A stretch of 42,846 nt of DNA from NCBI GenBank assembly GCA_022705405.1, contig JAKJEN010000006.1:419-43264 (forward strand). Reading direction: 5' to 3'. The first letter of the stretch is position 1, and every line of letters begins with the position of its first letter. Origin of the DNA: Planctomycetota bacterium (lineage in GTDB: Bacteria; Planctomycetota; Phycisphaerae; Sedimentisphaerales; Anaerohalosphaeraceae). The notes beneath the pieces are model-generated. The model was not told where the DNA came from. It did not search any database and saw only the letters and a program-made list of their open reading frames with translations. This document shows, in pieces, positions 1 to 42,846 of the stretch. The position numbers and the translations under genes are program-made.

Positions 1-635
1 CCGCCGTATTGGATCCGCAGCGATTCGGCAAGAGATTGGCTGTACATTTCCCCCAGCAGTTTGCGGATCATCGCATGTACCTCCTGGGCCTGATCGGGCG
101 TGGCGTTTCGGCCGGTGCCAATAGCCCAAACCGGCTCGTAAGCGATGGTGACGGCCTTGACCTGCTCGGCGGAAATGCCCTCTAAGCCCTTCTTGATTTG
201 ATCGGCTACGACTTCCATCGTCCTGCCGCTGTCGCGCTGTTCCAGCAGCTCGCCCACGCAGAAAATCGGGAGCATGCCGCTTTGGATGGCGGCGCGGATC
301 TTTTTGTTGATCAGGGCGTCGGTCTCGCCGAGGATATGCCGCCGTTCGGAGTGGCCGAGAATGACATAGACACAGCCGCAGTCTTTGAGCATCGCGCAGC
401 TGATCTCGCCGGTAAAGGCGCCGTTGCCTTCAAAGTAAACGTCCTGGGCGCCGACGGCAATATCCGAAACGGTAAGCGCAGCGGCCACGGCCTGAAGGTA
501 AACAAACGGAGGGCAAACCGCCACATCCACGGTATTGATCTCGGCCAGATCCTGAGCCAGTGCGGCCGCCAGATTTACTGACGTCACGCTGTTGGTGTTC
601 ATTTTCCAGTTGCCGGCAAGAAACGGTTTTCTCAT
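1..635 (-). CDS. tpiA: Triosephosphate isomerase, 3' end beyond the window
   Basis: This cytosolic glycolytic and gluconeogenic enzyme interconverts dihydroxyacetone phosphate and glyceraldehyde 3-phosphate. The minus-strand translation begins MRKPFLAGNWKMNT, which carries the substrate-site Asn and Lys. It continues with VILGHSERRH, placing the catalytic His at residue 95, and AYEPVWAIGTG, which carries the catalytic Glu. About 211 codons are visible. Family members have about 250 residues, so roughly the last 40 lie beyond the left edge. The ATG at 635 has AGGAG six bases upstream. The gene lies 41 bases downstream of pheA on the same strand, so the two may be cotranscribed. Identity is near certain. 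Confidence 0.96.
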   Translation of the reverse strand, partial: MRKPFLAGNWKMNTNSVTSVNLAAALAQDLAEINTVDVAVCPPFVYLQAVAAALTVSDIAVGAQDVYFEGNGAFTGEISCAMLKDCGCVYVILGHSERRHILGETDALINKKIRAAIQSGMLPIFCVGELLEQRDSGRTMEVVADQIKKGLEGISAEQVKAVTIAYEPVWAIGTGRNATPDQAQEVHAMIRKLLGEMYSQSLAESLRIQYG

Positions 636-676
636 GTTCTGCTCCTGTTTCCTTTCTGTCATTTCCACTCTTTTTG

Positions 677-1747
677 CTATAGGACGGTCTTGCTGCACGG
701 AAAGCTGCCCAGGATGGACAGCTGAAGACAGTGCTTTTTGGCTTCTTCAAGGGCCTTGCGAACATTTTCATCCTGCTTGTGCCCGAGAAAATCCACGAAA
801 AAATAGTATTCCCATTCGCGTTTTTTATTCGGACGCGAGCCGATATTGGTCATGTTGATATTGTATTCCTTAAAGACATCCAGCACATCGACCAGAGCGC
901 CGGTTCGGTGGGCTGTGCTGAATAGGATGATGGTCTTATCGTCGCCGGTGGGTTGAGAATCCGCTTTGCCGATGATCAGAAACCGGGTGATATTGTTGGA
1001 GACATCTTCAATATCGGCACAAAGAATTTTAAGACCATAGATCTCCGCGGCGATTTCCGAGGCAATCGCCGCCGATCCGGATTCTTCGGCCGCCAGTTGC
1101 GCCGCCCGGGAGGAAGAGGCCACAGGGATTGTCTTGGCGTCCCGAAACGTGGCGGCCAGCCAGTTGCGGCATTGGGCAAAGACCTCCGGCTGGGAATAGA
1201 TCTTTGTGATCGCCGACATCGGGCAGTTGGCCATCAGATTATGATGAATCGCCATGTGCACCTCGGCGCAGATCAGGACATCGGTCTCGATAAAGGCGTC
1301 CAGCGATTCGCGAACGCCTCCGCCGGCGGAGTTTTCAATGGGTACAATTCCAAAATTGCAGTGACCTTTGCTGACTTCTTCAAAGATGCTGCGAATGTCG
1401 GCCAGCGCTTCATAATCGACGCTTTGACCAAACTTTAAAATGGCCGCATTGTGGCTGAAGCTGCCCTTGGGCCCCAGATATCCGATCCGCATGGCCTGTT
1501 CCAGAAGGAAAGACCCGCTCATCAGTTCCCGCCAGATGGCATAAAGAGTCTTGTCCGGCAGGGGGCCTTTGTTAAGTCGGGATATTTTATCAAGAACGGC
1601 CTTTTCGCGATGGGGCACATAGACCGGAACCTCTCCGGCCTGTTTGAGTTTGCCGATTTCTACGGCCACTTGCGCACGCCGACTGATCAACTCGACGAGC
1701 TGTTCATCAATAGAATCGATCTGTTTTCTCAACTCATTCAGTGCCAT
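677..1747 (-). CDS. pheA: Bifunctional chorismate mutase / prephenate dehydratase (P-protein)
   Basis: The protein converts chorismate to prephenate and then to phenylpyruvate in phenylalanine synthesis. The N-terminal AroQ-type mutase domain (about residues 1-90) starts ALNELRKQIDSIDEQLVELI. The prephenate dehydratase domain starts near GYLGPKGSFSHNAA and carries VPIENSAGG and the NNITRF motif with the catalytic Thr. The C-terminal ACT domain has the regulatory GALV and a GSRP version of the ESRP motif, so phenylalanine feedback is likely. I chose the ATG at 1747 (356 residues) because it gives the normal mutase start. An in-frame GTG at 1801 would add 18 residues. Neither start has a strong ribosome site. 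Divergent from ogt. Confidence 0.94.
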   Translation of the reverse strand: MALNELRKQIDSIDEQLVELISRRAQVAVEIGKLKQAGEVPVYVPHREKAVLDKISRLNKGPLPDKTLYAIWRELMSGSFLLEQAMRIGYLGPKGSFSHNAAILKFGQSVDYEALADIRSIFEEVSKGHCNFGIVPIENSAGGGVRESLDAFIETDVLICAEVHMAIHHNLMANCPMSAITKIYSQPEVFAQCRNWLAATFRDAKTIPVASSSRAAQLAAEESGSAAIASEIAAEIYGLKILCADIEDVSNNITRFLIIGKADSQPTGDDKTIILFSTAHRTGALVDVLDVFKEYNINMTNIGSRPNKKREWEYYFFVDFLGHKQDENVRKALEEAKKHCLQLSILGSFPCSKTVL

Positions 1748-1909
1748 TGCAGGCGATGCTTGTTTCCTTGCACTGTCAGGATAGATTATCTCCCTATGCA
1801 CAGAAAGGCCTTAATTACCATATTTGACAGCTCTCGTCAACGAAAATGGCGTGTATTTGCTTGTCTTTGCATAAAATTCGGCGTATTTTTTAGCGCATAG
1901 GAAAAAATT

Positions 1910-2479
1910 ATGAAAAAAATACTATTCTACACGATATTTAAGACCCGTTGGGGCTGGTTTGGGCTCTGCGGAACTCAAGGCAGTCTGGTTCGAACCTGTC
2001 TGCCTGAAAAAAACAAAGAGAAAGCGACGCGCGCTTTGTTATCCGGGCTGGATAAACCGCAAAATGATCCAAGATTTTTCAAGTCTCTGCAGGACGACAT
2101 AAAGCTATATTATGAAGGATCTTATGTTGATTTTAGATCGGTTCCGGTGTGCCTGGATGGATTCACGACGTTCCAAAAATCTGCTTTGCTGAAGTTAAAA
2201 AACATAACCTATGGTAATATAATCACTTATAAAGATCTTGCCAAAATGGCATCCCGACCCAAGGCATCTCGGGCAATCGGCATGGCAATGGCTAAAAACC
2301 CTCTTCCTTTGATCATTCCCTGCCATCGAGTAGTTCGAACAGATGGGGCGTTGGGAGGATTTTCCGCATCGGGAGGCATCCTGACCAAGCAAAAAATGAT
2401 TGATCTGGAAAATCAAAAAAGCAGCGAGGTTAAGGAAATCCTGATCCTTATCAACGAGTGTAATACGACCATTCTATAA
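1910..2479 (+). CDS. ogt: Methylated-DNA--protein-cysteine S-methyltransferase
   Basis: This suicide DNA-repair protein moves the alkyl group from O6-alkylguanine to its own cysteine. The C-terminal half carries the diagnostic IIPCHRVV motif with the acceptor Cys at residue 138. Upstream are the GNIITYKDLA helix-turn-helix segment and the SRAIGMAMAKNP recognition helix. The 189-residue length, with a divergent N-terminal ribonuclease-like domain, fits the Ogt/MGMT family. There is no Ada domain. The start follows AGGAAAAAATT, a weak but usable ribosome site. It is divergently transcribed from pheA across about 160 bases and looks like a single-gene unit. The family is certain; the symbol ogt rather than mgt is convention. 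Confidence 0.92.
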   Translation: MKKILFYTIFKTRWGWFGLCGTQGSLVRTCLPEKNKEKATRALLSGLDKPQNDPRFFKSLQDDIKLYYEGSYVDFRSVPVCLDGFTTFQKSALLKLKNITYGNIITYKDLAKMASRPKASRAIGMAMAKNPLPLIIPCHRVVRTDGALGGFSASGGILTKQKMIDLENQKSSEVKEILILINECNTTIL

Positions 2480-2496
2480 ATTCCGTTCTGATCGCG

Positions 2497-2537
2497 GCAA
2501 GACCGGTCAAAAAATTTTTGTCGATAACCGGCCTTGC
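2497..2537 (+). terminator. Imperfect hairpin after ogt, possible terminator
   Basis: GCAAGACCGGT (2497-2507) pairs with ACCGGCCTTGC (2527-2537), 11 bases with one mismatch, around a 19-base loop. It begins 17 bases after the ogt stop codon. No T tract follows the right arm, so intrinsic termination is uncertain. Confidence 0.35.
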
Positions 2538-2680
2538 GTCCTATAAGGTCGGGCTTCAGTCGCAACAGGGCAGGATGGTTCAAAAAATACGAAGGAACAT
2601 CAAAAAAAGAAGGCGCTTTTTGTTATAATATCCTTTTCATCTATTTCATGAACAAAACAGTGACTATGGCGGGTGATGCA

Positions 2681-3076
2681 ATGCAGTACAAATACCATAC
2701 AAAATCAGGCAGTGTTTATGTCCGCACGGTGGACGCCTACGGCGACACCTGGGATAAATTTGACAAAGCGGGCCAGTCCGTCTCTTTGGCTGGAGCCATC
2801 CACCTGACCCGAAAGCGGCTTCAGGAAATCGTCACGGACTATCCGGTGACGGCGCTGGTGCAAACCACCATCCTCGGTCAGAGCGTGGCTCGTGAATTTT
2901 TTGATGACGTCAAACGGGAAGGGTCAAAAACAATTCCGGAAGGCGAAGAATCCGCTATTTTCTTTCTGATCGACCGCGGGGAGGGCCGCTGCAGTTTGGG
3001 CTACAGCAGCCGCATCGAAAAGATTGAAGTACTGGATCAGGCAGAAAAACCTGAAGGCGTTAAAATCAGATACTAA
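2681..3076 (+). CDS. Hypothetical protein, 131 aa
   Basis: I do not recognise this protein. The frame is open from 2534, but the upstream part (MRPIRSGFSRN...) looks random and spans a TATAAT-like sequence at 2624-2629. I prefer the ATG at 2681, which has GGGTGA six bases upstream. ATGs at 2648 and 2666 are alternatives. The product starts MQYKYHTKSGSVYVRTVD and is small, soluble and mixed alpha/beta, with no signal peptide, membrane segment or cysteine pair. The charged C-terminus ends EGVKIRY. It stands alone between ogt and a convergent alcohol dehydrogenase. Codon use resembles its neighbours, which supports a real gene. Function unknown. Confidence 0.7.
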   Translation: MQYKYHTKSGSVYVRTVDAYGDTWDKFDKAGQSVSLAGAIHLTRKRLQEIVTDYPVTALVQTTILGQSVAREFFDDVKREGSKTIPEGEESAIFFLIDRGEGRCSLGYSSRIEKIEVLDQAEKPEGVKIRY

Positions 3077-3164
3077 ATCCGCCGGGCATTGTTTGACCTT
3101 TTGATTCCACAGAGTCCGGCGGTTCGCTTTTGCGGCAGTGACAACCCGTTTTTTTACACCCCAT

Positions 3165-4316
3165 TTAGAGGCACAGTTTGAGAATCTCTTCAACCTGAGG
3201 GGCGCTGATGTTCTGGCGCTCTCCCATGATAGATCCGCGTTTGGCAAAACGATCTACAATCTTCTGTGTGTCGGCCTGTGTAATCTTATAATCGCCCAGT
3301 CGGGTAGGCATATCGATTGAATGGAAAAACTCGACGCTTTTTTCAAGGGCGGCGCGGGCCTGAAAATCCCGATCCCCGCTTGTAATATGCCATACGCGGC
3401 GAGCCAGTTGGGCCAGTTTGTCTTTTTTGTTCTCAAACTGATGCTGCCAGAGGGCGGGCATCACAACAGCCAGAGACTCGGCGTGGTCAAGACCGAAAAA
3501 GGCCGTCAATTCATGGCCGATACTGTGTGTGGTCCAGTCTTCCACAACCCCGCAGCAAAGCGACCCATTGAGGGCACAGGCGGCCGCCCACATAAAACTG
3601 GCCCGGCTGTCGTAATCCTGTTTCTGGATCACATCGGGAGCAATATCGATCAGGGTGCGGAGTACGGCCTCGGCCTGGCGATCTTGCAAGGGCGTATTGA
3701 CGCTGTAGGTGGCGTACTGTTCCAGTACATGGACAAAGGCATCAACAAGGCCGTTGCGCAACTGTTTTTTCGGAAGAGAATAGGTCGTCTCCGGATCGAG
3801 GATGGAAAACAGCGGATAGACAAGCGGATGACTGAAAGGCAGTTTTTCCTGCGTTTCTTTTCGTGAGATTACAGACCCGCAGTTCATTTCCGAACCGGTC
3901 GCCGGAAGGGTTATCACATCGCCCAGCGGCAGGGCTTTTTTGATTCGTATTCCGCCGGTAGTCAGAATACCCCAGGGATCGCCTTCATAACAGGCAGCGG
4001 CGGCGATGAACTTTGTGGCATCGAGGACCGACCCGCCGCCGACCGACAAGAGAAACTCGATCTTTTCCGTCTTGATCTTTTCGATGGCCCGTAGACAGGT
4101 TTCATACAGAGGATTTGGTTCAATCCCGGAAAACTCGACAAAATTCCTTCCTTTCAGGCCGCGCAGAACCTGGTCATAGACGCCGTTTTTTTTGATGGAC
4201 CCGCCTCCATAGAGGAGCATTATCTTTTTCCCCTTAGGGATAAATTTGCCGACTGTAGGAATTGTTTTTTTGCCGAAAACGATGCGCACGGGGTTATAAA
4301 ATTCAAAATTATTCAT
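3165..4316 (-). CDS. Iron-dependent alcohol dehydrogenase (butanol dehydrogenase / YqhD type)
   Basis: A group III metal-dependent alcohol or aldehyde oxidoreductase of 383 residues, cytosolic and using NAD(P)H. The Rossmann-like N-terminal half carries YGGGSIKKNGVYDQV and the nucleotide-binding GGGSVLDATKFIA (about 93-105), followed by LPATGSEMN. Metal ligands by family spacing are D192, H196 (VDAFVHVLEQ), H264 (THSIGHE) and H278 (LDHAESLAVVMPA). The 4/68/14 spacing matches the YqhD/BdhA pattern. The ATG at 4316 has AAAGGA upstream. The physiological substrate cannot be read from sequence; aldehyde detoxification or fermentative alcohol formation are both possible. It is a single gene, convergent with the 131-residue ORF. 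Confidence 0.9.
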   Translation of the reverse strand: MNNFEFYNPVRIVFGKKTIPTVGKFIPKGKKIMLLYGGGSIKKNGVYDQVLRGLKGRNFVEFSGIEPNPLYETCLRAIEKIKTEKIEFLLSVGGGSVLDATKFIAAAACYEGDPWGILTTGGIRIKKALPLGDVITLPATGSEMNCGSVISRKETQEKLPFSHPLVYPLFSILDPETTYSLPKKQLRNGLVDAFVHVLEQYATYSVNTPLQDRQAEAVLRTLIDIAPDVIQKQDYDSRASFMWAAACALNGSLCCGVVEDWTTHSIGHELTAFFGLDHAESLAVVMPALWQHQFENKKDKLAQLARRVWHITSGDRDFQARAALEKSVEFFHSIDMPTRLGDYKITQADTQKIVDRFAKRGSIMGERQNISAPQVEEILKLCL

Positions 4317-4407
4317 TTTTTTGTCCTTTCATCTGTTGCTTTACTGAATGGATTCATTATCCAAGATTGTCCTTTCTTTGCAAGAAAAAGCCATTTTAAC
4401 ATAAAAA

Positions 4408-4434
4408 TTGACATAATGCGATTATATCTATAAA
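4408..4434 (+). promoter_or_regulatory. Possible distal promoter for the ffh operon
   Basis: TTGACA at 4408-4413 and TATAAA at 4429-4434 are separated by 15 bases, shorter than ideal, in an AT-rich gap upstream of ffh. The perfect -35 is the main argument. Confidence 0.35.
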
Positions 4435-4493
4435 CAAAGTCTGAATTTATTTATAAAAATTCTCTTCCTTTCGCCTAATAACCGTTTTTCTTG

Positions 4494-4522
4494 TTGCAGC
4501 GGGCTTTGGTTTTTTGTAAAAT
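4494..4522 (+). promoter_or_regulatory. Possible proximal promoter for the ffh operon
   Basis: TTGCAG at 4494-4499 and TAAAAT at 4517-4522 have the ideal 17-base spacing. A transcript would start near 4529, giving a leader of about 60 bases before the TTG start of ffh. Confidence 0.45.
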
Positions 4523-4591
4523 CCTTCGTTTTCGCAGTACGCTTCTGTGCACACACAGGGGCCTGCGCGAGACAGACATGGAGAATTTGGA

Positions 4592-6004
4592 TTGTTTGAC
4601 GCGCTGACGAGTAAATTCAATGGGATCTTTCATTCGCTCTCCGGCCGCGGCCGCATCACGGAGTCGAATGTGTCAGACGCTATGCGCGAAGTCCGCAAGG
4701 CGCTGCTGGAGGCGGATGTCAATTATCACGTCGTCAAGCAGTTCTGCAAGGATGTACAAGAGGCGGCCATGGGGGCGCAGGTCATCCAGAGTCTGCGGCC
4801 GGGCCAGGTTATGATCAAGATCGTCCATGACCAATTGGTCAAACTGATGGGGCCGGTCGATACCCGGATTTACTACGTCTCGCCGGGGCCTACGATCATC
4901 ATGCTGGCCGGCCTGCAGGGCTCCGGCAAAACCACGACAGCGGGCAAACTGGCTAAATACCTTGTATCCAAGGGCAAGCGGCCCTGTCTTGTCGCCGACG
5001 ATCTCCAACGGCCGGCGGCCATTGATCAGTTAGAAACGCTGGCGCAGCAGATCGAGGTGCCGATCTATACCGAACGGATAACCGACGCGGTCAAAGTCGC
5101 TCGCAAAGGCATCGCTCACGCCAGGGAAATCGGCTGCGATGTAGTGGTTCTGGATACGGCCGGACGTCTGCATATTGACGAAGAGATGATGACCGAGATC
5201 GCCAATGTAGCCAAGGCCGTCGCGCCTCATCAGATCTACCTGGTCTGTGACGCGATGACCGGCCAGGATGCGGTTAACTCGGCCAAAGAGTTTAACGACC
5301 GGCTGGAACTGGACGGGGTGATCCTGACCAAACTGGACGGCGACGCCCGCGGCGGGGCGGCTTTAAGCGTCAAGGCAGTCACCGGCAAACCGATCAAGTT
5401 TATCGGAGTCGGCGAAAAACTTGATAAACTCGAAGAGTTTCATCCGGACCGGATGGCCGGACGAATTCTGGGCATGGGCGATGTGGTGACGCTGGTGGAA
5501 AAGGCCCAGGAGCAGTTTGATGCCGAGGAGACCCAGAAAATGCAGGCCAAGATGGCCAAGGGCACCTTCGGTTTCGATGATTTTTTAAAGCAGATGCAGG
5601 CGATGAAAAAAATGGGCGGCCTGGCCAGTATGCTCAAGATGATCCCCGGGATGAGTCAATTGGGCCAGATGGATCTGGACGATCGGGAGATCAACCGGAT
5701 GGAGGGGATTGTCCATTCGATGACGCCGCAGGAACGGCGCGACCCGGATTTAATCGACGCCTCCCGACGTCGGCGGATCGCCCGGGGCAGCGGGCGGGAT
5801 GGGCAGGAAGTGGCCGCCCTGATCAAGACCTTTAAACGCAGCCGGGATCTGATGAAGTCGCTTTCGGGCGGCGCAATGGGCGGGCTGAAAAGTCTGATGA
5901 CCGGAAAACTGGATATTTTCGGGGCCATGAACAGCGGGCGCAAGGTCAAACAACGATCCAAGCGCAAGCAGCAGCCCCGCAAAAAAAAGAAGCATCGGCG
6001 ATAA
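4592..6004 (+). CDS. ffh: Signal recognition particle GTPase Ffh
   Basis: Ffh binds signal sequences on the ribosome and delivers nascent chains to FtsY at the membrane. An N-domain helical bundle comes first. The G domain follows, with GLQGSGKTT (about 107-115), DTAGRLHID and TKLDGDARGG. The methionine-rich M domain includes FDDFLKQMQAMKKMGG, LKMIPGM and the RNA-binding RRRRIARGSG. The tail is very basic (RKQQPRKKKKHRR). I chose TTG at 4592 (470 residues) because GGAG lies eight bases upstream and the product then starts as Ffh proteins do (FDALTSKF). A GTG at 4547 would add 15 unrelated residues. First gene of a ribosome/secretion operon. No SRP RNA gene was recognised nearby. Confidence 0.95.
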   Translation: MFDALTSKFNGIFHSLSGRGRITESNVSDAMREVRKALLEADVNYHVVKQFCKDVQEAAMGAQVIQSLRPGQVMIKIVHDQLVKLMGPVDTRIYYVSPGPTIIMLAGLQGSGKTTTAGKLAKYLVSKGKRPCLVADDLQRPAAIDQLETLAQQIEVPIYTERITDAVKVARKGIAHAREIGCDVVVLDTAGRLHIDEEMMTEIANVAKAVAPHQIYLVCDAMTGQDAVNSAKEFNDRLELDGVILTKLDGDARGGAALSVKAVTGKPIKFIGVGEKLDKLEEFHPDRMAGRILGMGDVVTLVEKAQEQFDAEETQKMQAKMAKGTFGFDDFLKQMQAMKKMGGLASMLKMIPGMSQLGQMDLDDREINRMEGIVHSMTPQERRDPDLIDASRRRRIARGSGRDGQEVAALIKTFKRSRDLMKSLSGGAMGGLKSLMTGKLDIFGAMNSGRKVKQRSKRKQQPRKKKKHRR

Positions 6005-6005
6005 A

Positions 6006-6341
6006 ATGCAGACCGGGATGTCCATTGATGAGTATCTCAAGACGCTGGAGCGTTTTGTCGGCGACCCATACGGGGCACAGGTGCGAGGCCATTTTCGAAG
6101 TCTGGACGGGGCCGGCGAACTGGCGGTTTTGCAGTCGCCCAGTCGGGATGAGTACGAGCAGCTTTGCCGGGCGACAGCGATTATGACAGCGGCTGAAAAA
6201 GACCGCGTCGCCGATCTGACAGAACAGCAGATTATGCGGATTGCAGAGGATGCTCAGGCCGATCCGGCCCTGCTGGCTATTTTCTTAAACGGCTATGTGC
6301 TGATGAAAAATAAAGCCGGAAACAGCAAAAAGGAAAAATAA
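6006..6341 (+). CDS. Hypothetical protein, 111 aa, between ffh and rpsP
   Basis: I do not recognise this small protein. It starts one base after the ffh stop codon, so it is probably translationally coupled. A second ATG at 6018 (MSIDEYLKTLERF) is a possible start. The product is acidic and predicted mostly helical: residues 45-85 (SRDEYEQLCRATAIMTAAEK and onward) look like amphipathic helices. The tail is lysine-rich (KNKAGNSKKEK). It has no membrane segment or cysteine pair. It is not the KH-domain protein often found beside rpsP. Its position suggests a link with translation or secretion, but that is inference from neighbours only. Confidence 0.75.
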   Translation: MQTGMSIDEYLKTLERFVGDPYGAQVRGHFRSLDGAGELAVLQSPSRDEYEQLCRATAIMTAAEKDRVADLTEQQIMRIAEDAQADPALLAIFLNGYVLMKNKAGNSKKEK

Positions 6342-6463
6342 GAAGTCGTCTGTCAAAAGCGGATAGATCCTTTTTATATATTTTGTGATTGCAGCAAACT
6401 TTGTTTTACGGACGGCATTGGGCCGGCCGTGAAAATTGACTATAAAACCGGAAAGGAACCAAC

Positions 6464-6838
6464 ATGGCAGTAAAAATCAGAATGACGCGGATGGGCCGAC
6501 GGCATCGCCCCTTCTACCGCATCAATGCGGTAGAGTCGCGAACGCCCCGTGACGGCCGAATTCTGGAAAAACTGGGCCACTATGACCCCATCGAAAAAGA
6601 CGCCTCCAAACAGGTGGTGCTGAATACCGAGCGTGTGCAGTACTGGCTGGGTCAGGGCGCAATTACCTCCGATACCGTAGCCCAGATTCTTAAAAGACAC
6701 GGCATTGCCTGCCCGAGGTATGAAGAAAAACTGAAACGGCGTCAGCGCGCTTTGGAGATTGCCCGCAAGGCAGGGCGACCGTTTACCAAGGCGGAAAAAG
6801 AGGCCGCCAACAAGCCCGCTGAAGAACCGAAGTCGTAA
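6464..6838 (+). CDS. rpsP: 30S ribosomal protein S16
   Basis: A structural protein of the small ribosomal subunit, needed for assembly of the 16S rRNA 5' domain. The start AVKIRMTRMGRRHRPFYRI is the classic S16 N-terminus, followed by GRILEKLGHYDPI and RVQYWLGQGA. At 124 residues it is longer than the usual 80-90, with a lysine-rich C-terminal tail from about residue 90. The ATG has AAAGGAAC upstream. A 122-base gap separates it from the previous gene and contains a near-perfect GC-rich stem (ACGGACGGC with GCCGGCCGT around 6411-6430). That stem could act as an attenuator or partial terminator. Confidence 0.95.
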   Translation: MAVKIRMTRMGRRHRPFYRINAVESRTPRDGRILEKLGHYDPIEKDASKQVVLNTERVQYWLGQGAITSDTVAQILKRHGIACPRYEEKLKRRQRALEIARKAGRPFTKAEKEAANKPAEEPKS

Positions 6839-6847
6839 GCGGCTGCC

Positions 6848-7558
6848 ATGATGCGAATCGACGTTTTGACCTTGTTTCCGGAGATGTTCGACTCGCCCCT
6901 GAGTCATTCGATTCTCAAGCGGGCGCAGGAGCAGGGCGTCGTTGAGATTGTTCTTTCAAATATCAGAGCGTTTACAACCGACCGCTACCACAAAGTAGAC
7001 GACAAGCCCTACGGGGGCGGGCCCGGGATGGTGATGATGTGCCAGCCGGTGTTTGACGCCTGCGAGCATATAATCGGCCAGCACCCGGAGCCGGGCCGTA
7101 TGATCTTGCTGACCCCTCAGGGCAAGCCGCTGACCCAGGAGATCGTCCGGCAGCTCAGTTGCGAAAAACGGCTGATCCTGATCGCCGGACGTTATGAGGG
7201 ATTCGACGAGCGGATCCGTCTGGGTCTTGGAGCCGAGGCGATTTCCATCGGCGACTACATTCTGTCCGGCGGAGAGATTCCGGCCCTGGCGCTGATTGAT
7301 TCCGTTGTGCGCCTGCTGGAGGGGGCGCTGGGCGATGAATGCTCGGCCGCTGATGAATCCTTCAGCGGCGGACTGCTGGAGTATCCGCATTATACGCGCC
7401 CGGAGGATTTTAGAGGGATGAAGGTTCCGGATGTGCTTCTCAGCGGCAATCACAGCCGAATTGCCCAGTGGCGCAAAGAACAGCGCATAGAACGAACCCG
7501 CCAGTTGCGTCCGGACTTGTGGCAGCGCCTGCAAGAACGCTTAGATGAAAAATCATAA
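6848..7558 (+). CDS. trmD: tRNA (guanine-37-N1)-methyltransferase
   Basis: TrmD methylates N1 of G37 next to the anticodon using SAM and so prevents +1 frameshifting. The protein starts MRIDVLTLFPEMF. It has the knotted SPOUT fold motifs: YGGGPGMVM, LTPQGKPLTQ, the SAM-binding AGRYEGFDERI, and SIGDYILSGGE. GNHSRIAQWR lies in the C-terminal domain. The length of 236 is typical. Two adjacent ATG codons (6848, 6851) could start it. It lies only nine bases after rpsP; the usual rimM gene between them is absent. Identity is certain. Confidence 0.96.
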   Translation: MMRIDVLTLFPEMFDSPLSHSILKRAQEQGVVEIVLSNIRAFTTDRYHKVDDKPYGGGPGMVMMCQPVFDACEHIIGQHPEPGRMILLTPQGKPLTQEIVRQLSCEKRLILIAGRYEGFDERIRLGLGAEAISIGDYILSGGEIPALALIDSVVRLLEGALGDECSAADESFSGGLLEYPHYTRPEDFRGMKVPDVLLSGNHSRIAQWRKEQRIERTRQLRPDLWQRLQERLDEKS

Positions 7559-7600
7559 TTATAAGAATTATCAAAAAGAAAATTTTCAGGAGATACATTC

Positions 7601-8005
7601 GTGAAGAAAGAAGTTGCAGAAAAGAAAATCGCCAAAGAGACAACCTCGTATCTGGACCTGGTAGAAAGTAAAAGCGCCAGGAAAAAGGTCCCCTATTTTG
7701 AGATCGGGGATACGGTAGATGTCCACTGCAAGATTGAAGAAGGCGGCAAGACCCGCGTTCAGATTTTCAACGGTACTGTTATAGCCCGCAAGGGACGGGG
7801 CCTGAACCAGATGTTTACGGTCCGCCGGATGGTTGGCGATGAGGGGGTCGAGAGGACGTTTCCGATTCATTCGCCCCATATCGTGGACGTTCGGCCCGTC
7901 CGCAGCGGCAAAACCCGCCGAGCCAAACTGTATTATCTGCGCAAACGCAGCGGCAAGAGCGTACGACTTTCCAGACGGCACAGCGATCATACCACCATCA
8001 GTTAA
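7601..8005 (+). CDS. rplS: 50S ribosomal protein L19
   Basis: A structural protein of the large subunit near the 30S/50S interface. Recognisable segments are PYFEIGDTVDVHCKI, RVQIFNGTVIARKGRG, FTVRRMVGDEGVERTFPIHSP and RRAKLYYLRKRSGK. The protein is 134 residues, with a charged N-terminal extension of about 28 residues before the conserved core. The start is GTG at 7601, supported by AGGAG followed by a short spacer. It is fourth in the rpsP-trmD block, 42 bases after trmD. Confidence 0.95.
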   Translation: MKKEVAEKKIAKETTSYLDLVESKSARKKVPYFEIGDTVDVHCKIEEGGKTRVQIFNGTVIARKGRGLNQMFTVRRMVGDEGVERTFPIHSPHIVDVRPVRSGKTRRAKLYYLRKRSGKSVRLSRRHSDHTTIS

Positions 8006-8022
8006 CAGAAGGGGCCGCCGCT

Positions 8023-8421
8023 ATGTTGATGCTCTGGGGTCGCGGCCGTCAGCTGGCGGATCCGAAGCGTCTGGGCCGATGGGGCCAGCGCCAGGCGGAG
8101 CGATTCCTGCGCCGAAAGGGATGTCGAACCATCGCGCGAAACTATGGATTTCGCGGAGGCGAGATTGACCTGATTGCCGCCGATCAGGGCGGAGCGGTAG
8201 TCTTTGTGGAAGTTAAAACCCGTCGCAGCGAGGATTACGCAACGGCCATATCGGCCGTAAACTTCCAAAAGCAGAAAAAAATCATCCGAACCGCAAAGCG
8301 CTTTCTGGGCCGATACAAACTCCCGGATCGCCCTTTGCGGTTCGATGTGGTAACGGTCATCCTTCCGCCGCAAGGCCCGCCCCTGATCCGCCACTATCCG
8401 GGGGCTTTTCGACCAAAATAA
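8023..8421 (+). CDS. yraN: YraN family (UPF0102) nuclease-like protein
   Basis: YraN proteins are small PD-(D/E)XK-fold proteins of unclear physiological role, often encoded next to rplS or rnhB. The nuclease-like core is visible as GEIDLIAADQGGAVVFVEVKT (about residues 47-67), with the Glu, Asp and Glu-X-Lys of the fold. It is preceded by LGRWGQRQAERFL and the conserved arginine-rich segment. At 132 residues it matches the family. Starts at 8023 or 8029 are both possible; AAGGGG upstream supports 8023. It is the last gene of the operon, 17 bases after rplS. Catalytic activity is not certain in this family. Confidence 0.88.
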   Translation: MLMLWGRGRQLADPKRLGRWGQRQAERFLRRKGCRTIARNYGFRGGEIDLIAADQGGAVVFVEVKTRRSEDYATAISAVNFQKQKKIIRTAKRFLGRYKLPDRPLRFDVVTVILPPQGPPLIRHYPGAFRPK

Positions 8422-8454
8422 TCATTGCGCAATACCAACTTTCCAGCCGGCTTT

Positions 8455-9195
8455 TTACTCCAGATGTACCACCTTTTGCTTGCGGTCGGCGGTCAGGGAG
8501 GTATTTTTGATCAGATCATACACGACTTTGGGGCGGCCGATCTTTTCAAATTCAAAAACAGGGCTGGTTTCATCCGTCGTAAATAATGTGATAGAGCCGA
8601 TCCCCAGAAGACAATCCAGAAAAGATCGGCGCATCTTTATATCAATCACACGAAACATATCGATATTGTCCACCTTGCGGCCGAGCAGGCCGCGGCTCCA
8701 TTCGATGCGGTCGGCGCTGAGGTCATAGCGAATGCTCTTAAGACGCAGAATCTTATAAATTATCCGCAGGACGACCGCCACCGCTATGGCCAGGCCGATC
8801 AGGTGCGAAATCTGCGGGATAACCTCCACAATCTGCGGCGGCCAGTGCATCTCTTGCAAATGCCTTTGCGACACAGACAGCAAAAAAACGGCAAGCGCCA
8901 TAAACACAACAGCCATACAAACCGTTCCTGTTAACCCCAGCAGAGAAGGCGTCACCGGCAGGACGGCTGCGGTCAAAACAGGCAGGGCCTGGGAATCCTT
9001 CGACGAATCTTCAAAGAACGAAGAATTATCTTTTTTTTCGCAGCGGCTTACTGCATGGCGGGAGACCGGAAGGTCCTGGTCATCATTTAAAAATTCCTTG
9101 CAATAGCGACACTTGACCGCGTCGGCCAGGATCTGCTCGCCGCAATAGACGCACTGTTTTGTTCTTCGGACAGGTTTCAGACCAAACCCTTTCAA
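8455..9195 (-). CDS. Membrane protein with zinc ribbon and bacterial PH domain
   Basis: The 246-residue protein starts with a zinc ribbon: CVYCGEQI then VKCRYCKEF, about residues 16-36. A polar linker to about residue 75 follows, then two hydrophobic segments (about 85-108 and 130-150). The C-terminal domain resembles bacterial PH domain proteins of the YdbS/DUF304 type: IRYDLSADRIEWSRGLLGRK, then VDNIDMFRVIDIKMRR and GSITLFTTDE. It is probably an inner-membrane protein with a cytosolic zinc ribbon and PH domain. The start is uncertain: TTG at 9195 is the only near start codon, and the frame stays open further upstream. Role unknown. It is convergent with yraN and divergent from der. Confidence 0.8.
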   Translation of the reverse strand: MKGFGLKPVRRTKQCVYCGEQILADAVKCRYCKEFLNDDQDLPVSRHAVSRCEKKDNSSFFEDSSKDSQALPVLTAAVLPVTPSLLGLTGTVCMAVVFMALAVFLLSVSQRHLQEMHWPPQIVEVIPQISHLIGLAIAVAVVLRIIYKILRLKSIRYDLSADRIEWSRGLLGRKVDNIDMFRVIDIKMRRSFLDCLLGIGSITLFTTDETSPVFEFEKIGRPKVVYDLIKNTSLTADRKQKVVHLE

Positions 9196-9233
9196 TGCCT
9201 GATTAAGATAATCGGACGAAGGCGGTCTTTCTA

Positions 9234-9262
9234 TTGAAAAATGCGTTTTTTTGCTGTATCAT
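9234..9262 (+). promoter_or_regulatory. Promoter for der
   Basis: TTGAAA at 9234-9239 and TATCAT at 9257-9262 are 17 bases apart. Five of six -35 bases and five of six -10 bases match the sigma-70 consensus. Transcription would start near 9269, giving a leader of about 37 bases. Confidence 0.6.
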
Positions 9263-9305
9263 CCATAGATCGGATCCTAAAATTCAATTTTTTAATGAGG
9301 TATGT

Positions 9306-10643
9306 ATGGCCCTGCCGATTGTGGCGATTATCGGCCGTCCCAATGTAGGAAAAAGCAGTCTGCTCAATTCGATTGCCGGGCAGATGATCAGCATCATCGA
9401 TCCGACGGCCGGGGTCACCCGCGACCGGGTCAGCGCCATTGTCAGCTTTGAGGATCGCTATTTTGAATTGATGGATACCGGCGGTTATGGGATCGTGGAC
9501 AGCGACGCCCTTGAAAAACATGTCGAAAATCAGATTTTTCAGGCCATCAGCAGCGCCGCTCTTGTGCTGTTTATGGTGGATATTCGCGAAGGCCGCACAC
9601 TGCTGGATCAAACCATCGCCGCCTTGCTTCGCAAACAGAATCTGCGGGTGATTCTGGTAGCCAATAAGGCCGACAGCCCCAAGCAAATGTCCGGAGCCGG
9701 CGACTTTGTTTCGCTTGGGTTTGGGGAGCCGATCTGCATCTCCGCCGAGCAAAAGATCAACCGGACACAGCTGCTGGAGCGAATCGTCAAAGAACTGGAG
9801 GATCTGCCGAAGGAAACCCCAAAAGACGCGGTCATGAAACTGGCTCTGGTAGGCAGGCGCAATGTGGGCAAGAGCACCCTGCTGAACGCCATCGTCGGTT
9901 CTGAACGGATGATTACCAGCCAAATCCCCGGCACCACACGAGACGCGGTGGATGTGCGGTTTGAGAAAGACGGACGCTGTTTTGTGGCGATTGATACCGC
10001 CGGGGTGCGAAAGATCGGCCGGATGAAGAGCGATATTGAATATTACAGTTTTACGCGGGCCGCCCGCAGCATCCGCCGGGCCGATGTCGTGCTGCTTTTA
10101 CTGGACGCCTCAGAGCCGGTCTCTTCCGTGGATAAAAAACTGGCCCGTCTGGTTCAGGATGAATTCAAACCGTGCGTGCTGGTCTTGAACAAATGGGATC
10201 TGGTAAAGGATCGCGCCCATTCACAGGATTTTGCCGAATATCTGGACCAGGTCCTGACGGGCCTGCGTCATGCCCCGATCGCTGTCACCACGGCGCTGGA
10301 AGGAAAAAACGTGCAGAGCTTGCTGGATCTTTCGGCGGGATTATTTAAACAGGCCTCTACTCAGGTACCGACCGGCAAACTCAATAAAGCCGTTAAGATC
10401 ATTGCGCAGGAACAGGCCGGCGGGCGCAAACGCCACAGCAGCCATCCTAAAATCTATTACGCAACTCAGGTGGCTGTGCGTCCGATCTCCCTGCTTTTGT
10501 TTGTCAATCGGACTTCGCTGTTTGACAGTACCTACCGGCGTTATCTGATCAATCGGTTTGGACAGCTGCTGGGGCTGGAGGAAGTGCCGATCCGCCTGCT
10601 GCTAAGACCCAAAGGCGCCGACTCGGCCGGACAGTCACAATAA
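9306..10643 (+). CDS. der: Ribosome biogenesis GTPase Der (EngA)
   Basis: Der is a tandem-GTPase protein needed for maturation of the 50S subunit. The first G domain has GRPNVGKSS (about 10-18), the TRD switch and DTGG. NKAD and a second P-loop, GRRNVGKSTLLN, follow. The second domain has PGTTRDAVD, DTAG and NKWD. A KH-like C-terminal domain ends RLLLRPKG. The length of 445 is typical. I chose ATG at 9306 because GAGG lies five bases upstream and the product starts MALPIVAIIGRPN; upstream in-frame codons run into the promoter. It appears monocistronic, since the next gene is convergent. Confidence 0.96.
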   Translation: MALPIVAIIGRPNVGKSSLLNSIAGQMISIIDPTAGVTRDRVSAIVSFEDRYFELMDTGGYGIVDSDALEKHVENQIFQAISSAALVLFMVDIREGRTLLDQTIAALLRKQNLRVILVANKADSPKQMSGAGDFVSLGFGEPICISAEQKINRTQLLERIVKELEDLPKETPKDAVMKLALVGRRNVGKSTLLNAIVGSERMITSQIPGTTRDAVDVRFEKDGRCFVAIDTAGVRKIGRMKSDIEYYSFTRAARSIRRADVVLLLLDASEPVSSVDKKLARLVQDEFKPCVLVLNKWDLVKDRAHSQDFAEYLDQVLTGLRHAPIAVTTALEGKNVQSLLDLSAGLFKQASTQVPTGKLNKAVKIIAQEQAGGRKRHSSHPKIYYATQVAVRPISLLLFVNRTSLFDSTYRRYLINRFGQLLGLEEVPIRLLLRPKGADSAGQSQ

Positions 10644-10675
10644 GATACAGCCCTGCGAATTTTTTTTCGGATTGT

Positions 10676-11695
10676 TTACGGGGCAGGCGGCGGAGCCGGA
10701 TTAATCGGTACCAGCCGCAGCCGAACCTGGCTGGGCGGGTCGGGGGCCCGAATCAGACCTTTGCGCACCATCTCCGGCGGAAAGTTATAGATCACTGTCC
10801 GCGGCGGAGTCTGCTCCAGATTCTGATCGCCGTTGAGAACCTGAATCAGCAAATGGTAGGGCTGCTGCTGATACAGGGTCTTGGCCTCCTGAGTAGAACG
10901 AAAATTAATGGTCTTAATATCGTCGATCAACTCGACGCGATAGGAACCGATCAGTTCCGGCGGCATAATAAATCCGATTCGTCCGGGGTTGGTCTGGAAG
11001 ACCTGGGCCTCCAGGGGCATCGCATCGGGAAGGCGAACCAGAACGGTCTGGGCTGCATATTGTTTTTTGTCGCCGGGTCCAATCACAATAAGCGGGCGCT
11101 CGCGCACCGGCCGAGTGCGGGCGTTTTCAATCTGCTGGGCAGACAGGACAACCCGGGCCTCTGTCGGCCCGCCGTCTCGCATATACATCATCACGCGGGC
11201 CGGCTCCACGCTTTCGGCCTGCACCTCGGCGCCGCTTTCATCCCGCACCTCGACCTTGACCTCCCGCAGGGTTAACTTCTGAACATGGGCATCGACAAAC
11301 AGCGGATCGCATCCTATCAGCGTAAGGGCGATATCGCGCGTTTTGATGGAATCTCTGGCCAGTTCCATCACGTCCACCCGATACGTTCCGGTCTCGGTCT
11401 GCCCATATTCGGCGGGATCGTAGTAAAAATCCAGACGTTCTTTTGTCGGATCCGAATCGGCCGCCCGCTGCCGCTTTTCCAGATAGGCAATCTGTTTGGG
11501 CGATCCCCGAAAAGTCAGTTTTACGCTCAGATGTATCTTATTATCATTGAAGGTGACATAATAATCGGGATCAGCCGCCGGCGACAATTCGATCGAGCCG
11601 AACAGGGTGGTGTCTTTTTCCAGGGACAAGAAGGCCCATACCCACATGGTAAGGGTCAAAAAAACTACCGCCGCCAGTTTTCTGGGTTTTCCCAT
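10676..11695 (-). CDS. YbbR-like (CdaR-type) membrane-anchored protein
   Basis: One N-terminal membrane segment (LAAVVFLTLTMWVWAF, about 8-24) anchors a 315-residue extracytoplasmic region. That region contains repeats of beta-rich YbbR type: GSIELSPAADPDYYVTFND, then TLREVKVEVRDESGAEV and onward. It ends in a proline-rich tail. YbbR/CdaR proteins regulate the diadenylate cyclase CdaA, and this gene starts six bases after the cdaA stop codon. Primary sequence similarity to YbbR is weak, so the assignment leans on architecture and position. It is likely cotranscribed with cdaA and acts with it at the membrane. Confidence 0.68.
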   Translation of the reverse strand: MGKPRKLAAVVFLTLTMWVWAFLSLEKDTTLFGSIELSPAADPDYYVTFNDNKIHLSVKLTFRGSPKQIAYLEKRQRAADSDPTKERLDFYYDPAEYGQTETGTYRVDVMELARDSIKTRDIALTLIGCDPLFVDAHVQKLTLREVKVEVRDESGAEVQAESVEPARVMMYMRDGGPTEARVVLSAQQIENARTRPVRERPLIVIGPGDKKQYAAQTVLVRLPDAMPLEAQVFQTNPGRIGFIMPPELIGSYRVELIDDIKTINFRSTQEAKTLYQQQPYHLLIQVLNGDQNLEQTPPRTVIYNFPPEMVRKGLIRAPDPPSQVRLRLVPINPAPPPAP

Positions 11696-11701
11696 CGCTT
11701 T

Positions 11702-12574
11702 CTATTCCTTCTTTTGACCGGCATCTGAACCGTCCGGCTTTTTTTCAGTCTTGGGCGGGCGGGCGGCCTGGTCCGGCTCGCCGCTGCCTGCCAGCGCCGC
11801 ATTCAAACGCCGGCGAAGCTGGTCCTCCGATACATTGCGCGTTAATCGGCCGTCCTGGGCGATTGATATGATTCCGTTTTCTTCGCTGACGACAATGACA
11901 AGCGCATCCGAACTGCTGGTCAGCCCGATCGCGGCTCTGTGTCTGGAACCCAGTTGTCCGGCTGCGGAAGAGCCGCTTTCCGCCAGGGGCAGCTGGACTC
12001 GCGCTGCCACAATTCTGTCGTCCCGGATAATCATTGCCATATCATGCAGGGGCGTTCCGGGATAAAAAATTGTTTTTATCATTTCATTGGTCACCTCGGC
12101 ATCCAGACGGATTCCGGCCTCGATCAGTTCGCCAAGTCCGACCCGCTGCTCAATTACAATCAGAGCGCCGGTTCGTGTGGCGGCCATATGAGAAACGGCG
12201 GTAATGATTTCATCTACGCTGCGCGTCGGATGCGAGCGGAAGCTGGTGGTAAAAATGCGCGCCTGGCCGATTCGGATCAGGCCGCGTCGGATCTCCGGCT
12301 GAAAGGCGATCACCGAAACGATTAAAACGGCGATTAAAAACCCGTTATACAGAAAGGCAATGCGGTCCATTCCGAATTTTTCTACAACCAGATTCAGGGT
12401 CAGGGAGCCGAATACAAGAATGAAAATCATGCCCCGAAACAATCGTTCGCCGCGGGTTCCCTCCAGAAAATTCAGAACTGCATAAACCACAAAGCCGATG
12501 ATACTCAGCTCTGCCAGAATAATGAATCGCTCGTAGTTTGATATACGAAGGATGTACTCAACAATTACATTCAA
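11702..12574 (-). CDS. cdaA: Diadenylate cyclase, CdaA type, with altered DGA motif
   Basis: The DAC-domain enzyme makes cyclic di-AMP from two ATP. Three hydrophobic segments (about 17-37, 46-63 and 73-90) anchor it. The DAC domain follows from about residue 115: RTGALIVIEQ, FYPGTPLHDMAMIIRDDRI, and the RHRAAIGL motif at 211-216. The usual catalytic Asp-Gly-Ala reads Asp178-Met179-Ala180, a change at an otherwise strongly conserved glycine. A charged, proline-rich tail (about 262-290) ends the protein. The ATG at 12574 lacks a strong ribosome site. It is followed at once by a YbbR-like gene, the usual CdaA partner. The family is certain; activity is open because of the Gly-to-Met change. Confidence 0.9.
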   Translation of the reverse strand: MNVIVEYILRISNYERFIILAELSIIGFVVYAVLNFLEGTRGERLFRGMIFILVFGSLTLNLVVEKFGMDRIAFLYNGFLIAVLIVSVIAFQPEIRRGLIRIGQARIFTTSFRSHPTRSVDEIITAVSHMAATRTGALIVIEQRVGLGELIEAGIRLDAEVTNEMIKTIFYPGTPLHDMAMIIRDDRIVAARVQLPLAESGSSAAGQLGSRHRAAIGLTSSSDALVIVVSEENGIISIAQDGRLTRNVSEDQLRRRLNAALAGSGEPDQAARPPKTEKKPDGSDAGQKKE

Positions 12575-12678
12575 GGCCTGCTTTCCCTGCTTTTTCGGCC
12601 GCGTTCGACCCTGCTTCCTTCTTGTTTTTTAAAATATTATTGACGGTCGCTCTTTCTTTTGCCTTCAGGATTTGACCG

Positions 12679-12903
12679 CTATCGGGAATACATTGGGCTT
12701 AGCCGGGTCGGACGGTCGATCATCAGAATCGAATCCACATCGTCCTGAAACATCAGCCAGTTTGTATAAAGCGAATGATAGTGCCTTCGGTCAACATCCT
12801 TTCTTGTTAAACCAGGCGTGTTGCTGCACCCGGCCAGAAGGGCGATTAAAAACGCTGCCAAGCAAAGAATGATCGCCTTGTTTTGTCGCGTGTTTTGTTT
12901 CAT
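12679..12903 (-). CDS. Small lipoprotein, 74 aa
   Basis: A short lipoprotein of unknown function. It has a lysine and arginine-containing N-terminus, a hydrophobic stretch (AIILCLAAFLIALLAGC) and a lipobox LAGC with the lipidated Cys near residue 26. The mature part is about 49 residues and rich in aromatic and charged residues (DVDRRHYHSLYTNWLMFQDD). AGG lies about nine bases upstream of the ATG. It sits about 100 bases upstream of cdaA on the same strand, so it could be the first gene of that unit. No homologue with known function comes to mind. Confidence 0.72.
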   Translation of the reverse strand: MKQNTRQNKAIILCLAAFLIALLAGCSNTPGLTRKDVDRRHYHSLYTNWLMFQDDVDSILMIDRPTRLSPMYSR

Positions 12904-13093
12904 TTTCTAAACCTGTATATTTTTCCTGTTTTGTAGGCCCATGCCGTATTCGCATTATGGGCAAGGATGTTATCACGCCTGTCAGTTCCTGTCAATTCAA
13001 AAAGAGAGGCGAAAACAATTCGCAGAACTGTTTTTTTGTGGTATATAGACGGATTCGCATAACAAATCGAGTAGTTGTGTATTTATATACAAA

Positions 13094-15052
13094 ATGTCTA
13101 TTATCACGTTTTCAAATATTACCAAGACATATGGACCGGTCTGCGTTTTTGACGGCCTTTCAGTCTCATTCCACCCACGTCAAAAAGTAGGATTAATTGG
13201 ACAAAACGGGTCCGGTAAAACCACTCTCTTTAAAATGATCTTTGGTACTGAAACCCCGGACACGGGATCAATTGCCGTACAAAAAGACCTAAAAATAGGA
13301 TATCTCCCACAAGAACCGGATTTTCGGGAAGATAAAACAGTCTTTGAAATCATGCACGACGGGTTGGGAGTGCTTTCGGAAAAACAGCGACGTCTGGAGT
13401 CTCTTTCTGAAAAACTGGGGACCCTGAGCGGTTTGTCTTTGCGTCAAACAATGCGTGAATACGACCGGCTGGCCCATGAGATTGAATTAGAGGGCGGCTG
13501 GTCTGTCGAGGCGCGTATCCGAAGCATTCTAACAGGTCTGGGCCTTGGCGAGGATCTGCATCATGTTTCCATTCGCACGCTCAGCGGCGGCCAACTTTCT
13601 CGCCTGGGCCTGGCCCGCGTTTTGCTCAGTCCGACCGATCTGCTCCTTCTGGATGAGCCGACCAATCATCTGGACTTGCAGGCGATCTGCTGGATGGAGG
13701 CGTTTTTGCGCAATTACCCCGGGGCGGTTATTCTGGTCAGTCATGATCGGTTTTTGCTGGATCAGTTGGCTGAACGGATTGTTGAAGTGGATAACAAAAA
13801 GGCCTTTTCCTACAAGGGCAATTACACACAACATCTGCTAACCAAACAACAGCAGCAACTGCACCGTCAGCGACAATATGTAAAAAGAAAGAAATTTGTC
13901 GAAGATACACTTGATTTTATCGCTCGCAATAAAGACCAGGAAGGCATGCGCAAAACCGCCCGCGGCAGGAAGACCCGCCTTACGCGTCTTTTGAATGAAC
14001 ATCCGGATTTTCTTGAGAGGGACGCCGTTAAAAAAACTCTCTCCTTCCAATTTGACGGCCAGGTCAGCCGCAACGAAAAGATCGTATCGGCCGAGAATCT
14101 AACCAAGGGCTTTGGAGATCTTTTGTTATTTAAGGATCTGACATTTACCCTGCAGCGTGGCGGTCGTCTGGCCATTACCGGCCCCAATGGCTCCGGAAAA
14201 AGCACCCTTCTGAAGATTCTTCTGGGGGATGTGCCGATGGACGCAGGCCGTGTCGATAAAGGGGAGCATCTGGTTTTTGGGTATCTGGACCAACAGGCCC
14301 AAACGCTTGAGCCGGGCCGATCGGTACTGGAAGAGGCGGCCTCGATTCGCCCTGATCTTTCACAAGAGGCCCTGCGCGCTAAATTGGCGGTTTTTCTTTT
14401 TCATGGCGAGCAGGTCTTCCAGAAAACAGAAACGCTCAGCGGCGGTCAAAGGAGTCGGCTGATGCTCTGCAAGATCGTTCTTTCCGAGCCGGATGTCTTA
14501 ATCCTTGATGAACCCACTAATCATTTGGATATAGAGAGCAAAGAGGCCTTCGAGGCGGCCCTTGAAAACTACGAGGGCTCTGTGATCGCTGTAAGCCATG
14601 ATCGATATTTCATTGATCGGCTTTTTGACGAGCTGCTGGCGCTGGGCCTAAATCGAGAAGGACGCCGGTGTATTGGGACCAATGAATGGATAAACAAAAC
14701 GGATGCCGAAAAAGGAGTTTACTCGCTCTGGAACGAAATGGTCAACACATATTTAGAGGAAACAAAAAAAACGTCCGCTGTTCCAATCAACTCGCCTGCG
14801 GGTCGCGGGAAGGCACCTTCCGCAAAGATTCCGCCTGAATTGCGCCCGTTCAGCGCAAGGTCTATAGAAGATCTTGAAACTGAGATTCTCACGATTGAAG
14901 AAGAAATCGGTCAGATTACAGAGCAATACGGACAGGAAAACATCTACAAAGACCCTTCCCTTTTAAAAGATCTGCACAATACCCTAAAGGCCAAGAAGCA
15001 GAAACTCGATCTTCTCTACCGTGCTTATACTTGGAAAATAGAAAAAAAATAG
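13094..15052 (+). CDS. ABC-F family ATPase
   Basis: A soluble protein with two ABC ATPase domains and no membrane segment, the ABC-F pattern of ribosome-associated factors (EttA, Uup, YdiF-type). The first domain has GQNGSGKTT, the LSGGQLSRLGLARVLL signature and LLLLDEPTNHLD. The linker (about 250-310) is rich in basic residues, including KFVEDTLDFIARNKDQ, as in the P-site tRNA interaction motif. The second domain has GPNGSGKST, LSGGQRSRLMLCKIVL and VLILDEPTNHLD. Residues from about 590 form a charged coiled coil (LETEILTIEEEIGQI), like the Uup C-terminal domain. The ATG at 13094 has no clear ribosome site. It lies directly upstream of the candidate origin. Subfamily not assigned. Confidence 0.9.
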   Translation: MSIITFSNITKTYGPVCVFDGLSVSFHPRQKVGLIGQNGSGKTTLFKMIFGTETPDTGSIAVQKDLKIGYLPQEPDFREDKTVFEIMHDGLGVLSEKQRRLESLSEKLGTLSGLSLRQTMREYDRLAHEIELEGGWSVEARIRSILTGLGLGEDLHHVSIRTLSGGQLSRLGLARVLLSPTDLLLLDEPTNHLDLQAICWMEAFLRNYPGAVILVSHDRFLLDQLAERIVEVDNKKAFSYKGNYTQHLLTKQQQQLHRQRQYVKRKKFVEDTLDFIARNKDQEGMRKTARGRKTRLTRLLNEHPDFLERDAVKKTLSFQFDGQVSRNEKIVSAENLTKGFGDLLLFKDLTFTLQRGGRLAITGPNGSGKSTLLKILLGDVPMDAGRVDKGEHLVFGYLDQQAQTLEPGRSVLEEAASIRPDLSQEALRAKLAVFLFHGEQVFQKTETLSGGQRSRLMLCKIVLSEPDVLILDEPTNHLDIESKEAFEAALENYEGSVIAVSHDRYFIDRLFDELLALGLNREGRRCIGTNEWINKTDAEKGVYSLWNEMVNTYLEETKKTSAVPINSPAGRGKAPSAKIPPELRPFSARSIEDLETEILTIEEEIGQITEQYGQENIYKDPSLLKDLHNTLKAKKQKLDLLYRAYTWKIEKK

Positions 15053-15205
15053 ACTTCCTTTTATTTTTGCTGTGATCTTCTTTGTAGATAACCTGTTAAA
15101 CCATCTGTTGCATCTGTGTTTTCTTTCTCTTGATTTACAGCCCATTTCGATCCAGCTGTCAAACCTTTGTTTTTATTCACCCCCTCCAACAAACAAACTC
15201 ACAGG

Positions 15206-15214
15206 TTATCCACA
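15206..15214 (+). promoter_or_regulatory. Perfect DnaA box
   Basis: TTATCCACA matches the bacterial DnaA-binding consensus exactly and sits at the left edge of the AT-rich part of the dnaN upstream gap. Confidence 0.6.
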
Positions 15215-15417
15215 TAAAAAAGTCTGCTTTTATATTCTTTAAACCAAAGATATATAAAGAGTTAAAGTGCTTCTGTACGATATAATTAACAATTTTGCTT
15301 CGGATATGACAAATATCTACTAAAGATAATAAATCTTTATTAGATTATTTAGATTGAACCCTTTAATTTGTCTTAAAAATCGACCTAAAAAACCTCTCTA
15401 TCCTCCTTAAAAACTCG

Positions 15418-15445
15418 TTGCAAATCTCCTGTTTTCAGGTACACT
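15418..15445 (+). promoter_or_regulatory. Possible dnaN promoter
   Basis: TTGCAA (15418-15423) and TACACT (15440-15445) have a 16-base spacer and match the sigma-70 hexamers at four of six positions each. The leader to the dnaN ATG would be about 60 bases. Confidence 0.35.
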
Positions 15446-15510
15446 AAGGGTTTTAGCGTTTTAGTCGGATAGTCCAAAAGGAGAGTACATTTAGAAAAAC
15501 AGAGGGCCCT

Positions 15511-16604
15511 ATGAAAGTGACGTTTAACCGAGCGGTTTTTCAGGATGCCTTGGCGCTGGTCGGCAGCATTATCCCAAGCCGAACTCCCAAGCCGATCTTG
15601 CAGTGCATTCGTCTGACAGCCGAAAAGAACCGGGTGCGCCTGTGTGCGACGGATCTGGAGGTTGGGATTACGTATCATCTGGATCAGGTGGAGATTGCCG
15701 AAGAAGGCGATGCGGTGCTGCCGGCCGCCAAACTCGGTTCCATTGTGCGCGAGAGCATCGATGAGACAATCGCTCTGGAGGAGTCTGGAGCGACGGCCCA
15801 ACTGATCGGATCGGACAGCCGTTTTACAATCTACGGACATGATCCGGATCAATACCCGATGGTCCCAGGTTTTGAGGGCAAGCCGGACCTTGAAGCGACC
15901 CTTGATCAGATTCAGGAAGGCGTCGAGCAGAGTCTGTTTGCTGCAGCCAAAGAAAGTACGCGGTATGCCCTGAACGGGGTCTTGTGGGAAATCAGCGGCA
16001 AAAAACTCAGTCTTGTGGCGACTGACGGGCGCCGTCTGGCCAAGTGCGCGGTGTCGCTGCAAAAGGCCGCAACGGCCCCGGAAGGCAAGACGATCATCCC
16101 CGCCAAAACGATGGGCCTTTTGCAGAAGTTAAGCGGCGATTCCTCGGCGACCGTATCGGTCCGCGTCACCAACAACCAGGTTTCTCTTGCCTGTGAACCG
16201 GTCACGATTACCTCCAATTTGGTGGAAGGCAACTTCCCCAAATATGAGGACATTATCCCGAAGGATTATGAGAAAAAAGTCACGCTTCAAACCGGAGCGG
16301 CGTTAAGCGCCGTCAAAAGAGCGGCTCTGCTGGCCAACGAAGACAGCAAGGGTATCAAGTTGGCCCTTGAAAAAGGGCTGATGACCTTTTCCAGCCGCGC
16401 TCCGGAAACCGGAGATGCGCAGATACAAATGCCCATTGAATATGAAGGAGAGCCGATTGAAATCGGGTTTAATCCGCAGTTTTTGCTGGATGTGCTGCGT
16501 GTGATCAAGGCCGAAACGTTTGATCTGCACCTGGGCCAGTCCGACCGTCCGGGGATGATCAAAAGCGGAAGCAACTTTTTATATATCGTCATGCCCGTAA
16601 ATCT

Positions 16605-16608
<4 letters not shown>
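15511..16608 (+). CDS. dnaN: DNA polymerase III beta sliding clamp
   Basis: The clamp encircles DNA and tethers polymerase III and other factors. The 365-residue length and three clamp folds fit. Recognisable parts are MKVTFNRAVFQDALALVGSI at the start, PKPILQCIRLTAE, and the repeated GRRLAKCAVSL segment near residue 175. The C-terminal peptide-binding pocket includes YIVMPVNL at the very end, the normal DnaN terminus. AGAGGG five bases before ATG supports the start. The last codons overlap the start of the next gene (ATGA), so the two are translationally coupled. It is read away from the candidate origin. Confidence 0.96.
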
Positions 16609-19429
<2,821 letters not shown>

Positions 19430-19605
19430 AGGGCTTATGAGAATCTTCCGACCGCAGGTAGCCAGCCGTTCTTTTCCGGCAGATCCGGTCCAACCGACCA
19501 GATTGAGGTAGATTTTATTTGAAAATCCTGACGATAAATCTGACAATAACCGATCATATATTAAGGAAAATATAGATTCGCATAATTTATGCAGTGGAGG
19601 CATAT

Positions 19606-20265
19606 ATGAACAGGATGGTCATAGCGGGTTGTCTGGCGCTGGTTTTGTGTGTAATCGGCTGCAGCGGGTCCGGAGATTTGAACCGTGTAAATCCCGAGAC
19701 GTTAAACCCCGAAAAGGAACGCCTGCAGCGGGAAATCGACAGAAAGTTTGATAACGCAGAAGCCCATTACCAGTTGGGAAAGATTTATCAGGGCGAAGGC
19801 CTTCTGCAAAGGGCAGATTGGGAGTTTACGCTGGCACTGCAATTTGATCCGATTATGTATAAGGCACAGGCGGCCAAGGTGCGCGTTTATCAGATGATGC
19901 GCCAACTTGACAAATCCAAGCTGGCGGCGGAGTTGTATATCAATCAATCAACTGCCTCGGCGGAATCATCCGCCATGCTCGGCCGGGGCTTTCAACAGGA
20001 AGGACTGGAAGAGTACGCCCTGACCTGCTATCAGCAGGCGCTGGCCAAGGCCCCCAATTCTGCGGCCCTGCACAAACAAATCGGCCTTTATTATCTGGGC
20101 AAGAATGACCTGGCGCGGGCGGAAGAATATCTGCGGCAAAGTATCCAGATCGACCCTTATCAGCCGGAGGTTGCAGAACAGCTCGGCCGGATGGGGGTGG
20201 TTATCCAGGTACCGCAGGCCCAGGCCGGACAGACGCCTGCCGGCGGGGCGGAAAACCAGCCATAA
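19606..20265 (+). CDS. TPR-repeat lipoprotein
   Basis: A 219-residue lipoprotein with tetratricopeptide repeats. The signal peptide MNRMVIAGCLALVLCVIGC ends in a lipobox, with the lipidated Cys at about residue 19. TPR units follow: AEAHYQLGKIYQGEGLLQRA, then AMLGRGFQQEGLEEYALTCY, then LHKQIGLYYLGKNDLARAEE. The last 20 residues are glycine and alanine-rich. The ATG at 19606 has GGAGG five bases upstream; an upstream in-frame GTG at 19594 is part of that ribosome site. TPR lipoproteins of this type support assembly of envelope or secretion machines. It is followed by a strong terminator and so is a unit of its own. Exact role unknown. Confidence 0.85.
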   Translation: MNRMVIAGCLALVLCVIGCSGSGDLNRVNPETLNPEKERLQREIDRKFDNAEAHYQLGKIYQGEGLLQRADWEFTLALQFDPIMYKAQAAKVRVYQMMRQLDKSKLAAELYINQSTASAESSAMLGRGFQQEGLEEYALTCYQQALAKAPNSAALHKQIGLYYLGKNDLARAEEYLRQSIQIDPYQPEVAEQLGRMGVVIQVPQAQAGQTPAGGAENQP

Positions 20266-20293
20266 AGGATCAGAGACAGACGGAATATCCATA

Positions 20294-20323
20294 AAAGCAA
20301 CCCATGAAACGGGTTGCTTTTTT
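20294..20323 (+). terminator. Rho-independent terminator after the TPR lipoprotein
   Basis: A perfect 10-bp stem, AAAGCAACCC (20294-20303) and GGGTTGCTTT (20311-20320), closes a 7-base loop. The T run continues to 20323. It lies 28 bases after the stop codon. Confidence 0.85.
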
Positions 20324-20332
20324 ATTAGGACA

Positions 20333-20362
20333 TTGACAGAACCTGGCGACCGATAATATAAA
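20333..20362 (+). promoter_or_regulatory. Promoter of the glycan assembly operon
   Basis: A perfect TTGACA (20333-20338) and TATAAA (20357-20362) are 18 bases apart, ten bases after the terminator. The leader to the GT2 start is about 70 bases and contains a small stem CCCAAA/TTTGGG (20372-20390). A second TATAAT at 20427-20432 lies seven bases before the ATG and lacks a good -35. Confidence 0.6.
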
Positions 20363-20439
20363 CAAAAGATCCCCAAATACTATTTTTGGGTGCAAAAAAG
20401 AGACTGTTATTTTAATGTAAAACAGGTATAATTAAAAAG

Positions 20440-21426
20440 ATGACAGGAGAAAACACCATAGATTTAACCCTTGTGATTCCTGTATATAACGAGGAATCAA
20501 ATCTGGAACCTCTGCATAAAGAGATTGTTGCCGTTTTTTCCGTAACGTCCTTTTCTTATGAAATCATTGCTGTCGACGACGGCAGTTTTGACGGAAGTTT
20601 ACAAAAACTTATAGAAATCCAGAAAAACGATCCTCATTTGCGGATTATCCGATTTCGCAGAAACTTTGGCCAGACGGCGGCCCTTGCAGCGGGATTCCGA
20701 CATGCCCGCGGGAAGGTCATTGTTCCGCTCGATGCCGACGGCCAAAATGATCCTGCGGATATTCCGCGTCTTTTAAAGAAACTCGATCAGGGCTATGATA
20801 TCGTGTCCGGTTGGCGAAAAGACCGAAAAGACAACAAGGTGACGCGGACTTTTCCCAGTCGTGTCGCCAATTGGCTGATCGGCCGAATCACCGGCGTTCG
20901 TCTCCATGATTACGGCTGTACGCTGAAGGCCTATCGCGCCGATTCAATCCGTCATATCCGGCTGTACGGCGAGATGCACCGGTTTATCCCGGCGCTGGCC
21001 CGTTGGGGCGGAGAGAGAGTAGCCGAAGAAGTGGTCAATCACCGGCCCCGGCTGCGCGGCAAGACCAAGTACGGACTGAACCGTATCCTTAAGGTGCTGC
21101 TGGATCTGGTGACTGTCAAATTTCTGGCCTCCTATTCGACCAAACCGATTTATATCTTCGGCGGGCTGGGCGTTGTCTGTATGATCGGGTCGGTTCTGAC
21201 CGGGGCGACGGTTTTGATTATGAAATACACGTTTCATTTTTCGATGAATCGTAATCCGCTGCTGATTGTATCGACAATGCTGATGACAACGGCGATCCAG
21301 TTCGTCCTGATGGGTCTTCTTGCGGAGATCCTGGTTCGAACCTATCATGAATCGCAGGACCGCCCGACGTATGTAATCGAAAAGATTCTGGAACCGTCTG
21401 CGGCAGCCCTGCCTCCGGAGGGCTGA
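20440..21426 (+). CDS. Family 2 glycosyltransferase, polyprenyl-phosphate sugar type (GtrB/DPM1-like)
   Basis: Likely transfers a sugar from a nucleotide donor to a polyprenyl phosphate on the cytoplasmic face of the membrane. The GT-A domain starts TLVIPVYNEESNLEPL, then VDDGSFDGS (46-53), NFGQTAALAAGF and the metal-binding DADGQNDP at about 98-105. HDYGCTLKAYR is the acceptor-site motif of DPM-like enzymes. Two membrane segments follow (about 233-258 and 272-297). A cytosolic tail ends the protein. The ATG at 20440 has no ribosome site. The next gene is a GT-C membrane transferase that could use its product. First gene of the glycan locus. Confidence 0.9.
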   Translation: MTGENTIDLTLVIPVYNEESNLEPLHKEIVAVFSVTSFSYEIIAVDDGSFDGSLQKLIEIQKNDPHLRIIRFRRNFGQTAALAAGFRHARGKVIVPLDADGQNDPADIPRLLKKLDQGYDIVSGWRKDRKDNKVTRTFPSRVANWLIGRITGVRLHDYGCTLKAYRADSIRHIRLYGEMHRFIPALARWGGERVAEEVVNHRPRLRGKTKYGLNRILKVLLDLVTVKFLASYSTKPIYIFGGLGVVCMIGSVLTGATVLIMKYTFHFSMNRNPLLIVSTMLMTTAIQFVLMGLLAEILVRTYHESQDRPTYVIEKILEPSAAALPPEG

Positions 21427-21433
21427 TTGAATC

Positions 21434-23572
21434 ATGCCATTACGGAAGAGTAAGAAAAGGAAGCCGGCGGTTCCGGCGGCCGGCGAGAAACAGAGCCGAC
21501 AGGGCGTCCTTCTAAGCGGCGGATTTCTTGTGACCGCGCTGTCGCTGTTTGCGGCCGTCTTTTTTTTCGCGTGGGGAAAATATCTTGAATTCAAGCAACC
21601 GGACCCATATGACGGCGGATCGTATGTCTATTCGGCCCAGCATCTGCTCAGCGGGGCGCGGCTTGGGATAGAAGAAATGCCCGCAGCGCAGCCGGGAACG
21701 CTGCTGGTCAATATCATCGGGGTGTACTGTGCGGGTTTTCGAGAGACCGGGCCGGAGATCCTGCAAATGCTGCTGCAGATCGGGGCCTTGGCGGCGATGT
21801 GGGCCGCGGCCGGCAGATTATTCGGCAGGGCGGCGGCGGTGTTTTCCGCGACGACGGCGGCGATTTATCTTTCCGCGCCTCATATCGCCAAATTCGGCAA
21901 TACCAAAGAGCAGTATATGATCGCTTTTATGGTGATGGCGGCCTCTTTCTGGATCTTATATGAAAGCAGCGGAAAGGTTCGCTGGCTGTTTCTGACAGGG
22001 GTTGGGCTGATCTGGCCGTATTATTTCAAGGCCACCGGACTGACGATTGATATTGCCTTCGGCATTTATTTTATCGCTCGAGGAATCCTTTGCAGGATTT
22101 CAGGCAGGCAATTTCAGAAGGAACTGCTGTGGATCATGGCGGGGGCCTGGCTGGGATTGGCGCCGCTGGCGGCGTTTTTTCTTTGGCAGGACCAATGGAA
22201 GATGCTGTGGGACAGTTTTCCGGTACTTGTGCTCAGGATTCTTTTGTTTTTGGATCTTTTGGCGGTTGCGGTTATTTATCTGGCGCGGCGTTCCCCTGTC
22301 TTACAGGCAGGGCGCCGCCTTCGACAGGTAAGATCTGCGATCTGGATTACCGGGTTTGTTGCTGTTTTGGCTATGACTGCCGTCGGGGCGCTGATTGTTC
22401 ACGGTGCTGCCGGAAGGGCCGAAGGGGATGTGCAATCTTATCTGTGCGGCCTGTTTTTTATAAAGATTCCTCAGGATATAGTCTTAAACATCGCTTATTA
22501 CTGGAACCGGGTCTTTCGGGCGGCCGGAACGGAGTCGGCCTATATTGCCAACAGCCGACAGATGTTTTCGTTGTCCAGGCAGGCCCCAATCGTGCTGCGA
22601 TATTACGCCTCGCTGAGTTTGCCGGTAGCCGCCTCGCTGCTGTCAATAATTTGCGCGGCGGGCGCCTGGGCTTTGGCCAAACTTCGCAAGCGCGGCTCGG
22701 CGGAGCTTCCGGAGCGGCTTGTTTGGCTTTTGGCGATGTGGTGGATTCTGGACATGGGATTTGCCTGGATTAGCCCGCATTCCTATGAGCAGTATTATCT
22801 GCCGTTGTGTGCCTCGGGGGCGATGCTGGGGGGGTATGCGGTATGGCGTTTTGCCCGTCTTATGAGTTCATCTCCGCGTCGGGTATTGTACTATCCGTTC
22901 GCCGCAGCGGCTGTATTGGTGATGGTTGGGATGATCTGGCCGCTTGTATTCGGCTATAAAAAGAGCGCTTATTCCGGAAAACCTTATGGAACCGATCGAA
23001 ACGGCCGGCCCATTCGCCAGCGCGGATATGTTCAGTCTTTTGCGCAGGCGCGTGCCGGAGAAGGCGCCTGGCAGAAAATCGGAACCTACATCCGGGAACA
23101 TACGCAGCAAACAGATACGATTTATGTCTGGGGCTGGTATCCGGGCATTTATGTACAAGCCCAGCGGCTGGCGCCGGTTCCAAAGGCCTTTGAATCGGAG
23201 ATGCATACGCGGCCGCCGGAGGAGATGGCAGGCCAAGTGCGCCGGATGCTCAGGCAGTTTGAGCAGACTCCGCCGGCGTATTTTGTAGATACCCGAAAGC
23301 AGCATTTTCCCTTTGATCGCCCGCCGCTGGAATTATGGCCTGTCTTGCAAACCCGACAGGGGGTCGGCTATTTGCCCAATACGGCGGAAACGATCTCCCT
23401 GTATGAGGATTCCTATCGATCTCTGTTGGAAAAACAATACGGCGCTTCGGAGGCCGGACGTTTCGATGCAATCAAACCCCTGCGCGATTTTATAATGGCG
23501 CATTATCGAATTGTGCCGGAACTGTCCTCGCCGGGTCCGCGCCGCCATACCCTGCTAAAGCGAAAAGACTGA
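21434..23572 (+). CDS. Polytopic membrane glycosyltransferase, GT39/GT83-like (GT-C fold)
   Basis: A 712-residue membrane protein, probably using a polyprenyl-linked sugar on the outer face of the membrane. A basic N-terminus leads to a first membrane segment (about 27-48). The first outer loop has PDPYDGGSYVYSAQHLLSG with acidic residues D57 and D60, placed like the catalytic Asp of ArnT/PMT enzymes. About ten more hydrophobic segments run to residue 510. A large soluble C-terminal part contains YVWGWYPGIYVQAQRLAP and DTRKQHFPFDRPP. It starts seven bases after the GT2 gene. Its donor is plausibly the GT2 product. The exact family is not settled. Confidence 0.8.
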   Translation: MPLRKSKKRKPAVPAAGEKQSRQGVLLSGGFLVTALSLFAAVFFFAWGKYLEFKQPDPYDGGSYVYSAQHLLSGARLGIEEMPAAQPGTLLVNIIGVYCAGFRETGPEILQMLLQIGALAAMWAAAGRLFGRAAAVFSATTAAIYLSAPHIAKFGNTKEQYMIAFMVMAASFWILYESSGKVRWLFLTGVGLIWPYYFKATGLTIDIAFGIYFIARGILCRISGRQFQKELLWIMAGAWLGLAPLAAFFLWQDQWKMLWDSFPVLVLRILLFLDLLAVAVIYLARRSPVLQAGRRLRQVRSAIWITGFVAVLAMTAVGALIVHGAAGRAEGDVQSYLCGLFFIKIPQDIVLNIAYYWNRVFRAAGTESAYIANSRQMFSLSRQAPIVLRYYASLSLPVAASLLSIICAAGAWALAKLRKRGSAELPERLVWLLAMWWILDMGFAWISPHSYEQYYLPLCASGAMLGGYAVWRFARLMSSSPRRVLYYPFAAAAVLVMVGMIWPLVFGYKKSAYSGKPYGTDRNGRPIRQRGYVQSFAQARAGEGAWQKIGTYIREHTQQTDTIYVWGWYPGIYVQAQRLAPVPKAFESEMHTRPPEEMAGQVRRMLRQFEQTPPAYFVDTRKQHFPFDRPPLELWPVLQTRQGVGYLPNTAETISLYEDSYRSLLEKQYGASEAGRFDAIKPLRDFIMAHYRIVPELSSPGPRRHTLLKRKD

Positions 23573-23591
23573 GAAGAACCCCAGATCCGAA

Positions 23592-23645
23592 GCGGACTGC
23601 GGAGGATATAAAATCATTTCTTTTAAACAGTCCGCCTTTTATAAT
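23592..23645 (+). promoter_or_regulatory. Stem-loop with embedded TATAAT before the third glycan gene
   Basis: GCGGACTG (23592-23599) pairs perfectly with CAGTCCGC (23628-23635) over a 28-base loop and is followed by CTTTT. TATAAT at 23640-23645 comes next, nine bases before the ATG at 23655. It could be an attenuator or a weak internal promoter; no -35 is visible. Confidence 0.35.
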
Positions 23646-23654
23646 ACGTCGAGT

Positions 23655-24833
23655 ATGGCGCAAAAAATCAATCTCTTGATGGTCAATTACGAGTATCCTC
23701 CGATTGGGGGCGGGGCCGGCAAAGCGCATCAGGCCCTGCTTAGGGAATACGCTCTTCGGGACGACCTTCGTGTGGATGTAGTCGCTTCTTTCTGCGGGCG
23801 CGGCGTTTTGGTCGAACAGCCGGCCGCCCATATTACTCTGCATCGGGTAGGGATCAGAAAAAAAAATCTCCATTACTGGACCAAGCCGGAGGTGTTGGAA
23901 TGGCTGATCAAGTCCCGCGGGGTATACGACCGTCTGCTTCGAGAAAACAATTATGATCTGGGCCATGCTTTTTTTGCTTTTCCTTCCGGCTGGCTGCACT
24001 ATCGCTCGGCGGATCGCCTTCCATATATTCTCTCTCTGCGCGGTTCGGATGTTCCCGGCTATAACATCCGGCTGGGGATTGATTATAAACTTTTGTCCGG
24101 GCTGTTTCGGCGCATTTGGAATCGGGCCGATGCAATTGTGGCCAACAGCGTCGGGCTGGCCCGTCTGGCCGGACAATTTACGCCGAATCTTTCCATCGAT
24201 GTTATTGCCAACGGGGTGGATACCCGGCGATATTTTCCGGCGTCCGAGCCGCTGCCGCTTCGGCCGCTGCGGATCTTGTCGGTGTCTCGGCTGATTCGAC
24301 GCAAGCGGCTTTGCCTGTCAATCCAGGCGGTTCAAAAGGCCCTTGAGTCGGGCCTTGATGTTCATTTTTATATTGCCGGCGAAGGCAACCTGCTTGGCTC
24401 GCTCAAAAAAACAGCCGAGCGACTCGGTCTGGCCGAGCGGGTGCATTTTCTCGGCCGTATTGAGCCGGAGCAAATGGCGGAGGTGTACCGTCAAAACCAT
24501 CTGCTGCTGATGACCAGCAGACATGAAGGGATGAGCAACGCGATGCTGGAAGCGATGGCTTGCGGACTGCCTGTTGTGACTACGCATTGCGAAGGAGTGG
24601 AGGAGTTAATTCAGGGCAATGGGATTGTGGTGGATGAACCCAGCCCCGAAAAGATCGGTCAGGCCATAAAAACCCTGGCCGACCGGCCGTCAGTCTATGA
24701 GGCGATGTCGCGGGCATCCCAGGACAGGGCGAAGCAGTTCAGTTGGGAGGCCGCAGCGGATCGTTATCAAACCTGCTATCGAAGGATTCTGGAGCACAAA
24801 AGGTCCGCCCGCAGGCAGGAGCCGGAGCCATGA
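23655..24833 (+). CDS. Family 4 glycosyltransferase
   Basis: A GT-B fold retaining glycosyltransferase of 392 residues, probably cytosolic or peripheral at the membrane. The N-terminal domain has VNYEYPPIGGGAGKAHQALL with the glycine-rich acceptor loop. The donor domain has SVSRLIRRKRLCLSIQA, DVHFYIAGEGNLL, and the EX7E-type segment HEGMSNAMLEAMACGLPVV. The C-terminus ends with a basic, arginine-rich stretch. The last four bases overlap the next gene (ATGA), so the CapK-like enzyme is coupled to it. Donor and acceptor sugars cannot be read from sequence. No ribosome site is visible at the ATG; see the adjacent stem-loop. Confidence 0.9.
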   Translation: MAQKINLLMVNYEYPPIGGGAGKAHQALLREYALRDDLRVDVVASFCGRGVLVEQPAAHITLHRVGIRKKNLHYWTKPEVLEWLIKSRGVYDRLLRENNYDLGHAFFAFPSGWLHYRSADRLPYILSLRGSDVPGYNIRLGIDYKLLSGLFRRIWNRADAIVANSVGLARLAGQFTPNLSIDVIANGVDTRRYFPASEPLPLRPLRILSVSRLIRRKRLCLSIQAVQKALESGLDVHFYIAGEGNLLGSLKKTAERLGLAERVHFLGRIEPEQMAEVYRQNHLLLMTSRHEGMSNAMLEAMACGLPVVTTHCEGVEELIQGNGIVVDEPSPEKIGQAIKTLADRPSVYEAMSRASQDRAKQFSWEAAADRYQTCYRRILEHKRSARRQEPEP

Positions 24834-26176
24834 ACTGGAGGAAGCCCATCCTGAGGATCCTCGCGGCGGCGCAGGGAACCCGAATCTTTCCTTATTATCG
24901 GGAAATCCTGTCCTATAAAACAGCGTCGCGGGAAGAAATTCGCCGACGGACAAACGAAAAGCTGCGGCGTCTGCTGCTTCATTCCTGGCGTCAGGTCCCG
25001 TATTATCGGGATGTCCTGACCCGCTGCGGCGTTGTCCGCAATGGAACTGTCGAATTGGAACGATTTACGCAGATCCCCCTTTTGACCAAGGAGATCATTG
25101 ACCGGCAGGCGGATCGTCTGCATTCGGAGGACCATCGTCGGCGGCGATCCTATTCCAACACCTCCGGAGGCAGTACCGGCCGACCTGTTCAGTTCCTTCA
25201 GGATAAAAGATATGACCAGTGGAACATTGCGACCAAGTTGTATTTTAACGCCAACCTCGGAAAGGATCTCGGGCAGCGGGAACTTAAGTTGTGGGGTTCG
25301 GAACGGGATATCCTGCAGGGAACCGTCGGCCTGAAGGAACGATTGATTAATTTTTTTTATAATCGGCGGTTTTTTAATTGCTATCGTTTTGGGACCGAAC
25401 AAATCGAGTCGCTGATCCGGCTGAACAATCAATTTAAGCCGGTTATTTATTGGAGTTATATGGAGGCGGCTTTTGAGCTGGCCCGGTATCTGCAAGACCA
25501 TCCGCGCCCGTTTTATTCGCCCCAATGCCTGATTTCTACAATCGGCCCCCTGACGGAACAGGTGCGGGCGACCATTGAATCGGCCCTGGGCTGTCGGGTT
25601 TATAACCAGTATGGCTCGCGCGAGGTTGGGCCGATTGCCTGTCAGTGTACGGAGCAAAAGGGTCTGCATACCTTTCCGTGGTGGCAATACCTGGAACTGA
25701 TCGATAGCGATAACGGTCTGCCGATTGCAGAAGGCCAGGGCCAGGTTGTGATTACGACACTGGAGAATTACAGCATGCCGCTGATCCGCTATGCGATTGG
25801 CGATGCGGCGGCGCTGGATGCAGGCGTTTGTCCGTGCGGCGTGCAGACGCCGATCCTGAAGGAGGTGCTCGGGCGGACGCTGGGTTATTTCAAAAAAGCC
25901 GACGGCACAAAGGTTCATTCGCACTTTCTGGTGCAGGCCTTATTTCATAAACGATGGATCCGGCGTTTTCAGATTATTCAGACGGATTCAAACCGCGTGG
26001 TATTTCGGATTGAAAGCGCCCGCCCGCAGGAACCGCCGGGCTCCGATCTGGAAGAGATCGCCGAAAAGACGCGTATCTTAATGGGTCCTGCCTGCCGGAC
26101 TGAATTTGAGTTTGTCGAGTCGATACAACCGACGGCCGGCGGAAAAATGATGTACACCATCTCGCAAGTGCAATAA
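24830..26176 (+). CDS. CapK/PaaK-like adenylate-forming enzyme
   Basis: A member of the phenylacetate-CoA ligase/CapK group of adenylating enzymes, which activate a carboxylic acid with ATP. The 448-residue protein has the P-loop YSNTSGGSTGRPVQF (about 105-119), the NQYGSREVGP motif and the conserved LIRYAIGDAA. VCPCGVQTPIL and a C-terminal GGKMMYT, with the putative catalytic Lys, also appear. CapK homologues recur in capsule and exopolysaccharide loci, usually with unknown substrate. I chose ATG at 24830 because it overlaps the previous stop and gives the usual N-terminus; the frame is open further left to 24743. It is near the AsnB-like gene. No acyl carrier protein is nearby. Confidence 0.86.
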   Translation: MNWRKPILRILAAAQGTRIFPYYREILSYKTASREEIRRRTNEKLRRLLLHSWRQVPYYRDVLTRCGVVRNGTVELERFTQIPLLTKEIIDRQADRLHSEDHRRRRSYSNTSGGSTGRPVQFLQDKRYDQWNIATKLYFNANLGKDLGQRELKLWGSERDILQGTVGLKERLINFFYNRRFFNCYRFGTEQIESLIRLNNQFKPVIYWSYMEAAFELARYLQDHPRPFYSPQCLISTIGPLTEQVRATIESALGCRVYNQYGSREVGPIACQCTEQKGLHTFPWWQYLELIDSDNGLPIAEGQGQVVITTLENYSMPLIRYAIGDAAALDAGVCPCGVQTPILKEVLGRTLGYFKKADGTKVHSHFLVQALFHKRWIRRFQIIQTDSNRVVFRIESARPQEPPGSDLEEIAEKTRILMGPACRTEFEFVESIQPTAGGKMMYTISQVQ

Positions 26177-26229
26177 GGGAGTTTCGACAGTCGTATGATG
26201 AAAAGAACTCAGAAAAGAACGGAAAACAC

Positions 26230-27351
26230 GTGAATCGGCAAGGTCCAATCTCGCTCTGCCTGGTTTCGCCCAAGGCCTATCCGCTGCTGGATCCTTCTGT
26301 GGAGGCCCCGTTTGGCGGCGCCGAGGTGGATTTGTATTATCTGGCGACCGAACTGGCAAAGGATCCGGAATTTCAGGTTTCGATGGTCGTTGCCGACTAT
26401 GGCCAGCCCGCCGAACAGGTTATCGAAAATGTTCGCGTTTTGAAAAGTTTGCGCTTTGACGGCAATTTTTTGTCCGGCGCTTTTCAAATCTATCGCGCTT
26501 TGCGAGCGGCGGAAGCGGAGATGTATCTGATTAAAACCTTTTCTCTCGGCGTGCCGCTGGTGTACAGTTTCTGTCGGCTTTACGGAAAAAAGTTTCTCTA
26601 TCGAACGGCTCACCAAAACGACAGCGACGGAACTTATCGAAGGCGGCATCCGATTCGAGGACGAATTTTTGAATTCTGTCTGCGGCATGCCGATGGAATC
26701 TTTGTTCAGAATCAATCTGATCGGGATTTGCTGAAGGCCCGCCTTGGCGTGGATTCGATGGTAATTGCCAATGGTCATCGGCTTGCTCCTGCGTCTTTGC
26801 AGGATCGCGACTGCCTGCTGTGGGCGGGCCGCAGCGCCGAGTTTAAGCGGCCGGAACGATTTCTGGATCTGGCCCGGCATTTTCCGGAAGAAAAATTCGT
26901 GATGATCTGCCGACCGGATATCCGGGATTCCGACTTTTCCCGTCTGCGTCAAAAGGCCCTGGCTCTGTCGAATTTGGAGTTTATCGAGGGAGCGCCGTTT
27001 CATGAAACCTGCCGCTACTTTGCTTGCGCCAAAGTATTTATCAATACCTCCGACGCCGAGGGTTTTCCCAATACGTTTATTCAGGCGGCTCAGGCGGAGA
27101 CGGCGATTTTGTCCTGGCAGGTCAACCCTGACCAGTTCCTGACCCGCCATCAGTGCGGTCTGGCCTGCGGGGGGAACATGGATAAACTGTGCGAAGGGTT
27201 GAGATTTCTTCTGGAAAAAGAGCGCTATCTTGAGATTGGACAAAATGGATTGAAGTACTGTCGACAGAATCATGATATTGCGGCGCTGGTGAAGATTTAC
27301 AAAGAGCATTTATATCGATTGGCGGGCCGACAGCCCAAAGGACCCAGATAG
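26230..27351 (+). CDS. Family 4 glycosyltransferase
   Basis: A GT-B type glycosyltransferase of 373 residues, more divergent than the gene at 23655. The N-terminal domain has GGAEVDLYYLATELAKD, a typical acceptor-side helix after the glycine motif. The C-terminal domain has WAGRSAEFKRPERFLDLA and NTSDAEGFPNTFIQAAQ, the latter in the position of the EX7E motif. The start is GTG at 26230, with a purine-rich stretch and GGAAAA upstream. It follows the CapK-like gene by 53 bases and precedes the AsnB-like gene by three bases, so all are probably cotranscribed. Sugar specificity unknown. Confidence 0.86.
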   Translation: MNRQGPISLCLVSPKAYPLLDPSVEAPFGGAEVDLYYLATELAKDPEFQVSMVVADYGQPAEQVIENVRVLKSLRFDGNFLSGAFQIYRALRAAEAEMYLIKTFSLGVPLVYSFCRLYGKKFLYRTAHQNDSDGTYRRRHPIRGRIFEFCLRHADGIFVQNQSDRDLLKARLGVDSMVIANGHRLAPASLQDRDCLLWAGRSAEFKRPERFLDLARHFPEEKFVMICRPDIRDSDFSRLRQKALALSNLEFIEGAPFHETCRYFACAKVFINTSDAEGFPNTFIQAAQAETAILSWQVNPDQFLTRHQCGLACGGNMDKLCEGLRFLLEKERYLEIGQNGLKYCRQNHDIAALVKIYKEHLYRLAGRQPKGPR

Positions 27352-27354
27352 CGT

Positions 27355-29166
27355 ATGTACGAATTCGCCGGAATAAACCGTAAGGAGCAGCCGACGATAG
27401 AGGCCATGACCAATCAACTGGCCCGCTGCAGGACAGGCCGAGAAGGGTATATTTTGCGGGACGGCCTCAGTTTAGGGTTTATAGACTCCGCAGTTTTGGA
27501 CCGCCGCGAACAGCAACCGCTTCTGACGGGCAAGGAAGACCAAACGGTTTGGGTCTTCTGCAGCGGGACGATCTTTAACATTTCTGATTTGAAAAAAGAA
27601 CTGACTGCACTGGGGCATGACATTCAATCCGGCGCCGATGCCGAGACGCTTGTACACAGCTATCGGCAGTGGGGCATGGAGATGCTGCAGCGGCTGAACG
27701 GTCAATTTGCTTTGTGTCTTTTTGACCAATCTGCCCGAAAACTTTTTTTGGCGAGAGACCGTTTTGGATTCAAGCCGCTCTATTACGCCTTTGAGAATGG
27801 GCGGTTTGTTTTTGGTTCTCAGTTGAAGGCCGTTATGTACAGCGGCATCGACAAAACGCTGGATGCGGTATCGCTGAATCATTATCTGTATTTCGGTTAT
27901 ATGCCGACGGGGCGGTCGATCTTTCAAAAGGTTTACCCTCTGCAGCCGGCGCACTTTCTGATCTATGATCTGGCCGCCGGCAGGATCGAGCAGATCAATC
28001 GATACTGGATTCTTTCCTTTCAGCAGGGCGCGCCTCGCACCGAAGAAGATATTGCCGCTGAATTGGCTGACCGGCTTGGTCAGAGCGTGCGGATGCGGAT
28101 GATCGGACAGGCGCCGGCAGGGGTGTTTTTATCCGGCGGTCTGGATAGTTCAATTTTAGTGTCGCTGATGCGGGAGCAGACAGAAACAATAAAAACCTTC
28201 TCCATCCGATTTGATCGACCGGATTTTGATGAAACTCATTATGCGCGGATTGTTTCAGACCGTTTCCGCGCTGAGCGCCATGAGATCCGGTTTAACGCCG
28301 AGCATGTGCGCGATTTGATGGATCGCCTGCCGATTTATTATGATGAGCCGTTCGCCGATCCCTCGATGATTCCCGCCTGGCTGGTCTGCTCTGTAGCCCA
28401 GACGCAGACAGCCGTCTGCATGTCCGGCACAGGCGGGGATGAATTGTTCGGCGGCTATCCAAGGCATCGGGAGTTTATGATTCTCAAACGCCTCAACCGC
28501 CTGCCGGGCTTTCTGCGAAAGATACTGGACGGCGGGGCGGCTATGGGACGGGGCGGCAAACGGAGCAAATTACGGGCGTTTTTAAGGCATCCGCTGACGG
28601 ATGAGGTTCTCTATCAAATGCTGCTCAGTTATATGTTTCGGCGGCCGGACGAAAAGACCGCACAGCCGTATGATTTCAGCTCATCGGGCGTATGTTTTGA
28701 CAAACCGTGCGATCTGGACAATCTGCTTTTTTATGATCTGTTTGACTATCTGCCCAATTGTCTGTTGCCTAAGGAGGAGCGGGCGGCGTCGGCCTTTGGG
28801 CTGGAAATTCGCATGCCGTTTCTGGATCCTGAGTTTGCCGAGTTTGCCGCCGCAATTCCGGCCGCCCTGAAGGTGCGCGGCAGACAAAAAAAATACATTC
28901 TGAAGAAGGCCTTCCGTTCGGCGCTGCCTGCAGAGATTGTCCGCCGAAAAAAACAGGGATTCGGCGTGCCGATTGCGCATTATTTTCGCAAAGAATTAAA
29001 ATCTTTTGCTGCCGAAAACCTGTTTTCCCAGACGGCCGGCGAGTATTTTGATTCGGTCCTGCTGGAGTCTTTTTGGGCCCAGCATCAAAGCGGGGTCTGC
29101 GACTACTCGCGCCTGTTGTGGTCTGTGATGATGCTTACGCTATGGCATGACCGCTGGATGCGATGA
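27355..29166 (+). CDS. AsnB-like amide synthetase with degenerate glutaminase domain
   Basis: A 603-residue relative of glutamine-dependent asparagine synthetase. The family starts MCGI, with Cys1 of the mature protein as glutaminase nucleophile. This one starts MYEFAGI, with Tyr in that place. Other glutaminase motifs are also lost: RGPD-type residues read CRTGREG and NGEIYN reads SGTIFN. The synthetase domain keeps the ATP pyrophosphatase loop FLSGGLDSS (259-266), DEPFADPS and GGDELFGGY. The Glu of the SGEGxDE motif is Thr359. Loss of the Cys occurs in beta-lactam synthetase and lasso-peptide cyclase McjC, which make amides without glutamine. It is probably an amide ligase for a glycan precursor. 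Substrate unknown; no gene symbol given for that reason. Confidence 0.85.
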   Translation: MYEFAGINRKEQPTIEAMTNQLARCRTGREGYILRDGLSLGFIDSAVLDRREQQPLLTGKEDQTVWVFCSGTIFNISDLKKELTALGHDIQSGADAETLVHSYRQWGMEMLQRLNGQFALCLFDQSARKLFLARDRFGFKPLYYAFENGRFVFGSQLKAVMYSGIDKTLDAVSLNHYLYFGYMPTGRSIFQKVYPLQPAHFLIYDLAAGRIEQINRYWILSFQQGAPRTEEDIAAELADRLGQSVRMRMIGQAPAGVFLSGGLDSSILVSLMREQTETIKTFSIRFDRPDFDETHYARIVSDRFRAERHEIRFNAEHVRDLMDRLPIYYDEPFADPSMIPAWLVCSVAQTQTAVCMSGTGGDELFGGYPRHREFMILKRLNRLPGFLRKILDGGAAMGRGGKRSKLRAFLRHPLTDEVLYQMLLSYMFRRPDEKTAQPYDFSSSGVCFDKPCDLDNLLFYDLFDYLPNCLLPKEERAASAFGLEIRMPFLDPEFAEFAAAIPAALKVRGRQKKYILKKAFRSALPAEIVRRKKQGFGVPIAHYFRKELKSFAAENLFSQTAGEYFDSVLLESFWAQHQSGVCDYSRLLWSVMMLTLWHDRWMR

Positions 29167-29179
29167 GCCGGCGCGGGCT

Positions 29180-30205
29180 TCAGCGGGCGTGGGTGCGCAG
29201 GATGTCGGCCAGTTTGTCGGCAATCACGCTGACGGAGTAATGTGTCTCAGCGATCTGCCTTCCCAGTCGGCCCATAGTTCGGGCCATAGACGGATCTCTA
29301 TAAAGCGCTTCAAGGGCCTCTGTCCACTGATCGTTCGTGCGGGCTGCCAGACCGATTTGCCCTTTTTCAAGGACTTGCTGATTCATACCCACCGGCGAGA
29401 CAATCACCGGAAGACCGGCGGCCATATACTGGAGCATTTTGAAACTGCACTTGCCGCGAGTCCACGGCTGATCCGGAAGAGGCATCAGTCCGACGGACAT
29501 TCGGCAAAGCAAAGAGGCCTCGTCCTCGGGCGTCCACGGAAAAAAACAGATTTGTTCCGGCCGAATCAGCGAGGACTTCCACGGCTGGTTTGCGATCAGC
29601 ATTAACCGGCCGTCCGGATGGTTGTCCAGAAATCGCTTCAGGGCCGGTTCGATCATCTCCAGGTATTTGTAGTTGGACCGCAGGCCCGTCCAGCCGATGA
29701 TGAATCGATCCGCAGCGTCCTTTGGCGGCGGTTGCGGGATATAACGGCGGGTATCGACGGCCGTGGGAAGGATATAGATCCTCCGGCAGTAGCGGCTGTA
29801 GTAATCGGCCAGATAATCATTGCCTGCGATGACCGCATCCATTCCGCGGGCGATCCACGGCTGGCCGTATTTGCCGAAAGGTCGGCTCAGCCAGATTGCG
29901 TCATCGACATCCAGTATCCTCGGTCGGCGGACCAGACGCTCAAAGGTTGGATAGCCCTGTACCAGATCGCGGCTGATCCAGATCAGATCGGCCTGACGAG
30001 AACGGATCAGGCCTGGAATACGCGAAACCATTTTGAAGGGGCTGGGCAGTCCGCAGCTTTCGCCCCAGCGGGGGATGTGTTCGGCGACCTCAATTCCGAA
30101 GTTATGCAGGGGCTGGATGTACTGACGGACTCGAAAGCGAGTCGAGGGGGTGTTCAGCCCTCCGGTCAGCGCTGCGATCTGGATGTTGCGTTGTGCCTGC
30201 GTCAT
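29180..30205 (-). CDS. Family 4-like glycosyltransferase
   Basis: A GT-B type transferase of 341 residues with an unusual short acceptor domain. The start has GGLNTPSTRFRVRQYIQPL. The middle has LDVDDAIWLSR and GNDYLADYYSRYC. The donor domain has IIGWTGLRSNYKYLEMI and GKCSFKMLQYMAAGLPVIVSP, the last standing for the EX7E region. It is convergent with the AsnB-like gene, 13 bases apart. Its start codon overlaps the stop of the upstream GT2 gene (ATGA), so it is the last gene of a leftward block of four. Specificity unknown. Confidence 0.85.
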   Translation of the reverse strand: MTQAQRNIQIAALTGGLNTPSTRFRVRQYIQPLHNFGIEVAEHIPRWGESCGLPSPFKMVSRIPGLIRSRQADLIWISRDLVQGYPTFERLVRRPRILDVDDAIWLSRPFGKYGQPWIARGMDAVIAGNDYLADYYSRYCRRIYILPTAVDTRRYIPQPPPKDAADRFIIGWTGLRSNYKYLEMIEPALKRFLDNHPDGRLMLIANQPWKSSLIRPEQICFFPWTPEDEASLLCRMSVGLMPLPDQPWTRGKCSFKMLQYMAAGLPVIVSPVGMNQQVLEKGQIGLAARTNDQWTEALEALYRDPSMARTMGRLGRQIAETHYSVSVIADKLADILRTHAR

Positions 30206-31224
30206 TTTCTGAGGTTGTGGTTTTGTGGGACAGGTTTTCGTATTGCTCTGCGCCGAAGACCAAAGAGCCGGACAATTTTAGACAGAGTATGACAGCCGAC
30301 AGATGTGACAGAGGGAAAGATCGTCAACAGATAATACGAACAGCGCACCCGAAAGGCCAGCAGATCGGGAAATTCCTCAAGAATGCGGCGAATCTGCCCG
30401 GCCTGTCGCCGATCAAAAAGCATCCCGCGCATCCATCGCTTCAGCTGAACGGCCGCTAACGGTCTAAAGGCCTCCAGTCGTCCCAGTTCGGCGGCCAGTT
30501 TCAGGTGCCGCCCGATCAGATCGACGGCGGTTTTTGCGCCCTCGCACTCAACGGAGATGTGCTCTCCGGCCTCCAAATGATAGATGGCCAGCGGAGTCGA
30601 TAAAAATCCAACCTGCGGATGCCGATAGGCGATTTTAAGCCACAGATCCAGATCCTCAAAGCGGCGCTGGTCAACCGGGAAGCCGCCGGCCTCTTCCAGC
30701 AGATCGCGTCGGATCAGCATGGTGTCGGTATTACCTGTAAAACCCGCCGCAAAAGTCCGCAGATAATCATCCAGAATTTGTCCGCTTCCGAGCGTCTTTC
30801 GACAGCGCTCCTCCGTCAGGGCGGGCGCCTTGTAATCGCTTTGGCACAGGCATTCGATATAATTGCCGGTTGTCCACAGCAGTTCGGGATGGCGGCACAA
30901 ATGTTCTGTCTGAAGCCGCAGTTTGTGCGGCAGCCATTGGTCGTCGGCATCCAGAAAGGCGATCCAGTTGCCGGTTGCCGCTGCGATTCCGGCATTGCGG
31001 GCGGCGCTGGGGCCGGCGTTGTCCTGGCGAATATACCGGATTCGCTTGCCGTATCCGGAGGCGACCTGCCCGGTGCCGTCTGTCGAACCGTCATCAACGA
31101 CTATGATTTCGTCGGCGGGTCGCTCCTGCGACAGAACGCTGTCAATCGCCCGGCCCAGCCATCGCTGCCTGTTATAGGCCGGAATCACCACGCTGATTCG
31201 AATAGAAGCGGCTGTTTGGGTCAT
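30202..31224 (-). CDS. Family 2 glycosyltransferase
   Basis: A GT-A inverting glycosyltransferase of 340 residues with no membrane segment. The N-terminus has SVVIPAYNRQRWLGRAIDSV and VVDDGSTDGT. The nucleotide and metal site is FLDADDQWLP (DxD, about 94-103), preceded by GPSAARNAGI. FEDLDLWLKIAYRHP is the ED-type catalytic base segment. It is clearly a paralogue of the GT2 gene at 32464-33456; they share the SVLSQ, RYIRQD and TGN segments. Its start and stop both overlap neighbouring genes, so translation is coupled. Confidence 0.9.
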   Translation of the reverse strand: MTQTAASIRISVVIPAYNRQRWLGRAIDSVLSQERPADEIIVVDDGSTDGTGQVASGYGKRIRYIRQDNAGPSAARNAGIAAATGNWIAFLDADDQWLPHKLRLQTEHLCRHPELLWTTGNYIECLCQSDYKAPALTEERCRKTLGSGQILDDYLRTFAAGFTGNTDTMLIRRDLLEEAGGFPVDQRRFEDLDLWLKIAYRHPQVGFLSTPLAIYHLEAGEHISVECEGAKTAVDLIGRHLKLAAELGRLEAFRPLAAVQLKRWMRGMLFDRRQAGQIRRILEEFPDLLAFRVRCSYYLLTIFPSVTSVGCHTLSKIVRLFGLRRRAIRKPVPQNHNLRK

Positions 31225-32441
31225 TAGGGAACGCTCGTTTGATTTTTTCCGGAGATTATGTCATTGAGAACGATTTCGATTTTTTCTCCGATCCGGTCCC
31301 AGGTATATTCCGCCAGAAACAATTTCCATGCCTCCTCTGCGATAGCCTGTCCCGCGGACGGGTTCTGCAAAAGTCGGATGCATTGATCGGCGAAATCCTC
31401 CGGCTCATCCGCCAGCAGGATATTTTTTTGATGACTGACCTTCAGACCGTGTGCGCCGACCCGTGTCGAAATGACGGGACATTTTTTGCTGAATGCGTCG
31501 AGAATCTTTAAGCGCGTTCCGCCCCCGAAATGAAGCGGAACAATCATTCCGCACCAGCGAGCCATCTCCAGGGCGGTATTCTCTACAAATCCCAGCATTT
31601 CCATGCGCGGATATCGTGCGAAACGCTCAGGATCCGGACAGCGGCCCATCGCCCGAAGTTTCGCCGCCGGCTCCCGCTCCAGCACCTTCGGCCAGACGCT
31701 TTGCGCAAACCACTCCAGGCCCTGCCGATTGGGGGTATATCCGATAAACCCGAGAAATCCGAGAATTTTTTCAATTTTTTCCTGCCGGATGGGCTCGGTA
31801 TCCGGCGGGTTAAATCCGTTGGGAATAACGACTGTCTGGCCCGGCCTTCCAACCAAAGGTCGATCCTCTTCGCTGCAAACCATCAGTCGCGCAAAATGAT
31901 CTTTGGCTTTTTCTTCCCGCCGCCGCCACTTCTTGGCAAGCAGGGCGGATGCGATTTTTTGCCGGTACGAAGTCGAGGCCCTGCCCATCTGCTGATGCTT
32001 GATCTGATTTATATCATCCAGATCCGCAATCGCATTTTCACGGCGGAAGCGGCCGACGGCATTCGCTGTTGTTAAGGTATGAAACCACAGCAGGTCGTGC
32101 CGAGCGGCCAATTCCTCAAACGTACGCCGATCTTCTCGGCCGACCCGTTGACCATAAAACCAGGGCCAGTGATAGGCGAGCTTATACAGCGCCGACCCCG
32201 GCCAATGAGATGCATTAAACGGACGGGTGGCCAGGATTTGGACAGGCCCCAGTTCTTTCTCTGTTTCCAGAATCCGCTGCGGATCGCAGGCCGGCCCGAC
32301 ATATACAGCCGTCAGTTCAGAATATTTTTTTAACTGACGGCCGATATTTAAAATTCGGTGGTGGGCGCCGATCTCAGGCGGACAGGGCATCAGGCCGAAT
32401 GTATAAAGCGTTTTTGGCTTGTGAGTATTCGCTGTATCCAT
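31224..32441 (-). CDS. Family 4 glycosyltransferase
   Basis: A GT-B transferase of 405 residues. The N-terminal half has TLYTFGLMPCPPEIGAHHR and LATRPFNASHW. The donor domain has GFIGYTPNRQGLEWF, LRAMGRCPDPER, and the conserved PLHFGGGTRLKILDAFSKK with the catalytic Glu replaced in sequence context by Lys-Ile-Leu-Asp. That segment is typical of the Glyco_trans_4_4 subgroup. It lies between two paralogous GT2 genes and overlaps the downstream one by a single base (TAATG), a coupling signal. Specificity unknown. Confidence 0.87.
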   Translation of the reverse strand: MDTANTHKPKTLYTFGLMPCPPEIGAHHRILNIGRQLKKYSELTAVYVGPACDPQRILETEKELGPVQILATRPFNASHWPGSALYKLAYHWPWFYGQRVGREDRRTFEELAARHDLLWFHTLTTANAVGRFRRENAIADLDDINQIKHQQMGRASTSYRQKIASALLAKKWRRREEKAKDHFARLMVCSEEDRPLVGRPGQTVVIPNGFNPPDTEPIRQEKIEKILGFLGFIGYTPNRQGLEWFAQSVWPKVLEREPAAKLRAMGRCPDPERFARYPRMEMLGFVENTALEMARWCGMIVPLHFGGGTRLKILDAFSKKCPVISTRVGAHGLKVSHQKNILLADEPEDFADQCIRLLQNPSAGQAIAEEAWKLFLAEYTWDRIGEKIEIVLNDIISGKNQTSVP

Positions 32442-32463
32442 AGCGGTTTAGAAAAAGGCCGGT

Positions 32464-33456
32464 TTATGAGCCGTCCGGCCTTCCTTGTGCACGGGTTCGA
32501 ATCGACTTTTTAATCCGATTATAAAGCATTCCTGTTTTCGGACACCAGGACCAGATACACTGTTTGATAAAGGAGCTTTTCGAGAACAGTTCTCGGTACT
32601 TTTTCAGGAGATATCGCATCTGCCGTCCGTCGCCGTCGGCCATCCTCTGGCCCACCCACCAGCCGAGTATCTGGGCGGCGAATGGTCGAAAACTCTCCGT
32701 CATACCCGCTTCATCGGCCAGTTGAAAATGGCGCTGCAGAAATAATTCGATATGTTCGGCCTGCCGATGAAGCGTAAGGATTCTGTCGGCCACACCCAGA
32801 TGATAGACCGCCAGCGGCTCATAGATATATCCGATTCGGGCGCCCCGATAGGCCATGCGAAGCCACAGATCCACATCGTTAAAACGTTTTTGACCCGGCA
32901 GGAACAATCCGGCCTCTTCCAGCAGGTCTTTGCGGATCAGCATAGTCCCTGTCCATCCCATAGCGCCCAAAAGGTGGGCCGCAAAATAACTGTCGAAAAT
33001 CTCTGCTCCCTGCAGGTCCTCAATCGCCTTGTGTCCTTGCGATTTGGCCAGTTCGACTGTCTGCTTATGATTTCGGCTGCACTGGCAGCGATAAAAATTA
33101 CCCGTCACCCAGCGCAGATCCGGGCGTCGATCCAGCAGTTCGCTCTGGCGCCGCAGCCGGTCGGGAAGCCACTGGTCATCCGCATCCAGAAAGGCGATCC
33201 AGCGGCCGCGGGATTCCTGAATCCCTCGATTGCGGGCGTCGCTGGCTCCGGTATGATCCTGGCGGATATACCGAATTTTATGGCCGTAGGTTTGCGCAGC
33301 GGATCCGGTACGGTCGGCTGAACCGTCGTCAATTACCAGAATTTCCTCCGGAACCAGCGTCTGGGACAGAACGCTTTCAATCGCTCGGCCGATAACCGCT
33401 TCGGCATTATAAGCTGGGATCACTGCGCTGATTGTCCTTTTGTTTTCTGATTCCAT
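32464..33456 (-). CDS. Family 2 glycosyltransferase
   Basis: A GT-A transferase of 330 residues and paralogue of the gene at 30202. It starts MESENKRTISAVIPAYNAEA, with VIDDGSADRT, DARNRGIQ, the DxD site FLDADDQWLP and the acidic FNDVDLWLRMAYRGA. The frame extends left-upstream to 33567 on this strand, but those residues look random. They also overlap the -35 of the divergent promoter, so I chose the ATG at 33456. No clear ribosome site is visible. It is the first gene of the leftward glycosyltransferase block and divergent from the prepilin gene. Specificity unknown. Confidence 0.88.
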   Translation of the reverse strand: MESENKRTISAVIPAYNAEAVIGRAIESVLSQTLVPEEILVIDDGSADRTGSAAQTYGHKIRYIRQDHTGASDARNRGIQESRGRWIAFLDADDQWLPDRLRRQSELLDRRPDLRWVTGNFYRCQCSRNHKQTVELAKSQGHKAIEDLQGAEIFDSYFAAHLLGAMGWTGTMLIRKDLLEEAGLFLPGQKRFNDVDLWLRMAYRGARIGYIYEPLAVYHLGVADRILTLHRQAEHIELFLQRHFQLADEAGMTESFRPFAAQILGWWVGQRMADGDGRQMRYLLKKYRELFSKSSFIKQCIWSWCPKTGMLYNRIKKSIRTRAQGRPDGS

Positions 33457-33560
33457 AAATCTATGCTTTTTTTGTATCAACCGCCTAAAACCCGTCAAAG
33501 TATAGCAAAATCCATAGAAAAAATAAACTTTGTTTTTGGACGCCAACCGGATCGTTTCTT

Positions 33561-33589
33561 TTGACAAACCGGCCTGTGGGCGATATACT
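33561..33589 (+). promoter_or_regulatory. Strong sigma-70-like promoter for the prepilin-like gene
   Basis: A perfect TTGACA (33561-33566) and TATACT (33584-33589) are 17 bases apart. The transcript would start near 33597, giving a leader of about 75 bases before the ATG at 33672. Confidence 0.7.
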
Positions 33590-33671
33590 ATAAGAAAGCG
33601 GCCGCGCCCTTAATATCGAGCCCAAGGCCGCAATGCCGTCCTGTGCCGTAATTTATCGGAGAGAACAGGTT

Positions 33672-34418
33672 ATGAAAAATCCATCAAGCCATCGCGCCTT
33701 TACCCTTGTTGAATTGCTTTTGGTCATCGTTCTGCTGGCCCTTTTGCTGGCTCTTTTGATCCCCTCTGCGGCAAAATCAAAAGAAATGGCTCGTCGTATC
33801 GTCTGCGCGAGCAATCAGAGACAGATTACAATAGGCCTAACCCTTTACGCCCAGGACCATGACGGTTATTTGGCCAATTTCACTATGGTTCATGGGCCTA
33901 ATGTGCATGATATTGACAAACGTTTTGTCGAAATGATGAATGAGAAATATCATGTTCAGGAGGATTTCTTTTTTTGCCCCAGTACGACCAAAGATAATAT
34001 TCGTTATCGGATGAACTACAACAAATCGAGCTCCGACACATATATTTTAGGATATTACTTTTGGGTGCCGCGATTAAGCGCTCATTATAGTTCACAGATC
34101 CCTCCGTCATGCAGTAAAAATGGCCTGATTGTAGTGGATTCTACGAAGTATTGGGGACCACAAAAAACTACCGATCCCCTTTGCCAGACAAATCCGGTTG
34201 TTACCGATGAGGTGATCACAGTGGCTGGATCGCCGCCGGATGCGGATATCTGCAAAGAATATTCTCTAATAAACTCTTCAAGCTGTCATCTTTGGAACAA
34301 AAGACTGGAAATGATAAATCAGGCATTTATTGATGGACGCGTAGACCACAAGAAGGCCGTTGAACTCAAAGCGCGATATGGATACAATAACGGTACAAAT
34401 GGATGGCTTTATCGATAA
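33672..34418 (+). CDS. Prepilin-like protein, type II pseudopilin N-terminus, planctomycete style
   Basis: A protein of 248 residues with a type IV prepilin leader: MKNPSSHRA followed by FTLVELLLVI, with Glu at position 5 of the mature form. Cleavage by prepilin peptidase is expected after Ala9; Ala in place of Gly is common in planctomycetes. A hydrophobic helix (about 10-35) leads to a globular part starting CASNQRQITIGLTLYAQDHDG. The C-terminus has SCHLWNKRLEMINQAFIDGRV, a stretched version of the His-X9-Asp-Gly motif of these proteins. The ATG at 33672 is preceded by GGAGAGAACAGGTT. The gene has its own strong promoter. Function unknown; base composition is more AT-rich than neighbours. 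Confidence 0.85.
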   Translation: MKNPSSHRAFTLVELLLVIVLLALLLALLIPSAAKSKEMARRIVCASNQRQITIGLTLYAQDHDGYLANFTMVHGPNVHDIDKRFVEMMNEKYHVQEDFFFCPSTTKDNIRYRMNYNKSSSDTYILGYYFWVPRLSAHYSSQIPPSCSKNGLIVVDSTKYWGPQKTTDPLCQTNPVVTDEVITVAGSPPDADICKEYSLINSSSCHLWNKRLEMINQAFIDGRVDHKKAVELKARYGYNNGTNGWLYR

Positions 34419-34476
34419 TTCATTCTGCATAAATCCATATAATCTGTATATTTATTATAGGTGAGAATATTAAACT

Positions 34477-35247
34477 GTGGGCAGATTTGTTTCCGCCTTT
34501 GTTCCAAGCACGCTGCAGCGCCCGGCATTGGCCTGTGTCAATGCCTTTATCCGATGGCTTCGTAAAATCAGATACTTGGGAGGGAGGTATTATTGCCCCC
34601 TATGTCGCAGTCGACTGAGAACCTTTGTACCCTTGATCGAACAAGGGTATATTCGACGCGAAAACAAACGATGTCCGGTATGCAGCAGTCTGGAACGACA
34701 CCGCTGGGCATGGGGCTATTTGAAAGAAAGAACGAATTTGATGAATGGGAAGCCCAAAAAAATGCTCCATGTGGCGCCCGAAAGAGAATTGGCAGACTTA
34801 TTCCAAAGGATTTCCGCCCTTACCTATTTGTCCGGCGATTTAGCTTCCGGGCGAGCTTTAGAACAGATGGATATCACGCAGATTCAGTATCCGGAGGGGA
34901 CGTTTGACATTATTTATTGCAGTCATGTACTTGAGCATGTACCCGAGGATAGAAAGGCAATCGCAGAATTCTACAGAGTGCTCAAACCCGGGGGCTGGGC
35001 CCTGATTGTGATTCCAATCAGCCGGGAACAAACTTATGAAGATACCGCAGTCGTGGATCCTCAGGAACGAAGAAGGGTATTCGGACACCCCGAACATGTA
35101 CGTCATTGCGGATGGGACTATATAGAGCGTTTTCAGGCCGCAGGATTTGCAGTTACCTTGGAAAAGCCATCGGCCTATCTAAATCAGGCCCAAATGCGAC
35201 GGCTTGGCCTCAAAGAAGAACCTCTTTTTTTCTGTGAGAAAAAATGA
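34477..35247 (+). CDS. SAM-dependent methyltransferase with N-terminal zinc ribbon
   Basis: A class I methyltransferase of about 256 residues. The zinc-binding part is YYCPLCRSRL and RCPVCSSLERHR (about residues 38-75). The Rossmann fold has MLHVAPERELADLF as the altered SAM loop, YLSGDLASGRA, and FDIIYCSHVLEHVPEDRKAI with RVLKPGGWALIVIP. This resembles O- or N-methyltransferases of glycan loci. The start is GTG at 34477; AGGTGAG lies 13 bases upstream, so the start is not certain. Next to the prepilin-like gene and possibly cotranscribed with it. The methyl acceptor is unknown. Confidence 0.83.
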   Translation: MGRFVSAFVPSTLQRPALACVNAFIRWLRKIRYLGGRYYCPLCRSRLRTFVPLIEQGYIRRENKRCPVCSSLERHRWAWGYLKERTNLMNGKPKKMLHVAPERELADLFQRISALTYLSGDLASGRALEQMDITQIQYPEGTFDIIYCSHVLEHVPEDRKAIAEFYRVLKPGGWALIVIPISREQTYEDTAVVDPQERRRVFGHPEHVRHCGWDYIERFQAAGFAVTLEKPSAYLNQAQMRRLGLKEEPLFFCEKK

Positions 35248-35274
35248 ATTTGTTTCAAGTTCGTCTGTATAGAG

Positions 35275-37752
35275 CTACTGGCCGAAAAGGATTCGGTAGA
35301 TGTCGTTATAGGTAATCCACAGGAGGACGGCCAGAAGAAAGGCCAGCCCGATGTAGGTTACTGCCGCATGGATCTTTTCAGGGATTGGCCCGCCTTTGAT
35401 CTTCTCAATCAGCAGAAACACAATGACCCCGCCGTCCACCACCGGAATCGGCAGCAGGTTCATCACGGCGATGCAGACGCTGATCAGCCCCATCAAAGAC
35501 AGAAAGTCCACAAGCGACTGGCGAGCCGCCTGGTAACTGATGGAGATAATCCCCACCGGCCCGGACAGCGCCGAGGTCGGCACATCGCGGGTAAAAAGCC
35601 CCTTGAGCGTCATTACCGTCGTAGCGGCAAAGTACCAGGTTTTCCTGGCGCCCATCGCCACCGCCTGCGCGGGGTTGGAAGTCTGGATCCGTTCTTTAAG
35701 AAAATCCAGCGGAATCGGCACGCTGGTCTCCGACCACATGTGCATACCGCCTTCCACTCCCGGCACCTGAATCCCAACCGATCCGGCGTCTGTTTCGCTG
35801 AGACGGTAATCAATGCCCAATCGCTGGCCGGCGTTTTTATTCAGGATTTCCGCGATCTGATAAAAGGAACTGACCGGCTGGCCGTCCGCCATGGTAATCT
35901 GCGCTCCTCGCGGGATGGACAGTTTTCCGGTCATCGGGGTATCGACGGTTTGAGCGATTACCGGATAATCCATCGCGAATTGAAGCGTAATCCCCAGCCA
36001 GACCCTGTTTTTGGTGTGGGGCTGCTGCCAGGGGGTAACGGTCAGGACAACAGACTTCAGCTCGCCGCCGCCGTCTGCTCGGAGTACTTCTACCTCAAAC
36101 GAATTTTTCGCATGGGTTTCCAGCGCCTGTCGATATTCCACAAACGTGGGGTTTTTTATCTCCGCTGTGCGCACAAGAATATCTCCCTTTTGAAAGGGAT
36201 TGGGCGATTGCGGCGGCAGGTCGGGTACGGAGCGCCGCAGGAGGGTCTGCTGAAACCAGTGGGCGGTTTTCTCCAGCAAGCCGAGCGTCCTCTGGCGAGG
36301 AAACACCTGATCCACCTGCAAGAGCGGAACCATCGAGTGTATATTGGCCAGATCGTATTCCTTGCTGAAATTGGGATAAAGAACGCTGGGCTTGATCGGT
36401 ACGGAAACGGTGACCAGTTCGGGCTGTCCGCCGGCTGTTCTTCGGATGGTCAGATTGACTTCAGGCCGCACGCTCTGATGCAGATACTCTTTCAGCTGCC
36501 AGGAGGAGCGGACGGATTTGCCGTCTACGGCCTGAATCAGATCGCCCGGACGAAAGCCGTTTTTTTCCAGTTGTTGCTGGTACTGAGGGTCGTCGATGGC
36601 CGCGATGCTGAGGGCGCTGGCCGCCTGGATGCCGAATTGCCGCAGCTGCTGCGGATCGCCGACTTCCAGCTCCGAAACGACCTTGAGAGTTTCAATCTGT
36701 CCGTCTTCGCGGCGCACGGTAAAGCGGGTTGATTCTCCTTTGCGAGCCAGCGCGCCGGCAAGCGGTATCATGGAAAAATCCACAAACTCGCCGATAAAGG
36801 ATTTTCCGTCAATGGCTATTACGCGGTCTCCCGGCCGAAATCCGGCCGCCTCCGCCGGCGAACCAGGGGTGATTTCCCCGATGACCGCCGGCTGCTGCTG
36901 AAGTCCGTATAAGTACAAACCCATGAACAAAATCACGGCGCTGATTCCGTTAAAGATCACTCCGGCGGCTACAACGCAAATCCGGATCCAGATCGGGCGG
37001 TTCAGAAAAGATCGCGGATCGTCGCTCTTTTCTGCCGGCCCGGAATCCGACTGGCCCAGCATCTTGACAAATCCGCCGAAGGGGATAATGCCCAGCCAGT
37101 ACTCGGTTTCCGAGTCTCCTTCCTGAGCCGGGGGCTCCTGGTCGGCCTTGGGGAACAGCCGCACACGAAAACCGCGACGGAGTTTTCGCACAGAAAGTAT
37201 AGTCGGAGGAAAGCCGATCGAGAACGCCTCTACCTTGATGCCGCCCAGTTTGGCGACGATAAAATGTCCCAGTTCATGAATAAACACCACAGCCCCAAAT
37301 CCGAGGACAACCAGAGCCACCCTTCCGGCAACCCCCGGAGCCATGAGGATAAATACAATAATAGCGATCACAATCCCAATCGCCGCCAGCAGATTAATCA
37401 GTTTGGACAGTTTGCTCTGCGGCTGCGGAGGCCGGGCAGTCTCTTTTTCGGATTTTGTATTTTTATCGGTCATCATCTCTGAAGGTTTGTCATCCGTCGC
37501 CAAAGGGGCGTTCGCTTTTTTACGGGTTTGTTTTTTTTCCTTATCTGTCATCATGGACGACGCGTTTTCGGTCGGAGCCGATTGGGCAGCCGCTTTAAAG
37601 GGCTTTATCTTGCTGTCAGAGGCCTCTTTCGCCTGTCCTTTTGAGGATTTGTCCGGCTGTCCGGCTCTCTTATCGGTCATCATATCGAACAGATCCTGAT
37701 CCAGGTCTTCCGGTTCTTTCCCTTCAGGTCGATTTTTATCATACTCCGTCAT
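35275..37752 (-). CDS. rseP: RseP-like site-2 protease with four PDZ-like repeats and long N-terminus
   Basis: An intramembrane zinc metalloprotease of the RseP/site-2 family. The 825-residue protein is almost twice the usual length. Residues 1-115 are polar, with MMTDK three times (24-28, 67-71, 93-97). The core starts with a hydrophobic segment (about 117-140) and HELGH at 159-163. PDZ-like units appear at ITPGSPAEAAGFRPGDRV, KNGFRPGDLIQAVDGKS, then NPFQKGDILVRTAEI and SIPRGAQITMADGQP. The C-terminal membrane part has NLLPIPVVDGG, the third active-site motif. ATG at 37752 has AGAGGA upstream; a longer frame from 37794 would overlap dxr. It follows dxr by 23 bases. The substrate, perhaps an anti-sigma factor, is not in the window. 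Confidence 0.9.
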   Translation of the reverse strand: MTEYDKNRPEGKEPEDLDQDLFDMMTDKRAGQPDKSSKGQAKEASDSKIKPFKAAAQSAPTENASSMMTDKEKKQTRKKANAPLATDDKPSEMMTDKNTKSEKETARPPQPQSKLSKLINLLAAIGIVIAIIVFILMAPGVAGRVALVVLGFGAVVFIHELGHFIVAKLGGIKVEAFSIGFPPTILSVRKLRRGFRVRLFPKADQEPPAQEGDSETEYWLGIIPFGGFVKMLGQSDSGPAEKSDDPRSFLNRPIWIRICVVAAGVIFNGISAVILFMGLYLYGLQQQPAVIGEITPGSPAEAAGFRPGDRVIAIDGKSFIGEFVDFSMIPLAGALARKGESTRFTVRREDGQIETLKVVSELEVGDPQQLRQFGIQAASALSIAAIDDPQYQQQLEKNGFRPGDLIQAVDGKSVRSSWQLKEYLHQSVRPEVNLTIRRTAGGQPELVTVSVPIKPSVLYPNFSKEYDLANIHSMVPLLQVDQVFPRQRTLGLLEKTAHWFQQTLLRRSVPDLPPQSPNPFQKGDILVRTAEIKNPTFVEYRQALETHAKNSFEVEVLRADGGGELKSVVLTVTPWQQPHTKNRVWLGITLQFAMDYPVIAQTVDTPMTGKLSIPRGAQITMADGQPVSSFYQIAEILNKNAGQRLGIDYRLSETDAGSVGIQVPGVEGGMHMWSETSVPIPLDFLKERIQTSNPAQAVAMGARKTWYFAATTVMTLKGLFTRDVPTSALSGPVGIISISYQAARQSLVDFLSLMGLISVCIAVMNLLPIPVVDGGVIVFLLIEKIKGGPIPEKIHAAVTYIGLAFLLAVLLWITYNDIYRILFGQ
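37462..37683 (-). repeat. Three copies of an MMTDK peptide repeat in rseP
   Basis: The 15-base units at 37462-37476, 37540-37554 and 37669-37683 each encode MMTDK on the minus strand and share 12-14 identical bases. Spacing is unequal (78 and 129 bases), so this is not a tandem array. Confidence 0.75.
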
Positions 37753-37775
37753 CCGGTATTCCTCTCGCGACATCA

Positions 37776-38942
<1,167 letters not shown>

Positions 38943-39316
38943 AAGCCGGTCAGTATCTCACAACCGGCCGCTAACGTCAAGAAAAAGACGTTAATGCCCT
39001 GTTTTGACTATTTTGTGGATTTGGCTGACAATTTAGCGACCTGCGGAAGATGACCTTCGTATGGCCGGACGACTTGAAATCTTTGTTTAAAGCAGATCTT
39101 TTTCCCCCTCTTGGAAAGGGGCCGCCCCCGGGAACGTCCCCTTCCCTTCGGAGGGGAGAAAACTTCCTGATTTACTACGTCCGAAAAAGGCGATTGTGCC
39201 ATATAAAAGAGACCTTTTGAAAGAGGCCTCTGAAAAGAGTTACTTACTGGAGGAACTTTTTAAATATGTCCCTTACCGATGTACTTAATGGCGGCAAGCG
39301 ATAAGAAATTCACTCG
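38943..39316. other. Structured non-coding gap
   Basis: This 374-base gap between dxr and the PEP-CTERM gene holds no convincing gene. Around 39100-39170 are GC-rich complementary stretches, including CCCCTTCCC and GGAGGGG separated by TTCG, which can fold into a hairpin. A 10-base palindrome AGAGGCCTCT lies at 39222-39231. A 64-codon minus-strand frame (39008-39202) overlaps these stretches and encodes a low-complexity basic peptide, so I read it as non-coding. A repeat family or a small RNA is possible. Confidence 0.4.
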
Positions 39317-39944
39317 TCATTTTCTACAAACCAGCAGGCCGCCCAGAGCCAGTAAAGCCAAACTGGCCGGTTCGGGGATGATGGTGAATTTGATGTTGTT
39401 GATGGCTGGGTCAAAACGCGGATCTGAAGATTGGTCTAAAAGCTTGATGTTAAACGTGGTATAATCTTCCCAAGTCCCGGTGATTCGCATGGTGGCGGGA
39501 TTATACTTGTAATCCCTGACAAACATTTCGATATGGGCATTAAAAATTGGTTTGCCCTGCTTGTCCCAGCCGACAATCACATCAAACACTTTTTGGTAAC
39601 TGGAAATATAATCAATGTGCCCACCGTAAAGTTTTGCCGTAGAATAGTGTCGTAGTGATAATTCCTCTGTCTGTCCGCCGAAATAATCCAAATGACTATT
39701 ATTTTTAAGCCTAATATCCCATATTCCGCCGTATCCTGCGACAAAAGGAGTGGTTGACCAGACTTCAAGTTTAGATGAATTCCTCATTTCTATTATATCG
39801 GCTCCCCCGCCATCGACGACAAGCAAACCACTTAGACATTCTACATACCCCTCATACCCGGTAATCACCCCCCCCATATTCATATTGAGCAAAGACTGTT
39901 GATAAACAACCGACAATTAAGAAGAATGGAATCATGCTTTTCAT
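39317..39944 (-). CDS. PEP-CTERM protein with frame broken at a G8 tract (phase-variable or pseudogene)
   Basis: An exported protein with a C-terminal PEP-CTERM sorting signal: IPEP, a hydrophobic stretch and a final CRK. The signal peptide MKSMIPFFLIVGCLSTVFA is encoded from the ATG at 39944, supported by GGGGAT five bases upstream. After AQYEY the frame meets eight G residues (39868-39875 on the plus strand as C8) and stops at 39852-39854 after 30 codons. The body (GGVITGYEGYVECLSG and onward) is in a different frame, open from about 39916. One fewer G would join them into a 208-residue protein. It may be slipped-strand phase variation, a pseudogene or a sequencing error. The body is beta-rich with no known domain seen. 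Confidence 0.78.
39868..39875 (-). repeat. G8 homopolymer in the PEP-CTERM gene
   Basis: Eight consecutive C bases on the plus strand (G8 on the coding strand) sit just after the signal peptide codons. The reading frame on the two sides differs by exactly one base. Confidence 0.9.
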
Positions 39945-39970
39945 CTTATCCCCTTTCTTTGGTCTGTAAT

Positions 39971-40001
39971 GCCGTGTACAGATGTAAAATCTGTACACGG
40001 C
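39971..40001. other. Perfect 13-bp inverted repeat
   Basis: GCCGTGTACAGAT (39971-39983) pairs fully with ATCTGTACACGGC (39989-40001) over a 5-base loop. It lies after the beta-helix gene and before the PEP-CTERM gene on the minus strand. No T run follows on either strand. It may be a terminator without U tract, or a regulator-binding palindrome. Confidence 0.6.
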
Positions 40002-40046
40002 TTCAAGTTTACCCAATTATACATTTATGGTCTTGGAATGTCAAGA

Positions 40047-42846
40047 TTATTCTATCTGGACATCAATACTCTGTAAATCAAGCAGGCCCTGGTAAACCGA
40101 ATCCATAAACTCCTGCCAAATCTGCACATCAATTTCCTGCTGAATATCGGGCTCTTCCAGCCAGATCTTCTCCAAAAATACGATGATGCTCACCAGATCG
40201 GCAATCTTCTGTTTGGAAGAAGGTTCAGGTTGATTGGCAAGGATGGCGTTGCCCCGTCGCGACATTCCTTCGCCGCCGCCGACAATCTGTCTGAAGAGGT
40301 CTTCTCCATCCAGCCAGCAGGCCCGCCACAGCCAGGGCGCTTCTTCCGCAAAGACCGCCAAATCCGACAGATCAATCTTGTGCTCACTGTCGCCGGATTG
40401 TTCCAGATTACACGCCGGATTCCAGTTATTCGGATCGCCGGGGAAATTTGGTTCGCAGCTGAGCCAGGCCCGTGAAAAGGCAGCGAACTCAACATAATTG
40501 ACCAGCCCGTCCGCATTCCAGTCAAGGGGATTGGCTATCTCTTCACAAGCGATCTCGTAGGCGCCGATATCTACCGCCGCCCCATACACCCTCTCTTTGC
40601 GATCCATATCCACCTGTTCATCATAATTCAGTATTGGGCTGCCGGCGTCCTTGCAGGGGGAGTCGAATAAAATATGGACGTTGTTGGGATCCAGATAGGC
40701 AAACTTCGGATCGGCAGTGATGTTATAATTGACATCGGGAATTGTCGACCCTTGCGGATCATTGGGATCATACATGCAGCAATGGTAAATATGCTGTTTT
40801 CTAAGGCCGCTTAACTGGCTGCCTCCTTTATTGTTCAGCCACAGGATGCAGTTCTGGATGTCTGGGTAATCCTTATCGTTTGGATCGTCTACTGTTCCGT
40901 TATCCGCAAAAAAGACTCCTTCGCTCCGGTTGTGGGCAAAAGTGCAGTTGTAAAGAACCGGCATACTGGTTGGGTTGAATATATGAATGCCCGCATTTCC
41001 GGCTTCTGAAAGATCGCTCTCGGTTAAGATTGAATTGCGGATGTATGGAATAGAGTTCGTACACGCCACTCCTCTTGCCAGATTTTTCATTACCCACGAG
41101 TTATCGATATTTAACGAAAACCCAGATCCTTCATGTCTAACACCATCATCGACACAATTCTTTATTTCGCACCAGCGGATCGTTACATTGCCATTTGAAG
41201 CACGGATTCCGTAGCCATCGCTGTTTTCTACGATGGATTGATCCAGAGTAAAATCAACACCCAAACCGTAAACGCAATATTCAGCTGCATCCGTTATTGT
41301 GAACCCGTCGAGTACGGAATTATTTCCCATTTGAACCACTGTGTCATTTCGTTCTGCGTCTGCATCGCCGGTCAGTATGGTTTTATTCTTCTTCGGGTTT
41401 CGCTGATCGCGGCTGGTTTCATAACCGGCAAAGCCGCCATAGACGCTTGTCTCTTCTGGAATCACAAACGTTTCGCTGGCCTTGCGCCCCGGATCATACG
41501 TCCCCTGGGCCACCCAGATCTCTTTGCCGCAGCCGACTTCGGCACGAGCCAGCGCCTTCTGCAAATCCGTATAGGCATCCCGCCAGCTTGTCCCGATGTT
41601 CGCCCCGGCCGCCTGCCTGTCAACATAGATTATATCATCTTCCTCCCGGCAGCAGATAGGCGTATACCATTCTGCGCTGATTTGGCCGATAGACGTTGTC
41701 AGGACGGCTCGATTTCGCATCGGCATCCCCGGTTCGGCCTTCTCCTGGATCTGAACGGTCAGTTGACGGCTGCCGGAACTGCCGGCTTCAATCGTTCCTA
41801 AAGGCCATGTATAGGAATGCTCTGCCGCCTGATAATTGGGATCCCAAACCAGAGGATTGACGCCGAGGACAAACGGATAATCCACACCTGCGGGCAGATA
41901 ATCGATTAATACGGCATCTTCTGCGTCATTGACTCCAAGATTTTCCCAATAGATCGTGTAGGTTATCCAATCGCCCGGGCTTGCGCAGGTCTGCGGGTCC
42001 CGATTGTCTGTCTTGATCAGCGCCAGATCGGCAGTCTCCTGCTGAGGTCCAAACATAAACGCCACCGTCAGCGAGGTCGTTTGGTTTGGATCCAAAGATC
42101 CCAGCGACCAGCCCATGGCCCCGCCGACCTCGGCGTTAAAAATCCGGTTGATTCCGTTAAGCCGACGGTTTTCGATATGGGTATGCGTACCGGCCGACGG
42201 CCGGCCGCTGTGTCCGTTATAGGTATCATTGTCTATCCAGTCCGGCTCGATTGTACTGCTGAAACAGACATAATCGGAATGGCTTTGGGCGCTCTGGGGA
42301 CTGTTCCACTGGGTGATGTCATATCGGAAATTGCCTGCCGTATTGCTCCCCGGCGCACAGTGTACCGGATTGTAAGGAACATAATCGGCCAGCGGGTCCT
42401 GCAGATTGGCGTCGCAATACGTGGAGTTTACATACGGTCCGCCTTCATCGGCTCCATGGGAATGCAGAAACTGGTAGAATTCCAGGTTCGTCAGCGCTTG
42501 GGCCTTCTTATTCCGGATGGTATAGGTTTGCAGGAAGATATACCGGTCGCTGTACATATAGCCGATGGACCTGTCGCTTAAATCTGAGATAAAACTCATC
42601 GGTGAATAGGTGGAGCCCAGGGGTTCCAGATCGACCACTTCGTAATCAATTGTAATTTCCACATCGCCGTTGGCGATAAGCGAGCGTCCGGTATTCATCC
42701 GAGGAACTGGGTTGTTTGGATTGTTTGAGGCCGCACACAGCCCCGGCGCCGAAAAGTTGCTGTTTGTACCCCAGTCCGGAAATTCAAAGCATTGGGTCAG
42801 CCACATCGCCTGGCGTTTTCCGGTATTGGGATCGATAACGGCCGTA
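40047..42846 (-). CDS. Large secreted protein with DUF11, beta-helix and dockerin-like repeats, 5' end beyond the window
   Basis: About 932 codons are visible and the frame is still open at the right edge (TAVIDPNTGKRQAMWL), so signal peptide and N-terminus are missing. A DUF11-type beta domain runs from about 42040 to 41690 (ADLALIKTDN, TYTIYWENLG, VLIDYLPAG). A right-handed parallel beta-helix, as in surface lyases and adhesins, spans about 41635-40570 (YVDRQAAGANIGTSW, YGGFAGY, DGFTITDA and further turns). Calcium-binding dockerin-like repeats follow: DWNADGLVNYVEFAAFSRAW near 40530 and KIDLSDLAVFAEEAP. A helical tail of about 90 residues ends the protein. No PEP-CTERM signal is present. 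Probably an extracellular surface protein; activity unknown. Confidence 0.86.
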   Translation of the reverse strand, partial: TAVIDPNTGKRQAMWLTQCFEFPDWGTNSNFSAPGLCAASNNPNNPVPRMNTGRSLIANGDVEITIDYEVVDLEPLGSTYSPMSFISDLSDRSIGYMYSDRYIFLQTYTIRNKKAQALTNLEFYQFLHSHGADEGGPYVNSTYCDANLQDPLADYVPYNPVHCAPGSNTAGNFRYDITQWNSPQSAQSHSDYVCFSSTIEPDWIDNDTYNGHSGRPSAGTHTHIENRRLNGINRIFNAEVGGAMGWSLGSLDPNQTTSLTVAFMFGPQQETADLALIKTDNRDPQTCASPGDWITYTIYWENLGVNDAEDAVLIDYLPAGVDYPFVLGVNPLVWDPNYQAAEHSYTWPLGTIEAGSSGSRQLTVQIQEKAEPGMPMRNRAVLTTSIGQISAEWYTPICCREEDDIIYVDRQAAGANIGTSWRDAYTDLQKALARAEVGCGKEIWVAQGTYDPGRKASETFVIPEETSVYGGFAGYETSRDQRNPKKNKTILTGDADAERNDTVVQMGNNSVLDGFTITDAAEYCVYGLGVDFTLDQSIVENSDGYGIRASNGNVTIRWCEIKNCVDDGVRHEGSGFSLNIDNSWVMKNLARGVACTNSIPYIRNSILTESDLSEAGNAGIHIFNPTSMPVLYNCTFAHNRSEGVFFADNGTVDDPNDKDYPDIQNCILWLNNKGGSQLSGLRKQHIYHCCMYDPNDPQGSTIPDVNYNITADPKFAYLDPNNVHILFDSPCKDAGSPILNYDEQVDMDRKERVYGAAVDIGAYEIACEEIANPLDWNADGLVNYVEFAAFSRAWLSCEPNFPGDPNNWNPACNLEQSGDSEHKIDLSDLAVFAEEAPWLWRACWLDGEDLFRQIVGGGEGMSRRGNAILANQPEPSSKQKIADLVSIIVFLEKIWLEEPDIQQEIDVQIWQEFMDSVYQGLLDLQSIDVQIE

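Follow-up and report, generated by a model that had tools for sequence, protein, structure and literature searches.

Most known cases of repeat-driven phase variation come from host-associated pathogens. In the opa genes of Neisseria, CTCTT repeats lie in the region encoding the signal peptide, and single copies of these paralogous surface proteins, which are outer-membrane beta-barrels, are switched on and off. The poly-G form of phase variation is well known, both from Campylobacter (PMC6321876) and from a survey of frame transitions (PMC3711429). The Campylobacter phasome study worked with a cut-off of 7 Gs, and switching is reported for tracts of 8 or more (PMC6321876).

Here we describe a gene on the minus strand of a 42,846-nt stretch of planctomycete DNA (the window; the gene is called the window gene below) in which a frame break at a G8 tract separates a signal peptide from a PEP-CTERM protein body. 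We regard slipped-strand phase variation as the probable explanation: the poly-G tract would switch an exosortase-sorted, probably beta-solenoid surface protein, and the copy in the window would be OFF.

A frame break at a G8 tract

The features of the locus are collected in Table 1. A sequence-only reading of the window had claimed that the ATG at 39944, with its ribosome site and signal peptide, opens a frame that ends after 30 codons, that the body and PEP-CTERM tail are read in another frame, and that the two frames join exactly at G8 so that G7 would fuse them; all of this was borne out. The frame from the ATG reads MKSMIPFFLIVGCLSTVFAQYEYGGGDYRV before its stop at 39852, and its signal peptide, as assessed by composition, is out of the body frame in the G8 state. 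Loss of one G yields a single continuous frame of 208 residues, and the body holds no second stop or frame break.

Table 1. Features of the window gene, with positions in the window.
Feature	Position	Strand	Details
Predicted sigma-70 promoter, TTGACA-N17-TATAAT	40016..40044	-	consensus match 12/12
Inverted repeat, perfect over 13 bp, loop of 5 nt; predicted 5' UTR	39971..40001	-	-23.5 kcal/mol, z -5.9
Shine-Dalgarno-like AAAGGGG	39950..39956	-	ATG 5 nt downstream; from sequence
Signal-peptide frame in the G8 state	39852..39944	-	30 codons and stop; MKSMIPFFLIVGCLSTVFA followed by QYEYGGGDYRV
G8 tract, proposed slipped-strand switch	39868..39875	-	69 nt from ATG
Body frame: family domain and PEP-CTERM tail	39317..39916	-	199 aa from an in-frame TTG; without signal peptide
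VVDGGGAD motif	39795..39820	-	site of G7-G11 in eleven other tract-bearing members
PEP-CTERM sorting tail, IPEPASLALLALGGLLVCRK	39320..39379	-	TIGR02595 16.9 bits (cut-off 16); PF07589 19.6 bits (cut-off 20.7)
Peptide encoded past the tract			e.g. LEVWSTTPFVAGYGGIWDIR

The promoter score was equalled by none of 100 shuffled upstream regions. The inverted repeat, downstream of the promoter and upstream of the ribosome site, occurs once in the genome, and the hairpin it would form has a possible role in mRNA stabilisation, as an operator, or as the terminator of the upstream gene. That upstream neighbour encodes a beta-helix/DUF11 secreted protein, and the downstream neighbours are genes that we take, from their sequences, to be dxr and rseP. 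A positional ortholog of the window gene was ruled out: in all five relatives from the genus, dxr and rseP are adjacent and no PEP-CTERM gene stands beside them within the DNA fetched, so that the window gene has no counterpart at this place. Upstream of dxr/rseP, four of these five carry what is presumably, judging from its sequence, a uvrA-like gene, and the fifth carries another gene.

The G8 tract is the only run of at least 8 Gs in the window, and it is known in one state, from one consensus assembly. The 2.86 Mb, 323-contig assembly has 18 such runs, the majority of the others being in frame in ordinary genes or intergenic. On its own, one G8 run in 43 kb is within what chance could give, and its significance rests on the gene family, in which the coding-region repeats, of a non-triplet unit, are longer than chance would give. 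In the same genome, a G8 also stands in frame within the putative signal peptide of a secretin-like gene (L048, G000:C282:13155-13162).

Poly-G tracts across the gene family

Relatives of the body of the window protein were found in 53 of 148 related genomes, and profile searches added more. Family members were picked by protein similarity alone from Anaerohalosphaeraceae/Phycisphaerae genomes, and about 51 were assessable. A scan of named genomes with the window protein as query gave no match; with a genus alignment it gave six loci, all in metagenome assemblies (Planctomycetota, Phycisphaerae or Anaerohalosphaeraceae), and every assembly that could be named was a MAG. The relative nearest to the window gene shares 52% amino acid identity, and this want of a close ortholog counts against the switch. 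Tandem pairs of family genes are frequent (L056, L054, L057, L058, L071).

Twelve of the approximately 51 assessable members carry a run of G7-G11 within their first 150 nt: G7 in L055 and L180, G8 in L154 and the window gene, G9 in L167, G10 in L054 and L161, G11 in L160, G7 with G9 in a second copy in L158, and G10 with G9 in a second copy in L057. In eleven of them the tract lies approximately 129-144 nt from the ATG and encodes Gly-Gly-Gly, a site at which tract-free members use mixed Gly codons. The window gene has mixed Gly codons there too (longest run G5), and the position of its own tract, away from the family's usual site, counts against the switch, as does the length of that tract, G8 being at the short end of the range for switching tracts. 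One further family member (L023, G009:C162) has no tract within the gene; a G10 precedes its start codon by approximately 200 nt and is possibly a promoter-region tract.

Gly-Gly-Gly codons predispose to G runs, which also counts against the switch, and we weighed the reading in which slippage is simply tolerated: the protein would be dispensable, the runs would have arisen passively at Gly codons, and the out-of-frame copies would be young pseudogenes on the way to erosion. The in-frame members carry six runs of at least 7 Gs, where re-encoding their proteins with the codon choice of members that lack a tract gives 2.6, a modest excess for 7-8 Gs that passive runs could accommodate. For longer runs the excess at this one site speaks against passivity, with three runs of at least 9 Gs against 0.15 expected and three of at least 10 against 0.07. 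Measured against genome density, approximately 33 kb of family genes hold seven runs of at least 9 Gs where 0.05-0.2 would be expected. On the family tree, tract presence requires 10 changes against a shuffled mean of 10.1 and thus does not cluster, with one tract member (L057_1) labelled tract-free by a window cut-off.

The sequence-only reading had also allowed for a homopolymer error, and a sequencing or assembly artefact, in which the true tract would be in frame and the gene ordinary, has in its favour that the data are MAG consensus sequences and that G runs are the usual place of indel errors. This objection loses much of its force now that the tract recurs across genera and in in-frame genes as well, where G10, G10 and G11 show it to be real whatever its exact length. 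In addition, the contig names of the named relatives are typical of short-read assemblies, in which G7-G9 is rarely miscounted, and the tracts of orthologs in two sister species differ by a substitution besides length. We consider an artefact quite improbable.

Reading frames and selection

Six of the tract-bearing members are in frame and six are out, and the break is always at the tract. Among the members without a run of at least 7 Gs, 38 of 39 are in frame; the sole exception (L168/L010) has GGGGGGAG, a broken-up run, where its ortholog has G9. The association of tract and frame gave an exact-test value of 6.6e-5 without this exception and 3e-4, by hand arithmetic, with it; these totals omit contig-end pieces, a 5'-truncated remnant (L064), L184, whose start was unrecognised by the script, and L166, which is broken at a tetranucleotide repeat. 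Save for that one remnant (L064/L148), every frame break falls in a member that has a poly-G tract, intact or degenerate, or a tetranucleotide repeat in its signal peptide. A further possibility is a programmed event on the tract, either transcriptional slippage or ribosomal frameshifting, through which a single allele would yield two products, one short and one full. Homopolymers are indeed slippery and the frame break lies exactly at the tract; but in half of the homologs with a tract the frame is already whole, the out-of-frame ones occupy both shifted frames and most homologs are tract-free, so that we give this mechanism hardly any credence.

A tract-length difference between close relatives could be followed in a single pair, which does not include the window gene. 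These orthologs (G004/G005), from sister species with 94% DNA identity, have G9 and GGGGGGAG, a one-base difference exactly at the tract that combines a substitution with a change in length, and both are out of frame, in different off frames. Over their 157-codon body, which has no other lesion, dN/dS is 0.22 (14 synonymous and 11 non-synonymous changes; p 3e-4), which means that the gene was being read during much of the interval after the two species parted, whatever the date at which each copy left its frame.

These observations bear on the tolerated slippage described above. Consistent with it are the 5'-truncated remnant, the non-syntenic place of the window gene, and the out-of-frame G9 runs in other genes of these genomes. 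Against it, the bodies of out-of-frame copies are free of a second lesion, and promoters are retained in at least two of these copies; the purifying selection on two orthologs in different OFF frames argues the same way, though much of their divergence could predate the last switch. Intact signal peptides were found in the out-of-frame members that have sequence upstream. Of the marks of a pseudogene, further lesions were absent from the window body and relaxed selection from the sister-species pair, and the pseudogene alternative named by the sequence-only reading is weakened accordingly; we think decay unlikely. The on/off reading itself gained support from the homologs with G7-G11 at a fixed N-terminal site, half in frame and half out, and from out-of-frame orthologs that keep an intact body under selection.

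Runs of at least 9 Gs in other genes of the family-bearing genomes were in frame in 17 clear cases and out of frame in 4. The idea that family tracts are out of frame more often than those of other genes was not significant (p 0.14), and the idea that phase variation is confined to PEP-CTERM genes found no support, as such runs, mostly in frame, are found in other genes too.

A second repeat class and recombination

One subclade (L020, L070, L162 and L166) is without the poly-G tract and has tetranucleotide repeats (TTTG/TTGT/TGTT/CTTG) in its signal peptides, seen in L070, L162 (L067), L166 (L022) and L020. L070, L162 and L020 are in frame, and L166 is frame-broken at the repeat, where it is 8 nt shorter than its relative L162. 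With copy numbers as low as 3-8, these are only suggestive of a second, independent repeat class resembling that of Neisseria opa.

Paralogs may also exchange segments. In two species of the genus, L055 (G003, 753-1385) and L056 (its second gene; G004, 1863-2498) share 97% DNA identity over approximately 200 nt, their C-terminal third, and 50-60% before it, a sharp mosaic that suggests segmental exchange.

Sorting signal and predicted fold

The tail of the window protein has the C-terminal PEP motif, hydrophobic helix and basic end of a PEP-CTERM signal, and 27 of 33 family members matched PF07589 at E 0.01. An exosortase is encoded in the window's genome (G000; PF09721, E 1.6e-56) and was present in all 13 genomes tested. 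Outside the tail, no Pfam or NCBIfam model matched the family.

A relative that is in frame was modelled with AlphaFold2 (mean pLDDT 82, pTM 0.73); the model consists almost wholly of beta strands, plus a helix at the C-terminus, and the predicted fold is probably a beta-solenoid. Among solved folds, VIA-align matched the model most closely to pertactin (Z 10.8, rmsd 4.8, 131 residues) and to tapirin-type adhesin domains (Z 10.3, rmsd 2.4, 120 residues; Z 9.9, rmsd 3.0, 121 residues), at sequence identities of 8-17%; a Foldseek search of the PDB with the model gave no significant match. A shared fold shows no function, and many beta-solenoids are not adhesins.

The proposed switch

In the phase-variation reading, mRNA would be made in all cells, to judge from the strong predicted promoter. 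In the ON state the tract length would join signal peptide and body, a beta-solenoid protein of approximately 185 residues would be exported, and its PEP-CTERM tail would be processed by the exosortase. Gain or loss of one G by the polymerase would bring in a stop approximately 30 codons from the start, leaving no surface protein (OFF), which would be the state of the assembled window copy with its G8. Related genes of the same bacterial family would be switched likewise, in most cases by a tract at the Gly-Gly-Gly motif that lies approximately 130-140 nt past the start codon; in one subclade the tetranucleotide repeats of the signal peptides would perhaps serve. We infer that switching would be reversible in living cells and that the product would lie at the surface, where it would serve adhesion or help the cell to escape phages or predators.

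MutS and MutL are present and intact in the window's genome. Loss of mismatch repair was therefore rejected as the cause of long G tracts there, and slippage should be damped, so that switching rates may be low. In a relative, the frame of mutL (L076/L205, G008:C19, approximately 5616-5624) is broken at a run of nine (G9/C9); this could be a mutator state that can be switched, or else an error of assembly.

A broader proposal, which we put forward tentatively as a possibility, is that these uncultured anaerobic planctomycetes keep a repertoire of phase-variable exosortase-sorted paralogs, several per species, independently switched by 5' poly-G or tetranucleotide repeats and reshuffled by segmental recombination. 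Such a repertoire would resemble antigenic variation with no known animal host, perhaps directed against phages or predators.

Comparison with known systems

We found no report of repeat-driven phase variation in PEP-CTERM proteins or in planctomycetes in the open-access literature. The mechanism is already known; the protein family and the phylum appear to be new for it. If the reading is true, a poly-G switch kept at one site throughout a widespread family of exosortase-sorted proteins would mean that stochastic surface switching also pays outside the classical pathogens, and it would give testable biology to the largely uncharacterised PEP-CTERM cargo proteins. The switch is directly checkable in existing metagenome reads.

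Like the exosortase substrates described by Haft et al. (2006, PMC1569441), the window family combines a signal peptide, a C-terminal PEP motif, a hydrophobic stretch and a basic end with an exosortase in the genome, and it adds a simple-sequence-repeat tract and a domain of its own before the tail. Its predicted model, which is mostly beta, aligns with beta-solenoid adhesins such as pertactin and tapirin at Z of approximately 10-11, although sequence identity is low and Foldseek gave no significant match. As in Neisseria opa, the repeats lie in the 5' coding region of a paralog family, here just behind the signal peptide or, for the tetranucleotides of one subclade, inside it; the repeat unit, protein fold and sorting route differ, and in the present family the switch is a proposed one. 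The Campylobacter poly-G loci (PMC6321876) belong to another phylum and other protein families, and the genomes described here have few tracts each, as candidate switches; MutS and MutL are present in the window's genome. What the two share is an intragenic poly-G tract on the coding strand, mostly of 7-11 Gs, that would turn surface-related products on and off by frameshift.
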